This document shows positions 1 through 64,000 of a stretch of DNA of 64,000 nt, piece after piece. The position numbers were made by a program, and so were the translations under genes. The stretch's first letter is position 1, and every line of letters begins with the position of its first letter. The notes under the pieces were generated by a model. It was not told where the DNA came from, searched no databases, and saw only the letters and a list, made by a program, of their open reading frames with translations. The stretch comes from Halorubrum halophilum (GTDB taxonomy: Archaea; Halobacteriota; Halobacteria; Halobacteriales; Haloferacaceae): assembly GCF_000739595.1 (NCBI RefSeq), contig NZ_BBJP01000023.1, positions 1-64,000 of the forward strand, read 5' to 3'.

Positions 1-33
1 TAATGTAGTATGGTCTTGAAGTGGGCTAGGAAA

Positions 34-62
34 GCGCTCGCGCGGCTTCGCCGTGCGAGCGC
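34..62. repeat. Near-perfect hairpin with a 3-nt loop
   Basis: Arms at 34-46 and 50-62 (13 nt each, one mismatch) enclose the loop TTC. It sits inside the transposase remnant, just upstream of the preserved C-terminal codons. The same design (GC-rich arms, exactly three unpaired bases) recurs inside the dispersed elements near 19.8 and 38.2 kb, which suggests a shared class of small palindromic insertions. Confidence 0.6.
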
Positions 63-76
63 GGTCATGGTTTCGT

Positions 77-139
77 GAGTTCCGCGAAATCGCGCTGATG
101 TGTGTCGTCTATAACATCAAGCGCTTCGTCAAACAGTGA
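77..139 (+). pseudogene. C-terminal remnant of an IS transposase
   Basis: The frame from 77 to the TGA at 137-139 encodes 20 residues beginning EFREIALM and ending KRFVKQ, which resembles the last residues of haloarchaeal IS5/IS1182-like transposases. Upstream in the same frame there is a stop at 17-19, and a strong hairpin lies at 34-62, so the visible part is not an intact gene. It could be a frameshifted or hairpin-interrupted copy. The family call is from memory of the C-terminal pattern only. Confidence 0.45.
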
Positions 140-160
140 ATCTCTACGCCTTACAGCGAT

Positions 161-1867
161 TCAACACAGCCTCTCAATATCGAACTCCTTTGTTTCGGAA
201 CCTTGGGTACTGACTAGGATCGCCTGACCCTTTGTTCCCCCGTCTAGGATATTGTTCGTGACTGTGTAGTTCGAACCATCACTAAACAGGATCGCCTGGG
301 GGTCATCTCTCTCTGAGGAAGACAGGGTGAACTCGTTGTTACTGACAACTGTTTCTGCCGTCCCGGCGTCATCAATTCGGATCCCGTGCGGGCTCGACCT
401 GGAGAGTTCAACCGTATTATTTCTGAACACCAGTCCTTCGCCGGGGTTCACATAGACCACTTCCCCGTTGGACAGGTCAATATCGAACCCGCTAAGCAGT
501 ACATCACTGGCGGAAACCTCTATACGATCTGCTGTTGCGTCAATAGTCGGTCGCGCGAATATCGACTGAATGTCGAGCGATTTGTCGACCGACACAGCAT
601 TGTATGTCGATCCGTCGACGGCTAACGTATCGCCATCGCTCGCGTCGTCGATAGCAGTCTGTAGCGCGTCACCACCCCCAGTAACCAGGGTGATATCACC
701 GGGATAGAGGGCGCGACCAGACTTCTGAACAGAGGGTGTGAACGTGTTATTTTGATCAACCGACGTTAGATCAAGGGTCTCACTCGCATCTTGGACGAAC
801 ACTTCCACATCCGGACTGTCCGCGCTGAAACTGTTCCCAGTGACAGACACATTAGACGCGCTTTCAGTGACGATAAGATGCGTTGGTGGTGCGAAGTTAC
901 CAGATGTCGTCGTTTCGACATTCGAGATATCGTTATTCTCGATCGTCACGTCGGTCGGTCCCGTCGTACTGTTACCGCCTTCCGACAGGGCGAGTACCTG
1001 CGTGAAGCCGCCAGGGTCGTTCGTTCCAGGGATATCTCCTTCCGTATTGAGGTCACTGATCGTGTTCCCTACAATCTCACCCGAAACATCGCCGTTGAAC
1101 CTCACAGCGACCGCAGACCGCGTATCAAGCAGGTCCGTGATGCTATTATTTGCGATACGAGCCCCATCAATCCCCTCATCAATACTTCCGAGACTCCGCT
1201 GAGAATTAATGTGTACCGCCTGGAGTGCGCCTTGATCTTCGTCGGTCCCTTCTAGGTCCGTAATCGTGTTGCTCTCGACAGTAATTTGATCAGTCGCCCC
1301 TTGGGCGTAAACCGCCATGGGGTTCGCGTCATCGTTTTCTGTCCCGATCTCAGTGATAACGTTGCTTATCACTGACACACCTGTGTTTCCGGATTCCACG
1401 TTTACGCCAAGAGCACCGGCATTATCATCCGGACCGGAAGGAGAACCTTCCGGATTCTGGATATTGAGACGCTCGACTGTCACATCGTTCGACTGGACGG
1501 TGATTGTATCAGAATTCTGGCCGACAACAATTGCTGCGTCTCCCGATTCCGGATCAGTCGTTCCTCGAAGCGTTAACCCTTCAACGTCAACCTCGACACT
1601 CTCCTCGTAGGTTCCCGGCTCAACGTATACTGTGGTTCCATCTACGTCATCTACAGCGCCTTGGATCGAACTATACTCGCCGTCGTCCGGATTTTTGCTT
1701 ACGACAGCAGCATCTTCTCCGACTCCATCAGAGGGGCTCGAATCGGTTGGGACATCGACATCAGCAGTAAGTGTTGCTGTGAGCATCTGATCCCCGTCAT
1801 CCGATTCGAGGACGTTCGTGTCGATGTGGACGCCCATCTTGACGGTTTCACCGACGGGAACCGTCAC
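161..1867 (-). CDS. Secreted right-handed parallel beta-helix protein (3' part of an interrupted gene)
   Basis: This 568-codon stretch contains many short repeats of the pectin-lyase/NosD type (for example ITVESNTITDLEG and VTIENNDISNV), the pattern of a right-handed beta-helix usually found in extracellular surface or carbohydrate-active proteins. The first GTG in the stretch is at 1867, but it is probably not a true start. The frame stays open back to a TAG at 1964-1966, and beyond that lies the signal-peptide gene 1964-2293 in the same frame. The natural product was probably one 710-residue secreted protein. The last codons (ending ERLC) appear to come from the adjoining IS end, so the C-terminus is probably truncated as well. 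Whether any product is made is uncertain. Confidence 0.7.
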   Translation of the reverse strand: MTVPVGETVKMGVHIDTNVLESDDGDQMLTATLTADVDVPTDSSPSDGVGEDAAVVSKNPDDGEYSSIQGAVDDVDGTTVYVEPGTYEESVEVDVEGLTLRGTTDPESGDAAIVVGQNSDTITVQSNDVTVERLNIQNPEGSPSGPDDNAGALGVNVESGNTGVSVISNVITEIGTENDDANPMAVYAQGATDQITVESNTITDLEGTDEDQGALQAVHINSQRSLGSIDEGIDGARIANNSITDLLDTRSAVAVRFNGDVSGEIVGNTISDLNTEGDIPGTNDPGGFTQVLALSEGGNSTTGPTDVTIENNDISNVETTTSGNFAPPTHLIVTESASNVSVTGNSFSADSPDVEVFVQDASETLDLTSVDQNNTFTPSVQKSGRALYPGDITLVTGGGDALQTAIDDASDGDTLAVDGSTYNAVSVDKSLDIQSIFARPTIDATADRIEVSASDVLLSGFDIDLSNGEVVYVNPGEGLVFRNNTVELSRSSPHGIRIDDAGTAETVVSNNEFTLSSSERDDPQAILFSDGSNYTVTNNILDGGTKGQAILVSTQGSETKEFDIERLC

Positions 1868-1963
1868 AACGCTGTTCGTTCCGTCGTTCAGTTTTCGACT
1901 GGATTCTCCGTCCGGGTAGAACCAGATATCGTCGTCGCTCAGGTCGCCCCCACCGAAATTCGC

Positions 1964-2293
1964 CTAGACGTAGATCGTCTGTGTCCCCTGATTGGTAATT
2001 CTGAAAACGTCGTCGAAGTCGTAGACCGAGCTCAGGCCGACACCGCTTCCGCCGTTACCCGAGTTGTCGAAGTTCAGCGCGATCTGATCCGCATTACTGG
2101 AATCCTGCGTCGCGAACTCGCTGTTCGCGGACGACGACGGCGACGGTTCGATTCCGAGATAGGCGTTGTTCTCGTTTGCGACCGTCACCGAGACGTCGCG
2201 ATCGGCCTCAACGCTGGTGAACGCTCCGGTTCCGATCACGCCAGCTGTGCCTGCCGCACCGCCAATCGAGATGAGCAGCGTACGTCGTTTCAT
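1964..2293 (-). CDS. Secreted protein N-terminus, SipW-type signal family, cut by an in-frame TAG
   Basis: A signal peptide (MKRRTLLIS, then a small hydrophobic stretch) is followed by GTGAFTSVEADR and an AYLGI motif, shared with the genes at 2382, 2949 and 4660. These belong to the haloarchaeal DUF1102-like proteins with a SipW-cognate signal, thought to be secreted beta-sandwich surface proteins related to the TasA/camelysin theme. The 109-residue reading stops at TAG 1964-1966. The next codons in frame (ANFGGGDLSDDDIWFYP) continue the family alignment, so this is the head of a longer protein that runs into the beta-helix to 161. The paralogue at 2382 has serine at the matching position, and TCG to TAG is one base change. 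Third gene of a minus-strand run, 88 bp after its neighbour. Confidence 0.75.
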   Translation of the reverse strand: MKRRTLLISIGGAAGTAGVIGTGAFTSVEADRDVSVTVANENNAYLGIEPSPSSSANSEFATQDSSNADQIALNFDNSGNGGSGVGLSSVYDFDDVFRITNQGTQTIYV

Positions 2294-2323
2294 GTTCAGA
2301 AGGTGGCCCTACAAAGGGCGATG

Positions 2324-2361
2324 CCCACCGGCGGAATCGAACCGCCGTACGCCAACGTGGG
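2324..2361 (-). other. tRNA-3'-end-like minihelix in the leader of the interrupted gene
   Basis: On the minus strand a T-arm-like hairpin (6-bp stem CGGCGG with CCGCCG, 7-nt loop TTCGATT) is enclosed by a second pairing, CCCAC with GTGGG. No 5' half of a tRNA (D-arm, anticodon arm) is visible, so this is not a tRNA gene. It could be the 3' tRNA fragment left as an attachment site by a tyrosine-recombinase element, or chance. Confidence 0.4.
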
Positions 2362-2381
2362 TAAAAATGGGGTGGTTCAGT

Positions 2382-2933
2382 TTAGATGTCGTTGGCACTT
2401 ATCGTCGCATCTGCGCTGAAGTCGTCAATGCTGGGATCGTCGGTTATGACTTTAATTCCGATATTCTGGGAGTTTCCGGTGTTGATTGTAACCGGACTAC
2501 TGTTGAGCGGACTGCTTGAATTAGATCCCGGATAGAACTGGACGGTCACTCCGCTCGCATCCGGATCAAAGTCACTATCTGAGAGCTCTGAGATCGAGAC
2601 TTCGACATCCTGTGTTCCTTGATTTTTGATCTGGAACACATTGTCGAACTCGTAGGTCGAATCAAGGCCAACGCCGTCGCTACTGTCTTGCGTTCCGTTG
2701 GCGTCGTTAATATCGAACGAGATCTGGTTTTTCGTATTCTGCTGGGCAAATGTCGCGTTTTCGTAGACTGTTCCGTCAAGCTTGTCAATTCCGAGATAGG
2801 CTTTGTCCTCGTCGGCAACGTTGACGCTCACCGATCGGTCCGCAGTTACACTCGTGAATGCTCCAGTACCAACCGCTGCGGCCGACCCGGCGGCGAGCGA
2901 TCCGACACCAATTATGAAGTTCCTACGGTTCAT
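2382..2933 (-). CDS. Secreted SipW-type signal protein (DUF1102-like)
   Basis: A 183-residue protein with an RRNFI signal start (Tat-like RRxF[IL] pattern), a hydrophobic stretch, then GTGAFTSVTADR and AYLGI. The rest is an acidic, Asn/Ser-rich beta-type domain with the conserved [KT]NQGTQ motif near residue 105. Family members are exported and probably form surface or matrix structures; the role here is inferred. The start is the ATG at 2931-2933, the only one giving a full signal peptide. It follows the 2949 gene by 15 bp, so the two are probably co-transcribed. The mature part is less GC-rich than the genomic average. Confidence 0.75.
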   Translation of the reverse strand: MNRRNFIIGVGSLAAGSAAAVGTGAFTSVTADRSVSVNVADEDKAYLGIDKLDGTVYENATFAQQNTKNQISFDINDANGTQDSSDGVGLDSTYEFDNVFQIKNQGTQDVEVSISELSDSDFDPDASGVTVQFYPGSNSSSPLNSSPVTINTGNSQNIGIKVITDDPSIDDFSADATISANDI

Positions 2934-2948
2934 AGTGACTTTAATTTA

Positions 2949-3530
2949 TTATTGATCAGCGTTCGTGGTCGTCGCATCCCCGCTGATCGTCAGGCTACCA
3001 CTAAGATCACTAGTTCCTGAATTGATGGCGAAGTCAACGTCAACCGATTGTCCCGGATCAAGCTGAACTGCTCCGTCGGAGTCGGTGTTCGACCCTGAAT
3101 TCAGCTGATCGACGGCAGTACTGAGGGCAGCACGAACCCCATCGGAACCGGGTGCCGATATACTACCGGGCGATTGAACTTCGAGATCGTCGGAATTGTT
3201 AGCCTCAAGACTCACTTCCACGCTCTGAGTACCCTGATTCGTGATCTTGAATACTTCTTTGGCCACGGTGTTGGCGTTCGGATTTACGCCGGACCCGCTA
3301 TTTCCGGAGTCATTGAAATTGACAGCGTACTCGTCGCTGCCGGTATCGAAGTATGCGTCGTTCGGGTCACTCGAGTTATCGAGCCCGAGGAACGCGTTGG
3401 CGTCTTCGGCAACCTGAACGTCGACCTGCCGATCCGCACTCACACTCGTGAACGCACCCGTACCCATTGCAGCTGCACTACCCGTAGCCAATGCACCCAG
3501 ACCGGCGATGAACTTGCGTCGGTTTGCCAT
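2949..3530 (-). CDS. Secreted SipW-type signal protein (DUF1102-like), first of the run
   Basis: 193 residues from the ATG at 3530, chosen because it puts NRRKFIAG at the N-terminus as in the paralogues; longer readings add 29 Arg-rich residues with no signal. The signal is followed by GTGAFTSVSADR, an AFLGL motif and TNQGTQSVEVSL at mid-length. The twin-arginine start suggests Tat export, common for haloarchaeal secreted proteins. It is the promoter-proximal gene of the three-gene minus-strand run. Upstream lies a 450-bp region with two spaced inverted repeats, opposite the winged-helix membrane regulator at 3982. Exact function is unknown. Confidence 0.75.
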   Translation of the reverse strand: MANRRKFIAGLGALATGSAAAMGTGAFTSVSADRQVDVQVAEDANAFLGLDNSSDPNDAYFDTGSDEYAVNFNDSGNSGSGVNPNANTVAKEVFKITNQGTQSVEVSLEANNSDDLEVQSPGSISAPGSDGVRAALSTAVDQLNSGSNTDSDGAVQLDPGQSVDVDFAINSGTSDLSGSLTISGDATTTNADQ

Positions 3531-3981
3531 TGTTGTTGACCTCGTTGACCGCACACGACCCGCGGGCCGCCGACGCGGGACATCCCGCGTCACCCGGGGT
3601 CGCTCTACTTCACCCATGAGGCCTATCCCATATCGTTATGAATTTCCAGAAACACTTCCGGGCGAGACTGAACTACAGACCGATCGGTTCCGCTCCCGCC
3701 TGAACCCTGATTCGATCGCTTCAGGCCCGGCCTGAGACCTCCTCGCGATCCGTTCAGGGCCGTCCTGAAGCGGCAATCGTTGCTGCGGAGATGCTATCGT
3801 ATCTGATAAGAACCGGCAAATAATGAACTGACCATCACCGATCACAAACAGAGTAAATACAGTTTTTCAGAGGTATAACCCACTAAAACCCCAGAATAAC
3901 ACATCTACGCGAACAACTGTTTGAACGGAGAAAAAGTTTGTCTGAGTATCATAACCACGGGATTTATGTTGGCCGCTTCAT
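3531..3981. promoter_or_regulatory. Divergent intergenic region with two phased TTCAGG inverted repeats
   Basis: This 450-bp gap separates the secreted-protein run from the winged-helix gene. Inverted repeats occur at 3720-3736 (arms TCAGGC and GCCTGA) and 3753-3769 (arms TTCAGG and CCTGAA). Their centres are 33 bp apart, about three helical turns, and a further half-site CCTGAA is at 3699-3704. From about 3790 the sequence becomes AT-rich, with possible TATA boxes near 3946-3953 (TATCATAA) and 3962-3967 (TTTATG) for the plus-strand gene. No gene is seen. Confidence 0.45.
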
Positions 3982-4578
3982 ATGTGTCTGACAGATATGG
4001 CGTCGGTGCAACAGGTTGACGGGGGAGGGACCGAACCGGCGACAGACATCTCCGAGGACGAGCTGTTCGACGTACTGGCGAACCAGCGCCGGCGGTTCGC
4101 GGTCCATCTGCTGAAGCGCGAGGAGGCCGACTCGATCGCGATCGGCGACATGGCCGAGCAGATCGCGGCGTGGGAGAACGGGATCGATATGAAAGAGATC
4201 ACGGGCAACGAGCGCAAGCGCGTCTACACCGCGCTCCAGCAGTCGCACCTGCCGAAGATGGACGACGCGGGCGTCGTCGACTTCAACAAGGACCGCGGGA
4301 TCGTCGAGCCGACGCCCGCGCTGCAGAACGTCGACCTCTACATGGACGTGGTCGAGGGGAGGGAAATCCCGTGGAGCGACTACTACCTCGGACTCTCCGG
4401 GGTGACCGTCGCGCTCACCGGCGCGGTGTGGCTCGACGCGTGGCCGTTCGTCCTCCTCCCCGACATGGCGTGGATGCTCGCGATCGTCGTCGCGTTCGCG
4501 TTCTCCGCGATCACGCACAAGTACTACACCGCGGAGATGAAGGTCGGAGAGCCGGAAGAGCCCCCGGAACTGACGTAA
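3982..4578 (+). CDS. Winged-helix regulator with C-terminal membrane segments (DUF7344-like)
   Basis: 198 residues. An N-terminal domain (about 25-110) with DELFDVLANQRRRFAVHLL is the start of the wHTH fold found in many haloarchaeal DUF7344 proteins. Residues 135-180 form two hydrophobic segments, so the DNA-binding domain is probably tethered to the membrane. It lies between divergently arranged secreted-protein genes (2949 and 4660), which suggests it controls them in response to an envelope signal; this is inference. The ATG at 3997 is an alternative start and fits a TATA box at 3962-3967 better, while the 3982 ATG fits one at 3946-3953. Confidence 0.7.
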   Translation: MCLTDMASVQQVDGGGTEPATDISEDELFDVLANQRRRFAVHLLKREEADSIAIGDMAEQIAAWENGIDMKEITGNERKRVYTALQQSHLPKMDDAGVVDFNKDRGIVEPTPALQNVDLYMDVVEGREIPWSDYYLGLSGVTVALTGAVWLDAWPFVLLPDMAWMLAIVVAFAFSAITHKYYTAEMKVGEPEEPPELT

Positions 4579-4659
4579 GGCAAAGGGGTTCAGGGGGCGC
4601 ATAACCTTAGGGTCGGATCGCGTTGTGTCGGGTGAACGAAGTGCGGATCTCTGCCATCT

Positions 4660-5466
4660 ATGAAACGACGACACGCCATCCTGCTGCTCGGCGGCGCGAG
4701 TTCCGGCGCGATGAGCGTCGGCACCGGCGCGTTCAGCAGCGTCGAGGCCGATCGCGGCGTCGAGGTAAACGTGGTCGAAGACGACGAGGCGTATCTGGGA
4801 CTCGATGTTAAAACTAGGACTGTGACGGTCGGACAATCGACAGAGGTAGTGGAGATCACGAACCGTTTCGCGGATACGGAAAATCTCTCACTTGACGTGA
4901 CTGTCGAGAGTACGGACGACATTGTTGATGAAGTCACGGTGTCCGATCAAAACCTCGGAAAACGTTCTTCACTGGAGATCGGTTCTGGTGAAAGCGAACC
5001 GGTGTCAATCAGGTGTAATCAATCCGGATCGGCGTCGTTCAAGCTTCAGTTCATTGGCGAAGTTGGTGGGTCCTCCGTAGAGAAGACACGGAAGTTCAAC
5101 GATATTAACTGTGAAGCAAAAAGTAATCAGGAAATTTCTGGAATAACATTCGAATCAGGAAAATCAGGTATCGTAATCAATAGAGATGAAGCTACGGGTG
5201 CGTCTGTTTATTATGAGAAAGATAGTGGTCTCGGGAAAGCATATAGCGACGACGTGTCAGTAAATGAGACCCTCAAACTGAAGCAAGATTTCGATGGGCC
5301 GAACAATGGGGGAGAGATTGTCGCTGTTGCTGTTGACGGGGTAGAAGGCATATACGTCCATCCAGATTTCAATAAAACGGACTACGAGATCCCAGCTAGT
5401 AGCGGGCAGGCTAAGACGCAGACGGATACAGAACCTAGCGGCTACTTAGACGAGTACACCAATTGA
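4660..5466 (+). CDS. Secreted SipW-type signal protein with divergent AT-rich C-terminal domain
   Basis: 268 residues. The first 47 (KRRHAILLL signal, then GTGAFSSVEADR and AYLGL) match the other three family members. The remainder is different: beta-rich, with six lysine-rich stretches and two cysteines around residues 110-150. Base composition shifts sharply at about 4805 from typical GC-rich to AT-rich with many AAA/AAT codons, so the passenger domain probably came from elsewhere by recombination behind a conserved signal module. It is 81 bp downstream of the winged-helix gene and on the same strand. Function unknown; export is well supported by the signal. Confidence 0.7.
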   Translation: MKRRHAILLLGGASSGAMSVGTGAFSSVEADRGVEVNVVEDDEAYLGLDVKTRTVTVGQSTEVVEITNRFADTENLSLDVTVESTDDIVDEVTVSDQNLGKRSSLEIGSGESEPVSIRCNQSGSASFKLQFIGEVGGSSVEKTRKFNDINCEAKSNQEISGITFESGKSGIVINRDEATGASVYYEKDSGLGKAYSDDVSVNETLKLKQDFDGPNNGGEIVAVAVDGVEGIYVHPDFNKTDYEIPASSGQAKTQTDTEPSGYLDEYTN

Positions 5467-5540
5467 CGGACTATTCGGTGCTATTCATAGAAGGAGATGA
5501 ACCCGCCAACCTCCGAGACGTAATGCGTACCAACCTGACG

Positions 5541-5697
5541 TATTCCGCCCACCGGATCACCTGCTCGTAGCGGGGCCGTCGCCCGGGACCACCGTCGGCA
5601 CCGGACGAGCCCTCCTCAGGCGCTCGGTGACGCGGACGTTGATCGTCGTCGTCTCGGGGTCGTCGACGTCGGCGTCGTTCGTGCCCGTGTCAGACAT
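5541..5697 (-). pseudogene. Chimeric remnant: ribbon-helix-helix antitoxin start fused to a decayed copy of the 6811-7089 gene
   Basis: From the ATG at 5697 the minus strand encodes about 27 residues containing ETTTINVRVTERL, typical of haloarchaeal RHH antitoxins, then runs out of frame and stops at 5557-5559 (46 codons in all). The DNA at 5541-5630 aligns without gaps to 6991-7080, the 5' region of the small gene at 6811-7089 including its RYEQVIRWAEY codons, which are in another frame here. It is therefore a recombination product of two genes, no longer functional. The surrounding 5467-5843 holds nothing else recognisable. Confidence 0.55.
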
Positions 5698-5843
5698 ACG
5701 TGCGTGTTGCGCTCGCGGTCGTATAAATGACACCGGACGAAGCCACCGTCCGCGACGTCAGAGTAGTCAGCCCACGAATCAAGCCGAATGCAGGAACGAA
5801 TCGCGCCGAAACCTATGAATACATTGTACACATAGCAAACGCC

Positions 5844-6134
5844 ATGCCCACCATCTCCACCCGCGTCCCCGAGGACCTCGAAGCCGAACTCGAGGCGTAC
5901 CTCGAATCGGAACGCCTCGACCGGAGCACGGCGGTCCGGAAGCTCCTCTCCGAGGGGCTCGAAGCGTGGCGCACCGAGCGCGCGCTCGAACGCTTCGCCG
6001 ACGGCGACGTTTCTCTTATAAAGGCTGCCGAACTCGCGGACCGCTCCGTCTGGGAGTTCGCCGACCTCGTCGCGGACGCCGACGACGCGTGGGTCTCGGG
6101 CGACCACCTCGAAGCCGACCTCGACGAGCTGTGA
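5844..6134 (+). CDS. UPF0175-family antitoxin
   Basis: 96 residues starting at the ATG at 5844, since MPTISTRVPEDLEAELEAYL is the expected N-terminus. A ribbon-helix-helix-like N-terminal half (about 3-45, with LDRSTAVRKLLSEGL) is followed by the UPF0175 signature region DGDVSLIKAAELADRSVWEFADLV. Such proteins bind and neutralise PIN-domain toxins and usually repress their own promoter. Its stop overlaps the GTG of the toxin gene (GTGA at 6131-6134), so the pair is translationally coupled. The promoter region around 5815-5840 is AT-rich with the palindrome TGTACA. Longer readings upstream lack family similarity. Confidence 0.85.
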   Translation: MPTISTRVPEDLEAELEAYLESERLDRSTAVRKLLSEGLEAWRTERALERFADGDVSLIKAAELADRSVWEFADLVADADDAWVSGDHLEADLDEL

Positions 6135-6649
6135 GCTGGGTCTTCGACGCGACGCCGCTGATCTACCTCGCGAAGGCGGAGCGGCTCGACGTTATCGAGA
6201 CGCTGACCGAGCCGCGAGTCGTCCCGGAAGCCGTCCACCGCGAGGTCGTGACGACCGGCGTCGAGCAGGGGTACGACGACGCGCGCCGGATCGAGCGCGC
6301 GGTGGAAAACGACCTCGTCGACGTCGTCGCAGTTGAGACGGACGACTCGCCGGTAACGACGCGGCTCGCCGAGCATCCGGGGTTGAGCGACGCCGATGCC
6401 GCGGTCCTCGCCTCCGCGGACGCCCGCGACGCAGTCGCCGTGATGGACGAGTCGGCTGGGCGCTCCGCAGCCGAAGTGGAGGATATCGAGACGCGAGGGA
6501 CCGCGTACCTCGTCCTCGCCGCCGTGAAGGACGGGAGACTGTCGACGGAAGAGGGACGAGACGCCGTCGACGCGATGATCGATCACGGCTGGTACGTGGC
6601 GCCGGACGTGTACACGAAGATCGTCGGGAAGCTGGAGTCGTTCGAGTAA
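6131..6649 (+). CDS. PIN-domain toxin (DUF3368 type)
   Basis: 172 residues from a GTG at 6131 that overlaps the antitoxin stop. The N-terminus WVFDATPLIYLAKAERLDVI matches PIN-like DUF3368 proteins (S/T-PLIYLAK), with the first catalytic Asp in FDATP. A central GLSDADAAVLA motif supplies the conserved acidic residues of the nuclease site, and later acidic residues (MDESAG) fit the third. These enzymes are Mg-dependent RNases acting as VapC-like toxins in the cytoplasm. Pairing with UPF0175 is a known type II toxin-antitoxin arrangement. The gene appears intact. Confidence 0.85.
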   Translation: MSWVFDATPLIYLAKAERLDVIETLTEPRVVPEAVHREVVTTGVEQGYDDARRIERAVENDLVDVVAVETDDSPVTTRLAEHPGLSDADAAVLASADARDAVAVMDESAGRSAAEVEDIETRGTAYLVLAAVKDGRLSTEEGRDAVDAMIDHGWYVAPDVYTKIVGKLESFE

Positions 6650-6682
6650 CGACTATGAGGGCTCGTGAGAAAGTCACCCGAT

Positions 6683-6796
6683 ATGGCATCGTCGCTCCCT
6701 CTATCAGAGGAAGAAAAGGAACGAATGCGGCGCGGTCGGGTCAGTTCCGGGGTCGCGACCGACGAAGCGGACATCGACGAGATACTCTACGGCTGA
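6683..6796 (+). CDS. Small ORF, 37 codons, unknown
   Basis: The ORF starts at the ATG at 6683 with MASSLPLSEEEKERM and ends ADIDEILYG. It is acidic, mostly helical by composition, and starts 33 bp after the PIN toxin gene on the same strand. It resembles the tail of small antitoxin-like proteins but no family is recognised. It may be a real small gene or the remains of a larger one. Confidence 0.3.
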   Translation: MASSLPLSEEEKERMRRGRVSSGVATDEADIDEILYG

Positions 6797-6810
6797 GTTC
6801 GAGTGTCGGC

Positions 6811-7089
6811 CTATTCGTCGTTGTTATTTTCTTCGTTACACTCATCTTCCGCCCGCAACGTCTCGTCCGCGAACTCCCGAATTCGCTTTCTGTCCTCGGC
6901 GCTCACGTCGACCGCCTGCGCGCTCTCGATCTGGCCGTTCACGACCGCGTTCTGCTGTGATCCCCACACCTCTGGCGGCTGTTCCTTGATATACTCGGCC
7001 CACCGGATCACCTGCTCGTAGCGGGGCGGTCGCTCGGGGCCGTCGTCGGCTTCGGCCGAGCCCTCCTCAGGCGTTCGTGAGTCGCTCAT
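6811..7089 (-). CDS. Small acidic partner protein of the nucleotidyltransferase
   Basis: 92 residues, acidic, with a central helical region (RYEQVIRWAEYIKEQPPEVWGSQQNAVVNGQIESA) and an Asn/Glu-rich tail. Its start overlaps the 3' end of the nucleotidyltransferase gene by 23 bp, which implies co-expression and probably a complex. A degenerate copy of its 5' part occurs at 5541-5630. No named family is recognised. The position is like that of a cognate partner in nucleotidyltransferase toxin-antitoxin pairs, which is inference. Confidence 0.55.
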   Translation of the reverse strand: MSDSRTPEEGSAEADDGPERPPRYEQVIRWAEYIKEQPPEVWGSQQNAVVNGQIESAQAVDVSAEDRKRIREFADETLRAEDECNEENNNDE

Positions 7090-7669
7090 AGCGCTCCTCG
7101 ACGCCGAGTCGTTCGACCCATGTTTCGAGTCGGTCGCGGGAAAGCGTTTCTCCGAAGACGGTGTAGAGGTGCGCGGCGTCTTCGAGGTCGGTGCGACCGC
7201 CGAGCGAGAGCTTGTACGCGATCTGGAGTTCGAGCGGCCCGATGGGGACCGTGTTCCCGCCGACGTGCGCGTCCACCGCGTTCGCGAGAGACGCGTCGTC
7301 GAACTCGTCGCTCGGGAACTTCACTTCGAGGTGGGGCGTCATCTCGCCGTCGGGCGCGATCCAGATGTTCGTCTCGTTGGAGAGATTCCCGTACATCTCG
7401 GAGAGCGGCATCGCGGGTCCCCAGTACCCCTCGCGTTCCAGCTCGGCGACGAGATCGTCGATCCGCTCCGCCGAACATCGCTCGACGAACACGTCGATGT
7501 CCTCGGTCGACCGCGATCGACCGGCGAGGATCGCGACGTAGCCGGCGACGAAGACGTGGTCGATGTCGAGCCGGGAGAGGATCGCAGAGAAGCCGACCGC
7601 GAGCTCGTCGAGTCGATTCGGCTCGCGGTCGACGACGAGCCCCCGATCGGTGAGTTCGACGCCGGTCAT
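7067..7669 (-). CDS. Nucleotidyltransferase-fold protein (AbiEii/DUF6036-like)
   Basis: 200 residues from the ATG at 7669 (MTGVELTDRG); a longer reading to 7747 lacks support. The segment VFVAGYVAILAGRSRSTEDIDVFVE at residues 40-64 carries the minimal nucleotidyltransferase pattern (G-Y/S followed by R-S-T-x-D-I-D). The two Asp residues would bind metal. A later region, LELQIAYKLSLGGRTDLEDAAHL, is typical of AbiEii-like or DUF6036 enzymes that often act as toxins by tRNA or protein nucleotidylation. The downstream gene overlaps it. The toxin role is inferred from family and pairing. Confidence 0.65.
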   Translation of the reverse strand: MTGVELTDRGLVVDREPNRLDELAVGFSAILSRLDIDHVFVAGYVAILAGRSRSTEDIDVFVERCSAERIDDLVAELEREGYWGPAMPLSEMYGNLSNETNIWIAPDGEMTPHLEVKFPSDEFDDASLANAVDAHVGGNTVPIGPLELQIAYKLSLGGRTDLEDAAHLYTVFGETLSRDRLETWVERLGVEERYERLTNA

Positions 7670-7794
7670 ACGGGCCGATTCGCGCGATGGCAGATAAACC
7701 TCCCCGACGAACCCGCCGGGAACAGCGCGATCAGGCGTCGTATCCACCGCGCCGTTCAGATGGCCTTATGTGTCCCCCGTACTCACCGTAGCAC

Positions 7795-7944
7795 ATGGAC
7801 GACCACTCTCACGAGCCCGACCCGGACAAGCGCGTGACCTCTCCCATGCAGACGTTCGGCAGCCGCGAGGTCGGTATCGGCGCGGCCGTCACCCTCGTCG
7901 GCCTGCTCGTCGCGTACGTCATCCCGTTCCTCTTCACCTTCTGA
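7795..7944 (+). CDS. Small membrane protein (DUF7550-like)
   Basis: 49 residues: a His/Asp-rich N-terminus (MDDHSHEPDPDKR), the motif RVTSPMQTFGSREVGIG, then one hydrophobic helix to the C-terminus. This matches small haloarchaeal proteins of the DUF7550 type, predicted to sit in the membrane with the His-rich end in the cytoplasm. The start is the only ATG giving the conserved motif. It is monocistronic, convergent with the ABC ATPase gene. Function unknown. Confidence 0.65.
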   Translation: MDDHSHEPDPDKRVTSPMQTFGSREVGIGAAVTLVGLLVAYVIPFLFTF

Positions 7945-8000
7945 GCGACGACATCGCTCGCGGCTTTTCGGATCATCGAGAACCGCCGACAGCGACCCGC

Positions 8001-9170
8001 CTACCGCGGGTACCAGGCCAGCGGGTGCGCGGCGGTGAGCTCTAAGCTCACCGGCTCGTCGAGGTCGAACTCCTCGACGTGGTTGTGGAGGCAGTGGACG
8101 ACCTCCCCGGACTCCAACTCGACCCGATAGACGAACGAGGGGCCGACGTACTGCCGCGAGACGATGGTCCCGTCGGCCAGTTCCGGGCTCGCCGGGCTCG
8201 CCCGGAGGTCGTCGGGGCGAATGAGCACGTCGACGGGCGCGCCGTCGTAAACGGTGTCGTACCCCTCCAGCGTGACGGCGTCGAACCGACCGATCCCGGT
8301 CTCGACCTTCCCGTCGCGGAGGTGTCCTTCGAGGAACGATGCCCGTCCGAGGAAGGAGGCGACGAACTTCGACTCGGGGCGCTCGAACACCGACTCGGGG
8401 CGGCCGACCTGCTCGATCTGTCCGTCGTTCATCACGGCGACGCGATCGGAGATGGAGAGCGCTTCTTCCTGATCGTGGGTGACGGAGACGGCGGTGACGC
8501 CGGCCTCCTTCAGGATCTGACGGACCTCCTCGCGCATCTCGACGCGGAGCCGCACGTCGAGGTTCGAGAACGGCTCGTCGAGGAGCAGCACGTCGGGTTC
8601 GGGCGCGAGCGACCGTGCGAGCGCGACGCGCTGTTTCTGCCCGCCGGAGAGCTGGTCCGGCGTCTTCTCGCCGTGTTCGGGGAGGTCGACGAGGTCGAGC
8701 ATCTCGTCGACGCGGGCCGCGTTCGCGTCCGCGCTGTCGTCCAGCCCGAACGCGATGTTCTCTCGGACGGTGAGGTGGGGGAACAGCGCGAAGTTCTGGA
8801 AGACGATCCCCACGTCGCGCTGCTCGGGCGGGACGAACGCGCCGTCGCCGGAGACGGTCTCGTCGCCGAGGGTGATCTGCCCCTCGGTCGGCTCCTCCAG
8901 CCCGGCGATGGTCCGGAGCGTCGTCGTCTTCCCGCAGCCGGACGGCCCGAGAAAGGTGAGAAGCTCTCCCGGCTTGACGTCGAGAGAGACGCCGTCAACG
9001 GCGGTCTCCGACCCGAATTCCTTCGTCACGTCCGACAGCGACAAGACGGGGTCCGGCGACGCTGCGGCGGGCGGCTCGGTCGCGCCGGCGGGCGATTCGT
9101 TCGTGTCCGCGGACGACTCGCTCTCGTCCCGGGCCGACTGCGTCCGTTCGACTGATTGCGTGTGAGACAT
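8001..9170 (-). CDS. ABC transporter ATP-binding protein, probably for ferric iron
   Basis: 389 residues from the ATG at 9170. After a 50-residue Ala/Ser/Glu-rich leader comes a complete ATPase: Walker A LGPSGCGKTT, Q-loop VFQNFALFPHLTV, signature LSGGQKQR, Walker B VLLLDEPFSNLD, H-loop SVTHDQ. The C-terminal 120 residues form a TOBE-like regulatory domain (PVDVLIRPDDL). Sequence style fits the FbpC/PotA group that energises uptake of Fe3+, spermidine or thiamine. A DtxR-type operator 51-68 bp upstream makes iron or manganese the likely substrate. No permease or binding protein is next to it, so it must work with subunits encoded elsewhere. Confidence 0.8.
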   Translation of the reverse strand: MSHTQSVERTQSARDESESSADTNESPAGATEPPAAASPDPVLSLSDVTKEFGSETAVDGVSLDVKPGELLTFLGPSGCGKTTTLRTIAGLEEPTEGQITLGDETVSGDGAFVPPEQRDVGIVFQNFALFPHLTVRENIAFGLDDSADANAARVDEMLDLVDLPEHGEKTPDQLSGGQKQRVALARSLAPEPDVLLLDEPFSNLDVRLRVEMREEVRQILKEAGVTAVSVTHDQEEALSISDRVAVMNDGQIEQVGRPESVFERPESKFVASFLGRASFLEGHLRDGKVETGIGRFDAVTLEGYDTVYDGAPVDVLIRPDDLRASPASPELADGTIVSRQYVGPSFVYRVELESGEVVHCLHNHVEEFDLDEPVSLELTAAHPLAWYPR

Positions 9171-9220
9171 CGGTATGTCGGGCGCCGGACCGCCCGGCGT
9201 CCCGTAACTGGGACTACGTA

Positions 9221-9238
9221 TTTTAGGAAAACCTAAAA
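9221..9238 (-). promoter_or_regulatory. DtxR/IdeR-type metal operator overlapping the ABC ATPase promoter
   Basis: TTTTAGGAAAACCTAAAA is a perfect inverted repeat with 7-nt arms and a 4-nt centre. It resembles the TTAGGN(4)CCTAA-type sites bound by DtxR/SirR/Idr regulators. On the minus strand the CTAAAATACG part could double as the TATA region, so binding would block transcription of the gene starting at 9170. Confidence 0.6.
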
Positions 9239-9315
9239 GCGTATCGCTCGCTCCCTCTCGGCGGTAACGCGGGAGGCAACCCCTGCGCCGGTCTGACGGT
9301 GGTCCGCGAGACGAT

Positions 9316-11568
9316 TCAGGCGAGTTCCCGTTCGATGACGCCCCGGAGCTCCCGGATCGCGTCGGCGTCGAGCGCGACCGCGTCGTCGCCGGCCGCAAGC
9401 GAGAGCGTCCCGTCGGTCGTCACGTCGCCGAGCCGGAGAACGGGCAGCTTGCCCGCGATCTCGGCGACCGCCTCGGGGTCGGTCGTCTGGACGACGAGCC
9501 GCCCGGGCGTCTCCTCGAAGGCCGCGACGCGGTCCGGGAGGCTCACGTCGGCGCCTGCCTCGTCGGTCACGAGTTCCGCGAGCGCGACCGCGAGCCCGCC
9601 GTCGCTCACGTCGTGGGTCGCGAGCGTCGACTCGTGGCGAGCGACCGACGCGAGCGACGCGACGCGGTCCGCGAGCCCCTCGGCCTCCGCGTCCGGTAGC
9701 GTCGGGAACCGGTCGGTGCCGCCCGCCTGCGCGAGGTACTCGGAGCCGCCGAGCGCGCCGCCGTCGGCGCCGCCGGCTCCGACCAACAGGAGTTCGGAGT
9801 CGCTCGCGCGGTCGGCGTCGAGGGCGGCGGGGGGCGCGTCGTACCCGCGGCGAGTCCCGAGCAGCGCCAGCGTCGGCGTCGGCGGGATCGGTCCCTCGAC
9901 GCTGTCGTTGTACAGCGAGACGTTGCCGCCGACGACGGGGGCGTCGAGGTCGGCACAGGCGTCGGCGAGCCCGTCGACGACCCCCTTGAAGCCGCCGTAC
10001 ACGTCGGGCTTCTCCGGGTTACCGCCGTTGAGGCAGTCGACCGCGGCCAGCGGGACCGCGCCCTTCGCGGCGAGGTTGGTCGCGTTTTCGAGGGCGACCG
10101 CGCGGGCGCCCTCGTAGGGCGCGGTCTCGGTCCAGTTCGGGTTCGCACCGGAGGAGAGCGCGAGGCCGACGCCCTCGCTGCTGTCTTCACCCGCTGCCGC
10201 CTCCCGGATCGCCATGATCGCGGCGTCGTCCCCGGGTTTCATCGCCGTGCGAACCCCGACCTCGTGGTCGTACTGGCGGTACACCCAGCGCTTGCTCGCG
10301 GTCGAGGGGGCCGAGACGACCGCCTCGACCGCCTCGTCGAGGGCCGGTTCGGGCTCCGGGAGGTCGCGGTCCGGCTGCGTCGGGGCCTCGCTCGCGAGGT
10401 CGTTCATCGGGGCGCCGTCGGCGAGGTACTCGGCGTCCACGTCGACGACGACCTCGGACTCGGCGTCGTCGGAGTCGCCCTCCCCGGCGCCCGCGAACTC
10501 GCAGACGTAGTTCCCGTCGGTCACCTCGCCGATGACGGAGCAGCCGAGGTCGAAGCGCTCGGCGAGCGCCTCGACGCGCGCCACGTCCTCGGGCGCGACT
10601 TCGTAGCACATCCGCTCCTGGCTCTCGGCCAGCAGGATCTCCATCGCGTTCATCTTCGGCTCGCGCTGGTGGACGGCGTCGAGGTCGAGCCGAGCGCCGA
10701 GCCCGCCCTTCGCGACCAGTTCGGAGGAGGCGCCACCGAGGCCCGCCGCGCCGAGGTCGCGGGCCGACAGAATCAGATCCTCGTCCACGAGCGCCTCGTT
10801 GCACTCGATCAGCCGCTTTTCGGCGTAGGGGTCGCCCACCTGCACCGCGGGGCGGTCCTCCGTCTCGGCGTCCTCGGCGAGGTCCTCCGAGGCGAAGGAG
10901 GCACCGCCGAGCCCGTCGCGCCCGGTGCCGTTGCCGACGAGGACGAGCTTGTTCCCGGGTTCCTGCGCGGTCGCGGTCACGAGGCGGTCCTCGTTGGTGA
11001 GCCCGACGCAGGCGACGTTGACGAGGGGGTTCCCCTCGTAGCCGTCGTGAAAGGCGACGCTCCCGCCGACCGTGGGGACGCCGATGCAGTTGCCGTAGTG
11101 GGAGATTCCCTCGACGACGCCCTCGAAGAGGTATCGGGAGCGCTCGCGGTCGAAGCCGCCGAAGTACAGCGAGTCGAGCAGAGCGATGGGGTACGCGCCC
11201 ATCGACATCGTGTCGCGGACGATGCCGCCGACGCCCGTCGCCGCCCCGTCGAACGGGTCCACGAAGGAGGGGTGGTTGTGGCTCTCGACGCCGAAGGTGA
11301 CGTACTGGTCGCCGTAGTCGTCGGCGTCGCGGTTGGCCGCCGGCACGTCGGCGGCGTCCGGCTCGGGCAGCGCGAGGACCGCCGCGTCGTCGCCGGGGCC
11401 GACGACGACCTGATCGCCCTCGCTCTCGAACGCCGACAGCAGGGGCCGCGAGGAGCGGTACGCGCAGTGCTCGCTCCAGAGGTTCTCGAACAGCGCGGCC
11501 TCGGCCGCCGTCGGCTCCCGGCCGAGCTCCGCGACGACGAGCTCGTGGTCCGAATCGGACAGACTCAT
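9316..11568 (-). CDS. purL: Phosphoribosylformylglycinamidine synthase subunit PurL
   Basis: 750 residues, the usual length for stand-alone small-type PurL. It converts FGAR to FGAM with ATP and glutamine-derived ammonia in purine synthesis, together with PurS and PurQ, which are not in the window. Recognisable segments are [14 protein letters not shown] near the start, [11 protein letters not shown], the nucleotide-binding [36 protein letters not shown], and a second GNVSLYND repeat in the C-terminal half (two AIRS-like halves). A TATA-like GTATTTTATC lies about 60 bp upstream on the minus strand. The gene is complete and stands alone. Confidence 0.95.
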
Positions 11569-11663
11569 TCACTTACGTGGTTATCGAGCCGGTTCTAATG
11601 CTTTTCTATGTACACGTTCGTGTGATAAAATACGACTTCGACGACGCCACCGCTCGCGGTGCT

Positions 11664-12025
11664 GTGCGGTGGCGCGCGCCTCCGAGTGGCCGCCAGGGGC
11701 GGCCACGAGGAGTCCGTGCGAGGGACGCGGTGAGCGCTTTTAAGCGCGAACCGCGAGGCTGGGGAGGCGTGAGGCTGCGGTGCTGCGCGGTTGGGTGGGA
11801 CTCAAAGGGGCAGTCGCGAGGACGAAGCCTAACGACGCAAGCACCACAACGAGGGAGCGAGTGAAACGAGCGACTGAGTGAGGAGCGCAGCGAGTCATGC
11901 GAGTCGTCGCGGCTGGGGCTTTGGAGGTGGTCACCGTCGATCTGCTAGAAGCCATCTATAAGCGATCGACTGCGACTGTGGAGGCGTTCGCCGTCGATCC
12001 GCCGGCAGTCATTTATAAGTAACCG
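11664..12025 (+). repeat. Dispersed structured element, copy A
   Basis: Begins TGCGGTGGCGCGCGCCTCC and holds, in order: a GA-bracketed hairpin (arms GTGGCCGCC and GGCGGCCAC, loop AGG); a second GA-bracketed hairpin (outer CGCGGT with ACCGCG, inner GCGCTT with AAGCGC); a conserved GGTGGGACTCAAAGGGG block; a long stem with arms 11803-11823 and 11903-11924; then degenerate repeats of about 55 bp containing TATAAG motifs to about 12020. A TATA-like GATAAAATAC is at 11627-11636. The rest of 11569-12085 holds no gene. Copies B, C and D share this plan. A structured RNA is the preferred reading; a DNA-level repeat is possible. Confidence 0.65.
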
Positions 12026-12085
12026 GCTGACTTCGTCGAAACCCTCCGTAACTGGTGACGGATCGCCTGTCTGTACCAATTCCGG

Positions 12086-12355
12086 TCAAGCGGTGACCAG
12101 TTGCATCAGCAGTCCGACTGCCCAGATCACCAGCCCGAAGACGAGGAGATACGTGGTCGGCCCGTACTCGTCGACAATGGGGTTCTCTTCGTATCGAACT
12201 ACCCCGTACAGGCCGGCCAGTAACAGAACGACGCCACCGATACCCTGCAGCACGGCACCGGCCGTGAAGGGCCGTCCCCCGACGATTCCGATCTGGGCTA
12301 AGAGCAAGACGCTGACCGCAACGAAACAGATCGCGACCAATCTGGAGGGATGCAT
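12086..12355 (-). CDS. Small membrane protein, three transmembrane segments
   Basis: 89 residues from the ATG at 12355 (MHPSRLVAI); a GTG seven codons earlier is possible. Three hydrophobic stretches at roughly residues 5-25, 30-50 and 65-85 span the protein, with a short polar loop YEENPIVDEYGP between the second and third. No catalytic motif or known family is recognised. It follows copy A of the dispersed repeat and is convergent with it. Probably a real, haloarchaea-specific integral membrane protein of unknown role. Confidence 0.6.
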   Translation of the reverse strand: MHPSRLVAICFVAVSVLLLAQIGIVGGRPFTAGAVLQGIGGVVLLLAGLYGVVRYEENPIVDEYGPTTYLLVFGLVIWAVGLLMQLVTA

Positions 12356-12435
12356 GGACGCCAGATCACCCGTCACTCGTAATACTGCACCGAATTATAT
12401 CAATTAGAGACAGTCGTGACACGCCCAGCAACCAC

Positions 12436-12813
12436 TTATAAAGCCACGAGCGAGACGCCGTAGATCGCCAGCGATCCGACCGCGCCGACGGCCAGCGACT
12501 TCGCGTTCAGCCGCACCGCGCGTCGCCGGTCGGCTTCGAGCGCGTCCGCGTTGGCCACCTCTTGCGTCCCCTCACCGACGTCGAAGACGCCGATTCCCGC
12601 GAATCCGACGCAGAACCGCTCGCGGTACTGGAAGTAGCCCATCGCGGCGCCGTACAACGGGAACAGCGAGGCGATCAGCGTCCAGCGCGGCCAGCCCATC
12701 GCGAGGACCACGGCAACAGTAACCGCCGCGAGCAGCAGCGACCCGACTCCGAGGAGGAGCCGCCGTCGCTGCTGGGCCGGTCCGATGTTACACACGCCCG
12801 GTTGGTACTCCAT
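12436..12813 (-). CDS. Haloarchaeal membrane protein of unknown function
   Basis: 125 residues from the ATG at 12813, chosen because MEYQPGVCNIGPAQQRRR is a recurring N-terminus in a haloarchaeal family; an ATG at 12906 would add an Arg-rich stretch and reach into the divergent promoter. Three hydrophobic segments (about 18-40, 43-60, 100-122) flank a loop with RFCVGFAGIGVFDVG. The CNIG cysteine may matter but no function is known. The gene is divergent from the histidine kinase at 12946, with 132 bp between starts. Confidence 0.6.
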   Translation of the reverse strand: MEYQPGVCNIGPAQQRRRLLLGVGSLLLAAVTVAVVLAMGWPRWTLIASLFPLYGAAMGYFQYRERFCVGFAGIGVFDVGEGTQEVANADALEADRRRAVRLNAKSLAVGAVGSLAIYGVSLVAL

Positions 12814-12945
12814 ACCGATCGCACGGGAGCCGCGTTCGAAAAGGGTCCGGATCCGCGCGGGAATCGCGCTCTGTTCGACGAGCGATCGACGATCACGACG
12901 GCCCATTTATTACCGAACGGCTGGAAGGAACGTCCAAGAGGAGTT

Positions 12946-13983
12946 ATGACTGAAGAGTCACCTCGGGACAGGGAGTTACGGCGGTACGAGACGATCCTCG
13001 ACTCGCTCGACGACGCCGTCTACGCCGTGCGTCCCGACGGAACCATCGCGTACGTCAACGAGCGGTACGCCGAGATGAAGGGCGTGAGCCCCGAGGAGCT
13101 GCTGGGAACGAACATCTACGACTGGGTGACCGAGGAGGCCGCGGAGAAGGCGAGGCGGGTCCGCCGCGAGATCGAGGCCGGAGAGCGGGGGGCCGGCGCG
13201 GTCGAGTACGAGTTCCTCACCGCGGACGGGGAACGGTTTCCGGTGGAGATGCGGTTCAACCGGCTCGTGGCGGGGCAGATCGGGGACGGTGCCTCCGAAC
13301 TCGACCGCGTCGGCGTCATCAGAGACGTCCGCGAGCGGAAGCGGCGCGAGGAGGCGCTCCGAGAGAACAACGAGCGACTGGAGGAGTTCGCGAGCATCGT
13401 CTCGCACGACCTCCGGAACCCCCTCAGCGTCGCACAGGGGCGACTGGACCTCGCTCGCGAGGAGCACGACTCCGAGCACCTCGACGCCGTCGCCGACGCC
13501 CACGAGCGGATGGAGACGCTCATCGACGACCTCCTGACGCTCGCCCGCGACGGCGAGGGCGTCGAGGAGACCGAGCGGGTCTCCCTCGGCGAGTTCGCCG
13601 AGACGTGCTGGGACGGCGTCGAGACCGCGGGAGCCTCGCTTCGGGTCGAGACCGATCGCGCGATTCTCGCGGACCGGAGCCGACTCAGACAGCTCTTCGA
13701 GAACCTCCTGCGGAATGCGATCGAGCACGCGAGCGAGGATGTCACGGTGACGGTCGGCGACCTCGACGGCGGCTTCTACGTCGCTGACGACGGTTCGGGG
13801 ATCCCCGAAAACGACCGCGAAAGGGTGTTCGAGACCGGCTACTCCACGAACGAGGACGGCACCGGGTTCGGCTTGGAAATCGTCGAGACCGTCGCGGAAG
13901 CCCACGGGTGGGATGTGCGTGTCACCGACGCCGCGGGGGGAGGCGCCCGCTTCGAGTTCACCGGAGTCGACGTGCTCGAGTGA
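12946..13983 (+). CDS. PAS-domain sensor histidine kinase
   Basis: 345 residues. The start ATG at 12946 follows an AAGAGGAGTT Shine-Dalgarno-like sequence. A PAS domain (about 12-125, with LDSLDDAVYAVRPDGTI and GTNIYDWV) is followed by a HisKA dimerisation helix with the phosphoacceptor His in SIVSHDLRNPL (about 155) and a HATPase domain with the N box ENLLRNAIEHA and G boxes DDGSGIP and GTGFGLEIV. No transmembrane segment is seen, so it is probably cytoplasmic and senses a soluble or redox signal. No response regulator lies next to it, as is common in haloarchaea. Confidence 0.9.
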   Translation: MTEESPRDRELRRYETILDSLDDAVYAVRPDGTIAYVNERYAEMKGVSPEELLGTNIYDWVTEEAAEKARRVRREIEAGERGAGAVEYEFLTADGERFPVEMRFNRLVAGQIGDGASELDRVGVIRDVRERKRREEALRENNERLEEFASIVSHDLRNPLSVAQGRLDLAREEHDSEHLDAVADAHERMETLIDDLLTLARDGEGVEETERVSLGEFAETCWDGVETAGASLRVETDRAILADRSRLRQLFENLLRNAIEHASEDVTVTVGDLDGGFYVADDGSGIPENDRERVFETGYSTNEDGTGFGLEIVETVAEAHGWDVRVTDAAGGGARFEFTGVDVLE

Positions 13984-14071
13984 GCGCTCCCCGGGCCGAC
14001 ACCTCCCCCGCGCTCACCCCTCCGCTTTCCGCGGTGGCAACCCTCAAAAGGGCTCCCGACGACCGTTCCGT

Positions 14072-15118
14072 GTGAAACGGATCCAGCTCGGCAACACCGT
14101 CTTCGAGGGCGAGAACGACGCGTACCTGCTCGACGGCGAGACGACCGCGCTCGTCGACACCGGCGTCGCGCTCCCGGACGTGCGCGAGGAGTTGGCGGCC
14201 GGCCTCGCCGAGCACGGCGTCGCGTTCGCCGACGTGGACGCGATCGCCCTCACTCACTGGCACCCCGATCACGCGGGGCTGGCCGGCGAGATCCAGGCCG
14301 AGGGCGACGCCGACGTGTACGTCCACGAGGCGGACGCGTCGCTGGTTGACGGGAGCGAGGCGCCCCTGTTCGCCGACCATGACCTCCAGCGCGAGACGTT
14401 CGATCGGTGGGGGATGCCCGAGCCCGACCGGGAGCGACTGACCGCCTTCTTCGACTCCGTGAGCGCCGGCCTCAGCGGGCGCCCCGCCGACGTGACGACG
14501 TTCGGTGACGGCGACGCGATCGACGCCGGCGGCGTCGAACTCGAAGCGGTCCACCTGCCGGGCCACACCGCCGGGCTCACTGGGTTCGCCTTCGACCCGC
14601 GCGAGGTCCCCGGCCACGAGCCGGTCGCCGGCGCAGATGCGACGCAAGAACTATTCGCCGGCGACGCGCTCCTCCCGCGGTACACCCCGAACGTCGGCGG
14701 CGCGGACGTGCGGGTCGAGAGACCCCTCGCCGCCTACGCCGAGAGCCTCGCGCGGCTCGTCGCCCGCGGCTTCGATGCGGCCCACCCCGGCCACCGCGAG
14801 CGGATCGACGAGCCGGGCCTGCGGGCCGCGACCATCCTCGACCACCACCGACACCGCACTCGACGAGTGCTTGACGCCCTCGCCGACGGGGGACCCGCGA
14901 CCGCGTGGGAGGTCTCGGCCGCGCTGTTCGGCGACCTCTCGGAGATCCACGTCCTCCACGGCCCCGGCGAGGCGTTCGCGCACCTCGACCACCTCGCAGA
15001 CGCCGGCGTCGTCGAGCGCGACGGGACCGCCTACCGACTGGTCGATCCGGACCCCGACGTCGACGCGCTGTTCCCGACCACCCCGCTCGACGACGCGGTC
15101 GACGGGTCGGCGGGATAG
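14072..15118 (+). CDS. Metallo-beta-lactamase-fold hydrolase
   Basis: 348 residues from the GTG at 14072 (VKRIQLGNTVFEGENDAYLL). The Zn-binding residues are in LTHWHPDHAG (HxHxDH), VHLPGHTAG, FAGDALLPRY and AHPGHRERI, so the di-metal site is complete. The C-terminal 80 residues contain a winged-helix-like segment (ATAWEVSAALFGDLSEIH), as in LACTB2-type or thioesterase-type members. It probably hydrolyses a thioester, lactone or nucleic-acid phosphodiester in the cytoplasm; the substrate is unknown. The gene lies 70 bp before the membrane operon at 15189. Confidence 0.85.
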   Translation: MKRIQLGNTVFEGENDAYLLDGETTALVDTGVALPDVREELAAGLAEHGVAFADVDAIALTHWHPDHAGLAGEIQAEGDADVYVHEADASLVDGSEAPLFADHDLQRETFDRWGMPEPDRERLTAFFDSVSAGLSGRPADVTTFGDGDAIDAGGVELEAVHLPGHTAGLTGFAFDPREVPGHEPVAGADATQELFAGDALLPRYTPNVGGADVRVERPLAAYAESLARLVARGFDAAHPGHRERIDEPGLRAATILDHHRHRTRRVLDALADGGPATAWEVSAALFGDLSEIHVLHGPGEAFAHLDHLADAGVVERDGTAYRLVDPDPDVDALFPTTPLDDAVDGSAG

Positions 15119-15188
15119 GCCGGCGAACCGACGTATCGACTCCTTCCCCCGCCGAAAGCTATTCCCGCGGGACCGCGTATCCACGGAC

Positions 15189-16169
15189 GTGAAGCGGGAC
15201 GCCCTCCTCGCGGTCGCCCTCGCCCTCCTCGCGGTCGTCGCGCTCGGCGTCGCCGCCGCCACGCTCGACTCGGCCGTTAGCCTCGGCGGCGGAGTCGGCG
15301 GGACCCAAGGCGACGCGCCCAGCGCCGGCGAGGGACCGGGCGACCCGGGCCTCTCACCGTCGCCCGGTGGGGAGGTGTCCCTCGCCGCGCAGCCGCTGTG
15401 CTACGAGTTCCTCCGCGAGCCGCCGGCGCTCCTCGTGCTCTCCGGGCTCGTCGTCGGGCTCGCGGCGATCGCCTACCGGGACACGCGCTCGCCGCTCGCC
15501 GCCCTCGCGGTCGCCGGCGCGGTCGGCGTCCCGATCGGGCTGCTGTGGGCGGCGCTGACCGCCTGCGAGTCGGCATCGACCGAGGCCGAGTTCGAGTTCG
15601 GCATCGCCGGCCCCGACGACGGGATCGTCCCCGAGGGCGCGGCCGGCGGCGCGGGCGCCGGTGGGGGCGAGGGGGCTGCCTCGGCGCCGGAGCTCCTGTT
15701 CGTACTCCTCGTGATCGCTGCGCTCGCCGCCAGCGTCGGCGTCCTTCTCCTCGCCGGCGGCGACGACGAGGCGACACCGGGCGCCGGAGCCGCCGAGGAC
15801 GACCCCGAGGACTCAGAGCCCGACCTCACCGCCGTCGGCCGAACCGCCGGCGAAGCCGCCGACCGGATCGAGGAGTCCGACGCCGACAACGAGGTATACC
15901 GGGCGTGGCGCGACATGACGACGGTGCTCGACGTGGATCGGCCCGCCTCCTCGACGCCCGCGGAGTTCGCGGCCGCGGCGGTCGACGCCGGCGTCGACGA
16001 GGAGCCCGTCGCGACGCTCACCGAGGTCTTCGAGCGAGTCCGGTACGGCGGCGAAGACGCCACCGACGACCGCGAGCGGCGAGCGGTCGAGGCGCTGCGC
16101 CGGATCGAAGAGCGGTACGGCGACGGGGATCACCAGAGTGACCTGGCGACCTCCGGGGGTGACCGGTAG
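15189..16169 (+). CDS. DUF4129-domain membrane protein
   Basis: 326 residues from a GTG at 15189. An N-terminal signal-anchor (about 5-27), further hydrophobic stretches near residues 75-93, 97-118 and 165-190, and a cytoplasmic C-terminal domain (about 215-310). That domain carries YRAWRDMTTVLDVDRPASSTPAEFAAAA, the DUF4129 signature found next to DUF58 and transglutaminase-like genes. First of four tightly coupled genes; its stop shares a base with the next GTG. The complex is thought to act at the cell surface with a MoxR ATPase, but no MoxR gene is adjacent here. Confidence 0.8.
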   Translation: MKRDALLAVALALLAVVALGVAAATLDSAVSLGGGVGGTQGDAPSAGEGPGDPGLSPSPGGEVSLAAQPLCYEFLREPPALLVLSGLVVGLAAIAYRDTRSPLAALAVAGAVGVPIGLLWAALTACESASTEAEFEFGIAGPDDGIVPEGAAGGAGAGGGEGAASAPELLFVLLVIAALAASVGVLLLAGGDDEATPGAGAAEDDPEDSEPDLTAVGRTAGEAADRIEESDADNEVYRAWRDMTTVLDVDRPASSTPAEFAAAAVDAGVDEEPVATLTEVFERVRYGGEDATDDRERRAVEALRRIEERYGDGDHQSDLATSGGDR

Positions 16170-16735
16170 TGCGCCCCCTCGCGGTCGTCGGCGTCGCGGC
16201 GGTCGGGGTCGGGTTCGTCGCGGTCGTAAACCGCGGAATCGCGGCCGCGCTCGACCCCTCCGCCGTCGTCGTCACCCTGATCGGCGCCCTCGCCGTCGTG
16301 CAGGGGATCCGGTACGCGAACGAGCGCCGCGGCCGCGACCGACGGATCTCCGACCCCGGCGAACCGGAGCGACGGGCGCCCGCGACCGTACCGGGGGCCG
16401 ACCTCGACGAGCGAATCGCCCGGATGACCGCCGGGTCTCCCGGGGGATACGCCTCGCGCCGCGAACTCCGGGAGCGGATCCGGACCGCCGCGGTGGCGGC
16501 GGTCGCCCGGGAGCGGAACCGCTCGACCGCCGCGGCTGAGCGGGCCGTAGCGGTCGGGACGTGGACCGACGACCCGACCGCGGCCGCGTTCCTCGCTGAC
16601 GACGCGTCGTACCCGATCCGAGTTCGTCTCCGAGCCGCGATCCGTGGTCGGTCGCGGTACGGGTACGGGCTCCGCGCCGCGCTCGGCGCGATCGAACGGC
16701 TCGACGGCGACGATCCGGGGGGGTCGGCCCGATGA
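16169..16735 (+). CDS. Membrane protein of the DUF58 operon (DUF7269-like)
   Basis: 188 residues from a GTG at 16169, immediately at the previous stop. Two N-terminal transmembrane helices (about 3-22 and 31-48) are followed by an Arg-rich soluble domain with ISDPGEPERRAPATVPGADLDERI and a C-terminal SRYGYGLRAALGAIERL helix. This matches the haloarchaeal DUF7269 proteins that always sit between DUF4129 and DUF58 genes. No enzymatic motif is visible, so it is probably a structural subunit. Its stop overlaps the next ATG (ATGA). Confidence 0.75.
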   Translation: MRPLAVVGVAAVGVGFVAVVNRGIAAALDPSAVVVTLIGALAVVQGIRYANERRGRDRRISDPGEPERRAPATVPGADLDERIARMTAGSPGGYASRRELRERIRTAAVAAVARERNRSTAAAERAVAVGTWTDDPTAAAFLADDASYPIRVRLRAAIRGRSRYGYGLRAALGAIERLDGDDPGGSAR

Positions 16736-18096
16736 GCGCCAGACCCACCGAGGCCGGCTCCCCGGGCGACGACGCCGCGAGCCGCGAGACGGGAGACCGA
16801 GAGGCGACCCCCGCGACCGAGCGCACGCCACTCAGACGGTCTGAGACGGCTCGGTGGGACGGGATCGCCGGCGTCGCCCTCGCGCTCGTCGGGGTCGGCG
16901 TCGTCACCCGGCAGCCCGGGCTCGTGCTGGCCGGCGCCGTCGGCCTCGGGTACGCCGTCTACGCGCGGATCGGCGAGGCGCCCGAGGCGACGGTCGAAGT
17001 GTCTCGGACTGTGAGCGACGACGCCCCGGCGCCGGGCGACGAGGTGACCGTCGCGGTTCGCGCGCGCAACGTCGGCGACGCCCCCCTGCCGGACCTCCGG
17101 CTCGTCGACGGGGTGCCGTCCGGGCTGGAGGTCGTCGACGGCCCGGCGCGGATCGCGACCGCGCTCCGACCGGGCGCGACGGCGACCTTCGAGTACACCG
17201 TCCGGGCGAGCCGCGGGGAACACGAGTGGGAGCCGACCCGCGGGATCACGCGGACCGCGGCCGGCTCTCGGGAGCGCGCGACCGAGCTCGCGACGCCGAC
17301 CCGGATCGTCTGCACCCCGGAGCTCTCGGCGGGCGGCGACCTCCCGCTGCGGGGGTTGACAACGATCGACCACGGCCGCGTTCCGACCGACGTCGGGGGC
17401 GCTGGCGTCGAGTTCCACGCCACCCGCGAGTACCGCCGCGGCGACCCCGTCAAGCGCATTGACTGGAACCGGCGGGCGCGGACGGGGGAGCTGGCGACGC
17501 TCGAACTCCGGGAGGAGCGCGCCGCGACCGTCGTCCTCCTGATCGACGCACGGGAGTCGGCGTACGCCGCGTCCGAGCCCGACGCCGACACCGCCGTCGA
17601 GGCGAGCGTCGAGGCCGCCGGGCAGGCGTTCACCGCGCTGCTCGACGGCGGGGACCGGGTCGGCATCGCGGCGGTCGGCCCGCGTGACTGCTGGCTCTCT
17701 CCGGGGGCCGGCACGGCGCACGCGGCCCGCGGGCGCGAGACGCTGGCGACCGACCCCGCGCTGGCGCCGACGCCGAGCGAGGGGCGGTTCTACGGGTCGC
17801 TGTGGCTCCGGCGGTTCCGCCGACGGCTCCCGGCCGACGCGCAGGTGCTCTTCTTCACCCCGCTGCTCGACGACTACGCGGTCTCGCTCGCGCGCCGAAT
17901 CGACGCCCACGGTCACCTCGTCACCGTCTGCTCGCCCGACGTGACCGCCGGCGACACGCCCGGGACGAGGTTGGTTTCGTTCGAGCGCCGCGAACGGCTC
18001 CGAGAGCTGCGCGGGGCGGGGATCCGCGCCGTCGAGTGGGGCGACCGGTCGTTCCCCGTCGCGGTCGCGCGGGCCACCGGGAGGTGGTCGCGGTGA
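16732..18096 (+). CDS. DUF58-domain protein with von Willebrand A-like fold
   Basis: 454 residues. After a polar leader of 40 residues come two membrane helices (about 45-80), a CARDB-like beta domain (DAPLPDLRLVDGVPSGLEVV), the DUF58 signature FHATREYRRGDPVKRIDWNRRARTGEL near residue 230, and a vWA-type region with VVLLIDARES and a later ELFFTP-like strand. DUF58 proteins are partners of MoxR AAA ATPases and probably assemble metal-dependent complexes at the membrane. It overlaps both neighbours by four bases, so the four-gene unit is translated as one operon. Confidence 0.85.
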   Translation: MSARPTEAGSPGDDAASRETGDREATPATERTPLRRSETARWDGIAGVALALVGVGVVTRQPGLVLAGAVGLGYAVYARIGEAPEATVEVSRTVSDDAPAPGDEVTVAVRARNVGDAPLPDLRLVDGVPSGLEVVDGPARIATALRPGATATFEYTVRASRGEHEWEPTRGITRTAAGSRERATELATPTRIVCTPELSAGGDLPLRGLTTIDHGRVPTDVGGAGVEFHATREYRRGDPVKRIDWNRRARTGELATLELREERAATVVLLIDARESAYAASEPDADTAVEASVEAAGQAFTALLDGGDRVGIAAVGPRDCWLSPGAGTAHAARGRETLATDPALAPTPSEGRFYGSLWLRRFRRRLPADAQVLFFTPLLDDYAVSLARRIDAHGHLVTVCSPDVTAGDTPGTRLVSFERRERLRELRGAGIRAVEWGDRSFPVAVARATGRWSR

Positions 18097-18638
18097 GCCG
18101 GCGCGGGACGGCGGACGGCGACGCGGACCCCGGTGATACGGACGACCGCGAGCGCGACGCTCGCCCGCCGACCGTCGCGGTCGCCGCGAGCCTCGTCGCC
18201 GGTGCGGTCGCGGCGCTGTCCGCGTTCCTCGCCGCCCCCCTCGGCGGGGCGCTCGTGGGGCTCGCAACGGTCGGCTTCCTCGCCGGGTCGCTCCGGCGGT
18301 CCGCTCGGATCCTCTCGTGGGCCGCGGGGGTCGGCGTCGTCGGGATCGCGGTCGCGGGATACCTCGGTGGGGCGGTCGAACCCCTGCTCGCGGCCGGCGT
18401 CGCGCTCGCGCTCGCGTGGGACCTCGCGGACCACGGGATCTCCCTCGGCGAGCAGGTCGGGCGAGACGGGCGGACTCGCCGGAACGTCGCGGTCCACGCC
18501 GGGACGAACCTGCTCGCGGGCGGGCTCTCGGTCGCGGTCGTCTACGGGACCTATCTGGCCGCCGCCGGGAACCAGCCGGTCGCCGCGCTCGCACTCCTCC
18601 TGTTCGGGGCGGTGGCGCTGGCGTCGGCGGTGCGGTGA
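18093..18638 (+). CDS. Polytopic membrane protein of the DUF58 operon (DUF7519-like)
   Basis: 181 residues from a GTG at 18093 that overlaps the DUF58 stop. A polar N-terminal segment of 30 residues is followed by about five hydrophobic stretches covering the rest, with a conserved-looking [18 protein letters not shown] loop. This is the pattern of the haloarchaeal DUF7519 proteins that close the DUF4129-DUF7269-DUF58 operon. It has no enzymatic motif and is probably a membrane anchor or channel-like subunit. Confidence 0.75.
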
Positions 18639-18721
18639 GCGTCGAATCTCGCGGTTCGCGCGGTTCCCTCGCCCCGCCGCCGATCGCGAGTTCTTTTGTA
18701 CTCCCTCGCCGACGCTTCGGT

Positions 18722-18862
18722 ATGCACACCGAAGCGACCGCAGTGACCGCAGTGACCGCCGCGACCCCGGCCGCCGCAGGGACCGCGGCGGCTGCGGCGA
18801 CCGCGGCAGCTACGGCGACCGCGGCGACCGCGGCGGCCGCCACGAGGAGGTGGTCGGCGTGA
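18722..18862 (+). CDS. Ala/Thr-repeat upstream ORF overlapping the KDG kinase start
   Basis: 46 codons from the ATG at 18722, almost only Ala and Thr after the first five residues, built from 9-nt repeats of the type GACCGCAGT. It ends RRWSA with a TGA overlapping the GTG of the kinase gene (GTGA at 18859-18862). The overlap suggests translational coupling or a leader peptide; expansion of a simple repeat in the untranslated leader is the alternative. No known family. Confidence 0.35.
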
Positions 18863-19815
18863 CGGATCTGGTGACGTTCGGCGAGACGATGCTCCGGCTC
18901 TCGCCGCCGCGCGGCGAGCGGCTGGAGACCACCGAGAATCTGGGCGTGCAGGCGGGCGGCGCGGAGAGCAACGTCGCGGTCGGCGCCGCCCGGCTCGGCG
19001 CCGACGCCGTCTGGCTCTCGAAGCTCCCGGAGTCGCCGCTCGGCCGCCGGATCATCGGCGAGCTCCGAAGCCACGGCGTCCGGACGGGCGTGTCGTGGGC
19101 CGACCCCGAGACGAGCCGACTCGGCACGTACTACCTCGAACACGGCGGCGAGCCGCGCGGGACGAACGTGATCTACGACCGCGCCGACGCCGCGATCACG
19201 ACGGTCACGCCCGCGGAGCTGCCGACCGGGGCGCTGGAGTCGGCCGAGCGCTTCCACACGACCGGGATCACGCCCGCGCTCTCGGAGCGGGCCGCGGAGA
19301 CGACGACGGCGCTGCTTCGCACCGCGGGCGAGGCCGGCACGACGCGCTCGTTCGACCTCAACTACCGGGCGAAGCTCTGGGACCCCGAGACCGCCCGCGC
19401 CGCCTACGAGGAGCTCTTCGAGCACGTCGACACGCTGTTCGTCCCCCGGCGGGACGCCCGCGAGGTGCTGGGCCGCGAGGGCGACGCGGTCGAGATCGCT
19501 CACGGGCTCGCGTCGGCGTTCGACTTCGAGACGGTGGTCGTCACCCGCGGCACGGAGGGCGCGGTCGCGCTCCGGAACGGCGAGGTGTACGAGCAGGGCG
19601 TCTTCGAGGCCGACACCTACGACGCGATCGGCACCGGCGACGCGTTCGTCGCCGGCTACCTCGCGAAGCGAACGGACGGGGGCGACGTGGCCGACGCGCT
19701 GGAGTGGGCCGCCGCGGCCGCCGCCCTGAAGCGCACCGTCGACGGCGACCTCGCGGTGATCACGCCCGGCGACGTCGAGAGCGTCGTCGACGGCGCGGGC
19801 GGGATCGACCGATAG
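18859..19815 (+). CDS. kdgK: 2-keto-3-deoxygluconate kinase (PfkB family)
   Basis: 318 residues from the GTG at 18859 ([17 protein letters not shown]). PfkB/ribokinase features are the [15 protein letters not shown] substrate motif near residue 35 and the C-terminal signature [17 protein letters not shown], which holds the catalytic Asp and anion hole. The N-terminal FGETMLR and the overall pattern match KDG kinases, which phosphorylate 2-keto-3-deoxygluconate in the semi-phosphorylative Entner-Doudoroff pathway used by haloarchaea for glucose. Another sugar acid is possible. It is preceded by an overlapping Ala/Thr ORF and followed directly by repeat copy B. Confidence 0.8.
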
Positions 19816-19821
19816 CGACCC

Positions 19822-20060
19822 TTATAAATACGGTGCGGTGGCGCACGCCTCCGAGTGGCCGCCCTCGGCGGCCACGAGGAGCCCGTGCGAGGTCGCCGGC
19901 GCGTAGCGCCGGCTGCCAGAGGGACCTTCGGTCCCTCGCTGGACGCCGCGAGCGCTTTTAAGCGCGAGCGGCGAGGTTGGGGAGGCGTGAGGTTCGGGGC
20001 GGTTGCGGGGCGGTTGCGGTGCGGGGCGACCGAGGCTGTGGAGCTCTTCACCGCGGAGTC
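19822..20060 (+). repeat. Dispersed structured element, copy B (5' half only)
   Basis: A TATA-like TTATAAATA at 19822-19830 precedes TGCGGTGGCGCACGCCTCC. The first GA-bracketed hairpin has arms 19855-19863 and 19867-19875 with loop CTC. The second keeps GCGCTTTTAAGCGC but its outer stem is CGCCGC with GCGGCG, a compensatory change against copy A. Between them sit two extra perfect hairpins (GCCGGCGC with loop GTA; GAGGGACC with loop TTC). The GGTGGGACTCAAAGG block and long stem are missing. The rest of 19816-20148 has no gene. Confidence 0.6.
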
Positions 20061-20148
20061 CGCGCTCGATGCGGACGGGTCGGTCACGGAGACGCGTTCA
20101 CGTCTCGGCCCGAAACGGGTATCCGCGCGCGACCGCAACCCGACACCG

Positions 20149-21129
20149 ATGGAGTGTGACAGGTGCGGCGACGACGCGATCCACCACGCCGCCTACTCCG
20201 GGGCGCACCTCTGTGGCGACCACCTCCGCCGGTCGGTCGAGAAGCGCGTGAAACGCCGCGTCCGCGAGGACACCCTGCTCGATCCGGAGGCGACGCCGGA
20301 CGACCCCGACCGCTGGGTGATCGGCCTCTCGGGCGGGAAAGACAGCGTCGCGCTGACCCAGATTTTGGACGACGTGTTCGGGAAGGACCCCCGCGTCGAG
20401 ATGCTCGCGTTGACGATCCACGAGGGGATCGAGGGATACCGCGACGAGAGCCTCGACGCCTGCGTCGAACTCGCCGAGAACCTCTCGCTCCGCCACGAGG
20501 TCGTCTCCTACGAGGAGGAGTTCGACGTGCAGATGGACGACGTGGTCGAGAGCGACCCCGAGAACATGGCCGCCTGCGCGTACTGCGGCGTGTTCCGGCG
20601 GGACCTCTTGGAGACGTACGCCGCCGAGTTCGACGCCGACAAGCTGCTCACCGGCCACAACCTCGACGACGAGGCCCAGACGGCGATGATGAACTTCCTC
20701 GAGGGCGACGTGCGACAGGTGGCGAAACACTTCGACGCCTCGCTCGGCCCCTTCGACGAGCGCGAGGGGACCGACGAATTCGTCCCGCGCGCCAAGCCCC
20801 TCCGGGACGTGCCCGAAAAGGAGATCGCCCTGTACTGTCACGTCCGCGACCTCCCGACTCACATGGCGGAGTGCCCGCACTCCTCGGAGGCGTACCGTGG
20901 CGAGATCCAGTCGACGATCCACGAGTTAGAGGAGAACCACCCCGGCGCCCGCCACTCGATCATGGCCGGGTACGAGGAGCTCTCCGCGCTCGCCGCCGAG
21001 ACGTATCGCGAGGGGGGTGACGCCGCCGACGACTCGCCCGACCTCGGCGAGTGCGAGCGCTGCGGATCGAAGACGAGCCGCGACGTCTGCCGGAAGTGCC
21101 GCCTGCTCGACTCGATCGAAGCGGCCTGA
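20149..21129 (+). CDS. ncsA: tRNA 2-thiolation protein NcsA (CTU1/TtuA type)
   Basis: 326 residues from the ATG at 20149, which starts the expected zinc ribbon MECDRCGDDAIHH. The PP-loop GLSGGKDSVAL near residue 62 binds ATP. A CAYCGVFRRDLL motif supplies cysteines for an Fe-S cluster or sulfur relay, followed by GHNLDDEAQTAMMNFL. The C-terminal CERCGSKTSRDVCRKC is a second zinc ribbon. It adenylates U34 of tRNA for 2-thiolation, with SAMP2-type sulfur carriers in haloarchaea; a SAMP2-like gene occurs at 47282. Monocistronic, just after repeat copy B. Confidence 0.92.
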   Translation: MECDRCGDDAIHHAAYSGAHLCGDHLRRSVEKRVKRRVREDTLLDPEATPDDPDRWVIGLSGGKDSVALTQILDDVFGKDPRVEMLALTIHEGIEGYRDESLDACVELAENLSLRHEVVSYEEEFDVQMDDVVESDPENMAACAYCGVFRRDLLETYAAEFDADKLLTGHNLDDEAQTAMMNFLEGDVRQVAKHFDASLGPFDEREGTDEFVPRAKPLRDVPEKEIALYCHVRDLPTHMAECPHSSEAYRGEIQSTIHELEENHPGARHSIMAGYEELSALAAETYREGGDAADDSPDLGECERCGSKTSRDVCRKCRLLDSIEAA

Positions 21130-21147
21130 GCCGGTCGCCGAAGCGAG

Positions 21148-22167
21148 TTATTCCTCCGGACCGACCCGCCCGAGCAGGTCGAGCTGGTGGGTGAGGTAGA
21201 CGAGCTCTCCGGCGTCGACCTGCCGCCGGCGGCGGGCGAGCCACGCGTCGAGTTCGGCGGCCGGGTCCTCGTCGTCCTCCGACAGCGTCCTCGCCGACGG
21301 CCCCTCCACCGTCCCCTCGATCACCTCGCCGATCGCCTCCTCCACGGTGTCGAGGATGTACCGGAGGAAGAACGCCTCGTCGCCGGGGTAGGGCGACTCG
21401 GGAGCGGTCTGCCGATCCGCGCCCTCGACCGGCCGGACCACCCAGTCCGAGCCGGCGGCGCCGAGGAGCGAGGCGCCCTCGATTCCTCGGAGCCGCGCGA
21501 GAGCGTCGCCGCCGGCGCGGCTGCTTCCGCCGGGCTTGGCGTCCATGTGCGCGTGGTAGCGGCGCTCGATCGCCCGGTCGGCCGGGTGGAACGGGCGAAA
21601 TCGCGTCCCCCCGTCGAACGTGATCGGGAAGTAGTACGTCCCGCCGGGCGCGAGCGCGTCGAGCAGGGTCTCGAGTCCGGTCAGATCGAGCACGTCGAGC
21701 AGCGCCATCCCGATTAGGGCGTCGAACTCGCCCGGTCGCTCCGCCGCGTACGCGACCGCGTCGGCGGCGACCGACTCGACCTGAACCACGCGCGAGTTCG
21801 TCTCGACGACGACCGCGTCGGTCTCGCCTCCGTCGGCCGCCTCGGCGACGGAGACCGGCTCGTCCCGGCCCGCGGCCCACTCCCGGAGGAACGGGTCGAG
21901 TCCGGCGAGCGTCCCCGCGTCGCGGTCGACGGCGACGTACCGGGTCTCGCCGGGCGGGAGCACCTCCCAGTCGATCAGGCGGGCGACCATCGTCCCGATG
22001 CCGGCCCCGACCTCCAGCACGCGGAGCGGTCCCTCGGTCGCCGCGGCGCGGTCGGCGAGCCGCTCGCGGAGGATCCCGACGAGCCGCCGGTCGAGCGCCC
22101 GGTCGTCGACGGTGCGCTTCGCGCGGAGGTAGCGCCGGAAGGCGGCGGTCTCGTCGTCGCCCGTCAC
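21148..22167 (-). CDS. Class I SAM-dependent methyltransferase
   Basis: 339 residues from a GTG at 22167 that overlaps the glycosyltransferase stop by four bases. Motif I is VLEVGAGIGTMVARLIDW (about 48-65), followed by YVAVDRDAGTLAGLDPFL and, further on, ALIGMALLDVLDL and APGGTYYFPITFDGGTRF, typical of Rossmann methyltransferases. The substrate is not deducible; the operon suggests a glycosylated or pterin-derived intermediate. It is the last gene of the PTPS-GT4-methyltransferase unit. The C-terminal 60 residues are acidic and helical. Confidence 0.8.
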   Translation of the reverse strand: MTGDDETAAFRRYLRAKRTVDDRALDRRLVGILRERLADRAAATEGPLRVLEVGAGIGTMVARLIDWEVLPPGETRYVAVDRDAGTLAGLDPFLREWAAGRDEPVSVAEAADGGETDAVVVETNSRVVQVESVAADAVAYAAERPGEFDALIGMALLDVLDLTGLETLLDALAPGGTYYFPITFDGGTRFRPFHPADRAIERRYHAHMDAKPGGSSRAGGDALARLRGIEGASLLGAAGSDWVVRPVEGADRQTAPESPYPGDEAFFLRYILDTVEEAIGEVIEGTVEGPSARTLSEDDEDPAAELDAWLARRRRQVDAGELVYLTHQLDLLGRVGPEE

Positions 22168-23288
22168 GCCACCACCCCCGCCTCGGAGCCGGTATCGGCG
22201 ACGACCTCGGCAAGCAGCCGCCTGACGAGGGCCGTCGACTCCGCCCAGCTCGGGTGACGCTCGTACCGTCGCCTGGCCGCGCGACTCATCTCCGCGAGCC
22301 GGTCGGGATCGGCCGCGAACTCGTCGAGCGCGCGGGCGACGGCGTCGGGGTCGTCCGGGTCGACGAGGACGCCCGTCTCCCCGTCTGTGACCGTCTCGCT
22401 CGCGCCGCCGGCCCGCGAGGCGATCGCCGGGAGGCCGAAGCTCATCCCCTCCAAGTAGACGATCCCGAAGCCCTCGTACCGCGAGGGGACGGCGAGGACG
22501 TGGCTCTCGCGGAGGGCGTCGGCCAGCGCGTCGTCCGACAGCCGGCCGGCGAAGCGGACGCGGTCGCCGAGCCCGCGCTCCCGGACCAGCCGCCGGACGC
22601 CGGCGACGTGGGCCTCGTCGACCGGTCGACCGACGACCGTGAGGTCGACGCGGGCGTCGGCGCGGGCCATCCCCTCGACGAGCGTGTCCAGCCCCTTCCG
22701 CGGCGCGAGGTTCCCCACGAACGCGACTCGGAGGGGGGCGGCGTCGCCGCCACGCTCGTCGCCGTCACGCTCGTCGCCGCCGCGCGACGCGGCCCGCGCC
22801 GCGATTTCGGCGTCGTCGATCGCGGGGTCGAACCGGTCGCCGGCGGGCGGCGCGACGACGGTGGCCTCGGGGTCGACGCCGAGGGCGGCGACGGCGTCGC
22901 GGGTCGCCGCGCTGTTGCAGACGACGCCGTCGACGGCCGCGAGGTACCGGCGTTCGACGGCGCGGTACAGCGGCGAGAGGCGGCGCGGCTCGCTCGCGCG
23001 CAGGTGGTGAACGATACTGACGACCGGATACGGGAGGTCGCGGTTGGCGAGGAGCAGCGAGGGGTGCGCGAGCTCGTCCTGTAACATCACGTCGACGTCG
23101 ACGCGGAGGCGGTCCCGGAACCTCGGGAGCGCGTTGTCGAGCAGTCCACGCGGATACGCCCGCCACGGAAGTTCGACGACCTCCACGGTGTCGCCCGCTC
23201 GGCGGAGCCCCTCGACCAGCTTCCGGTCGTAACGGAACCCCCCGGACTGCTCGTCGAGGCTCCCGTACAGCGCGAGACCGACCCTCAT
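22164..23288 (-). CDS. GT4-family glycosyltransferase
   Basis: 374 residues, start ATG at 23288 overlapping the pterin-synthase stop by four bases. GT-B fold: N-terminal half with MRVGLALYGSLDEQSGG and VSIVHHLR, C-terminal half with VAFVGNLAPRKGLDTLVEG (nucleotide-sugar site) and the EX7E region SRYEGFGIVYLEGMSFGLP. It would transfer a sugar from a nucleotide or polyprenyl donor. A low-complexity Asp/Gly insert lies near residues 168-180. Translational coupling to the pterin synthase and the methyltransferase says the three act in one pathway. Confidence 0.88.
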   Translation of the reverse strand: MRVGLALYGSLDEQSGGFRYDRKLVEGLRRAGDTVEVVELPWRAYPRGLLDNALPRFRDRLRVDVDVMLQDELAHPSLLLANRDLPYPVVSIVHHLRASEPRRLSPLYRAVERRYLAAVDGVVCNSAATRDAVAALGVDPEATVVAPPAGDRFDPAIDDAEIAARAASRGGDERDGDERGGDAAPLRVAFVGNLAPRKGLDTLVEGMARADARVDLTVVGRPVDEAHVAGVRRLVRERGLGDRVRFAGRLSDDALADALRESHVLAVPSRYEGFGIVYLEGMSFGLPAIASRAGGASETVTDGETGVLVDPDDPDAVARALDEFAADPDRLAEMSRAARRRYERHPSWAESTALVRRLLAEVVADTGSEAGVVA

Positions 23289-23662
23289 ACCGGCGCGTCG
23301 TAGGTCGCGGCGGCCGCGTCGTCCTCCCAGACCGTCACGGCCAGTTCGGCCACGGTCTCGTCGGTCACCGCGTCGGTCACGCGCTCGAAGATGACGCGGG
23401 CGAAGCGCTCGACGCTTGGGTTGTCCCCCTCGAACTCGGGGAGATCGTTGAGCAGCTCGTCGCGGTAGCGGTCGGCGAGGTCGGCGAGCGCCGCCTCGGC
23501 GTCGTCGATGTCGACGAGGTAGTCGTGGGCGTTCAGCTCCGGGCCGCGGAAGGTCAGTTCCACCTCGAAGTGGTGGGAGTGCGGCACGCCCTCGGGTCCG
23601 GGATCGGGGACCGTGAGGTAGTGTTGGGCCACGAAGTCCGTCAGGACCGTCGTCGCGTACAT
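23285..23662 (-). CDS. 6-pyruvoyl-tetrahydropterin synthase homologue, Glu-type (PTPS-III-like)
   Basis: 125 residues. Zn ligands His14 (VAQHYL) and His28/His30 (PHSHHF) are present, as are the NPSVERFARVIFERV region and a Trp-Glu-Asp near the C-terminus. The catalytic Cys of PTPS/QueD, three residues before the HxH pair, is replaced by Glu24 (E-x3-H-x-H). A Glu there marks the PTPS-III group that forms 6-hydroxymethyl-dihydropterin from dihydroneopterin triphosphate-type substrates instead of queuosine precursors. First gene of a coupled PTPS-GT4-methyltransferase unit, so a modified pterin may be the pathway product; folate supply is the other option. Confidence 0.8.
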   Translation of the reverse strand: MYATTVLTDFVAQHYLTVPDPGPEGVPHSHHFEVELTFRGPELNAHDYLVDIDDAEAALADLADRYRDELLNDLPEFEGDNPSVERFARVIFERVTDAVTDETVAELAVTVWEDDAAAATYDAPV

Positions 23663-23762
23663 GGACCGATCTGAGGGGCGCGACGCACCTAAATCCGGAG
23701 GGTGGCGGTAGGGCGAGGCGGGGAGCCGCCGTCGCGGGACCCGGCGAGTCCTCCCGCCGTCG

Positions 23763-24632
23763 TCACAGGTAGCCGAGCGCTTCGAGCCGCTCGCGCTCGC
23801 CCGTCTCGCCGCGGACCCGGCTCACCGGCAGCGGCTCCGGCGGTTCGATCTCGGGGTCGAGAGTCCCGCGGTCGGTCCCCGCCGTCTCCGCCCACGGGAC
23901 GGCGAGGAGGGCGGGCACCGGCGTGTGCATGGGGTGCCCGTACAGCCCCCACTCGCCGAAGAGGTTACCGTGGTCGGCCGTGATCGCGACGCGGCCGTCG
24001 ACGTTGTCGACGAGCGTCGCTACCTCGCCGAGGACGTGTCGCAGGTTCGCCTCGTAGGCGTCCCAGACGCGCTCCTCGGAGACCTCGCCGCGCCGGAGCG
24101 ACACCCACGGGTTCCCCTCGTTGCTGTGGCTGCCCGTCCGAGCCAGCCCGTCGTCGCCGTCGAGCGGGTCCGGGACGAACGGGTGGTGCGGCTGCATGTA
24201 GTGGACGACGAGCCGGTCGGGATCGCGCTCGTGGGCGAGCGCGACGGCCCGGTCGGTGATCGCCGCCGCCGGCACGGTGCCGATCGCGTCGTCCCACGCG
24301 TACTTCCACACCTCGTCGAGCGCCGCGAACGCGTCGGCGTCGAGGTAGCGGTCGGTCCACGTGTTTCCCGTTACCATCGTTGTCCGCGCGGTCTCCGGGT
24401 GGTCCACGAAGGTGTTCTCCAACCACTCCGAGGAGGAGCTCCCGACCGAACGGACGGTCTCGACGCGGCCGAGGAAGTCGAAGTCCGGCGCGACCGCGCG
24501 CAGCAGGTCGGCCCGACAGGCGTCGAGGACGACGAGGGCGTCCCACTCGCGGTCGAAGGCGTTCATCCCATAGTCGAGCCGCCGACCGATCGCCTGCAGC
24601 CCGCGCAGGTAGGCGGTCCCGAGGCGGCTCAT
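23763..24632 (-). CDS. Alkaline-phosphatase-superfamily (sulfatase-like) protein
   Basis: 289 residues from the ATG at 24632 (MSRLGTAYLRG). Metal-binding motifs are VVLDACRADLL near residue 35, YMQPHHPF near 150 and AITADHGNLFGEWG near 225, the haloarchaeal sulfatase-like pattern. The CxPSR formylglycine motif of true sulfatases is absent; a Ser in VRSVGSSSSEW is the likely nucleophile, so a phosphodiesterase or phospho-group transferase is more likely. It precedes the pterin synthase by 100 bp on the same strand and is divergent from the reductase fusion at 24753. The intracellular or surface location is unclear, as no signal peptide is seen. Confidence 0.75.
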   Translation of the reverse strand: MSRLGTAYLRGLQAIGRRLDYGMNAFDREWDALVVLDACRADLLRAVAPDFDFLGRVETVRSVGSSSSEWLENTFVDHPETARTTMVTGNTWTDRYLDADAFAALDEVWKYAWDDAIGTVPAAAITDRAVALAHERDPDRLVVHYMQPHHPFVPDPLDGDDGLARTGSHSNEGNPWVSLRRGEVSEERVWDAYEANLRHVLGEVATLVDNVDGRVAITADHGNLFGEWGLYGHPMHTPVPALLAVPWAETAGTDRGTLDPEIEPPEPLPVSRVRGETGERERLEALGYL

Positions 24633-24752
24633 TCCCGGCTCAGTCACGACTGTGGGTTGGCACGAGGCGACTAAACCGCTCCGGCGACGCGGGACGCGAT
24701 CGTCCGCCCCCTCCGTCGGGACACCTATACGTCTCGCCGCCTCGATACGACC

Positions 24753-26717
24753 GTGAACTGTCTGTTCGTGGGGGCCGGAGCGATCGCGCCGGAGTACGCC
24801 GCCGGGCTGTCGGGGAGTTCGCTGTCGCTGGCCGGCGTCGTCGACCTCGACGGCGACCGTGCCGCGGCGCTGGCCGCGGCCCACGACTGCCGGTCGTTCA
24901 CCGACCTGGAGACGGCGCTCTCGGCCGTCGACGCGCCGCTCGTGGTGAACCTGACGAGCCACGCGGCCCACGCGCCGGTGACGCGGACCGCGCTCGGCGC
25001 CGACCGCCACGTCTACTCGCAGAAGCCGCTCGCGCTCGACGCCGACGAGGCGAGGGAGTTGGTGGCGCTCGCCCGCGACCACGACCTCGCACTGGGCTGT
25101 GCGCCCGGGACCCCGCGGGCCCCCTCGCAGCGCCGCGCGGGCCGCCTTCTTGCGGACGGTCGACTCGGCCCGGTCGGGCTGGGGTACGCTCACGCCCACG
25201 TCGGCCGCGTCACCGACTGGCACGACCGCCCGGACTCCTTCCTCGAGATCGGCCCGCTGTACGACGGGGCCGTCTACCCCCTCGCGCTGCTGGTCGCGTG
25301 GTTCGGTCCCGTCGAGCGCGTCCGCGTCGCCGACGCCCTCGACGTCTGGCCCGAGCGGGAGGCGCGGCGGCCGTCGACGCCGAGCCACGTCGAGGCGACG
25401 CTGGCGTTCGCGTCGGGGCCGACCGTCAGGCTGACCGCGAGCTTCTACGCCCCCCACCGGAGCCGGGAGTTCTACGGGCTGGAGCTCCACGGCGACGACG
25501 GCTCGCTGTATCTGAAGGGAACCGGCGCGATGGACACCGCCCGCGATCACGTCCGGTTCGGGCGCGTCGGACGGGAGTACGTGAGCGCGCCGTCGACCTC
25601 ACCCGAAGAGCCCTACGCGTACGTCGACGCCGTGGAGCGCCTCGCCGCGACCGTTGAGGCGGGCTCTCCCTCGCGGGCCGGGGGGCGCCGGGGCGCGCAC
25701 GTCGTCGCCGTCTGCAACGCGATCGAGGCGGCCGCCGAGGGCGAGGGGCCGGTCGCCGTCGACGACTGCGGAGCGACCGCCGACCCGCCGCCGGCGCCGG
25801 TCGTCAGGCCGGGGGAGAGCGACCGGAGCGCGTCCGCGATCCGCCTCCCCGCCGTCGGCTTCGGCTGCTCGCGCTACCGCGACGGAGAGTACGTCGAGCG
25901 CGCCGACTCGATCGCGACCGCGCTCGACGCCGGCTACCGCCTCCTCGACTCCGCCGAGCTGTACGGCAACGAACACCGGATCGGGGAGCTGCTCGCCGCC
26001 CCCGGCGCGCCGGACCGCGAGCGCGTGTTCCTGATCGGGAAGGCGTGGCGCACCAATCACCGCCGCGAGCACCTGCTCGCCGCCTGCGCCGGCAGCCGCG
26101 AGGAGCTGGGAATCGACGCGTTCGACTGCTACGCGCTCCACTGGCCCTCGGCGCTCGACCACCGAGGCGAGCTGAATCGCCTCGCCGAGAAGCCGGTCGA
26201 GCGGCAGGAGGACCTCACGTTCCCCGAGGGCGAAGGCGGCGAGCCCGCGACCGCCGACGTGTCGCTTGCGACGGCGTGGCGGAACCTGGAGACCGTCCAC
26301 GAACGGGGGTGGACCCGGACGCTCGGGATCTGTAACGTCTCGCGGGCGCAGCTAGAGACGGTGCTCGAAGCGGGCGATGTCGATCCGGCGCTCGTCCAGG
26401 TCGAACGACACCCCTACCGGTCCCGGACCGACCTCGTGGAGTTCTGTCACGAGCGCGGGATGCGAGTCGTCGCGCACTCGCCGCTGTCGGCGCACGGTCT
26501 CCTCGACGAGCCCGTCCTGAACGCGATCGGGACGGAGCGGGGGCTCTCGCCCGCGGAAGTCGTGATCGCGTGGAACGCCTCTCGGGGCGTGGTGCCCATC
26601 CCGTCCAGTACGAGCGAGTCGCACGTCGTCTCGAACCTGGCCGCCGGGAGCGAGCGGCTGACCGCCGACGAGATCGCACGGATCGACGCCCTCCGGGATC
26701 CGGACTTCGAGCGGTAG
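24753..26717 (+). CDS. Gfo/Idh/MocA oxidoreductase fused to an aldo/keto reductase
   Basis: 654 residues from a GTG at 24753. Residues 1-345 are a Gfo/Idh/MocA-type dehydrogenase: Rossmann start CLFVGAGAIAPEYAAGL, then HVYSQKPLALDADEA holding the EKP-like QKP lysine, and a C-terminal beta domain. Residues 365-654 are an aldo/keto reductase with the tetrad in LLDSAELYGNE (Asp, Tyr), LIGKAW (Lys) and ALHWP (His), plus the GICNVSRAQL and IPSSTS cofactor segments. Both halves use NAD(P) and act on sugars, so the protein could oxidise and reduce one carbohydrate in two steps. The fusion is unusual. It is divergent from the sulfatase-like gene. Confidence 0.82.
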   Translation: MNCLFVGAGAIAPEYAAGLSGSSLSLAGVVDLDGDRAAALAAAHDCRSFTDLETALSAVDAPLVVNLTSHAAHAPVTRTALGADRHVYSQKPLALDADEARELVALARDHDLALGCAPGTPRAPSQRRAGRLLADGRLGPVGLGYAHAHVGRVTDWHDRPDSFLEIGPLYDGAVYPLALLVAWFGPVERVRVADALDVWPEREARRPSTPSHVEATLAFASGPTVRLTASFYAPHRSREFYGLELHGDDGSLYLKGTGAMDTARDHVRFGRVGREYVSAPSTSPEEPYAYVDAVERLAATVEAGSPSRAGGRRGAHVVAVCNAIEAAAEGEGPVAVDDCGATADPPPAPVVRPGESDRSASAIRLPAVGFGCSRYRDGEYVERADSIATALDAGYRLLDSAELYGNEHRIGELLAAPGAPDRERVFLIGKAWRTNHRREHLLAACAGSREELGIDAFDCYALHWPSALDHRGELNRLAEKPVERQEDLTFPEGEGGEPATADVSLATAWRNLETVHERGWTRTLGICNVSRAQLETVLEAGDVDPALVQVERHPYRSRTDLVEFCHERGMRVVAHSPLSAHGLLDEPVLNAIGTERGLSPAEVVIAWNASRGVVPIPSSTSESHVVSNLAAGSERLTADEIARIDALRDPDFER

Positions 26718-26788
26718 GGGATCCATAACTGACCAGATCCCGCCGATCGGGGCGGTATTCCTATGTGACAGAAGTCCGTGTGTGTGGT

Positions 26789-27175
26789 ATGGCAACGTCT
26801 GAATCTCGGCAGCGGACCGTCGATATCGGCTCGTTGAACGGCCTCCATTGGGTGGGTATCGTCGCGGCCCTGATCTCCGCCGCCGTCCACCTCCTCCTCG
26901 GTGTTAGAATGTTCCCGTCCCCCATGGGAATCAGTTTCATCCTCGCGGGGCTGGGCTTCGTCGGGGGCGTCGGTCTCTTGCTGATCGACTACCGCCGGCG
27001 CGCGGTGTACGGGGTCGGAATCGCCTTCACCCTCGTCCAGATCGTCCTCTGGTACGCCGTCAACTTCGCGGGCGGACCGAAGTCGTTCCCGGCCGATGTC
27101 GGCACGCTCGGCGCCGTCGACAAGATCGCACAGGTCGCGTTGATCGCCGTGTTAGTCGTCCTCCTCCGCCGATAG
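26789..27175 (+). CDS. Four-helix membrane protein (DUF7475-like)
   Basis: 128 residues from the ATG at 26789 (MATSESRQRTVDIGSLNGLHWVGI). Four hydrophobic segments lie at about 20-40, 46-66, 72-92 and 105-126. The pattern NGLHWVGIVAALISAAVHLLLG followed by GISFILAGLGFVGG is seen in haloarchaeal DUF7475 proteins of unknown role. It lies between the reductase fusion and the phosphatidyltransferase, all on the same strand, with gaps of 71 and 74 bp. A link to the glycosyl cluster is positional only. Confidence 0.65.
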   Translation: MATSESRQRTVDIGSLNGLHWVGIVAALISAAVHLLLGVRMFPSPMGISFILAGLGFVGGVGLLLIDYRRRAVYGVGIAFTLVQIVLWYAVNFAGGPKSFPADVGTLGAVDKIAQVALIAVLVVLLRR

Positions 27176-27249
27176 CCGTGCCGCGTCGGAACTGCCGACC
27201 ACGACCCGGGCGCGCCGCCCCGATCACCGAGGCGAGGGGTGACGAGTAG

Positions 27250-28020
27250 ATGGCCGAGGCCCGCCGGCGACGATCCGTTCGCGTCGGGGTCGGCGTCGGG
27301 CTCCCGCTCGTCGCCGCGATCGCGCTCGCAGCCCTCCTGTTGCGGCTGTTCCCCGCGGACGAGATGGGCCGATGGGGGCTCTCTCCCGCCGTCCTCGCCG
27401 GGGTCTGCTGGGCCGGGCAGCTCTGGTACGTCGGCTACGGGCTCGGTCCGGGGCGGCTGACCGGCGGGTTCTGGCGGCGGCTGCTCGGGCTGGCGAACGC
27501 GGTTACGCTCGTGCGGGGAGCGCTGTACGCCGTCGTCGCCGGGTTCGTCGTCGTGCCGCCGGCGACGACGCTCGCGTGGGTGCCCGCGCTGTGTTACGGA
27601 ACCGGCGTCGCTCTCGACAACCTCGATGGGACCGTCGCGCGGACGGTCGGTCGAGAGACGGATATCGGCCGCCGGCTCGACATGGCGTTCGACACCTTCG
27701 GGTTCGTCGCCGCGCCGCTGGTGGCGGTAGTGTGGGGGCTACTGCCGGTCTGGTACCTCTCGATCTCCGCCGCGCGCTACGTCTTCCGCGGGGCCGTGTG
27801 GCTGCGGCGCGTCCGCGGCCTCCCCGTCGGCGACCTCCCCGACAGCGATCTCGGCAAGTACCTCGCGGGCGTGCAGATGGTCTTCGTGACCGTCGCGCTC
27901 GTCCCGCCGGTGCCGACGGATCTCGTGTGGACCCTCGCGCCCGTCGTCCTCGCGCCGTCGCTGGCGGTGTTCGCACGGGACTACCTCGCCGTCAGCGGGC
28001 GGCTCCCCGGCCGCCGGTGA
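27250..28020 (+). CDS. CDP-alcohol phosphatidyltransferase
   Basis: 256 residues, six or seven membrane helices. The family signature is complete at about residues 124-156: D-N-L-D-G-T-V-A-R followed by a G and L-D-M-A-F-D (DxxDGxxARxxxxxxxGxxxDxxxD). Such enzymes move a phosphatidyl or archaetidyl group from a CDP-lipid to an alcohol, for example glycerol phosphate, inositol or serine, in the membrane. In this neighbourhood the acceptor may be a sugar or sugar alcohol. The gene ends 13 bp from the convergent dehydrogenase. Confidence 0.88.
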   Translation: MAEARRRRSVRVGVGVGLPLVAAIALAALLLRLFPADEMGRWGLSPAVLAGVCWAGQLWYVGYGLGPGRLTGGFWRRLLGLANAVTLVRGALYAVVAGFVVVPPATTLAWVPALCYGTGVALDNLDGTVARTVGRETDIGRRLDMAFDTFGFVAAPLVAVVWGLLPVWYLSISAARYVFRGAVWLRRVRGLPVGDLPDSDLGKYLAGVQMVFVTVALVPPVPTDLVWTLAPVVLAPSLAVFARDYLAVSGRLPGRR

Positions 28021-28033
28021 GCGCGGCCGGCGC

Positions 28034-29080
28034 TCACGAGTACTCGAGAATCACCTGTACCGCGGCGTCGGGCGCCGAGTCGAGCAGCTCGTACGCCTCC
28101 GGCGCGCGCTCGAAGGGGATCCGATGGGTGATTAGCTCGTCGGCGGGGATCCAGTCGAGCCGATCGAGCGCCGCGTCCATGCGTCGGTCGCGGTCCCAGC
28201 GCCCCCGGAGCTCGGGACTGATCGTCGACACCTGACTGGAGACGATGTCGATCCGGTCCCGGTGGAACCGCCCGCCCAGATCGATCGGCTCGCGTTTGGT
28301 CCCGTACCACGAGCCGACGACGATCCGCGCGTCGTAGCCGACCGCGCCGAGCGCGTCGTCGAGCGCGCTCGGCTGCCCGGACAGCTCGATCGCGAGGTCG
28401 GCCTGCTCGACGGCAGGATCGGTGTCGACGGGGTCCGTGTCGGCACGGTCTACGTCGGCAGTCTCGGTGTCGGCGAGGTCGGCCGGCGTCGTCGTTCGGT
28501 CGGCGCCGAGCGCCGCGGCGAGCGTCCGACGGCGCTCGATCGGATCGACCACGACGAGCGATTCCAGCGGAAACGCGGCCAGCAGTCGGGTGACGCAGAG
28601 TCCGATCACCCCGGCGCCGAAGACCACGACCCGCTCTCCGAGCCGGGGGGCAGCGTCGAGGACGAGGTTCGTCGCGGTCTCGACCGAGGGGAGGAGCGAC
28701 CCGGCGGCCGGCGTCGTCTCCGGCGGGAGCGCGAGCACCGAGTCAGGCGTCGCGCGAAAGCTCGTCTGATGCGGGACGAACGAGAACACCGGCCGGCTGA
28801 TCCAGTCCGGATCGACATCGGCGCCAACCTCGCGGACGACGCCGCTCGCGGCGTAGCCGTACCGGAGCGGGTACGACAGGTCCCCGTCGAGCGCGTCGAG
28901 GGTCTCGTCCGCCGGGAGGTCGGACGGCATCTGGTCGCGGTACACGAGCAGCTCCGTCCCGGCGCTTATCGCCGACGCGCGGGTGTCGACGAGCAGTTCG
29001 TCGGCGGCCGGCTGGCCGACCGCCGTCTCCCGGAGTTCGACGGTCTCGGGCCCGGTGAAATAGAGTGCTGCGTCGGTCAT
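28034..29080 (-). CDS. Zinc-type alcohol dehydrogenase family protein, probably non-catalytic-zinc
   Basis: 348 residues. MDR-type fold: an N-terminal GroES-like domain (ELLVDTRASAISAGTELLVYR, YGYAASGVVREVG) and a Rossmann domain (VVVFGAGVIGLCVTRLLAAF, VVDPIERRRTLAAALGADR). The classic Cys/His zinc ligands are absent: AISAGTE replaces the usual SxCGTD. It therefore resembles the sorbitol-dehydrogenase-like or BchC/threonine-dehydrogenase-like members that often accompany glycosyltransferase and PTPS genes. An Asp/Thr-rich insert occupies residues 200-225. Convergent with the phosphatidyltransferase gene; probably part of the same pathway. Confidence 0.8.
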   Translation of the reverse strand: MTDAALYFTGPETVELRETAVGQPAADELLVDTRASAISAGTELLVYRDQMPSDLPADETLDALDGDLSYPLRYGYAASGVVREVGADVDPDWISRPVFSFVPHQTSFRATPDSVLALPPETTPAAGSLLPSVETATNLVLDAAPRLGERVVVFGAGVIGLCVTRLLAAFPLESLVVVDPIERRRTLAAALGADRTTTPADLADTETADVDRADTDPVDTDPAVEQADLAIELSGQPSALDDALGAVGYDARIVVGSWYGTKREPIDLGGRFHRDRIDIVSSQVSTISPELRGRWDRDRRMDAALDRLDWIPADELITHRIPFERAPEAYELLDSAPDAAVQVILEYS

Positions 29081-29310
29081 CGGGTCGCGAACTCGGCACG
29101 ATCGTTGGCGACGCCCGAGCGATACCGACCGATTCGGCTCGGCTGGTGACGTGACACGTAACGTCCCACGGACCGTGCGATGTTAAGTCCTCGCGCCGTC
29201 GGCGGAGCGCGTCGAAACCGACGGATGGGCGATGCGTGGACGGACACGAAAAGAGCGAAATCAAAACGAGAAGTGGAAAGCCGCGTCGGCGGTCGGTCGC
29301 CGCGGGATGC

Positions 29311-30528
29311 CTAGCGGATGACGTCGAGGCCGTTGCTCTTCTCAGTCGGCTTGCTGCCGCCGTCGGACTCCCACGCCCCCTGGTCGGCGCCGCCCGAGAC
29401 CGCCGCGTTGCCGGCGGTGCCGTTCGTCTCGGCCGCCCGCGAGCGCGAGTCGCCGAGGTCGTCGGCGTCCACCGCGGCGCGGGACTTGTCGGCCTGCTTC
29501 TGCGTCGAGGGGCCGAGCACCTGCGCGCTCTGGACGCCCGTCATGATCGCCATGACGCGGACCTTCCCCTTGTACTCGTCCTGGATACGTGCGCCCCAGA
29601 TGACGTTGGCGCTCGCCTCCAGCCGCTCGGTGATGTTGTTCGCGATGCCCTCGGCCTCTTTGAGCGTGAGGTCCGGGCCGCCCGTGATGTGGACGAGCCC
29701 GCCGCTCGCGCCGCGGTAGTCGACGTCCAAGAGCGGGTGGTTCATCGCGTCGTTGACCACCTCTTGGGTCTTGTTCTTGTCCTGGGTCTCGCCGACGAGC
29801 ATGACGGCCACGCCGCCCTGGTTCATGATCGTCGACATATCGGCGTAGTCCAGGTTGATGAGGCTCGGCTGGGTGATCGTCTCGGAGATCCCCTTCACCG
29901 TCTCCGCGATGATCTGGTCCATCACGGAGAACGCCTTCCCGATCGGCAGGTTCGGCACGTAGTCGAGCAGCCGGTTGTTGTCGAGGACGATGATCGAGTC
30001 GGCCTCGTTACGGAGGGTTTCGAGTCCCTCCTCCGCCTTCACCGTGCGGGCGCGCTCGACGTTGAACGGCGTCGAGACCATCCCGACGACGATGGCGCCC
30101 TGCTCTTTGGCGATCTTCGAGACGACCGGCGCGGCGCCGGTACCGGTGCCGCCGCCCATCCCGGCGGTGACGAAGACGAGGTCGGCGTCGCCGAGCACCT
30201 CTTTGATCGTGCCTTGGGCCATCTCGGTGGCGCGCTCGCCCATCTTGGGGTCGCCGCCGGCGCCGAGCCCCTGCGTGAGCGACTTGCCCACGAGGATCTT
30301 GGTGTCGGCCTCGATCATCTTGAGGTGCTGTTTGTCCGTGTTGATCGCGACGGTGTCGGCGCCGTCGACGCCGATGTTGTACAGCCGGTTGACCGTGTTG
30401 TTCCCGGCGCCGCCGGCACCGACGATGACGATTCGGGGGTCCCCGAACTCGTCGTCGTCCATGTCGACGTCCATGTCGCGCTTCTCCGCTTCCGCGTTGT
30501 CGAGTGCGTCCTGAACGAGATCTTGCAT
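29311..30528 (-). CDS. ftsZ2: Cell-division tubulin homologue FtsZ2
   Basis: 405 residues. GTPase motifs: [15 protein letters not shown], the tubulin signature [12 protein letters not shown], the T3/T4 loops, and [10 protein letters not shown] before the T7 catalytic acidic region. The N-terminal extension with [14 protein letters not shown] and the C-terminal tail ending GLDVIR identify the FtsZ2 paralogue, which in Haloferax drives ring constriction. It is encoded directly after cdrS with a 4-bp gap, the conserved cdrS-ftsZ2 arrangement, so its expression is set by the cdrS promoter. Complete and typical in length. Confidence 0.95.
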
Positions 30529-30532
30529 TAGT

Positions 30533-30712
30533 TTACACCTTCGCCCAGTTGCGGTTGCGGCCGCGCTCGTCGCGCTCGCCGTCCTGTTCGTTCAACATGT
30601 CGCGGACGGCCGACCGGATCGCCTCGCTCCGGTTCGGGAACTCGCCCGTCTCGACCATCTGTTCGACTTCGTCGATCTGCTGTTTCGGGATTCGTAGTGT
30701 CACACGCTCCAT
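30533..30712 (-). CDS. cdrS: Ribbon-helix-helix transcription factor CdrS
   Basis: 59 residues from the ATG at 30712, since [20 protein letters not shown] is the RHH start; longer readings add an unrelated stretch. The beta strand VTLRIPKQ and helices ([25 protein letters not shown]) form a compact RHH DNA-binding dimer. CdrS is described as the regulator of ftsZ2 and cell division in haloarchaea, and the locus is highly conserved. The 217-bp promoter upstream contains five GTCTTAC boxes that are candidate operators for RHH proteins. Confidence 0.93.
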
Positions 30713-30929
30713 TGGTATTCCCCCGGTAAGACGGCGAGCACGCGACGCGTGTGTCTTACAGCGACAAATCGCCCGACGACGGAGGGTCACCCCGACTCGG
30801 ACGGTCGCTGTAAGACGACCGTCTTACGCAGATGTAGTCACCGAGGCTACCAATATAAAAGTACCGGAGGGTGTAAGACATATCTCGAAAACGGCCGAAT
30901 TTTGGCGTATACGGGTATTCAGAAGTCGA
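30713..30929 (-). promoter_or_regulatory. cdrS-ftsZ2 promoter with five GTCTTAC boxes
   Basis: The minus-strand TATA-like sequence is at 30853-30862 (CTTTTATATT). GTCTTAC or its complement GTAAGAC occurs at 30726-30732, 30753-30759, 30810-30816, 30821-30827 and 30873-30879. Boxes 3 and 4 make the perfect inverted repeat GTAAGACgaccGTCTTAC near the expected transcription start. Boxes 2 and 3 extend to a 13-nt inverted repeat (30753-30765 with 30804-30816) that could form a hairpin in the leader of about 120 nt. Confidence 0.6.
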
Positions 30930-31532
30930 TTACTGATCCTTCAATACGTCGGCAGCGGGAGTTCGGCGCCCGCAGCCGGGGCAGAACGCCCAGTCGGTCC
31001 GGAGCTCGTCGCCGCACTCGCAGAACGCTCGGTGGGATTGCTTTTCCCCACAGTTCGGGCAGTAAACGTGGTCAGACGGGACGTTTTCGCCGCATCCGCC
31101 ACAGACGTTTTCCCGCGTTTGCACGTCCGGATCGGCGTGCGTCTTACGCGTCTGCGCGTCGGCGTCCGAGGTCGTCTCACGCGTCACACTCGCGTCGTCC
31201 TCGTCGGCTCCCGGAGCCTCGAGAGTGACGTTTACGTTGATCTCACCGGCGTTTCCGGGCGTATACGTCCCGTGAGGTGCCGGCGAAGGCGCCGCCGGTC
31301 GGTCACCGAACCGCTCGTCCAGCGCGGCGTCGAGCCGATCCGCGATGAGGTCGTCGATCCGATCGGCCAGCGCGTCGTCGACACTCGCGTCCGACGCGCC
31401 CACGTCGTCGCCGTCGGCCGCGCCGCCGAGGTGGGTCCGGAGCGCCTCCCGCATCACCTCGCTTTTGGAGGCATCACACGCTTCCAGCCGCTCGACGAGA
31501 TCGTCGTCGGCCCGGAAGGTGATCTTGCTCAT
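30930..31532 (-). CDS. cdrL: RHH/zinc-ribbon regulator CdrL
   Basis: 200 residues. N-terminal RHH domain (SKITFRADDDLVERLEACD, SKSEVMREALRTHL), an acidic linker of about 90 residues, and a C-terminal double zinc ribbon with four CxxC pairs (CGGCGENVP, YCPNCGEKQ, CECGDEL, FCPGCGRR). It matches CdrL, the longer RHH partner in the CdrSL-FtsZ2 division network. Its position directly upstream of cdrS supports this. It is divergent from the smc operon; the shared intergenic region has a long inverted repeat and a tandem repeat. Confidence 0.85.
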   Translation of the reverse strand: MSKITFRADDDLVERLEACDASKSEVMREALRTHLGGAADGDDVGASDASVDDALADRIDDLIADRLDAALDERFGDRPAAPSPAPHGTYTPGNAGEINVNVTLEAPGADEDDASVTRETTSDADAQTRKTHADPDVQTRENVCGGCGENVPSDHVYCPNCGEKQSHRAFCECGDELRTDWAFCPGCGRRTPAADVLKDQ

Positions 31533-31723
31533 ACCGAACCGATATCAACCCTCACTACAAGTATCTTCTCCTCGTGTCCGACGATCGACAGACACGTTTC
31601 AGTGGGGTGAAACGTGTCTCTTCGGCGCCGCTCAGAAACCATGTGGTACGGACACACCCATGTGGTACGGACACACATGTCTGACGCAGATTTATACGGC
31701 CCGCGTGGGCATACGTGTGTATA
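31533..31723. promoter_or_regulatory. Divergent cdrL / smc-operon promoter with long inverted and tandem repeats
   Basis: A perfect inverted repeat with 12-nt arms (31590-31601 AGACACGTTTCA; 31608-31619 TGAAACGTGTCT) and a 6-nt centre lies mid-region. Two exact head-to-tail copies of CCATGTGGTACGGACACAC occupy 31639-31657 and 31658-31676, just upstream of the plus-strand TATA box ATTTATAC at 31690-31697, which is 27 nt before the ATG at 31724 (leaderless). A minus-strand AGATACTT at about 31558 may serve cdrL. Confidence 0.6.
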
Positions 31724-32182
31724 ATGAGTAACCGGGTCGAGGATCTCGAACGACAGGTCGCGGAGCTACAGGCGGCGGTCAACGGGCTCACCGAGGAGCT
31801 CGTCGAGATGAAAGAGCGCGTCCGACAGGTGGAAGACGCTCAGGAGGTGTCCGTCGCGGCCGACGCCGCCGGGTCGACGGAGTCGACGGAGTCGGCGGAG
31901 CCGGCGCAGGACGGATCGGCTGACGCGGCAACCGAGGAGTCCGAGGCGACCGGCGGCGAGCGCCGGACCCACTCCGACGACCACGTCGAGGTCGTCGAGC
32001 GGACCGACGACGGGCCCGGGGCCGAGGAGTCCGAGGCGACGGACGGCGACGCGAGCGCGTCCGAGGGCGACGTAATCGTCCCCGAGCAGGAGGCGACGAC
32101 GCCGGACGCCGAGGCCGCCGAGGGGTCAGACGCGGACGGAGAGGGCGACGAGGAGTCCGACAGCGACATCATCGTCGCGTAA
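31724..32182 (+). CDS. Acidic coiled-coil protein preceding smc (DUF7518-like)
   Basis: 152 residues from the ATG at 31724. Residues 2-45 (NRVEDLERQVAELQAAVNGL... MKERVRQVE) form a leucine-heptad coiled coil. The remaining 105 residues are a very acidic, disordered Ser/Glu/Ala-rich tail ending SDIIVA. It is 25 bp upstream of smc and is the first gene of the smc-scpA operon, where small coiled-coil proteins of the DUF7518 type are found in haloarchaea. A role in condensin function is suggested by context only. Confidence 0.75.
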   Translation: MSNRVEDLERQVAELQAAVNGLTEELVEMKERVRQVEDAQEVSVAADAAGSTESTESAEPAQDGSADAATEESEATGGERRTHSDDHVEVVERTDDGPGAEESEATDGDASASEGDVIVPEQEATTPDAEAAEGSDADGEGDEESDSDIIVA

Positions 32183-32207
32183 CCGCCGTCTTACCCTCCC
32201 GCGACAC

Positions 32208-35200
32208 ATGCACATCACAGAAGTGGTTTTAGACGGGTTCAAGAGCTTCGGACGGACGACGAGGATTCCCTTTTACGACGACTTCACGGTCGTCACCGGA
32301 CCGAACGGCTCCGGGAAATCGAACATCATCGACGGGGTCCTCTTCGCGCTCGGGCTGGCTCGCACCCGCGGGATCCGGGCGAAGAAGCTCACGGACCTGA
32401 TCTACAACCCCGGCCACGACGGCGGGGAGGGCTCCGGCGGTCCGAACGAGGCGTCGGTGACGGTGGTGCTCTCCAACGAGGACGGGACCCTCGACCGCTC
32501 GCAGGTCGTCTCCGCGGCCGGCACGGAGAACGTCGGCGACGTCTCCGAGATCACGATCAAGCGGCGCGTCAAGGAGACCGAGGACAACTACTACTCGTAC
32601 TACTACCTCAACGGGCGGTCGGTGAACCTCTCGGACGTGCAGGACCTGCTCGCGGCCGCCGGGGTCACGCCGGAGGGGTACAACGTCGTGATGCAGGGCG
32701 ACGTGACCGAGATCATCAACATGACCCCGTACCAGCGCCGGGGGATCGTCGACGAGATCGCTGGCGTCGCCGAGTTCGACGAGAAGAAAGAGGCCGCCTA
32801 CGAGGAGTTAGAGACGGTCGAAGACCGGATCGAGGAGGCCGACCTCCGGATCGGCGAGAAGCAGGACCGGCTCGATCAGCTGGCCGACGAGCGTGAGACC
32901 GCCCTCCAGTATCAGGAGTACCGCGACGAGTTAGAGGAGTACCGCGGCTTCCTCAAGGCCTCCGAGCTGGAGGAGAAACGAGAGGCGCTCGCGGGCGTCG
33001 AAGGGGACATCGACGACGCCGAGGCCGAACTGGAGGAGCTTCGCACCGAGCTCGACGCGAGACAGGGAAAGCTCACGCGGCTGGAGGAAGACCTCGCCGA
33101 CCTCAACCACGAGATCGAGACCAAAGGCGAGGACGAGCAGATCGAGATCCGCTCCGAGATCGAGGAGGTGAAAGGCGAGATCTCACGGCTGGAGGACAAG
33201 ATCGAGGCCGCCGAGGAGCGCGCCGCGGAGGCCGAGACCGAGCGCCGCGACGCGTTCGTCCAGATCGACCGCAAGGAGGAGACGATCGAGGAGCTCGACG
33301 AGGAGATCCGCGAGGTAAAAGTCGAGAAGGCCTCGGTGAAATCCGAGATCGCCACGAAGCGCTCCGAGCTCGCCGACGTGGAGGCCGAGATCGAGGGCGC
33401 CGACACCGAGTTCGACGAGCTGAAGGCCGACCTCTCGGAGAAGAAGGAGTCGATCGAGTCGCTGCGGGAGGAGAAAAACGAGCTGCAACGCGAGAAGGAC
33501 CGCCTGCTCGACGAGGCTCGCCGGCGCTCGAACGCGGTAAGCGAGGCGCGAGAGGATCTGGAGGAGGCCCGCGAGTCGCTCCCCGAGCACAACGCGCGGA
33601 TCTCCGAGCTGCACAGCGAGCTCGACAAGGCGAAGAAGAACGAGGAGACGATCGAGGACGCGGTCGCGGACCTCTTCTCGGAGAAGGCCGAGAAGAGCGA
33701 GCAGTTGGAGGCGATCGAGGAGGACCTCCGAGAGAAGCAGAACGAGTACGCGAAGCTGGAGGCCGCCGCCGACGAGCGCGGCGACGCCTCGTGGCCGCGC
33801 GCGGTGACCGAGGTGAAGAACGGCGGGATCGACGGGGTCCACGGCGCGGTCGGCGAGCTGGGCTCCGTCGAGGCCGAGTACGCCGAGGCGTGTGAGACGG
33901 CGGCCGGCGGTCGGCTCGCGAACGTCGTCGTCGACGACGACGGCGTGGGCTCGACGTGTATCGACTACCTCAAGCGGCGCAACGCGGGCCGGGCGACGTT
34001 CCTCCCCATCACCAAGATGGACAACCGGAGCCTCCCGCGCAAGCCCTCGATGCCGGGCGTCGTCGACTTTGCGCGCAACCTGGTCGACTACGACGCCGAG
34101 TACGAGTCGATCTTCTCGTACGTCCTCGGCTCCACGCTGGTCGTCGAGGACATGGCGACCGCCCGCGACCTGATGGGCGACTACCGGATGGTGACGCTCG
34201 ACGGCGACCTCGTCGAGAAGTCCGGCGCGATGACCGGCGGGTCGGGCGGCGGCTCCCGGTACGCGTTCACCAAGTCGGGCGGCGGCAAACTCGAACGGCT
34301 CGCGACCGAGATCTCGGACCTGGAGGACGACCGGCAATCGCTGCAGGCGGAGATCGACGAGCTGGAAGACGACATCGACGACGCCCGCGACCGGAAGGCC
34401 GACGCCGCGGAGCGCGTCCGGTCGCTGGAGGCCGACGTCGAGCGCGCCGAGGGCGAGCTGTCCGACGCCGAGGACCGCATCGACGAACTCGAGACCGAAC
34501 TCGAGGATCTGGAGGCGGAACGCGAGTCGGTCGACGCGGAGATGAGCGAGCTCGACGCAGAGATCGACGAGCTGAACGCCGAGATCGACGAGCTCGACGC
34601 CAAGATCGACGATATCGAGGCGGAGCTGGCCGACTCGAAGATCCCGGAGCTCTCGGAGCGCGCCGGCGAGATCCGCGGCGAGATCTCGGACCTGGAGGAC
34701 CGGATGAGCTCGCTCGACGGGCGGCAGAACGAGCTCGAACTGGAGAAGGGGTACGCCGAGGACGCGGTCGACGACCTCCATGACACCGTGGAGACGTCGC
34801 AGAACCGGAAGGCGGAGGCCGAGGAGGCGGTCGCCGAGCACGAGGCCGCGATCGACGAGAAGGAGGAGACGCTGGCGGCGAAACGCGAGGCGATCGCGGA
34901 GCTCGAGGAGGAGCTGACGGAGCTGAAGGCGGACCGCGAGGATCTCCGCGAGGAGATCGCCGAGGCGACCCGCGAGCGCGACGAGCAGCGCTCGCTCGTC
35001 TCGGAGGCCGAGTCGGACCTGGAGGACCTCACCGACCGGCGCGACCGGCTGGCGTGGGAGATCGACGAACTCGAGTCGCAGGTCGGCGAATACGACGCTT
35101 CGGAGATCCCCGACCTCGACGAGGTCGAGTCGCGGATCGAGGAGTTAGAGGCGGAGATGGAGGCGCTCGAACCCGTCAACATGCTCGCGATCGACGAGTA

Positions 35201-35801
35201 CGACGAGGTCGAGGAGGCGCTGGAGACGCTCCAGGAGCGCCGCGACGTGCTCGTCGAGGAGCGCGACGCGATCGCGGAGCGCATCGAGGGGTACGAGGCG
35301 GCGAAGAAGGAGACGTTCATGGCGACGTTCGAGTCGATCAACGCCCACTTCGAGGACATCTTCGCGCGCCTCTCCGCCGGCAGCGGCGAGCTCCTCTTGG
35401 AGAACCCCGAGGACCCCTTCGAGGAGGGGTTAACGATGAAGGCCCAGCCCGCCGACAAGCCGGTCCAGCGGCTCGAGGCGATGAGCGGCGGGGAGAAGTC
35501 GCTGACCGCGCTCTCGTTCATCTTCGCGATCCAGCGGCACAACCCCGCGCCGTTCTACGCGCTCGACGAGATCGACGCGTTCCTCGACGCGGTCAACGCC
35601 GAGCGCGTCGGCGAGATGATCGAGGAGCTGGCCGAGGAGGCCCAGTTCGTCGTCGTCGGCCACCGCTCGGCGCTGCTGGAGCGCTCCGACCGCGCCATCG
35701 GCGTCACGATGCAGGGCGACAACCTCTCGGCGGTGACGGGGATGCAGTTCGGCGACGACGGCGACGGCGACGATCAGGGCGAGGTGACCGCGGATGACTG
35801 A
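32208..35801 (+). CDS. smc: Chromosome segregation ATPase SMC
   Basis: 1197 residues. Walker A GPNGSGKSNIIDG at about 30-42, long coiled coils (roughly 170-500 and 690-1015), a hinge domain around 515-680 with conserved GAVGELGSVE and GGRLANVVVDDD, and the C-terminal head with signature MSGGEKSLTALSF and Walker B FYALDEIDAFLD. Architecture and length are those of archaeal SMC, which compacts and segregates the chromosome with ScpA. A single GTCTTAC box, as in the cdrS promoter, lies at 32188-32194 just upstream. It overlaps scpA by eight bases. Confidence 0.97.
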   Translation: MHITEVVLDGFKSFGRTTRIPFYDDFTVVTGPNGSGKSNIIDGVLFALGLARTRGIRAKKLTDLIYNPGHDGGEGSGGPNEASVTVVLSNEDGTLDRSQVVSAAGTENVGDVSEITIKRRVKETEDNYYSYYYLNGRSVNLSDVQDLLAAAGVTPEGYNVVMQGDVTEIINMTPYQRRGIVDEIAGVAEFDEKKEAAYEELETVEDRIEEADLRIGEKQDRLDQLADERETALQYQEYRDELEEYRGFLKASELEEKREALAGVEGDIDDAEAELEELRTELDARQGKLTRLEEDLADLNHEIETKGEDEQIEIRSEIEEVKGEISRLEDKIEAAEERAAEAETERRDAFVQIDRKEETIEELDEEIREVKVEKASVKSEIATKRSELADVEAEIEGADTEFDELKADLSEKKESIESLREEKNELQREKDRLLDEARRRSNAVSEAREDLEEARESLPEHNARISELHSELDKAKKNEETIEDAVADLFSEKAEKSEQLEAIEEDLREKQNEYAKLEAAADERGDASWPRAVTEVKNGGIDGVHGAVGELGSVEAEYAEACETAAGGRLANVVVDDDGVGSTCIDYLKRRNAGRATFLPITKMDNRSLPRKPSMPGVVDFARNLVDYDAEYESIFSYVLGSTLVVEDMATARDLMGDYRMVTLDGDLVEKSGAMTGGSGGGSRYAFTKSGGGKLERLATEISDLEDDRQSLQAEIDELEDDIDDARDRKADAAERVRSLEADVERAEGELSDAEDRIDELETELEDLEAERESVDAEMSELDAEIDELNAEIDELDAKIDDIEAELADSKIPELSERAGEIRGEISDLEDRMSSLDGRQNELELEKGYAEDAVDDLHDTVETSQNRKAEAEEAVAEHEAAIDEKEETLAAKREAIAELEEELTELKADREDLREEIAEATRERDEQRSLVSEAESDLEDLTDRRDRLAWEIDELESQVGEYDASEIPDLDEVESRIEELEAEMEALEPVNMLAIDEYDEVEEALETLQERRDVLVEERDAIAERIEGYEAAKKETFMATFESINAHFEDIFARLSAGSGELLLENPEDPFEEGLTMKAQPADKPVQRLEAMSGGEKSLTALSFIFAIQRHNPAPFYALDEIDAFLDAVNAERVGEMIEELAEEAQFVVVGHRSALLERSDRAIGVTMQGDNLSAVTGMQFGDDGDGDDQGEVTADD

Positions 35802-36705
35802 GCCGCCGGAGTCGGCGGGCGGGGTCCCGGACCTCGACCTGACGAGCGAACGCGACGGCCCGGACCCGTTCGCCGACGGCTCCCCGGACGACGACGGTGA
35901 TTCGGCCGACGAGGACGAGGTCGAACCCGTCGAGCTCCTCGTCCAGCTCGCCGAGGAGGGCGAGATCGAGCCGTGGGACATCGACATCGTGCAGGTGACG
36001 GACGCGTTCTTGGAGAAGCTCGACGAGACCGATCTCCGGACGACGGGGCGCGCGCTCTTCTACGCCAGCGTCCTGCTCCGGATGAAAAGCGACGGAATGC
36101 TGGCCGACGACGACGAGGACGAGGAGCCCGAGCCGGAGCCGTGGGAGGTCGCGATGGAGGGCGGCGCGCCCGACCCCGCCGACGGCGGCTTCGATCCGAT
36201 CGACGAATTAGAGGCCGAGATGGACCGCCGGCTCGACCGGAAGAACACCCGGGGCTCCCCGGAGACGCTCGACGAGCTGGTCCGGGAGCTCCGCGAGGCC
36301 GAGCGCGGCTCGTGGTGGAAGGACTCCCGCGAGTACGACACCTCGGAGTCGCCGCACGGTCACGCCCGCGGCACGCAGACGCTCGACTACCACGCCGGCG
36401 ACGAGTTCCGCCAGGACGGGGAGCCGACCGCGGGCGAGGCGACCGACCGCACCCACGACGAGGACATCGAGGAGGTGATCGTGGAGATCGACAACGTCCT
36501 CCGGACCCACTTCGACCGCGGGCGCACGGAGGTGTTGTTCGCGGAGATAGAGACCGCCGGCGGTCGCCCGTTCATGACGTACCTCGCGCTGCTGTTCATG
36601 GCTCATCGGGGATCAGTCCGGCTCCAGCAGGACGACCTGTTCGGCGACCTGTGGGTGAAGGACCCGTCGGCGATGACCGGGGAGTCGGAAGCGATCGCGG
36701 ACTGA
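35794..36705 (+). CDS. scpA: Segregation and condensation protein ScpA (kleisin)
   Basis: 303 residues, start ATG at 35794 inside the smc 3' end. An acidic leader is followed by the kleisin N-terminal region VELLVQLAEEGEIEPWDIDIVQVTDAFL (about 47-74), then ALFYASVLLRMKSD. The C-terminal winged-helix region has RTHFDRGRTEVLFAEIETAGGRPFMTYLALLFMAHRG. It bridges the SMC heads. The middle (about 110-200) is acidic and variable, with an Arg-rich stretch. No scpB is seen nearby. Confidence 0.92.
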   Translation: MTEPPESAGGVPDLDLTSERDGPDPFADGSPDDDGDSADEDEVEPVELLVQLAEEGEIEPWDIDIVQVTDAFLEKLDETDLRTTGRALFYASVLLRMKSDGMLADDDEDEEPEPEPWEVAMEGGAPDPADGGFDPIDELEAEMDRRLDRKNTRGSPETLDELVRELREAERGSWWKDSREYDTSESPHGHARGTQTLDYHAGDEFRQDGEPTAGEATDRTHDEDIEEVIVEIDNVLRTHFDRGRTEVLFAEIETAGGRPFMTYLALLFMAHRGSVRLQQDDLFGDLWVKDPSAMTGESEAIAD

Positions 36706-36778
36706 GTCGATCGCGGACCGCGTCGGTCCGCCGGGACAGGTCGGAATTTTCATATCTGTTCCGAAACACGAACGGATA

Positions 36779-38023
36779 GTGATCGAGTTCGCCACGAACG
36801 ACCCCGCGCTCACCGTCGTCGTCGCCGCGCTGTGGATCGCGTTGGTGCTGTACGGGTTCTCGGCGGTGTGGTGGCTGTTCGAGTCCGTGGTGCTCGCTCG
36901 GGGCGGCCGCGTCGACCCCGAGGACGTGGAGTGGGGGTACGACGACGTGCAGGTCCGGATCCTCACCATCGACTCGCAGGCGGTCGTACAGGCGACGGTG
37001 GATTCGGTACCGGACGGGCTCGAGGACGTGCGCGTGATCGCGGAGGCGCCGATGGAGATCGATGGGGCCTCGGTCCACGTCGTCCCCGGGTCGTTCGAGT
37101 GCGAGGCGACGAACAAGGGTCGGGCAGTCGAGTGGGCGCGACGCAACGTCCCCTGCCACCGCGAGTACGTGCTCTACCTCGACGAGGACACGATCATGGC
37201 GGGGTTCGAGGGACTGCCCGACGCCGACATGGTGCAGTTCACGGAGAAACCGCTGTACACGGGCTCGCGGATCGCGTACCTCAGCGAGGTGTTCCGGGTC
37301 GGCTACCAGTACGAGCAGTTCGCGTTCCACAGGCTCCGATACCCGCTGTACGCGTGGGGTGGGGGGGTCGCGATCCGGCACTCGCTGGAGGACGAGATCA
37401 CGTGGGACACGGCGACGATCACCGAGGACACGAACTTCATCTGGCGGGCCGCGGACCAGGCGGGCGTCTCCTTCGCCGTGCTCGACGTGCGGTTCCGCAA
37501 TCAGGCGCCGCCGTCGCTGCGCGCGATGGCGAAGCAGCGCCGGCGCTGGATCTCCGGGACCCGCGCCGACGGCCACCTGCTCCCGCTCGCGTACCGACCG
37601 ATGTACTACACCCGGATCGTCGCGTGGGCGTTCTCGCCGCTCGTCCCGCTGTTGGCGGTCGCGTCGCTCCTCCTGCCGGGCACCGCGCCGGGTGCGGGGT
37701 GGTACCGGACCGCGTCGCTGACGCTGTTCGGGATCCTGTTCGTCTACACGCTGGTCGGCGCCGCCAGCTACGACAAACACCCGCTCACGTGGCCGCTGTA
37801 CCTCCTCCTCACGCCGGTGGCCTTTTTCGCCCACTCGATCGGTGCGATCTGGGGAGTCGTCAGTCCCGTGACGGCCTTCGAGGTGACCGAGAAGGTGACG
37901 CCGGACGTGATCGAAGACGTTCACGAGTCGATGGGGCCGGGGTTCCTCCACGAGCACGACGGCTCCGAGCGGCTGACCGACGAATCCGACGACGAGTTCG
38001 TCTTCGACGTGTTCGACGACTGA
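36779..38023 (+). CDS. GT2-family membrane glycosyltransferase
   Basis: 414 residues from a GTG at 36779. An N-terminal membrane helix (about 10-36) is followed by a GT-A domain with VRILTIDSQAVVQATVDSVP, the acidic motif LYLDEDTIM (DxD-like), TEDTNFIWRAADQAG and the KQRRRW motif (QxxRW), typical of processive GT2 enzymes. Four further hydrophobic segments lie between about 275 and 365. The C-terminus is acidic. It probably polymerises or adds sugars to a surface glycan or lipid at the membrane. It stands alone, 73 bp after scpA, followed by repeat copy C. Confidence 0.85.
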   Translation: MIEFATNDPALTVVVAALWIALVLYGFSAVWWLFESVVLARGGRVDPEDVEWGYDDVQVRILTIDSQAVVQATVDSVPDGLEDVRVIAEAPMEIDGASVHVVPGSFECEATNKGRAVEWARRNVPCHREYVLYLDEDTIMAGFEGLPDADMVQFTEKPLYTGSRIAYLSEVFRVGYQYEQFAFHRLRYPLYAWGGGVAIRHSLEDEITWDTATITEDTNFIWRAADQAGVSFAVLDVRFRNQAPPSLRAMAKQRRRWISGTRADGHLLPLAYRPMYYTRIVAWAFSPLVPLLAVASLLLPGTAPGAGWYRTASLTLFGILFVYTLVGAASYDKHPLTWPLYLLLTPVAFFAHSIGAIWGVVSPVTAFEVTEKVTPDVIEDVHESMGPGFLHEHDGSERLTDESDDEFVFDVFDD

Positions 38024-38040
38024 TAGGCGTTCGACGACTG

Positions 38041-38493
38041 GTGTATATTCGGCGTCAGATCGACGGTGAGTATCTCTGTAGCTCCAGCCGCTCGGCGATA
38101 CGTGATCGACTCCTCTGCGATGAACACCTTTCAAAGCCCCAGCCGCGACGACTCGCGCGACTCGTTGTCGTTCGAAAGGCGCTCCGCGCCTTTCGTGATG
38201 ACGAAACGGCTTCGCCGTTTCGAACCACGCTCCTCAGTCGCTCGTTTCACTCGCTCTTGCGGTGCTTACGTCGTCGTGCTTCGTCGACGCGGCAGCGAGG
38301 CGCAAAGCGCCTCTGGAAGCCGGCGGCGTTGCCGCCGGCGACTGCCCCTTTGAGTCCCACCCGACCGCAACCTCACACCTCCCCAGCCTCGCGGTTCGCG
38401 CTCTCCGAGCGCTCACCGCGTCCCTCGCGCGGTGCTGACTCGCGCCCAGAGGGCGCTCGCAGGCACGCGCCACCGCACGGCAGACCTATTTAT
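38041..38493 (-). repeat. Dispersed structured element, copy C, with four inserted hairpins
   Basis: Read on the minus strand: a TATA-like CTTATAAATA overlapping the mtnP stop, then TGCGGTGGCGCG, two GA-bracketed hairpins (GCGCCC with GGGCGC, loop TCT; GCGCTC with GAGCGC, loop GGA), the GGTGGGACTCAAAGGGG block, and the right arm of the long stem near 38140-38160. Inside the long stem are four perfect hairpins with 3-nt loops: 38173-38195, 38202-38222, 38297-38313 and 38319-38339. Degenerate repeats of about 55 bp follow to about 38041. No protein gene is supported in 38024-38489. Confidence 0.65.
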
Positions 38494-39356
38494 AAGTACT
38501 CTCCCAGCAGCGGCTCGACGCGCTCGCGGGTCTCTTCCGGGATCGCCTCGGTGGGCGTGTTGACGGTGCCTTCGAGGGAGGTGTGCGCCTCGCACTCGAG
38601 GTCATCCGGAAGCGCTCGCACGGCCTCCTCGACGGCGGCCTTGATCGCTTTCTGATTCTGCTCGGCGTTTTCGAGGACTTCTTCGAGCGTCACCTCGCTG
38701 TCCGCCTTCCAGACGTCGTAGTCGGTGACGCCGGCGATCGTCGCGTACGCGATCTCGGCCTCGCGGGCGAGCTTCGCCTCCGGGATCGCAGTCATGCCGA
38801 CGAGGTCCCACCCTTGGCTCTTATAAAACTCCGACTCCGCGCGCGTCGAGTACTGGGGCCCCTCGATGCAGACGTAGGTGCCGCCCTTCACGACGTTCGT
38901 GTCGGCGGGTGCGGACGACTCGGCGGCCTCGGTGAGGTGCTCGACCAGTTCGGGGCTGTACGGGTCCGCGAACGGCTGGTGGACGACGACGCCGTCGCCG
39001 TAGAAAGAGAGGTCGCGGTGCTTGGTCCGGTCGTAGATCTGGTCGGGGACGACGAGGGTGCCGGGCTCCAGTTCCTCCTTCAGACTGCCGACCGCGTTCG
39101 ACGCGAAGACGTGGGTGACGCCCGCCTTTTTGAGGGCGTACATGTTCGCGCGGTACGGGAGGTCGGTGGGCGAAACGCCGTGGTCCGAGCCGTGTCGGGG
39201 GAGGAACGCGACCTCCGTCCCGGTGTCCGCGAACTCGCCGATCGTGATCGCGTCGCTCGGCTCGCCGTAGGGCGTGTCGTACTCGACCTCGCGCACGTCG
39301 TTGAGGGGCAGCGCCTCGTAGATACCGCTGCCGCCGATGAAGCCGATGGTGCTCAT
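38490..39356 (-). CDS. mtnP: S-methyl-5'-thioadenosine phosphorylase
   Basis: 288 residues. The N-terminus IGFIGGSGIYEALPL, the phosphate-binding FLPRHGSDHGVSPTDLPYRAN and the purine-binding VCIEGPQYSTRAESEFYKSQGWDLVGMTAIPEAKLAREAEI mark the MTAP/PNP family. It splits methylthioadenosine to adenine and MTR-1-P for methionine salvage; some haloarchaeal members may prefer other purine nucleosides. A TATA box CGTATAAGTAG about 27 nt upstream of the ATG suggests a leaderless transcript. The stop codon overlaps the promoter-like end of repeat copy C. Confidence 0.93.
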   Translation of the reverse strand: MSTIGFIGGSGIYEALPLNDVREVEYDTPYGEPSDAITIGEFADTGTEVAFLPRHGSDHGVSPTDLPYRANMYALKKAGVTHVFASNAVGSLKEELEPGTLVVPDQIYDRTKHRDLSFYGDGVVVHQPFADPYSPELVEHLTEAAESSAPADTNVVKGGTYVCIEGPQYSTRAESEFYKSQGWDLVGMTAIPEAKLAREAEIAYATIAGVTDYDVWKADSEVTLEEVLENAEQNQKAIKAAVEEAVRALPDDLECEAHTSLEGTVNTPTEAIPEETRERVEPLLGEYL

Positions 39357-39379
39357 ACGCGGACTGCGTCCGCCCGCTA

Positions 39380-39399
39380 CTTATACGGACTGAAAAGGG
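39380..39399 (-). promoter_or_regulatory. mtnP promoter, matching the 40564 promoter
   Basis: On the minus strand the sequence TTCAGTCCGTATAAGTAGCG contains the TATA box about 27 nt before the ATG at 39356. The same 20-mer, with one base changed, is found before the small gene at 40397-40564. Confidence 0.6.
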
Positions 39400-39401
39400 G
39401 A

Positions 39402-40397
39402 CTACAGCAGCCACCGCACCGCCGCCAGCGCGAGCGCGCTCACGACGAGCAGGTGGACGAGGACGGCGCCGACGGCGGCCCCACCGACCTCGCGCATCTC
39501 GCGGAGCCGGATCGAGAGCCCGAGGCCGACGAACGCCAGCGTGAACAGCGCGTCCGAGACGCGCCCGATCGACTCCAGCGCGGCCGGCGAGAGGAGCCCG
39601 CTGTTCGCGACCGCGGCGACCACGAGGAAGCCGAGCAGGAACTTCGGGAACTCCGCCCACAGCCGGCGCACGCCGGGGTCCGTCGCCGACCGGGCGGCGT
39701 ACGCGAGCGAGTAGGCGACCGCGACGCCCCCCAGAAGGGAGTTGCGCGCGAGCTTCGTCACGGTCGCCCACTGGCCCGCCTCCGGCGAGTGCGCGAATCC
39801 CGCGGCCGCGACGGGGCCGGTCGAGAACATGCTCACGCCGGCCCAGACGCCGAACTGCCGGCCGGTGAGCCCGAGCCACTCGCCGGCGATCGGGAACGCG
39901 ACGAGCGTGACGGCGTCGAAGAGGAGGACGGTCGCCGCCGCGAACGTGATCGCCGACCCGCGAGCGTCGAGCACGCGCCCGATCGCGACGACCGCGGAGA
40001 CGCCGCAGATGCTCGCGCCCGCGGCGAGCAGCGAGGGGGTCTTCCCCTCGAGCCGGAACAGTCCTCGGGCGATCAGCTCCGCGAGCAGGAGCCCGCCGGC
40101 GACCGCCGCGACGACCAGTCCGAGCACGATCGGCCCCGCAGCGAGGAACTCCTCGACCACGACCGCCGCGCCGAGCAGGACGATCCCGGTCTCCAAGAAC
40201 AGCTTGTCGACGCCGACGCCGGGCTCGGCCGCGTCGGGCGTGCCGACGGTGTTGCCGACGAGCGCGCCGACCGCGACGGCGACGACGAGGGGCTGGAGCC
40301 CGCCGACCGCGCCCGCGACGAGGTGCGAGAGGAGCGCACCGACGGTCAGCAGCGCGAGGCCGGGGAGGTACGGCCGAGCGGCGGCGACGGGACGCAT
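39402..40397 (-). CDS. YeiH-type putative sulfate exporter (UPF0324)
   Basis: 331 residues from the ATG at 40397 (MRPVAAARPYLPGLALL). About ten hydrophobic segments, with signature pieces PLVVAVAVGALVGNT, GVDKLFLETGIVLLGA, SICGVSAVVAIGRVLDA and a GFAHSPEAGQWATVTKLARNSLLG region, which are typical of the YeiH/UPF0324 family. The family is annotated as sulfate exporters mainly by homology; the substrate is not established. It is translationally coupled to a 55-codon gene through an ATGA overlap. Confidence 0.85.
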   Translation of the reverse strand: MRPVAAARPYLPGLALLTVGALLSHLVAGAVGGLQPLVVAVAVGALVGNTVGTPDAAEPGVGVDKLFLETGIVLLGAAVVVEEFLAAGPIVLGLVVAAVAGGLLLAELIARGLFRLEGKTPSLLAAGASICGVSAVVAIGRVLDARGSAITFAAATVLLFDAVTLVAFPIAGEWLGLTGRQFGVWAGVSMFSTGPVAAAGFAHSPEAGQWATVTKLARNSLLGGVAVAYSLAYAARSATDPGVRRLWAEFPKFLLGFLVVAAVANSGLLSPAALESIGRVSDALFTLAFVGLGLSIRLREMREVGGAAVGAVLVHLLVVSALALAAVRWLL

Positions 40398-40564
40398 CAG
40401 AAGAGACCCACGGCCTGCGCCCCGGCGTGGGCGGCGACGACCCCCAGCCCGAGCGCGAGCGCCTGCCAGCCGCGGTCGAGCGCGACCCACCGGTCGGCGA
40501 GCGGGGAGCCGGCCTCGTCGGCGGCTTCCCGGCCGCCCCGTCCGTCTGCGGCGTCCGATACCAT
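40397..40564 (-). CDS. Small protein coupled to the YeiH-type transporter
   Basis: 55 residues from the ATG at 40564, starting MVSDAADGRGG, with one hydrophobic helix near the C-terminus (QALALGLGVVAAHAGAQAVG). Its TGA overlaps the ATG of the transporter gene (ATGA at 40394-40397 region), and a TATA box CTTATAAGTAG lies about 25-32 nt upstream, so it is the first gene of the pair with a leaderless start. No known family; possibly an accessory membrane subunit. Confidence 0.55.
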   Translation of the reverse strand: MVSDAADGRGGREAADEAGSPLADRWVALDRGWQALALGLGVVAAHAGAQAVGLF

Positions 40565-40583
40565 GTGTGGGGGTCACCGCGCT

Positions 40584-40603
40584 CGCTACTTATAAGGACT
40601 GAA
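40584..40603 (-). promoter_or_regulatory. Promoter of the small gene and YeiH-type transporter
   Basis: The minus strand reads TTCAGTCCTTATAAGTAGCG, the same block as before mtnP, with the TATA element at the distance expected for a leaderless transcript starting at the 40564 ATG. Confidence 0.6.
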
Positions 40604-40700
40604 TCGGGGAGTTTCGGGAGCGAAGCGCGTCGAACGGTGCCCGGCACCGGGAGGGCGACCGAAAGAGGCACGTCGCGGGGCGGCGTCGTGTCCACGATCG

Positions 40701-42221
40701 ATGCCCACCACCCAGATCAAAGACGCCGTCCACGGCTACGTCGAGCTGCCGGACGCGCTCGTCGAGGGCGTCGTCGACACCCGACCGTTCCAGCGGCTTC
40801 GGTACGTCCGACAGCTTTCGGCCACGCACCTCGTGTATCCGGGCGCGAACCACACCCGCTTCGAGCACTCGCTCGGCGTCTATCACCTCGGCCGCACCGT
40901 CTTCGAAAACCTCCGCCAACAGTCCTATTTCGCGCGCGACGCGACGACCGACGAACTGGAGGAGATCCAGCGCACGCTGGAGTGCGCTTGCCTGCTCCAC
41001 GACGTGGGCCACCCGCCCTTCTCGCACCTCTCCGAGGGGTTCCTCGACGAGGGGATCCTCCGGGAGCGCGTCGCGGAGACCGGGCTGGTCGACGCCTTCG
41101 ACGAGGCCGGCGTCGGCGGCGCCCCGCTCCGCTCGGCGAACCCGCACGAGCTGCTCGGCTGCGTGATCGTCGTCGAGGAGTACGGCGACGCCCTCCGCGA
41201 TTTCGACGTGGACCCATTCGAGGTGTGCGCGTACGTGCTCGGCTACAGCCTCGCGTACGAGCGCGGCGAGCCGTGGCAGTACGGGGTCGGCGCCCAGCTG
41301 CTCCACTCCCCCATCGACGTGGACCGGCTCGACTACATCACCCGCGATAACTACATGACCGGCGCGGGCGTGCTGAGCTTCGACGTCGAGCGCATGGTCG
41401 ACGCCTACACCGCCCACCCCGAGGAGGGGCTGGCGCTCTCGGAGAAGGCGCTGTCGACCATCGGCAACTACCTCGAGGGGCGGATCGCGCTGTACATGTG
41501 GGTCACCCAACACCACAAGTCGGTGTACGCGAACCGGCTCCTGCAGGCGATGCTCGGCGAGTACGAGGCCGAGACGGGCGAGAGCCCGGTCACGGTCGAC
41601 GGTATCTTAGACCGGGAGCTCGACGACAACGGGGTGCTCGAGCGCCTCCGGGTCGCCGCACGCGAGAACCCCGACTCGACGCTGGCGTCGATGTACGACC
41701 GCTTCCGCGGGCGGCGCTTCCCGGCCACCTGCTGGAAACACCGGATCGCGCTGGCGGACCGGATCGGCAGCGATCTCGACGGCGGAGAGGGCGGGAACGG
41801 CGAGGACCGTGGAGAGGGCGGGAACGGCGAGGACCGTGGAGAGGGCGGGAACGGCGAGGACGGCGGAGAGGGTGAGGACGCCGGAGGCGGACGCGCCCCC
41901 GACCTCGACGAGTTCACGGCGTGGCTCACCGAGGGAGACGACCGGTTGGAGTCCCTCCTCGCGGACGCCCTCGACGTGCCGGCGCACGAGGTGTGGATCG
42001 ACCGCTCCTACGTCCCCGCCTACGACCCGGACGAGCTGGAGGACATCCCCATCGCGTACGGCGGGACGACGCGCTCCGTCGGCGACTGGGGGCTGTACGG
42101 CGACCGCGCCTTCGACGTGCCGATCCCCTTCGTGTTCGTCCCCGACGGGACGAAGCGGCGAGCGATCCGCGTGCTCAGGGAGGCGTTCGAGCGAGAGGTC
42201 GGGGAGAAGCAGCGGACGTAG
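40701..42221 (+). CDS. HD-superfamily phosphohydrolase (dNTPase/SAMHD1-like)
   Basis: 506 residues. The start MPTTQIKDAVHGYVEL leads into HTRFEHSLGVYHLGR, LLHDVGHPPFSHLSEG and, further on, LLHSPIDVDRLDYITRDN, which supply the H...HD...D metal ligands of archaeal SAMHD1-like enzymes. These usually hydrolyse (d)NTPs or phosphomonoesters in the cytoplasm. Residues about 355-395 are a Gly/Glu/Asn-rich insertion coded by a 27-nt tandem repeat, which probably forms a flexible loop. Monocistronic; convergent with mqo. Confidence 0.85.
   Translation: MPTTQIKDAVHGYVELPDALVEGVVDTRPFQRLRYVRQLSATHLVYPGANHTRFEHSLGVYHLGRTVFENLRQQSYFARDATTDELEEIQRTLECACLLHDVGHPPFSHLSEGFLDEGILRERVAETGLVDAFDEAGVGGAPLRSANPHELLGCVIVVEEYGDALRDFDVDPFEVCAYVLGYSLAYERGEPWQYGVGAQLLHSPIDVDRLDYITRDNYMTGAGVLSFDVERMVDAYTAHPEEGLALSEKALSTIGNYLEGRIALYMWVTQHHKSVYANRLLQAMLGEYEAETGESPVTVDGILDRELDDNGVLERLRVAARENPDSTLASMYDRFRGRRFPATCWKHRIALADRIGSDLDGGEGGNGEDRGEGGNGEDRGEGGNGEDGGEGEDAGGGRAPDLDEFTAWLTEGDDRLESLLADALDVPAHEVWIDRSYVPAYDPDELEDIPIAYGGTTRSVGDWGLYGDRAFDVPIPFVFVPDGTKRRAIRVLREAFEREVGEKQRT
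41784..41864 (+). repeat. 27-nt tandem repeat, three copies, inside the HD gene
   Basis: Units at 41784-41810, 41811-41837 and 41838-41864 begin GGAGAGGGCGGGAACGG and code for GEGGNGEDR in frame. The third unit differs at its 3' end. The length is a multiple of three, so copy-number changes would keep the reading frame. Confidence 0.8.
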
Positions 42222-42268
42222 CTCCGAGCAACGGGGACGGTCGTCGCCCGGATCAGTCGTTAGTCGCG

Positions 42269-43672
42269 TCAGTCGTCGGCTTCGGCGGGGACCCGGTCGT
42301 CCGAGTCGTCGTCCTCGGCCTCCGCGTCCTCGTCGTCGATCCGCGGGAAGTTCTCGATCGTCGCCTCGCGGAAGGCGCCCTCGTCGAACTCGTGGTCCTC
42401 GTCGAAGAAGTCGAGGACCGTCTGCACGTCGGTCATCGCGTTCTTCAGCGCGGTCGAGGCGCCCGGCGAGGGCGTGATGTTGAACAGGACACCGTCGCCG
42501 GTGATCTTCGCCTCGCCCATGTCGAGCTCCTTCGTCTCCGTGTTGACGATCTGCGGGCGCACGCCGCCGTACCCCTTCGCGCGCTCGATGTCGTCGACAT
42601 CGACGCTCGGCACGACCTTCTGGACGTCCGGGAGGAACGCGCGCTTACCGACCTCGGGGATGTCGTACACGAGGTTGCGCACGACGTACGGGAACAGGAT
42701 GCGGTCCGAGAGGATGTTGACGTAGCTCAGGATCGACGCCGGGGAGAAGCCGAACACGTCGGCGAAGTCGCCCACGGTGGAGAGCCGGCCGCGTTCGAGC
42801 GCCGGGACGAGCTTCGCGGTGGGACCGAAGCGGGTGACGCCTTGGTCGTGGACGTCGGCGTCGCCGTGGACCGCCGCGAACGGGAGCTTCTTCATCTGGA
42901 GCGTGTACACCTTCCCGTTCAGCAGGTCGTCGGCGAGGAAGAAGCTCCCCGCGACCGGCAGCAGCGACATGTGCTCGCCGTACCCCATCTCCTTCGCGAA
43001 CTGGAGGCTGTGGGAACCGGCGGCGACGACGACCGCGTCGGCTTCGAAGTCGCCGTCGTCGGTCTCGACGGTGAACCCGTCGCGGCCCTCGTCGACGTCC
43101 TCGACTTCGGTGCCGAGGTGGACGCCGACGCCCTCCTCCTCGCGGGCGGCGTCCACGAACGACTTCGCGACCGCGCCGTAGTCGACGACGTAGCCGTCGG
43201 GCGTCTGGAGCGCCTTGAGCTCCGTGGACGGGTCGCGGCCCTCGACGACCTTCGGCTCTAAGTCTTCGATCTCCTCGCGGCCGATCTCGCGCAGCTTCGG
43301 GAAGAGGTCGCCGAACCCGTTGTCGTGGTAGCGCTCCTCCAGCTTGGCGACCTCCTCGTCGCCGACGCCGAGCACCATCTTGCTGCGCTTGCTGTGCATC
43401 TCGCGATCCGGGTCCGTCCCTTCGAGGTAGCCCGCGAGCAGCTCCGCGCCCTCCTTGACCTCCTCGGCCTTCTCGAGGGTGTAGTTCGTCTCGATGTCGC
43501 CGAAGTGCAGCGTCTGGGAGTTGTTCGTCCGGTGGGAGTTGATCGCCGCGATCTCCCGCTCCTTCTCGATCAGCGTCACGTCGTCGACGTCGGTGAACTT
43601 CGCCACCGTGTACAGAAGCGACGCCCCGCTGATTCCCCCGCCGACGATAATCAGGTCAGTGTTCTCGGACAT
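42269..43672 (-). CDS. mqo: Malate:quinone oxidoreductase-like FAD enzyme
   Basis: 467 residues. The FAD-binding N-terminus TDLIIVGGGISGASLLYTVAKF, then INSHRTNNSQTLHFGDIETNYTL and a C-terminal GDGVLFNITPSPGASTAL, match the Mqo family. It oxidises malate to oxaloacetate and passes electrons to the quinone pool at the membrane, bypassing malate dehydrogenase in the citric acid cycle. The last 35 residues are an acidic tail. Monocistronic, with its promoter in the 144-bp gap before the gene at 43817. Confidence 0.85.
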   Translation of the reverse strand: MSENTDLIIVGGGISGASLLYTVAKFTDVDDVTLIEKEREIAAINSHRTNNSQTLHFGDIETNYTLEKAEEVKEGAELLAGYLEGTDPDREMHSKRSKMVLGVGDEEVAKLEERYHDNGFGDLFPKLREIGREEIEDLEPKVVEGRDPSTELKALQTPDGYVVDYGAVAKSFVDAAREEEGVGVHLGTEVEDVDEGRDGFTVETDDGDFEADAVVVAAGSHSLQFAKEMGYGEHMSLLPVAGSFFLADDLLNGKVYTLQMKKLPFAAVHGDADVHDQGVTRFGPTAKLVPALERGRLSTVGDFADVFGFSPASILSYVNILSDRILFPYVVRNLVYDIPEVGKRAFLPDVQKVVPSVDVDDIERAKGYGGVRPQIVNTETKELDMGEAKITGDGVLFNITPSPGASTALKNAMTDVQTVLDFFDEDHEFDEGAFREATIENFPRIDDEDAEAEDDDSDDRVPAEADD

Positions 43673-43816
43673 GCGTGGTGAAAGCTCTCACTCACCGAAA
43701 CGGACTCGGCCGTTAACGTTCTTGCTATCTCTCGCCGCTGATCGGCCGGGAGAGGACCTACAGTCGTCGTTTTTGAGGTTCGACGTTCGTCGAACCCTCG
43801 CGGGAGATCGGGATGA

Positions 43817-44452
43817 CTACCTCTCGTCCCGAACCGCCCGATACCGCTCGTGAAATCGGTCGAACAGCGCGCGGCCCGTCTCGGTTCGAAGGCGGGGTTC
43901 GGTCGTCGCGAAGAACTCGTCGAGGTCGTCGTACTCGCGGAACGCCTCCGGGTCGCCGTCGGCGGGATCGTACCGGTCGCCGCGCTCGTAGAGCACCGCC
44001 TGCAGACAGACGTCGAGGAGGTCGCACTCCTTGACGAGCACCGCCTCCGGCGACTCGCGGGCCTCGTACGCCTCCCACGCGTCGCGGACGCGGTCCGGGA
44101 GCGGCCCGGCGAGGTCTTCCATCGCCTCGCGCTCGGCGTCCTCCTTGGCGTCCGGATCCACCGTCTCAGCGGTCGAGTCGGCACGCGTCGCGGGGTCGCC
44201 GGTCTCGGCCTCCGCCACGTCGTGGACCACGGCGAGTCGGAGCGCGCGGTCGAGGTCGACGCCGGGCAGGTCCTCGCGGAACCGGTCGCCGAGCGCGAGG
44301 ACGAGATACGCGACGCCCCACGCGTGCGCGGCGACCGACTCGGGGGCGTCGACGCCGCGGAGCTGCCACCCCGTGCGCCGCTCGTCTTTCAGGGCGTAGG
44401 CGTCGAGGAGGGCGTCGAGGGCCGGATCAGCCTCGGATTCGTCTGCCGTCAT
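43817..44452 (-). CDS. HD-domain phosphohydrolase, YfbR/HDDC2-like
   Basis: 211 residues. The HD metal site is in PESVAAHAWGVAYLV (His) and LAVVHDVAEAETGD (HD), followed by KECDLLDVCLQAVLYERGDRYD. The pattern is that of YfbR and HDDC2 5'-deoxynucleotidases, which dephosphorylate dNMPs. It precedes mqo and follows the phosphoribosyltransferase gene by 9 bp on the same strand, so both are likely co-transcribed. The association suits nucleotide salvage. Confidence 0.82.
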   Translation of the reverse strand: MTADESEADPALDALLDAYALKDERRTGWQLRGVDAPESVAAHAWGVAYLVLALGDRFREDLPGVDLDRALRLAVVHDVAEAETGDPATRADSTAETVDPDAKEDAEREAMEDLAGPLPDRVRDAWEAYEARESPEAVLVKECDLLDVCLQAVLYERGDRYDPADGDPEAFREYDDLDEFFATTEPRLRTETGRALFDRFHERYRAVRDER

Positions 44453-44461
44453 CCCGAACCG

Positions 44462-45157
44462 CTACTCGGCGAGCGTCCAGGCATTCTCGCCGGCGCGGTC
44501 GGCCACGTCGCGGCGGACCATCTCGTCGAGCACCTCGTCGAGGCGGCCGGCCTGGGCGACCTCCATCTCGATGCGGCCGATGCCGTGGTACTCGTCGAGG
44601 TAGTGGCGAACGTCCTCCCGGTCGAAGACGGTCTCGTCGGCGCGCTCCATCGCGCCCTCGGTGAGGTCGATCATGTCTTCGAGGAAGTTCCACGGGTAGA
44701 CGACCCACGTCCACTGTTCGAGTCGCTCGCCGACGAAGTCGGGCTGGAACTCGGAGGTGCCGAGCAGCTGGAGGGTGGCGGTCCGGACCTCGCCGGCGTC
44801 CCGGTCGTCGACGTACTCCTCGGCGCGGCGGATCGAGCCGCCGGTGTCCGCGATGTCGTCGATGATCAGGACGTCTTTCCCCTCGACGCTCCCCTCCGGC
44901 ATCGGGTACCGGATCTGAGGCTCGTCGCTCTTCTCGGCGGCGCCGACGTAGTGCTCCATCTTCAGGCTCGTGAGGTCGTTGAGCCCGAGGAAGTCGCAGA
45001 TGCACCGCCCCGCGAACCAGCCGCCACGGGCGAGCGCGACGACCACGTCCGGCTCGAAGTCGGCGCGCTTCACCTCGTTCGAGACGTTGCGGCAGAGCCC
45101 GTAGATGTACTCCCAGTTGGTGAGGGTGCAGTCGAAGTCGTCCGGGAGATCGCTCAT
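44462..45157 (-). CDS. Purine-type phosphoribosyltransferase
   Basis: 231 residues from the ATG at 45157 (MSDLPDDFDCTLTNWEYIYGLCR), the first ATG compatible with a TATA-like CTTATCAGC 27 nt upstream. The PRPP-binding motif DVLIIDDIADTGGS is at about residue 110, and VVALARGGWFAGRCICDFL precedes it. The C-terminal half (DEVLDEMVRRDVADR) is specific to haloarchaeal members annotated as xanthine/guanine PRTase or as the regulator-like GfcR group. Substrate not certain. Co-transcribed with the HD nucleotidase. Confidence 0.8.
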   Translation of the reverse strand: MSDLPDDFDCTLTNWEYIYGLCRNVSNEVKRADFEPDVVVALARGGWFAGRCICDFLGLNDLTSLKMEHYVGAAEKSDEPQIRYPMPEGSVEGKDVLIIDDIADTGGSIRRAEEYVDDRDAGEVRTATLQLLGTSEFQPDFVGERLEQWTWVVYPWNFLEDMIDLTEGAMERADETVFDREDVRHYLDEYHGIGRIEMEVAQAGRLDEVLDEMVRRDVADRAGENAWTLAE

Positions 45158-45245
45158 ACGACCGCTTCTCCCACCCGCGCGCTGATAAGGGTTTAGCAAC
45201 GGTCGTCGAAGGCGACGACCGGAGCGAGAATTCTCATTTAACCCA

Positions 45246-45655
45246 CGGTAAACACTGCGGTGGCGCGCGCCTCCGAGCGCCCGCAGGGCGCGAGGAGTAC
45301 GCGCGAGGGACGCGGTGAGCGCTCGAAGAGCGCGAACCGCGAGGCTGGGGAGGTGCGAGGCTGCGGTTGCGGTGCGGTCGGGTGGGACTCAAAGGGGCAG
45401 TCGGGAGGACGAAGCACGGCGATACAAGGACCGCAGGGAAGGAGCGGAGCGACTGACCGAGGACCGCAGCGAGCCGCGCGAGTCCTCCCGACTGGGGCTT
45501 TGGAAGTGTCCACCGCCGGTCCGTGCTCAACCGTTTATAAGCAAGCGGCTGGGGCGTTGGAGGTGTTCGCCGTCGACCTATCACTAACCATTTATAAACG
45601 GGCGGCTGGAGCGTTGGAGGTGTTCGCAGCGTCACCGATGGTGACGACGAGAAGC
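45246..45655 (+). repeat. Dispersed structured element, copy D, with TATA-bearing tandem units before gatB
   Basis: Starts TGCGGTGGCGCGCGCCTCC at about 45255. The two GA-bracketed hairpins have arms GCGCCC with GGGCGC (loop GCA) and GCGCTC with GAGCGC (loop GAA). The GGTGGGACTCAAAGGGG block is followed by the long stem, arms 45390-45410 and 45482-45503, with a GGG opposite GGG internal loop. Three degenerate units of about 55 bp follow, with CGGCTGGGGCG or CGGCTGGAGCG starts and CGTTTATAAGC or CATTTATAAAC ends, to about 45650. 45158-45759 holds no protein gene. Confidence 0.65.
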
Positions 45656-45726
45656 GGAGAGGCACGAAGAGGAGTTCCTGAATCTGCGCCAGTTCGACAC
45701 AAATCCGCATCGTATCGGTCCCGACA

Positions 45727-45737
45727 CGATTTAGGTG
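45727..45737 (+). promoter_or_regulatory. gatB TATA box
   Basis: GATTTAGGTGG lies with its centre about 28 nt before the gatB ATG, so a leaderless transcript is likely. The preceding CGTATCGGTCCCGACACG forms a weak dyad. Confidence 0.4.
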
Positions 45738-45759
45738 GCCGACTCACAACGAACCGGTA

Positions 45760-47247
45760 ATGAGCACTCAGGCCGCGACGGAGGAGCGGACGGTCGTGAT
45801 CGGGCTGGAGGTCCACGTCCAGCTCGAGACCGACACGAAGATCTTCTGCGGCTGTTCGACGGAACCCGCCGACGAGGAGGAGCCGAACACGCGCACGTGC
45901 CCGACCTGCCTCGGGCTCCCGGGCGCGCTGCCGGTCCTCAACGAGGGCGCCGTCGAGGCCGCGGTGAAGATCGGCAAGGCGATCGACGCCGACATCCCCG
46001 AGACGACCACGTTCCACCGGAAGAACTACTACTACCCCGACCTGCCGAAGAATTTCCAGCTCACCCAGTACGACGCCCCGATCTGCCAGTCCGGGGAACT
46101 CGAAGTGCGCGTCGACGACGAGGCCCGGACCATCGGGATCACCCGCGCGCACCTCGAAGAGGACCCCGGCAGCCTCCAGCACGCCGGCGGCTCCATCGAG
46201 TCGGCGACACACACGCTCGTGAACTACAACCGCGCCGGGACGCCCCTGATGGAGATCGTCACCGAGCCGGACTTCCGGTCGCCGGCCGAGACGCGGGCCT
46301 TCTTGGCGAAACTCGAAGAAGTCCTCGAATATCTCGGCGTCTTCGACCCGACCCGCGACGGGAGCCTGCGCGTCGACGCCAACGTCTCCTTAGTCCCCGA
46401 GAGCGAGGTCGCCGACGACGGGACGATCACGGACGACGCGCTCGCGGACGTGAACCGCGCGGAGGTGAAGAACATCTCCAGTCACAAGGGCGCCGAGCAG
46501 GCGCTCGCGTACGAGGTCACCCGACAGGAGAACGTGCTCCGGCGCGGCCGCGAGATCGAACAGGAGACCCGCCACTGGGACGAGGCACGCGGCGTCACCG
46601 TCTCGATGCGCTCGAAGGAGGCCGAAAAGGACTACCGCTACTTCCGGGAGGCCGACCTCCCCGCGCTGGAGGTGTCGGACTGGAAGGCGCGGATTCCGAT
46701 CCCGGAGCTGCCCGACGCCCGCCGGGAGCGCTTCCGCGAGGAGTACGGGCTCGACCGCGAGTCGGCCTCGAAGCTCACCTCGACGAAGGCAGTCGCCGAC
46801 TTCTTCGAGGACGTGGCCGAGTCGTTCGACCCCGACCTCGCCGCGACCTGGGTCGCCGACAACCTGCTCGGCGAGCTCAACTACCGCGAGATGTCGATTA
46901 CGGACGTCGAGGACCGCCTCGACGAGTTCAAACGCCTGATAGAACTCGTGGCCGACGAGGAGCTAACGGTGAAAAACGCCGAGGAGGTCGTCCTCCGCGA
47001 GATGCTCGACGAGGGTGAGGACCCCGACACCGTCATCGAGCGCGAGGGGCTCGGCGTCGCCGACTCCGGCGAGGTCGAGGCCGCCGTCGCGACCGCCATC
47101 GACGACAACCCCGACGCCGTGAGCGACTACCACGACGGCGACGAGGGCGCGATCAACTTCCTCGTCGGACAGGTGATGCAGGCGACGGGCGGGAGCGCCG
47201 ACCCCGGCGAGGTGAACGGCCTGCTCCGCGAGGAGCTAGACGGGTAA
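45760..47247 (+). CDS. gatB: Asp-tRNA(Asn)/Glu-tRNA(Gln) amidotransferase subunit B
   Basis: 495 residues. GatB hallmarks: EVHVQLETDTKIFCGCSTEP, CPTCLGLPGALPVLN (zinc cysteines), KNYYYPDLPKNFQLTQYDAPIC, AGTPLMEIVTEPDFRS, then the helical YqeY-like tail ending NGLLREELDG. It is the kinase-like subunit that phosphorylates mischarged tRNA for GatCAB amidation, needed because archaea often lack GlnRS and AsnRS. GatA and GatC are not in the window. The start codon is an ATG 26-32 nt downstream of a TATA-like element. Confidence 0.97.
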   Translation: MSTQAATEERTVVIGLEVHVQLETDTKIFCGCSTEPADEEEPNTRTCPTCLGLPGALPVLNEGAVEAAVKIGKAIDADIPETTTFHRKNYYYPDLPKNFQLTQYDAPICQSGELEVRVDDEARTIGITRAHLEEDPGSLQHAGGSIESATHTLVNYNRAGTPLMEIVTEPDFRSPAETRAFLAKLEEVLEYLGVFDPTRDGSLRVDANVSLVPESEVADDGTITDDALADVNRAEVKNISSHKGAEQALAYEVTRQENVLRRGREIEQETRHWDEARGVTVSMRSKEAEKDYRYFREADLPALEVSDWKARIPIPELPDARRERFREEYGLDRESASKLTSTKAVADFFEDVAESFDPDLAATWVADNLLGELNYREMSITDVEDRLDEFKRLIELVADEELTVKNAEEVVLREMLDEGEDPDTVIEREGLGVADSGEVEAAVATAIDDNPDAVSDYHDGDEGAINFLVGQVMQATGGSADPGEVNGLLREELDG

Positions 47248-47281
47248 CTTCCGTGACCGCTCTCAGCGAGGCCGCGAACCG

Positions 47282-47500
47282 ATGAACGTCACCGTCGAGG
47301 TCGTCGGCGAGGGAACCGACGAGTACGATCTCCCCAACGACGCCACCTACGCCGACCTGATCCGCGAGGCCGGCTACCACCCGCAGGAGGCGTCCGCGCT
47401 GGTCGACGGGTCGCCGGTCCCGGGCGACCGCGTCGTCGACGCCGAGTCGGTGAAGCTGCTTAGACTTATAAAGGGCGGGGCGACGGACGGAAGTGCGTGA
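47282..47500 (+). CDS. samp2: SAMP2-like ubiquitin-like small modifier with a C-terminal extension
   Basis: 72 residues. The ubiquitin-like fold is seen in MNVTVEVVGEGTDEYDLPND, TYADLIREAGYHPQEASALVDG and SVKLLRLIKGG, the pattern of SAMP2, which is both a protein modifier and the sulfur carrier for tRNA thiolation by NcsA. In SAMP2 the protein normally ends at Gly-Gly; here six residues (ATDGSA) follow, so a processing step would be needed before activation. The gene overlaps the next GTG start by four bases. It starts 34 bp after gatB. Confidence 0.82.
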   Translation: MNVTVEVVGEGTDEYDLPNDATYADLIREAGYHPQEASALVDGSPVPGDRVVDAESVKLLRLIKGGATDGSA

Positions 47501-47994
47501 GCGGGGACCGCGACCGACCCGACCCGCCCGATAATATCGAGGTCGAGCCCGCGGCGACGCGCGACCGCCTCGGTATGCTCCGCGTGCTCGACGCCGCCAT
47601 GCTTGAGACCGACGACGAGAGCGTCGACGCCGCGATCGACGCTGACGACGCTCTCGTCGCCCGGTTTAAAAGGACGGACGCGGTCGTCGGCGCGCTGATC
47701 GCGACGCGTCCCGAACCGGAGCGACTCCACGTCGACGCCGTCGCGGTCAGACGCGCGCGTCGCGGGAAGGAAATCGGCTCCATGCTCGTCGCCGAGGTGG
47801 TGCGGCAGGCGGAACGCGATCCCGAGACCGAACTCGTGACCGCCGAGTTCGACCCGAAACTGGAGGACTTTTATACCGATCTCGGCTTCGACGCGGTTCC
47901 GGCGACAGACGCTGATAAGCCCGACCGATTGCGGGGCCGTCGTCAGGTCAACGCTGAGGGCGACTGCGAGAACCCCGACAACCGGCGCGATTGA
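47497..47994 (+). CDS. GNAT-family acetyltransferase
   Basis: 165 residues from a GTG at 47497 overlapping the samp2 stop. The acetyl-CoA site is in LHVDAVAVRRARRGKEIGSMLVAEVV (RxxGxG/A-like, with R-G-K-E-I-G) and the C-terminal FDPKLEDFYTDLGFDAV strand-turn is typical of GNATs. The substrate is unknown. A TATA-like CTTATAAAGG at 47464-47473 inside the samp2 end could give it its own promoter. Convergent with cbiE. Confidence 0.8.
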   Translation: MSGDRDRPDPPDNIEVEPAATRDRLGMLRVLDAAMLETDDESVDAAIDADDALVARFKRTDAVVGALIATRPEPERLHVDAVAVRRARRGKEIGSMLVAEVVRQAERDPETELVTAEFDPKLEDFYTDLGFDAVPATDADKPDRLRGRRQVNAEGDCENPDNRRD

Positions 47995-48029
47995 GGACGC
48001 GATCGGTCCCTTATAAACGCCGTCTCGAA

Positions 48030-48839
48030 TCAGGCGCGAACGACGAGCACGGAGAGGTCGGAGAAGGCGCTGTCGCCCGGGTCGTCGCCGCCGGCGCCGG
48101 TGTCCGGGGCCGTCCCGCCCCCGCCGTCGGCGAGCGTCCCGAGATCGGTCCGCGTGATCTGCTCGTCGGGATGGGTCAGCCGCTCGCAGACGAGGGCGTC
48201 GAGGCACCGATCCGCGCCCGCTTCGACGAGTTCGGCCGCGAGGTCCTCGGGCATCCAGTCGTACGGCCGAGGGATCACGATCAGGTTCCGGTCGCCGACG
48301 GCTCGGCCGAGACGCGCGAGGGCGGGCGAGACGTCGCCCCTGACGTGCAACGTCTCGAAGACCGACTCCTCCATCGGCGTGCGCGCGCGGCTCGCGGCGA
48401 CCTGCACCGAGGAGATTCCGGGGACGACCGCGACCGGCGCGTCGACCGCGGCCTCGACCTTCCCGAGGAACTGGTAGCCGGAGTGGTTCGGATCGCCCAT
48501 CAGCACCGCGACGCCGCGGGCGCCGTCGGCGACGCGGGCGGCGAACCGCCCGAGCGCCTCGGGTTCGTCGCGGTAGCCGCAGGTGATCAGCTCCGCGTCC
48601 GTCTCGCTCGCGACGAAGTCGACGACCGTCTCGAAGCCGACGACGACGTCGGCCTCGTCGAGCAGCCGACCCGCGCGCCGCGTCAGCAGCTCGGTGTTCC
48701 CCGGACCGATGCCGACGGCGTGGACGAGATCATCGTCACCCGAGCCCGACCGCGGCGGCTCCGGCGCCGCGCTCGCCGCCTCGGCCGGGCGGTCCGGGAG
48801 ATCCGGGACCTCCGGCGCGTCCGCCCCGTCGCCCGTCAC
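48030..48839 (-). CDS. cbiE: Cobalt-precorrin-7 C5-methyltransferase CbiE
   Basis: 269 residues from a GTG at 48839 that overlaps the cbiC stop. Tetrapyrrole-methylase features: HAVGIGPGNTELLTRRAGRLL, VLMGDPNHSGYQF and VVPGISSVQVAASRARTPMEESVFETLHVRGD, the last diagnostic of CbiE/CobL-N. It adds a methyl from SAM to C5 of the corrin ring; the partner C15 activity would come from CbiT, encoded at 63117. The N-terminal 45 and C-terminal 30 residues are Asp/Gly-rich extensions. Last gene of the cobN-cbiC-cbiE run. Confidence 0.9.
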   Translation of the reverse strand: MTGDGADAPEVPDLPDRPAEAASAAPEPPRSGSGDDDLVHAVGIGPGNTELLTRRAGRLLDEADVVVGFETVVDFVASETDAELITCGYRDEPEALGRFAARVADGARGVAVLMGDPNHSGYQFLGKVEAAVDAPVAVVPGISSVQVAASRARTPMEESVFETLHVRGDVSPALARLGRAVGDRNLIVIPRPYDWMPEDLAAELVEAGADRCLDALVCERLTHPDEQITRTDLGTLADGGGGTAPDTGAGGDDPGDSAFSDLSVLVVRA

Positions 48840-49588
48840 AGCTCGACCGCCCCGTCGCGGGCGTCGCTGGCGACGTGGACCAGCTCGTTCGTCAGTCCGG
48901 CCGCGAGACCGCTGCCGCCGCGGCGGCCGACGTTCGTCACCGCGGGCACGCCGTGCTCGGCACAGACCTTCCGAATTCGCTCGCGCGAGTCGGCGGCTTT
49001 CACGAAGCCGACGGGGGTCGCGACGACGACCGCCGGCCAAGTCCCGTCCTCGATGCAGTCCGCCAGCGCGAGCGCCGCGGTCGGCGCGTTCCCGATCACG
49101 GCGATCGCGCCGTCGTAGGCCCCCTCGCGGTCGAGTTCGAGCACGGCCGCCGCGGTGCGCGTCATCCCGGTCTCGGCGGCCAACTCGGCGCCGTTACCGA
49201 TCGCCTTCCGCACCGCGCAGTCGTGGCCGCGGCCGGTGATCCCGGACTTCACCATCGTGATGTCCGTCACGATCGGCCGCTCGTTGAGCACCGCGCGCGC
49301 GCCAGCGCGAACCGGCTCGCTCTCGTCGCCGCCGGTGAACCGGACGAGGTGCTGGAACTCGGGGTCGCCGGTGGCGTGGACTGACTTCGCGCGCAGGCGG
49401 TCCGCGAGCGTCTCCTGCGGAACGATCTCGTGGACGCGGTCCATGCTGGTCTCGGCGATGTCCATCGCCGCCTCGGTCGTCGCGCCGAGGTCGGCGTACG
49501 CCTCGCCGTCCGGGTCGTCGTCATCCGTCGTCGTATCGTCGGTCGTCGTCGCGTCGTCGTCCGTCGTCGTGTCGGGTGTGTCGTTCAT
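48836..49588 (-). CDS. cbiC: Cobalt-precorrin-8 methylmutase CbiC
   Basis: 250 residues. A Thr/Asp-rich leader of about 28 residues precedes the core with IVTDITMVKSGITGRG, the catalytic region with HDCAVRKAIGNGAELAAETGMTRTAAAVLEL, and AVIGNAPTAALALADCIEDGTWPAVVVATPVGFVKAADSRERI. It moves the C11 methyl to C12 to give hydrogenobyrinate or cobyrinate. Start ATG at 49588. It follows cobN by 20 bp and overlaps cbiE by four, so all three are one unit. Confidence 0.93.
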   Translation of the reverse strand: MNDTPDTTTDDDATTTDDTTTDDDDPDGEAYADLGATTEAAMDIAETSMDRVHEIVPQETLADRLRAKSVHATGDPEFQHLVRFTGGDESEPVRAGARAVLNERPIVTDITMVKSGITGRGHDCAVRKAIGNGAELAAETGMTRTAAAVLELDREGAYDGAIAVIGNAPTAALALADCIEDGTWPAVVVATPVGFVKAADSRERIRKVCAEHGVPAVTNVGRRGGSGLAAGLTNELVHVASDARDGAVEL

Positions 49589-49608
49589 GTGTTTGGTGGT
49601 GATCGAAC

Positions 49609-52600
49609 CTACTCGCCGGCTCCCGGCCGCCCCGCGAGCGCGTCCTCCTCGTCCTCGCCCCGCGACTCGCGCTCTTCGATCGCTCCCTCGGCGCGGAGGC
49701 TCAGGTCGCGCAGCCGTTCCCTCGTCTCCGAATCGGCGTCCCAGAGGCCGCGGTCGATCGCCTCCAGCAGCGTGTCGGTGATCGAGTCGAGCGCCCACGG
49801 GTTCACGTCGGAGAGCCACTCGCGGCGGTCCTCGTCGAAGGCGTACTCGTCCGCGACGGCCTCCCAGAGGGTGTCGCTCACGACGCCGGTGGTGGCGTCC
49901 CAGCCGAGGACCACGTCGACCGTCGTGGAGAGGTCGCCGGCGCCCTTGTAGCCGTGCTCCTCCATCGAGTCGAGCCAGCGGGGGTTCAGGACGCGCGAGC
50001 GCATCGCCTTCCGGACCTTCTCCTCGTTGGTGTACACGCGCACGTCGTCGGGGTCCGAGGAGTCGCCGACGTAGGAGGCGGGCTCGGCGCCCGCGTGCTC
50101 CGTGACCGCGGTGATGAACCCGCCGTGAAACGCGTACCAGTCGGAGGAGTCGAACTCGTCCTGCTCGTCGGTGTCCTCGATCTTCACGGTCGCCTCGACG
50201 TTCGAGAGCCGGCGCTCGAACGCATCGTGCGCCTCGCTCACGCGGCCGCGCTTCCCGAGCGCGTACCCGCCCCACTGGGTGTACACCGCCGCGAGGTCCG
50301 ACCGGTCCTCCCACTCGCCCTCGTCGACCGCCTTGTTCGTGCCGGCGCCGTAGCCGCCGGGCGTCGTCGTGAACACCCGGTGACGGGCGGCCGACTCGGG
50401 GTCGTCGACTCCGGCCTCGGCCAGCTCCTCGGCCTCCTCCTCGACGTGTTTCTTGACGTAGTTGCGGTCGTGCGGCTCGTCCAACTCGACCACGGCGTCG
50501 ACCGCGTCGTGGATCGCTCCCGCCGCCGCGGGGAACGCGTCCCGGAAGAGCCCGGAGACGCGCGTGGTCACGTCGATCCGCGGGCGGCCGAGTTCGTTCA
50601 GCGGGATCGGCTCCACGTCCTCGACGCGGCCGGCGTCGGACCACACCGGCTCGACGCCCATCAGCGCGAGCACCTGCGCGACGGTCTCTCCCCGCGTCCG
50701 GACGGTAGGGGTGCCCCACGCGACGACGCCGACCTCCTCGGGGTACTCGCCCTCGTCATCCACGTGACGGTCCAATATCCCCTCGGCGACCTCCCTGCCC
50801 ACGTCCCACGCGGCGCGGGCGGGCACCTTCCGCGGGTCGAGCGTGTAGAAGTTCCGCCCCGAGGGGAGCAGGTCGACCCCGCCGCGGGTGGGCGCGCCGC
50901 TGCCGCCCGGCGGGACGTACTCGCCCGCGAGCGCGTCGGCGACGTTGCCGACCTCGGCGCGGGCGCCGCCCACGCGCGGAGCGGCCTCCTCGCAGACGTA
51001 GCGGAGCGCCTCCCGGAGGTCGTCGTGGGCGCCGGATACCGCCCGGCCGTCGCCGAGGGTGTCGACGTCGACGACGAGGAGGTTCATGTTGACCTCGTCG
51101 TCGGGGTCGGCCTCGCGCTCCGAGGCCGGCACGTCGAACCCGTGTTCCGCGAGCGTCGCCACGAGGTCGCAGCTCACCTCGTGGACGCGGTCGGCCGCTT
51201 CCGAGTAGGTCATCCCGAGGGCCTCGTCGTAGGCGCCGGGCTCCTCGCGCAGCCGGTCGTAGTCGACGCCGAGGACGCCCGCGACCGACTCGCGGAGGCT
51301 CGGCGCGCCGGGGTTCTCCAGCCGGGTGAGCGCGACGAGGTACTCTACGAGCCGGTCGCCCGCGGGCGGCTCTCCGAGCGTGTGGAGGCCCATCCGGATC
51401 TGGGTGGTCTTCACGTCCGTCAGGTGCTCGTGGACCCGTTCGACGAGGTCGTCCACGTCCACCTCCTCGCCTGCGACCTCGCCCTTCGCGAGCGTCGACC
51501 CGGCTTCCTCGGGCCCGCGCACGTCGACCTTCTCGTCGATGTCGCCCGCGATCCCGAGCTCGACCGCCAGATCGAGGTCGTCGACCGCCTCGCGGATCCG
51601 GCGTTCGAGCCGCTCGCCGTCGTCGGGGCGGGCGGCGGTCGTCCCCGCCTCGCGGTACTGGTCGGCCAGCTCCTCAAGCTCCGCGAGGTCGTCGTAGGTG
51701 CCGGCGTTGGCCATCGGCGGGGTGAGGTGGTCGACGACCGCAGCGTACGACCGACGCTTCGCCTGCGTCCCCTCGCCGGGGTTGTTGATCACGTAGGGGT
51801 AGACGTTCGGGAGGTCGCCGATAAGCTGGTCCGGGGCGGACGACGAGTCCAGCCCGACGGTCTTCCCGGGGAGCCACTCCAGCGAGCCGTGAGTCCCCAT
51901 GTGGACGACCGCGTCGGCGCCGAACGACTCGCGGAGCCAGCCGTAGAAGGCCACGTAGTCGTGCGGGGGCTGGAGGTCCGAGTCGTGGTACACCTTGCTC
52001 GGGTCCATCCCGAACCCGCGCGGGGGCTGGACCGTCACGAGGACGTTCCCGAACTCGACGCCCGGGATCGCGAAGGGGCGGTCGGGCGGGTCGCCCCACT
52101 CCGCGAGGACGGCCTCGCGGAAGTCGTCGTCGAGGGCCGCGAACCACTCGCGGTAGGCGCCGGGCGCGACGGTGTCGACGCTCAGCTCGCGGACGTCCTC
52201 CGGCGCGACCCATCGGTCGTCGAGGGTGAGCTGCGAGGTGAGCGCGTCGATGAGCGCCTCGCCGTCGGCTGGGGGTCCATTATGACCATTAGCCTCCCCG
52301 AGGTCGTACCCGCGCTCGTCCAGTTCCGAGAGGAGGTTCACGGTGCTCTCGGGCGTGTCCAGCCCGAACGCCGTGCCGATCCCGTCGTCGCTCGGCGGGT
52401 AGTTGTGGAGGACGACTGCCACGCGCGACTCGTCGTTCGGGAGGTGCCGGAGCCGCGCCCAGTTGACCGCCAGCGACGCGACGTGGTCGATCCGGTCGTC
52501 GATCGGGAAGTGCTGTTTCGGAGCCGATCCGATCCCTCTCTCGTCGTCCGTGCGCTCCTTCCCCGAGATGGGATGGGTGATTACGTTGCCGTCGAACTCC

Positions 52601-53544
52601 GGGAGCGCCACCGAGAGCGCCAGTTCGAACCCCATCACGCCCGTGTCGCTGGCCTCGTAGCGCGAGCGCGAGCGCATCGTCGTCACGGTCTGAAGCACGG
52701 GGACGCCGAGCCGATCGAGGAACACCTCCTCGGCGCTCTCGCCCTCGTCGCTCGCGTCGCGGCCGCGCTCGTCCATCGACAGCGCGAACATGAACGACGA
52801 GCACATCGCGTCGACGACCGGCTCGCCGTCGTCGTCGAGCAGCCACTCGTCGGTGACGCGCTCTGCGTCCCACCCCTCCTCGTCGCCCGCGGGGTCGCAG
52901 AACACCGGGAGCGCGTCGACGCCGCGCTCCTCTAACGCGCGCACCTGCGCGTCGACGTAGCGGGTGTTCTCGTGAGTCCAGTGGGACGCGTAGAACCAGA
53001 CGCCGACCGTCGGCGTCTCCGGGTCGAACGTCGCGACCAGCTCCTCGTAGCTCGCTCCCGGGTGGTCGGGGTGGTAGACGCCCTCCGACGGCAGCGCGAC
53101 CGGGTCGTCGTGCTCGTAGCCGCCGGGGGGCGCCTCGTCGGCCGCGCCGTAGGCGTCGGCGAGGTACCGGAGGAGGTTCGCGAGGTTGGCGGTGCCGCCG
53201 CGCTCCAGGTACTCGCGGGCCCGCGTCGCGAGCTCGGCGTCGGCCGTCGTGTCCTCGGCGGCGAACGCGTCCCCGGTCGCCTTCACGACGACCGGGACGC
53301 CCGCCTCGCGGAGCCGTTCCGTCGCGCGCTCGTACCCCGGCATGCTGTCGGTGCCGCCGTGGAGCCACAGCACGACCGCCGCGGCGTCCGCCGCCACAAG
53401 CTCCGACAGGAAGTCGTCCACGTCGGTCGGGTCGTCGAGGTCGCCCTTCGAGCGCGCGAGGAGGTCGACCTCCGTCTCGCCCGCCGCGGCGGCCGCGGAC
53501 CCGAGCTCGTTCTCAGTCGCCGTGTAAAGTCCGATTGTCGTCAT
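49609..53544 (-). CDS. cobN: Cobaltochelatase large subunit CobN
   Basis: 1311 residues from the ATG at 53544 (MTTIGLYTATENELGSA), a usual size for CobN/ChlH. It inserts cobalt into hydrogenobyrinic acid a,c-diamide, with ATP, together with CobS/CobT-type AAA and VWA subunits. Recognisable parts are FGMDPSKVYHDSDLQPPHDYVAFYGWL, GTHGSLEWLPGKTVGLDSSSAPDQLIGDLPNVYPYVINNPGEGTQAKRRS and the C-terminal LNPRWLDSMEEHGYKGAGDLSTTVDVVLGWDATTGVV. Its gene is divergent, only 34 bp apart, from the ChlID-like gene at 53579, which encodes the partner. Confidence 0.95.
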   Translation of the reverse strand: MTTIGLYTATENELGSAAAAAGETEVDLLARSKGDLDDPTDVDDFLSELVAADAAAVVLWLHGGTDSMPGYERATERLREAGVPVVVKATGDAFAAEDTTADAELATRAREYLERGGTANLANLLRYLADAYGAADEAPPGGYEHDDPVALPSEGVYHPDHPGASYEELVATFDPETPTVGVWFYASHWTHENTRYVDAQVRALEERGVDALPVFCDPAGDEEGWDAERVTDEWLLDDDGEPVVDAMCSSFMFALSMDERGRDASDEGESAEEVFLDRLGVPVLQTVTTMRSRSRYEASDTGVMGFELALSVALPEFDGNVITHPISGKERTDDERGIGSAPKQHFPIDDRIDHVASLAVNWARLRHLPNDESRVAVVLHNYPPSDDGIGTAFGLDTPESTVNLLSELDERGYDLGEANGHNGPPADGEALIDALTSQLTLDDRWVAPEDVRELSVDTVAPGAYREWFAALDDDFREAVLAEWGDPPDRPFAIPGVEFGNVLVTVQPPRGFGMDPSKVYHDSDLQPPHDYVAFYGWLRESFGADAVVHMGTHGSLEWLPGKTVGLDSSSAPDQLIGDLPNVYPYVINNPGEGTQAKRRSYAAVVDHLTPPMANAGTYDDLAELEELADQYREAGTTAARPDDGERLERRIREAVDDLDLAVELGIAGDIDEKVDVRGPEEAGSTLAKGEVAGEEVDVDDLVERVHEHLTDVKTTQIRMGLHTLGEPPAGDRLVEYLVALTRLENPGAPSLRESVAGVLGVDYDRLREEPGAYDEALGMTYSEAADRVHEVSCDLVATLAEHGFDVPASEREADPDDEVNMNLLVVDVDTLGDGRAVSGAHDDLREALRYVCEEAAPRVGGARAEVGNVADALAGEYVPPGGSGAPTRGGVDLLPSGRNFYTLDPRKVPARAAWDVGREVAEGILDRHVDDEGEYPEEVGVVAWGTPTVRTRGETVAQVLALMGVEPVWSDAGRVEDVEPIPLNELGRPRIDVTTRVSGLFRDAFPAAAGAIHDAVDAVVELDEPHDRNYVKKHVEEEAEELAEAGVDDPESAARHRVFTTTPGGYGAGTNKAVDEGEWEDRSDLAAVYTQWGGYALGKRGRVSEAHDAFERRLSNVEATVKIEDTDEQDEFDSSDWYAFHGGFITAVTEHAGAEPASYVGDSSDPDDVRVYTNEEKVRKAMRSRVLNPRWLDSMEEHGYKGAGDLSTTVDVVLGWDATTGVVSDTLWEAVADEYAFDEDRREWLSDVNPWALDSITDTLLEAIDRGLWDADSETRERLRDLSLRAEGAIEERESRGEDEEDALAGRPGAGE

Positions 53545-53578
53545 AACGTTTGTAAATCCTCGTTGTTGTAAGTCAACT
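53545..53578. promoter_or_regulatory. 34-bp divergent promoter between cobN and the ChlID-like gene
   Basis: The whole space between the ATG of cobN and the GTG of the AAA/VWA gene is 34 bp. The plus-strand TATA-like TTTGTAAAT (53549-53557) lies about 26 nt before the GTG, and the minus-strand ACTTACAAC (53565-53573) about 26 nt before the cobN ATG. The two promoters overlap and both transcripts should be leaderless. Confidence 0.5.
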
Positions 53579-55801
53579 GTGCTTGACAAAGGAAGCGACA
53601 AAAACCCACCGACCCCGACCGCCGGATTCGACGACGTGGTCGGACAGGCGGAGCTGAAGCGGGCGCTCGTGGCGGTCGGCAGCAACGACGACCTCTCCGG
53701 CGTGCTGGTCCGGGGCGAGAAGGGGACCGGCAAGTCCACGCTCGCCCGCGCGCTCGCGGCGGCCCTCCCCAAGCGCCGCGTCGTCGCCGACTGCCGGTAC
53801 GGCTGTCCGCCCGGCGACCCGAGCCGGCAGTGTCCGGAGTGCCGCCGCCGAGCGACGCTCCCGGCCGCGACCCGGCCCGCGCCCTTCGTGACGCTGCCGC
53901 TGGGGGCGACCCGCGAGGCGGTCGTGGGATCGCTGTCGGTCGCGGACGCGCTCGACGGCGACGCCGAGTTCGATCCGGGGCTGCTGGCGCGCGCGAACCG
54001 GGGGGTCCTCTACGTGGACGAGGTGAACCTCCTCGACGACCACCTCGTCGACGTGGTGCTCGACGCGGCCGCGTCGGGCGTGAACGCGGTGGAGCGCGAC
54101 GGCGTTTCGCTGACTCATCCCGCCGAGTTCACGCTGATCGGGACGATGAATCCGGAGGAGGGCGCCCTCAGGCCACAGCTCCGCGACCGGTTCGACCTCG
54201 CCGTCGACGTGACCGGCCTCGACGCGACCGAGGACCGGATGGCGGTTGTCGACCGGGCGCTCGGCCGCGACGCCGATGTCGGGGGCGACGAGGTCGGGGA
54301 CGACAAGGGGGAGTCCGCCCTCAACGACCCCGCCGCGGCGGTCGCCGACGCCCGCGACCGTCTCCCCGACGTGATGCTCCCGGACTCGTTCGTCCGCGAT
54401 CTGGTTGAGCTGTGCCGCGACGCCGGCGTCGACGGCCACCGGGCGGACATCGCGACCGCCCGGTGCGCCCGCACCCTCGCCGCGCTGGACGGGCGAACGC
54501 GGGTTATCGAGAGCGACCTGCGGGAGGCCGCGTCGTGGGCGCTCCCGCACCGCCTCCGCACTGACCCCTTCGAGGAGTCGACCGACGCCGACGAGCTGAT
54601 CGACGACCACCTCGGCGACGACGGCGGACAGGGAGAAGGCGAGGACCGCGACGAGGCCGGAGCCGACGAGAGCGAATCCGGTGAAGGCGAATCCGAGAGG
54701 GGCGAAACCGAGCCCGAGGAAAGTCGAGGCGACGGCGAGGGCGACGAGGCCGACGAATCCGGCGACGGAACCGACGAGAAGGAGCGCCCGGCGGCCGGAG
54801 ACGGTGATTCTGAACGAGAATCCCGTTCCGGCTCGGAACGGGGATCCGAATCCGGCTCGTCCGAGGCGGGGGAAGCCGGCGGTGACGACGGGGGGTCCGA
54901 GGAGAGCGGAGACGACGGCGAAAAGGGTGACGGCGAGGGCGCTACCGACGAGAGCGACGAGGGCGGCGACGGCGACGACGAGGCGACCCCGCTGGTTCCG
55001 GGCAGCGAGCGGGCCGGCGTCGGCGACGCGGTCGCGCCGGAGGTGAAAGCGCCAGACGACGAGACGACGACCGCGGGCGACGGGGTCGGTCGGGGGAGCG
55101 CCGCCCCCTCTCCGCGCGGGACCGGTCCGCGGGTCCGGACCGAGAGCGCGGCGCCGGACGACCGGATCGACGCGGGCGCCTCGGTCCGGGCGGCGGCCGA
55201 GAGAGGAGCACGGGCGGTCGAGGAGCGCGACCTCCGACGGTCCGTCCGCGCCGCCGACGCGGAGACGCTGGTGTGTTTCGCCGTCGACGCCTCCGCCTCG
55301 ATGCGGGGGCCGATGCGGGCGGCGAAGGGCGCCGCGATCGACCTGCTCCGCGACGCCTACGAGCACCGCGACGCCGTCTCGCTGGTGGCGTTTGCCGGCG
55401 ACGACGCCGCCGTCCTGCTCCCGCCGACCGACGACGTGGGACGGGCGGCGCGCCATTTAAAAGAGCTTCCGACGGGCGACCGCACGCCGCTGGCGGCGGG
55501 GGTGGAGACCGCGGCGGACGCGATCGCCCGCGCCGACGCCGACGTGTCGCTGGCGGTCGTCGTCACCGACGGCGGCGCCAACGGGGCGAAACGCCCCACT
55601 GCGGCCGTCCGGGAAGCGGGAAAGCGGCTCCGCGAGGTCGCCGACCGGACGCTGGTGGTCGATGCCGGCGAGGGTGAGGGCGTCGTGCCGACCCTCGTCG
55701 GCTCGACCGGGGGCGAGCGCGTGTCCCTGTCGGCGCTCTCTGCCGAGCGGGTCGACCGCGAGCTCGGCGGAGCAACGAAGGAACGGTCCGCGGAGCGGTA
55801 A
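53579..55801 (+). CDS. ChlI/ChlD-like AAA-VWA chelatase subunit fusion
   Basis: 740 residues from a GTG at 53579. An N-terminal AAA+ domain (Walker A VRGEKGTGKSTLARAL, the Cys-rich CRYGCPPGDPSRQCPECRRR insert, Walker B GVLYVDEVNLLDDHLVDVVL, sensor region RPQLRDRFDLAVDV) is joined by a long acidic Gly/Glu/Ser linker (about 345-500) to a VWA domain with MIDAS DASASMRG and later TPLAAGVE and VVVTDGG. This is the CobS+CobT or ChlI+ChlD type motor for CobN. Its gene is divergent from cobN and shares a tiny promoter. Substrate is cobalt by context, Mg by family. Confidence 0.9.
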   Translation: MLDKGSDKNPPTPTAGFDDVVGQAELKRALVAVGSNDDLSGVLVRGEKGTGKSTLARALAAALPKRRVVADCRYGCPPGDPSRQCPECRRRATLPAATRPAPFVTLPLGATREAVVGSLSVADALDGDAEFDPGLLARANRGVLYVDEVNLLDDHLVDVVLDAAASGVNAVERDGVSLTHPAEFTLIGTMNPEEGALRPQLRDRFDLAVDVTGLDATEDRMAVVDRALGRDADVGGDEVGDDKGESALNDPAAAVADARDRLPDVMLPDSFVRDLVELCRDAGVDGHRADIATARCARTLAALDGRTRVIESDLREAASWALPHRLRTDPFEESTDADELIDDHLGDDGGQGEGEDRDEAGADESESGEGESERGETEPEESRGDGEGDEADESGDGTDEKERPAAGDGDSERESRSGSERGSESGSSEAGEAGGDDGGSEESGDDGEKGDGEGATDESDEGGDGDDEATPLVPGSERAGVGDAVAPEVKAPDDETTTAGDGVGRGSAAPSPRGTGPRVRTESAAPDDRIDAGASVRAAAERGARAVEERDLRRSVRAADAETLVCFAVDASASMRGPMRAAKGAAIDLLRDAYEHRDAVSLVAFAGDDAAVLLPPTDDVGRAARHLKELPTGDRTPLAAGVETAADAIARADADVSLAVVVTDGGANGAKRPTAAVREAGKRLREVADRTLVVDAGEGEGVVPTLVGSTGGERVSLSALSAERVDRELGGATKERSAER

Positions 55802-55816
55802 CTGGCCCCGCCGGCC

Positions 55817-56188
55817 TCACTCCTCGACGGGGAACGCGTCGTGAAGGTCGTGGTGGGTCTCTCCCAGCCCGTCGAGCAGGCCGTTGCCGAGAGTTGCGAG
55901 CCGGGCGAGGCTCCGCTCGGCGTCGCGGACGGCGACGAGCCGGCCGCGGACGTAGTCGGATTCGGGGTCGTCCGCGTCGAGCGCCGCCACCTCCTCCTCC
56001 AAGTCGACGAGCGCGGCGTCCAGGTGCCGGCGCAGTTCGTCGAGCGTTTCGGCGGTCGCGAGCCCCTCGATGGGGCCCTCGAGCTCGCCGTCCAGTTCCT
56101 TCTCGGCGTGTTCGCGCGCGGCGCGGTCGTCGGTGCCGAGGACGTTCATCAGGCCGAGTCGTAGGGCTTCGAGTTCGAGGCAGCTCAT
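55817..56188 (-). CDS. DUF3209-family protein of the cobalamin cluster
   Basis: 123 residues starting MSCLELEALRLGLMNVLG, all-helical and acidic, ending in HDLHDAFPVEE with a GETHHDLHD histidine motif. DUF3209 proteins are small, found beside cobalamin genes in haloarchaea, and have no assigned activity. It follows cbiX by one base on the same strand, so it is in the cbi operon, and its 3' end meets the convergent AAA/VWA gene after 15 bp. The C-terminal His cluster and Cys3 might bind a metal, but this is a guess. Confidence 0.8.
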   Translation of the reverse strand: MSCLELEALRLGLMNVLGTDDRAAREHAEKELDGELEGPIEGLATAETLDELRRHLDAALVDLEEEVAALDADDPESDYVRGRLVAVRDAERSLARLATLGNGLLDGLGETHHDLHDAFPVEE

Positions 56189-56189
56189 G

Positions 56190-57419
56190 TTATTGTAGCG
56201 TGTCGTGGACCAGATCGGAGACGATGCGCTCGCGGTCGAGATGCGAGGAGACGATGCGGTCCGCGTCGGCCTCGCCGACGCCGCCGTACCAGACGCCGTC
56301 GGGGTAGACGGCCACCATCGGGCCGTCGCCGCACTGGTCGAGACAGGAGGTCCGGGTGACGCGCGCGTCGCAGGCGTCGGAGTCCCGGACGGCCTGCCGG
56401 AGGCGCTCCAGTACCGCGGGCGACCCCGCGGCCGCGCAGGTCTGGTTCGTGCAGACCGCGACGTGGTGCGCGGGGGCGTCGTGGGCGTGCGGGTCGTCGT
56501 CGACGTTCTCGCGGTCGGCGTGGGCCGCGTCGTGGGTCAGCGCGCGGAGCATCGCCCGCGCGCCGCCCTCGTCGGCCTCGTAGCCGTCGAGCTCCACCTT
56601 GTACTTGCAGGTGTCACACGACATCTCGACGCTCCCGGTCCGGGCCTCCTGCCAGCGGTCCGAGAGCACGTCGAGCAGGCGCGGGTCGGTGCCGAGGGGC
56701 TCGCCCGGCGCCGCGGCGACGTAGGGGTACTCCTCGTCGAACGCCTCGGCGCCCTCCTTGATCCGGCCGGTGAGCACGCCGTCGCCGAGCATGTACGGGA
56801 GGACGACGACCGTGTCCGGCCGCTGCCGGGCGACCCGGTGGAGCGTCTCGTCCAGCGTCGGTTCGGTGACGCCGATGAACGTCGCGCGCACGTCCGCGAA
56901 CTCTCGACCTTCGTACAGCAGCCGGGCGAGCTTGTGCACGTCCGCGTTGGCGTCCGGGTCCGAGGAGCCCCGGGCGCAGATCACGACCGCGACCTCGTCG
57001 TCCGCGCGGTCGACGCCCAGCTCGCGCTCGACGGCCGCGGCGCGGTCGTCGAGCAGGTCGAGCAGCGCCGGGTGAACCCCGAGGTGCGAGCCGTTCCGGA
57101 TCTCCAGATCGGGGTGTTCGGCCCGGGCGCGCTTCACCGCGAGCGGCACGTCGTTTTTGACGTGACTCGCCGCGAACAGCGAGAGGTGGACGATCGACAC
57201 GCGGGAGACGGTGCCCGCGAGGCCCGCGACCGCCTCGTCGATGGCCGGCGACGCGAGTTCGAGGAACGCGGCGTCGACGGGGACGCCAAGCCGCGACTCC
57301 AGGTCGGCCGCGAGCGACCGCACCTGCTCGTTCGACTTCTCGCGCCGGGAGCCGTGGCCGACGAGCAGCACCGCCTCGTCCGACAGCGACGAGGGGGTCG
57401 GGGCGGCGTCGCTGCTCAC
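56190..57419 (-). CDS. cbiX: Sirohydrochlorin cobaltochelatase CbiX with C-terminal ferredoxin-like domain
   Basis: 409 residues from a GTG at 57419 overlapping the previous stop. Two CbiX-like halves: EAVLLVGHGSRREKSNEQVRSLA with FLELASPAIDEAV and VHLSLFAASHVKNDVP, then VAVVICARGSSDPDANADV, FIGVTEPTLDETL and VVVLPYMLGDGVLTGRI. A CDTCKYKVELDGYE segment precedes a C-terminal thioredoxin-like 2Fe-2S domain (VCTNQTC ... RTSCLDQCGDGP ... YPDGVWYGGV). It inserts Co into sirohydrochlorin in the early-cobalt pathway. Its presence beside cobN means both insertion routes are encoded. Confidence 0.92.
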   Translation of the reverse strand: MSSDAAPTPSSLSDEAVLLVGHGSRREKSNEQVRSLAADLESRLGVPVDAAFLELASPAIDEAVAGLAGTVSRVSIVHLSLFAASHVKNDVPLAVKRARAEHPDLEIRNGSHLGVHPALLDLLDDRAAAVERELGVDRADDEVAVVICARGSSDPDANADVHKLARLLYEGREFADVRATFIGVTEPTLDETLHRVARQRPDTVVVLPYMLGDGVLTGRIKEGAEAFDEEYPYVAAAPGEPLGTDPRLLDVLSDRWQEARTGSVEMSCDTCKYKVELDGYEADEGGARAMLRALTHDAAHADRENVDDDPHAHDAPAHHVAVCTNQTCAAAGSPAVLERLRQAVRDSDACDARVTRTSCLDQCGDGPMVAVYPDGVWYGGVGEADADRIVSSHLDRERIVSDLVHDTLQ

Positions 57420-58192
57420 GACGGATCCCCCTCCTCGCGGTGTTCGACTTCGGTTCTGGTTCCGACTTCCTCGCGGACGCGCTCGATGCTCCGGAGGGTC
57501 TTCCGGCGTCGGAGAGGAGCGAACAGACCGGATTCCGCGCTCCCCTCGTACAGCCACTCGCCGAGCGCGGGGCCGGCGTCGTCGGCGACGCCGAACCAGT
57601 ACCCGCCCGACGAGGACTCGTTCAGGTCCCCGTAGGGCGCGTCGACGGGCGCCGCGTCGAGGAACCCCCGAACCGTCGCGAGCAGCGCCTCGTCGTCGTG
57701 GACGATCGAGATACCCACCGCGTTCGGGTCCGACTTGTAACAGACCGTTCCGCAACCCTCGACGATCCCGCGGAGGAGCTGGCGGCGGTGGCCGGCGAGC
57801 GCCGAGAAGCGGTAGCCGCCGGAGGGATCACGGTCGGAATCGTCCCCGGCGGACTCGCCTCCGCCGGTCGGGAGCCCGAACGCGGCGGCCGCCCGACGGG
57901 CCGCGGGCGTCTCGGCCGCGACGACGAACTCGTCGCTCGTGCGAGTCACGTCTGTGTCGTGGGCGTAGGCCCGCTCCGTCACCTCGCGCTCGCGGTCGGC
58001 GTCGCGCGCGCCGAACAGCGCCGCGACCCGCTCGGCGGCCGGCGCGCCGCCGACCCGGACCCTGACCGCGTCGCCGTCGACCGCGCCGTCCGCGGCCACC
58101 CGTCCCCACAGGTACGCCGCCCCCGGCGACGCCGCGAGGAGGTCGTCCGGCGGCTCCGGCAGCGGGTCGTCCGTCCAGTCGTCGTCGGTCAT
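57416..58192 (-). CDS. Cobalamin operon protein of unknown function, LAGLIDADG-like repeats
   Basis: 258 residues from the ATG at 58192 (MTDDDWTDDPLPEPPDD). Two similar halves appear: AAYLWGRVAADGAVDGDAVRVRV near residue 25 and QLLRGIVEGCGTVCYKSDPNAVGISIVHDDEALLATVRGFL near 150. Each resembles the helix-turn of the LAGLIDADG fold. No catalytic acidic pair is clear. The middle is Asp/Gly-rich. The gene is coupled to ferredoxin and cbiX by four-base overlaps, so it acts in corrin synthesis; a role in a missing step is possible. Confidence 0.7.
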   Translation of the reverse strand: MTDDDWTDDPLPEPPDDLLAASPGAAYLWGRVAADGAVDGDAVRVRVGGAPAAERVAALFGARDADREREVTERAYAHDTDVTRTSDEFVVAAETPAARRAAAAFGLPTGGGESAGDDSDRDPSGGYRFSALAGHRRQLLRGIVEGCGTVCYKSDPNAVGISIVHDDEALLATVRGFLDAAPVDAPYGDLNESSSGGYWFGVADDAGPALGEWLYEGSAESGLFAPLRRRKTLRSIERVREEVGTRTEVEHREEGDPS

Positions 58193-58500
58193 TCGGTCTT
58201 CACCTCCCCTTCCTCTTCCCCGTCCCCCTCCGACAGTGCGACCGCGATCGCGTCGAGCGGGCACGCCGCGGCCGCCTGTCGAGCCTCCTCGATCCGGTCG
58301 TCCGCGAACGTCGCGGTCACACTTTCGTCGGTTCGCTCGACCGTCTCGGCGGCGTCGGGGTCGAACCCCGCGAGCCCGTCGTCGTCCTCCACGAACCGCG
58401 GGTCGCGGACGAGACACGCGAACACGCCGTCGCAGGCGTCGCGGTCGACCGTCACCGCGTAGCCGACCGGGTCGCTCGTCGCTGTGGTTGCGTCGCTCAT
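58189..58500 (-). CDS. Ferredoxin of the cobalamin operon
   Basis: 103 residues. The cluster pattern is CDGVFAC (C-x5-C) followed by a distant CPLDAI, three cysteines in all, which suits a single [3Fe-4S] or modified [4Fe-4S] centre rather than a two-cluster ferredoxin. A beta-rich insertion with DPRFVEDDDGLAGFDP separates the halves. It overlaps the unassigned gene at 57416 by four bases and follows cbiH by one. It may deliver electrons to a reductive corrin step or to CbiX's Fe-S domain. Confidence 0.75.
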   Translation of the reverse strand: MSDATTATSDPVGYAVTVDRDACDGVFACLVRDPRFVEDDDGLAGFDPDAAETVERTDESVTATFADDRIEEARQAAAACPLDAIAVALSEGDGEEEGEVKTE

Positions 58501-58501
58501 C

Positions 58502-59545
58502 TCAGTAGTCGTACTTCGTCTCGTAGCCGCGCGGCGTGACCATCCGGTCGTCCCACACGTACGTCTCCTCGTTGCCGACGACGACGGTGGTCGTCATGTC
58601 CACGAGGTCGGTCTCGCCGTACGACTCCAGCTCGCCGAGCGTGGTGATCTCGACCTCCTCGTCGTCGCGGCCGGCGCCGTGGACGATGCCGACCGGGGTG
58701 TCGTCCGCGCGGTGCTCGCGGAGGATCTCGCAGGCCGTCTCCCAGTTCTCCCGGCGCTTGCGGCTCCACGGGTTGTAGATCGCGATCGTGAACCCCTCGC
58801 CGGCGACTGCGTGAAGGCGGGACTCGATCTCGTCCATGGGCGTCAGGTGATCGGAGAGCGACACCGACACGGAGTCGTTCACCAGCGGCGCGCCCAGCCG
58901 CGCGCCGCACGACTGCGCCGCGGGGACGCCGGGGACGACCTCGAAGTCGACCATCGAGGCGGTTCCGCCCTTCGACTCTAAGATCTCCAGTGCCAGTCCC
59001 GCCAGCGCGTACACGTTCGGGTCGCCGGAGCCGACGATCGCCACGTCGTTGCCGGCGAGCGCGCGGTCGATCGCCTCCTCCGTGCGGGACACCTCCCCGC
59101 ACATCGGCGTGTCGTACAGCTCGTCCGCTGACTCGGTGATCTCGTCGGGGATGAGGTCGATGTAGGTGGTGTAGCCGACGATGTGCTCGGCGTCCGCCAG
59201 CGACGACTTCGCCCGCGCGGTCATGCCCTCCGCGTGGCCGGGGCCGAGCCCGACGGCGACCAGCCGGCCGGGGTCCGCGTCGAAGTCGTCGACGGTCGCC
59301 TCCACCTTCTCCTTCGTGTCGTCGGAGGCGCCGCCGCAGGCGCTCGAGGAGTCGCCGTCGGAGCCCCCCGACGCGGAGGCGCCGCACGCCGACGAGCCCG
59401 TGGAGCCCGCGTCGGCCTCAGCGGCCTCGGCGGCCGTTCCGCCGTCAGTCGTCGCCTCGTCGGCCGTCGCACCGCAGGCCGTCGTCCCCGTCTCAGTCTC
59501 CGAACTGTCCGTCTCGTCTGCCGTGCCGCCGCATGCGTCGCTCAT
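58502..59545 (-). CDS. cbiH: Precorrin-3B C17-methyltransferase CbiH with Cys-repeat extension
   Basis: 347 residues. The core (about 85-345) has LVAVGLGPGHAEGMTARAKSSL, the SAM-site AIVGSGDPNVYALAGL and EVVPGVPAAQSCGARLGAPLVNDSVSVSLSDHLTPMDEI, typical of CobJ/CbiH, which contracts the ring at C17. The first 80 residues are Ala/Thr/Ser-rich with Cys at 5, 24, 54 and 70, each in an ACG[GA] unit, an unusual extension. A second CbiH-type gene lies directly upstream (59560), so one copy may have another specificity. Confidence 0.88.
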   Translation of the reverse strand: MSDACGGTADETDSSETETGTTACGATADEATTDGGTAAEAAEADAGSTGSSACGASASGGSDGDSSSACGGASDDTKEKVEATVDDFDADPGRLVAVGLGPGHAEGMTARAKSSLADAEHIVGYTTYIDLIPDEITESADELYDTPMCGEVSRTEEAIDRALAGNDVAIVGSGDPNVYALAGLALEILESKGGTASMVDFEVVPGVPAAQSCGARLGAPLVNDSVSVSLSDHLTPMDEIESRLHAVAGEGFTIAIYNPWSRKRRENWETACEILREHRADDTPVGIVHGAGRDDEEVEITTLGELESYGETDLVDMTTTVVVGNEETYVWDDRMVTPRGYETKYDY

Positions 59546-59559
59546 TGGTGTGATATGTC

Positions 59560-60465
59560 TCAGAAGTCCTCCACGTCACGCCCGCCGCGCGGGGTGACGA
59601 GGTACGGTCGGTAGTCGTTGCGCCAGACCTCGGTCTCGTGGGTGCCGACGAGGATCGACGTGCCCATGCCGCCGACCTCCTCGTCGTGCTCGGTTGCCTC
59701 GCCGAGCGTCGTCAGGGTGTACGTCTCGCCGTCGACGTTGCGGCCGGCGTCGCCCCGGCCGGCGTCGTTGACGATGGCGACTGGCACGTCGTCGTGGCGC
59801 GCCTCGCGGATCGCGTCGATCGCGCGCTCGTAGTCGCGCCAGCAGTTGTACAGGACGATCACGAAGTCGGCGGCCGCCGCGGCGTGAAGCTTCTCCTCGA
59901 TCTCCTCCCAGCCGCGCCACTTGTCCGACAGCGATATCGTACAGAAGTCGTTCGACAGCGGCGCGCCGAGCGTCGCCGCGAGGCTCAGCCCCGCCGTGAC
60001 GCCGGGAACGATCTCGATCGGTACGTCCGTCGCTTCCTCCGCCTCGGCCATCGTGAACAGTAGGTCCGATTTGCCGTACACGTTCGGGTCGCCGCCCGAG
60101 ACGTGGGCCACGTCCTGGCCGTCTCGGACGCGCTCGAACGCCTCGCGGGCCAGTTCGACCTGCTTACCCATCGACGACCGGACCAGCTCCTGGTCGGCCG
60201 CCTCCTGATCCGCCTCGGGCGGGAGCGTCCCGTTCTCGCGGAGGAACGCCTGATACAGGTTCGAGGCGATCACGCAGTCGGCCTCCTTGACGACGCGGCG
60301 GGCGCGCTCCGTCAACTCGTCCGGGAGCCCTGGACCGATGCCGACGACGTACAGCGTGCCGTACCCCTCGGGCGCCTCGCCGTCGGGGTCGCCGCCGGCG
60401 GCCGCGCGGGAGTCGGGGAGCGGCGCCCGGCCGGAGGTCGTCCCGTCGCCCGCCTCGCCGCTCAT
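59560..60465 (-). CDS. cbiH: CbiH-type precorrin methyltransferase, second copy
   Basis: 301 residues. LYVVGIGPGLPDELTERARRVV, AHVSGGDPNVYGKSDLLF and EIVPGVTAGLSLAATLGAPLSNDFCTISLSDKWRGWEEI form the CobJ/CbiH tetrapyrrole-methylase core. A Gly/Asp-rich leader of 35 residues precedes it. About a third of residues match the neighbour at 58502 by eye, so they are ancient paralogues. Either one does the C17 step and the other a different methylation, or both work together. It overlaps cbiG by four bases. Confidence 0.87.
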   Translation of the reverse strand: MSGEAGDGTTSGRAPLPDSRAAAGGDPDGEAPEGYGTLYVVGIGPGLPDELTERARRVVKEADCVIASNLYQAFLRENGTLPPEADQEAADQELVRSSMGKQVELAREAFERVRDGQDVAHVSGGDPNVYGKSDLLFTMAEAEEATDVPIEIVPGVTAGLSLAATLGAPLSNDFCTISLSDKWRGWEEIEEKLHAAAAADFVIVLYNCWRDYERAIDAIREARHDDVPVAIVNDAGRGDAGRNVDGETYTLTTLGEATEHDEEVGGMGTSILVGTHETEVWRNDYRPYLVTPRGGRDVEDF

Positions 60466-61517
60466 CGCCCCACCGCCACGGTGACGCTGTCCTCGTACCC
60501 GAGCTTCTCGACGACGAGTTCGTGGTCGCGGCCGCCGGCGATCGCCGACGCCTCGGAGACGCCGGGCCAGCCGATCAGCTCCTTCGAGCGCGACGGGGTC
60601 GGCCCCTCGTGCTCCTCCAGCGTCTCCTTCTCGAAGCTCACGACCCCGAGGCCCCGCTCCTCGGCCGCCGCCAGCAGGCCCGGCTCCTCCTCCTTGCGGG
60701 TGCCGGTGGCGACGAACTCCACGTCCTCCCAGTCGGCGTCGGCCTCGTCAAGCGCGCGCTCCCACGCGGCCTCGAACTGCTCGGCGTCGGCGCCCGAGAC
60801 GCTGCCGGTTCCGAGCACGACGCCCTCGTCGGGCTCGCTGTTCCGTTTTAGTACCGTTACGTCGTCGCCGACGAGGACCGCCCGCGGGCCGTCGAGGCGC
60901 GCGACGGGGCCGAGCTCGTCGTCGAGGACGGCGAGGTTCGTCGCGACCGTCGAGTCGCCGTTGACGACGTGGGCGTCGAGCGCCTTCGCGCGCTCCTCGA
61001 CGCCCTGCTTGCCCGCCGCCTCGCTGGCGGTCGTCATCGCCGGCACCGCGCCCAGCGAGGCGAGGTCCTCGGCCACCTGGTTCGCGCCGTGGTGGCCGCC
61101 CGTGAGCGGGATGGCCCACGTCAGCTCCTCGTCGACGACGACCACCGCCGGGTCGTCCCACTTGTCGTCGAGCAGCGGCGCGGTCTTGCGCATCGCGATG
61201 CCGCTGGCCATCAGCCCGCAGAACACGTCGTACTCACCCCAGTGCTCCGCGAACACGTCGCCGTGGTACTCCAGAAGGTCGATCCGGTCGTACCGGTCGG
61301 CGAGCCCCGCCTTGATCTCCTCGGCGGTCTCGCGCTTGCGCTCGAACGTGACGATCCCGAGCGTCTCGGCCACCTCGCCGTCGGAGTCGGCGGTGGAACA
61401 GTGTCCGCCGCCGGAGTCGGCGTCTCCGTCCGAGCCCGCGTCGCCGCTGGCGTCCGCGGCGTCGTCCCGTTGGTTCGCGTCGCTCGATGCTTCCGTTGCG
61501 TCGTCGTCCGTGCTCAT
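60462..61517 (-). CDS. cbiG: Cobalt-precorrin-5A hydrolase CbiG
   Basis: 351 residues. After a disordered Asp/Ser/Ala leader of about 50 residues come the CbiG N-terminal domain (LGIVTFERKRETAEEIKAGL, CGLMASGIAMRKTAPLLDDKWDDPAVVVVDE, WAIPLTGGHHGANQVAEDLA) and the C-terminal domain with GTGSVSGADAEQFEAAWERAL and FVATGTRKEEEPGLLAAAEERGL. It opens the delta-lactone and releases acetaldehyde, a step of the anaerobic pathway, consistent with cbiX. Coupled to cbiF and to the second cbiH by four-base overlaps. Confidence 0.92.
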   Translation of the reverse strand: MSTDDDATEASSDANQRDDAADASGDAGSDGDADSGGGHCSTADSDGEVAETLGIVTFERKRETAEEIKAGLADRYDRIDLLEYHGDVFAEHWGEYDVFCGLMASGIAMRKTAPLLDDKWDDPAVVVVDEELTWAIPLTGGHHGANQVAEDLASLGAVPAMTTASEAAGKQGVEERAKALDAHVVNGDSTVATNLAVLDDELGPVARLDGPRAVLVGDDVTVLKRNSEPDEGVVLGTGSVSGADAEQFEAAWERALDEADADWEDVEFVATGTRKEEEPGLLAAAEERGLGVVSFEKETLEEHEGPTPSRSKELIGWPGVSEASAIAGGRDHELVVEKLGYEDSVTVAVGR

Positions 61518-62371
61518 TTCGTGGATCCCTCCGTGATCGCGTCGGTGTCGTCCGCGTCTGGCTCCTGCTCTCCTCCGCCCCCACTGCTAGCCCAGTCGCC
61601 GTAGAGGTAGGAGCGCTCGTAGCCGCCGCCGGTGACCGCCTCGCCGATGACGACGAGCGCGGAGGCGCGGTAGCCGGCCTCCTCGACCGCGTCGGCGATG
61701 TCGGCGACCGTCCCGCGTATCACGTCCTCGTCGGGCCACGAGGCGTGATACACCACCGCGACGGGGGTGTCGGGGTCGACGCCGTCGTCGAGCAGGCGGT
61801 CCATCGTCTCGCGGACCGCGTGGGTGCCGAGGTAGATGCAGGTCGTCACGTCGCCCATCCGCACGAACTCGGAGATGTGGTCCTCCTCCGGACTCAGAGT
61901 CTTCCCCTGCGGCCGGGTGAACGCGACGTGGTTCGCCACCTCGTTGAGCGTGAGCTGGGTGTCCAGCGTCGCGCTCGCGGCGAACGCCGAGGTGACGCCC
62001 GGGACGAAGTACGTCGGGACCCCCTCGGACTCCAGCGCGTCCATCTGCTCCAGCGCCGCGCCGTAGATCGAGGGGTCGCCCGAGTGGAGCCGAACGACGG
62101 TCCGGCCCGCCTCGTGGGCGTCCCGCATCAGCGGGACCAGTTCCTCGAGGTCCTTTCCGACGGAGTTCACCTGCTCGGCGTGATCGCAGAAGGCGTCGAG
62201 GAGTTCGCTGTTCACCAGCGACCCCGCGTGGACGACGAGGTCGGCGTCGGCCAGAAGCGCCCGCGCCCGCACCGTGAGCAGTCCGGGATCTCCGGGCCCG
62301 GCGCCGACGAACGGGACTCCCTCGCGGTCGTCGAGCACCTCGGTCGCGGGCTCCGGGAGCGCGTCGCTCAC
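61514..62371 (-). CDS. cbiF: Cobalt-precorrin-4 C11-methyltransferase CbiF
   Basis: 285 residues. Tetrapyrrole-methylase motifs are VPFVGAGPGDPGLLTVRARALLADADLVVHAGSLV, VVRLHSGDPSIYGAALEQMDAL, YFVPGVTSAFAASATLDTQLTLNEVANHVAFTRPQG and VAVVYHASWPDEDVIRG. The LHSGDPSIYGA segment is specific to CbiF/CobM, which methylates C11. An acidic C-terminal tail follows. It overlaps cbiG and cbiL by four bases each, so it sits inside one operon read from cbiT. Confidence 0.94.
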   Translation of the reverse strand: MSDALPEPATEVLDDREGVPFVGAGPGDPGLLTVRARALLADADLVVHAGSLVNSELLDAFCDHAEQVNSVGKDLEELVPLMRDAHEAGRTVVRLHSGDPSIYGAALEQMDALESEGVPTYFVPGVTSAFAASATLDTQLTLNEVANHVAFTRPQGKTLSPEEDHISEFVRMGDVTTCIYLGTHAVRETMDRLLDDGVDPDTPVAVVYHASWPDEDVIRGTVADIADAVEEAGYRASALVVIGEAVTGGGYERSYLYGDWASSGGGGEQEPDADDTDAITEGSTK

Positions 62372-63120
62372 GCGCCGCCCACCTCGGACCCGTCGGCGCC
62401 CCGGTCGTCGGCAGCCGTCTCCGCCGCCTCCCCCGCCTCCGCGAACGCCGCGGTCGCCGGCTCCGCGCCGGCGTCGGGGCGCCGAGCGTACGCCAGCGTG
62501 TAGTAGTCGCGCTCGGCGATCGCCTCGGGGTCGTCGGTGACGACGGTCTCGCCCTGCTCCATGAACAGGCGGCGGCCGTACGTCACCTCGTAGCCGGCCT
62601 CGACGAGCCCCTCGTGGGTCGCCGGCGCGTCGGTCACCTTGAACAGGACCATCCGGTCCGGCCCGGTCGGCGACTTCCCGGCGTCGGCCTCCCGGAGCGC
62701 GAGTCCCGCGCCGGCCTCAACCTCGACGCCGAGGGCGGTCGCGAACGCCGTCGTCGCCGAGACGCCCGGCACCGTCTCGACGGTCACGTCCGGGTGGAAC
62801 GCGTCGAGCGTCCGCCGGAGGTGCCCGAACGTCGAGTAGACGTTCGGGTCGCCGAGGGTGACGAACGCCGCGTCGCCGTCGCGGGCGACGGGCGCGACCG
62901 CGTCGGCGGCCTCCCGCCACGCGCGGCGGAGCTCGTCCGGGTCGCGCGTCATCGGGAAGTCGAGGTCACCCAGCCGGGACTCGGGGACGTGCTCGACCGC
63001 GACCGAGCGCGAGAGCCGCCCCGGCGTGTAGACGGTGTCGGCCGACTCCAGGACCCGCTTCCCGCGGAGCGTGATCAGGTCGGTCGCTCCGGGACCGAGG
63101 CCGACGCCGTACAGGGTCAC
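62368..63120 (-). CDS. cbiL: Cobalt-precorrin-2 C20-methyltransferase CbiL
   Basis: 250 residues starting MTLYGVGLGPGATDLITLRGKRVL. Other CbiL/CobI features are AFVTLGDPNVYSTFGHLRRTL and VETVPGVSATTAFATALGVEVEAGAGLALREADAG, followed by MVLFKVTDAPATHEGLVEAGYEVTYGRRLFMEQGETVVTD. It methylates C20 of precorrin-2, an early step. The last 25 residues are an acidic disordered tail. The ATG overlaps the cbiT stop by four bases. Confidence 0.94.
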   Translation of the reverse strand: MTLYGVGLGPGATDLITLRGKRVLESADTVYTPGRLSRSVAVEHVPESRLGDLDFPMTRDPDELRRAWREAADAVAPVARDGDAAFVTLGDPNVYSTFGHLRRTLDAFHPDVTVETVPGVSATTAFATALGVEVEAGAGLALREADAGKSPTGPDRMVLFKVTDAPATHEGLVEAGYEVTYGRRLFMEQGETVVTDDPEAIAERDYYTLAYARRPDAGAEPATAAFAEAGEAAETAADDRGADGSEVGGA

Positions 63121-63725
63121 GCGTCACCTCCCGCGGTCGCCGCGTCGGCCGCGTCCGTCTCCTCCGCGTTCTCTCCGGCTCCCCCGGTGATCACGTACAC
63201 CGGGTTCTCGGAGTCGAAGCTCGTGGCACCGGCGAGCTCGTACCCGTGGCTCGCCTGGAACTGGACGACCTCGTCGAGGATGCCTCGGTCTCGGAACGCC
63301 TCGACGGCCCGCCCGGCGACCTCCAGCCGCGAGACGTTCATCACGACGCGGTCGGTATCCGTCTCGACCGCGTGGTCGAGCACCGCCTCGAAGTTGCGCG
63401 ACCCGCCGAGAAACAGCGCGTCAGCGTCGTCCGGGAGCCCCTCGGGGGCCTCGGCCTCGACGAGTTCCACGGTCGCGTCGTCGACGTCGTTCGCCGCGAG
63501 GTTCTTCCGCGTCACCGCCAGCCGATCGGCCTTGCGTTCGAGCGCGGTGACGCGGCCCGCCCGCCGCGCCGCTTCGATCGTCACCGCGCCGGTACACGAG
63601 CCGACCTCTACGAAGTGGTCTTCGGGGGTGAGACCCAACTTAGAGACGGTCACGGCCCGTATTTCGGGCTTCGTCGGTCCCGCCTTCGCGTCGTGGGGGA
63701 GCCGTATCGACGGTGTTCGAGGCAT
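63117..63725 (-). CDS. cbiT: Cobalt-precorrin-6B C15-methyltransferase (decarboxylating) CbiT
   Basis: 202 residues from the ATG at 63725 (MPRTPSIRLPHDAKAGPTKPEIRA). A class I methyltransferase fold with motif I FVEVGSCTGAVTIEAARRA, ALERKADRLAVTRKNLAAN and ALFLGGSRNFEAVLDHAV, as in CbiT. It methylates C15 and removes the C12 acetate carboxyl, working with CbiE. It is the first gene of the long minus-strand cbi operon. The last 20 residues are a disordered Ala/Glu/Asp tail. Confidence 0.93.
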   Translation of the reverse strand: MPRTPSIRLPHDAKAGPTKPEIRAVTVSKLGLTPEDHFVEVGSCTGAVTIEAARRAGRVTALERKADRLAVTRKNLAANDVDDATVELVEAEAPEGLPDDADALFLGGSRNFEAVLDHAVETDTDRVVMNVSRLEVAGRAVEAFRDRGILDEVVQFQASHGYELAGATSFDSENPVYVITGGAGENAEETDAADAATAGGDA

Positions 63726-63871
63726 CGGTTTCACGAGAGGAAGCCCGCGTAATAACAATTGGGATTGTTCTAAGCAAAGTTTTGTTGTGTTCGATCGACG
63801 GACTCGCCCGTATGCGCGGGTCGCGGAGTTGCGCGGGGGCACCGAACGCCGCGTTCGAACCCCGGCGTCGC
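63726..63871 (-). promoter_or_regulatory. Promoter region of the cbi operon
   Basis: An AT-rich stretch at 63750-63785 carries a perfect dyad AACAATTGGGATTGTT (arms 63754-63759 and 63764-63769) 29-44 bp before the cbiT ATG, where it would overlap the TATA region. No cobalamin-riboswitch B12 box is seen. The rest to 63871 has the end of the neighbouring gene only and nothing else recognisable. Confidence 0.4.
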
Positions 63872-64000
63872 TCAGTCCGCCTCCGACGCGGCCGCGTCCG
63901 GTCCGCGGCCGAGATCCGTCGCCTCGGGGCCGAACACGTCCGCCATGAGACCCGGCACGTCCGCGGGCGCCACGTCGGCGAACCACCGGCCGCGCGGGTG
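63872..64000 (-). CDS. C-terminus of a protein, perhaps a thioredoxin-like 2Fe-2S domain (partial)
   Basis: The minus-strand frame entering at 64000 encodes HPRGRWFADVAPADVPGLMADVF and ends in an acidic EASEAD-like tail, with a TGA at 63872-63874. The pattern hP-x-G-x-W-[FY]-x-x-V-x-P-x-D-V is like the end of thioredoxin-like [2Fe-2S] ferredoxin domains, as in CbiX at 56190. The upstream part lies beyond the window, so the protein cannot be named. Confidence 0.4.
   Translation of the reverse strand, partial: HPRGRWFADVAPADVPGLMADVFGPEATDLGRGPDAAASEAD

Follow-up and report, generated by a model that had tools for sequence, protein, structure and literature searches.

A dispersed three-hairpin element of Halorubrum that is mobile at TTATAA sites and resembles the palindrome-associated elements of haloarchaea

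Introduction

Transposons of the IS200/IS605 type move by means of a Y1 transposase through a single-stranded DNA intermediate, and REP/BIME elements, which are moved by RAYT proteins, are dispersed, structured, intergenic sequences mobilized in trans. Haloarchaea harbor several kinds of small repeats without a transposase, namely MITEs, SMRs, and PATEs, the last an established kind with near-terminal palindromes, from Haloquadratum (PMC3119063). Haloarchaeal omega RNAs and sotRNAs provide a further point of comparison, that is, a structured strand linked to mobile elements (PMC12558985).

Here, we describe a dispersed element with four copies (A to D) in the window, the whole stretch of 64,000 nucleotides of Halorubrum halophilum that was analyzed. 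Its likeness to PATEs (PMC3119063) is extensive: both are haloarchaeal, transposase-free, and high in copy number, with a palindrome close to each end, end regions that vary, and a conserved end oligonucleotide; both lack conventional terminal inverted repeats and are host to insertions of other small elements. At ~260 bases (about 260 to 400), and with no recurrent gene beside 60 copies, the element is too short for a transposase; hairpins 1 and 3 form the palindromes near its ends, which differ from each other save for TTATAA and a short GCGGTG/CACCGC similarity. It departs from PATEs in having TTATAA at both ends and tandem 3′ tails, in a conserved three-hairpin core with a G-A ladder that is recognizable across many genera, and in that no ends in common with IS605-type transposons were found (16 Y1 loci and 30 TnpB loci). 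The flanking TTATAA motifs may represent a target duplication or, instead, a target on the left and a cleavage motif on the right. The element works like a PATE; because IS605-related ends were not found and the target duplication is ambiguous, we do not claim that it belongs to a described PATE family.

By analogy, the element would share with IS200/IS605 transposons its single-strand end hairpins, a short fixed target, and insertion beside a target motif, but it has no autonomous member: no Y1 transposase was found in any member, and more than 120 copies occur in genomes without a detected Y1 gene. It is also like REP/BIME elements in being dispersed, structured, and intergenic and, presumably, in being mobilized in trans; it differs from them in its greater length, its three hairpins, its motif, and the absence of a Y1 profile partner from two genomes. 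Omega RNAs and sotRNAs are set apart by the lack of an Rfam match to the element at gathering score and of any enrichment of its copies near TnpB genes. Some copies are embedded in a MITE-like element that has inverted ends, whereas the core itself has no such ends.

Copies in the window

An initial annotation had placed four copies at 11664, 19834, 38477 (minus strand), and 45255, and inspection of the sequence confirmed these positions; the hairpin arms, the arm swaps between copies, and the GA brackets that it listed are exact in all four. The element that it reported at 45255 to 45380 is real, but this span covers the 5′ half only, with hairpin 3 and the tails lying further 3′. The complete order is hairpin 1, hairpin 2, a purine-rich linker, a G-rich run in which the number of GCGG units varies between copies, hairpin 3, and one to several tails of ~57 bases.

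In copy D (plus strand), the 5′ module (45257 to 45400; cmsearch score, 142.5 bits; E = 2.4e-30) comprises hairpins 1 and 2, the conserved linker, the G-rich stretch, and GGGACTCAAAGGGGCAG. Covariation supports both hairpins: hairpin 1 (45263 to 45304) consists of an outer stem, a GA/GA bracket, and an inner stem GCGCCC/GGGCGC, and hairpin 2 (45311 to 45341), which carries a GA ladder in other genera, reads CGCGGT-GA-GCGCTC-GAA-GAGCGC-GA-ACCGCG. The linker (45342 to 45360; AGGCTGGGGAGGTGCGAGG) is unpaired, near-invariant in the seed of the covariance model, and retained in other genera. Hairpin 3 (45390 to 45502), delimited by sequence and fold, runs from CAAAG to CTTTG, contains a GGG/GGG internal loop, and has a GA ladder at its tip. 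Three tails are recognizable in the sequence: the first (45498 to 45540) ends in TTATAA (45535 to 45540), and the second and the degenerate third (45541 to 45640) include a TTATAA at 45592 to 45597. No TTATAA lies ahead of copy D, unlike copies B and C. The linker and GCGG run (45342 to 45390) are rich in G doublets and triplets, which may form G-quadruplexes in a potassium-rich cytoplasm.

Copy A (11666 to 12018, plus strand) has its 5′ module at 11666 to 11813 (133.3 bits), hairpin 3 extending to 11923, and tails reaching a TTATAA at 12013. Copy B (19822 to 20060, plus strand) is degenerate: it begins with TTATAA at 19822, a double palindrome of ~50 bases (about 19893 to 19943) is inserted between hairpins 1 and 2, and hairpin 3 is lost, and the covariance model matches it as two pieces (19841 to 19888 and 19915 to 20004). 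Copy C (38100 to 38495, minus strand) combines a 5′ module at 38476 to 38342 (130.2 bits) with a hairpin 3 that contains inserted palindromes, and its right end lies near 38132; its TTATAA (38490 to 38495) includes the upstream gene's stop codon. Copies A, C, and D are members of the covariance-model seed.

Copies B and C were originally described as closely preceded by a TATA box. The TTATAA is present in both, but its spacing does not suit that reading: across copies, TATA-like motifs are most frequent at −13 to −19 and at −44 to −49 relative to the start of the element rather than around −25 to −35, which rules out a TATA-driven transcript starting at the element. T-run terminators past the 3′ end are rare (TTTTT in 3 of 161).

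Family size and distribution

The genome of H. halophilum contains at least 40 copies by Blast and at least 149 covariance-model matches (150 candidates scored), and eight sampled congeners have 18 to 151 such matches each; every one of the 22 congeners sampled first has matches by Blast. Running the model (seeded with 22 copies) over haloarchaeal genomes, as had been proposed at the outset, recovered the family in 74 of the 195 genomes searched of the order and in 22 of its 66 genera, H. halophilum's own genus counted. Matches beyond Halorubrum score lower (E of about 5e-11 at best). These relatives nonetheless represent the full element with its parts in the same order: GGCGCG, hairpin 1, GCGAGGGA, hairpin 2, GGYTGGGGAGG, GGGACTGAAAGGGGC, hairpin 3, and GGGGCTTTC. 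Among the matches listed, an exact 17-base core pattern occurs in contigs titled Halorubrum and in one uncultured archaeon. The phage records searched contain no match to the element and the viral contigs searched no exact core match, and phage carriage was rejected on this basis.

The hairpin 3 region of one relative matches 38 plasmid records from many haloarchaeal genera. Hairpin 3 stands alone on haloarchaeal plasmids (loci L338 to L340, near 2501 to 2615), which shows that the 5′ module and the 3′ module can occur apart. Closely spaced inverted pairs of 5′ modules, either head-to-head or tail-to-tail, are common in other genera (loci L280, L283, L292, L293, L301, and L304).

Fold and covariation

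In the 22-copy seed, whose alignment was not fitted to the structure but from whose own sequences the structure string was derived, two-sided changes occur in 13 of 29 pairs and 97.1% of cells are paired, versus 88.4% in shuffles; sliding the partner strand reduces pairing to at most 57%. Among 104 copies aligned to the model, an alignment that is fitted to the structure and thus leans towards it, two-sided changes affect 26 of the 29 pairs, and pairing is 95.7%, versus 75.7% when shuffled. Broken down by hairpin, the changes involve 9 of the 17 pairs of hairpin 1 in the seed (14 of 17 among the 104 copies) and, somewhere among the 104, all 12 pairs of hairpin 2. Even the 35 matches from seven genera outside Halorubrum are 83.2% paired (61.9% shuffled). 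The base pairs covary as do those of structured RNAs, and pairing is far above chance in both the seed and the 104 copies.

The three pairs directly outside the GA bracket of hairpin 1 occur in 27 distinct combinations and are 84% paired (52% shuffled); they vary independently of one another, and whole-hairpin swapping is therefore not the explanation of the pattern, although it also occurs, with entire hairpins differing between copies at one site. The observations provide strong support for selection on one strand of the element to fold into three hairpins. As to the original proposal that pairing conserved over sequence points to selection on RNA, selection on a folded single strand is borne out by the two-sided changes and the retention of GA brackets, in other genera as well, but the identification of that strand as RNA is not. 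Stems contain more G·U than A·C (76 versus 32), a strand asymmetry equally expected of RNA. Folded with standard RNA parameters, the element yields a good structure (z-score, −4.0); the opposite strand's z-score is as low.

The GA brackets had also been likened to kink-turns, in which a three-base bulge precedes the tandem G-A pairs, a likeness that does not hold: the GA/GA brackets are symmetric and have no such bulge. In keeping with the suspicion that no named RNA has this plan, Rfam returned no match at gathering score for the window and six other loci, and a permissive search of copy D returned chance matches only. With GA brackets kept while nearly all flanking pairs change, the family offers a clean data set for distinguishing among RNA, single-stranded DNA, and no selection on palindromes.

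The G-A ladder

Alternating Watson-Crick and tandem G-A pairs are known mainly from short synthetic oligonucleotides, and the ladder is a natural, evolving example of this motif in cells with molar internal salt. It consists of two Watson-Crick pairs alternating with tandem GA/GA (e.g., GC-GA-GT-GAA-AC-GA-GC) and generally occupies the tip of hairpin 3; hairpin 2 has it in some copies and in the majority of the other genera. Hairpin 3 has a ladder in 141 of 163 distinct sequences (98 of these with at least two rungs), against 5 in the reverse complements and about 6 in shuffled sequences. Most ladder loops have three bases, with GNA accounting for about half, and GNRA tetraloops are rare. Together, ladder strand bias and stem asymmetry demonstrate selection on one strand in its single-stranded form, but these facts alone do not separate RNA from DNA. 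Our leaning to DNA derives from the extraordinary stability, as DNA, of C(GNA)G loops on short GC stems, from the absence of a promoter or terminator placed for a defined transcript, and from the plain mobility of the element. Mini-hairpins of the d(GCGAAGC) type are extraordinarily stable, with 76.5°C given for a 2-bp stem (PMC10527192); arguing from such known stabilities, the preference for GNA loops may be taken as a sign of DNA.

Insertion at TTATAA

Of 170 copies, 68 have a TTATAA 7 to 9 bases from the 5′ end (GCGG) and 86 have one within 30 bases, the expectation being about 0.01 per 25-base window; about half of the copies have no left TTATAA, and the other-genus relatives have none at the 5′ end. 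On the right, 101 of 176 copies have the motif, usually at a distance of 34 or 37 bases from where CTTTG begins. In congeners, the site of copy C is filled, empty, or filled in reverse orientation (the last at loci L104 and L109); at the sites of copies B and D, the nearest genomes contain the element and others are empty. The element is thus mobile within the genus, prefers TTATAA, and can insert in either orientation. A plain transposable element had been named at the outset as the finding that would overturn an RNA reading; mobility at TTATAA and TTATAA at both ends agree with such an element, but the usual terminal inverted repeats are missing. Filled copies at a single site can be quite dissimilar in sequence, which makes it likely that one hot spot received independent insertions, but exchange between copies could also produce differing fills. 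In Halorubrum, promoters and gene ends have repeatedly been remodeled by insertion at TTATAA.

Some copies occupy a TTATAA within a second repeat with inverted ends, such that TTATAA flanks both ends of the copy, and uninterrupted versions of this repeat exist (loci L122 and L127). Composite repeats at different sites of one genome are 100% identical over 427 bases and 99.4% identical over 464 bases, which shows recent movement of the composite, although this evidence does not cover the core alone. The composite (loci L342 to L348 and L121 to L150) is roughly 450 bases long, has inverted ends GCGGGAGT...ACTCCCG with the element between two TTATAA, is present in near-identical copies in genome G011, and contains TATTTAAA about −46 ahead of the core.

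Arrays of 3′ tails with a period of about 57 bases also exist in other genomes, and no solo tails clearly independent of the core were found. One such tandem array (G021:C3:1575117-1575540; period, about 57 bases) has at least seven units.

Search for a mobilizing enzyme

None of the 16 Y1 (IS200) loci has termini in common with the element, and next to no TTATAA was found there; moreover, two genomes with 128 to 129 copies have no Y1 match. The 30 TnpB loci share no termini with it beyond chance neighbors, and a copy is near 3 of them, about what density predicts. IS200 and TnpB were rejected as present partners, since ends are not shared and proximity is at chance level. Among 148 open frames near 60 copies, there is no recurrent neighbor gene. 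Reverse transcriptases of PF00078 (RVT_1) are missing from nine genomes, some with more than 100 copies, whereas control genomes were positive, and a retroelement operating through PF00078 was rejected. A mobilizing enzyme, as yet unrecognized or lost in these strains, must be assumed. High copy numbers across many genera, with no gene of the element's own and no identified mover, point to an unrecognized mobilizing system in archaea.

Interpretation

The reading that we favor, tentatively, is that of a non-autonomous, palindrome-associated (PATE-like) mobile DNA element of haloarchaea that is moved in trans as folded single-stranded DNA. The folded form would be single-stranded DNA, such as that of the lagging-strand template, with hairpins 1 and 3 as putative end hairpins; an enzyme supplied in trans would recognize the fold, cut at TTATAA on both sides, and transpose the element, by analogy, in the peel-and-paste manner of IS200/IS605. 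Repeated insertion at the right-hand TTATAA, or slippage there, may have given rise to the 3′ tails. In favor of this reading are the filled, empty, and reversed sites, the TTATAA at the ends, the spread of composites, the covariation, the strand specificity of the ladder, the preference for GNA loops, and the precedent of haloarchaeal PATEs. Against it are the lack of a transposase with these ends, the other-genus relatives without a 5′ TTATAA, the half of copies without a left one, the good fold with standard RNA parameters, and the conserved unpaired stretches, which are typical of functional RNAs.

The main rival, a mobile family of functional structured RNAs, is a somewhat less probable but serious possibility: such RNAs would be transcribed from neighboring or inserted promoters, bind a protein, and serve the host or the element. 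Covariation coupled with conserved unpaired sequence across genera, the excess of G·U over A·C, the strand-specific ladders, and the RNA fold score are all compatible with it, but no TATA box is suitably spaced from where the element begins, T-run terminators are scarce, the loops differ from the usual RNA tetraloops, no Rfam family matches, and the opposite strand folds as well. Transcripts of a PATE are known from at least one Halorubrum virus-host system (PMC10544981), which adds to the case for RNA; given that the phage collection contains no match to our element, we do not equate the two. In its strongest form, a haloarchaea-wide class of mobile structured RNAs with a protein partner of its own and helices of two Watson-Crick and two sheared G-A pairs, spreading into TTATAA sites, an RNA reading seems rather unlikely.

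Alternatively, selection might not act on a single strand at all, and the element might be a palindrome or cruciform of double-stranded DNA in which template switching and exchange between copies keep the arms paired. The differing whole hairpins at one site would suit such a process, as would the inverted hairpin 3 tip of locus L022 (3 of 155 tips are classed as inverted) and the inner stems, which are often perfect palindromes. Copy correction, however, should erase the GA/GA brackets, which instead persist while flanking pairs change singly and in many combinations, and the ladder bias and G·U excess are strand specific; we disfavor this explanation as improbable. A derivation of the element, as a remnant, from the guide RNA (omega RNA) of IS605/IS1341 transposons is very unlikely: such RNAs are expressed in haloarchaea (PMC12558985) and PATEs have ends in common with these transposons (PMC3119063), but the few copies near TnpB loci accord with density, standalone hairpin 3 modules on plasmids adjoin no TnpB in the three regions inspected, and Rfam yields no match at gathering score. 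Least probable of all is a SINE-like retroelement copied via RNA; the structured body and the repeated 3′ tails speak for it, and the PF00078 result above speaks against it.

Inserted palindromes

Double palindromes of ~50 bases (e.g., GCCGGCGGC..GCCGCCGGC plus AGAGGCGC..GCGCCTC) are inserted into hairpins of the element at 19893 to 19943 and 38200 to 38340 of the window and at loci L007, L019, and L020. They are similar to the terminal-only PATEs of 52 bases, and sequence adjoining a Y1 transposase locus (L270) matches one of the types.
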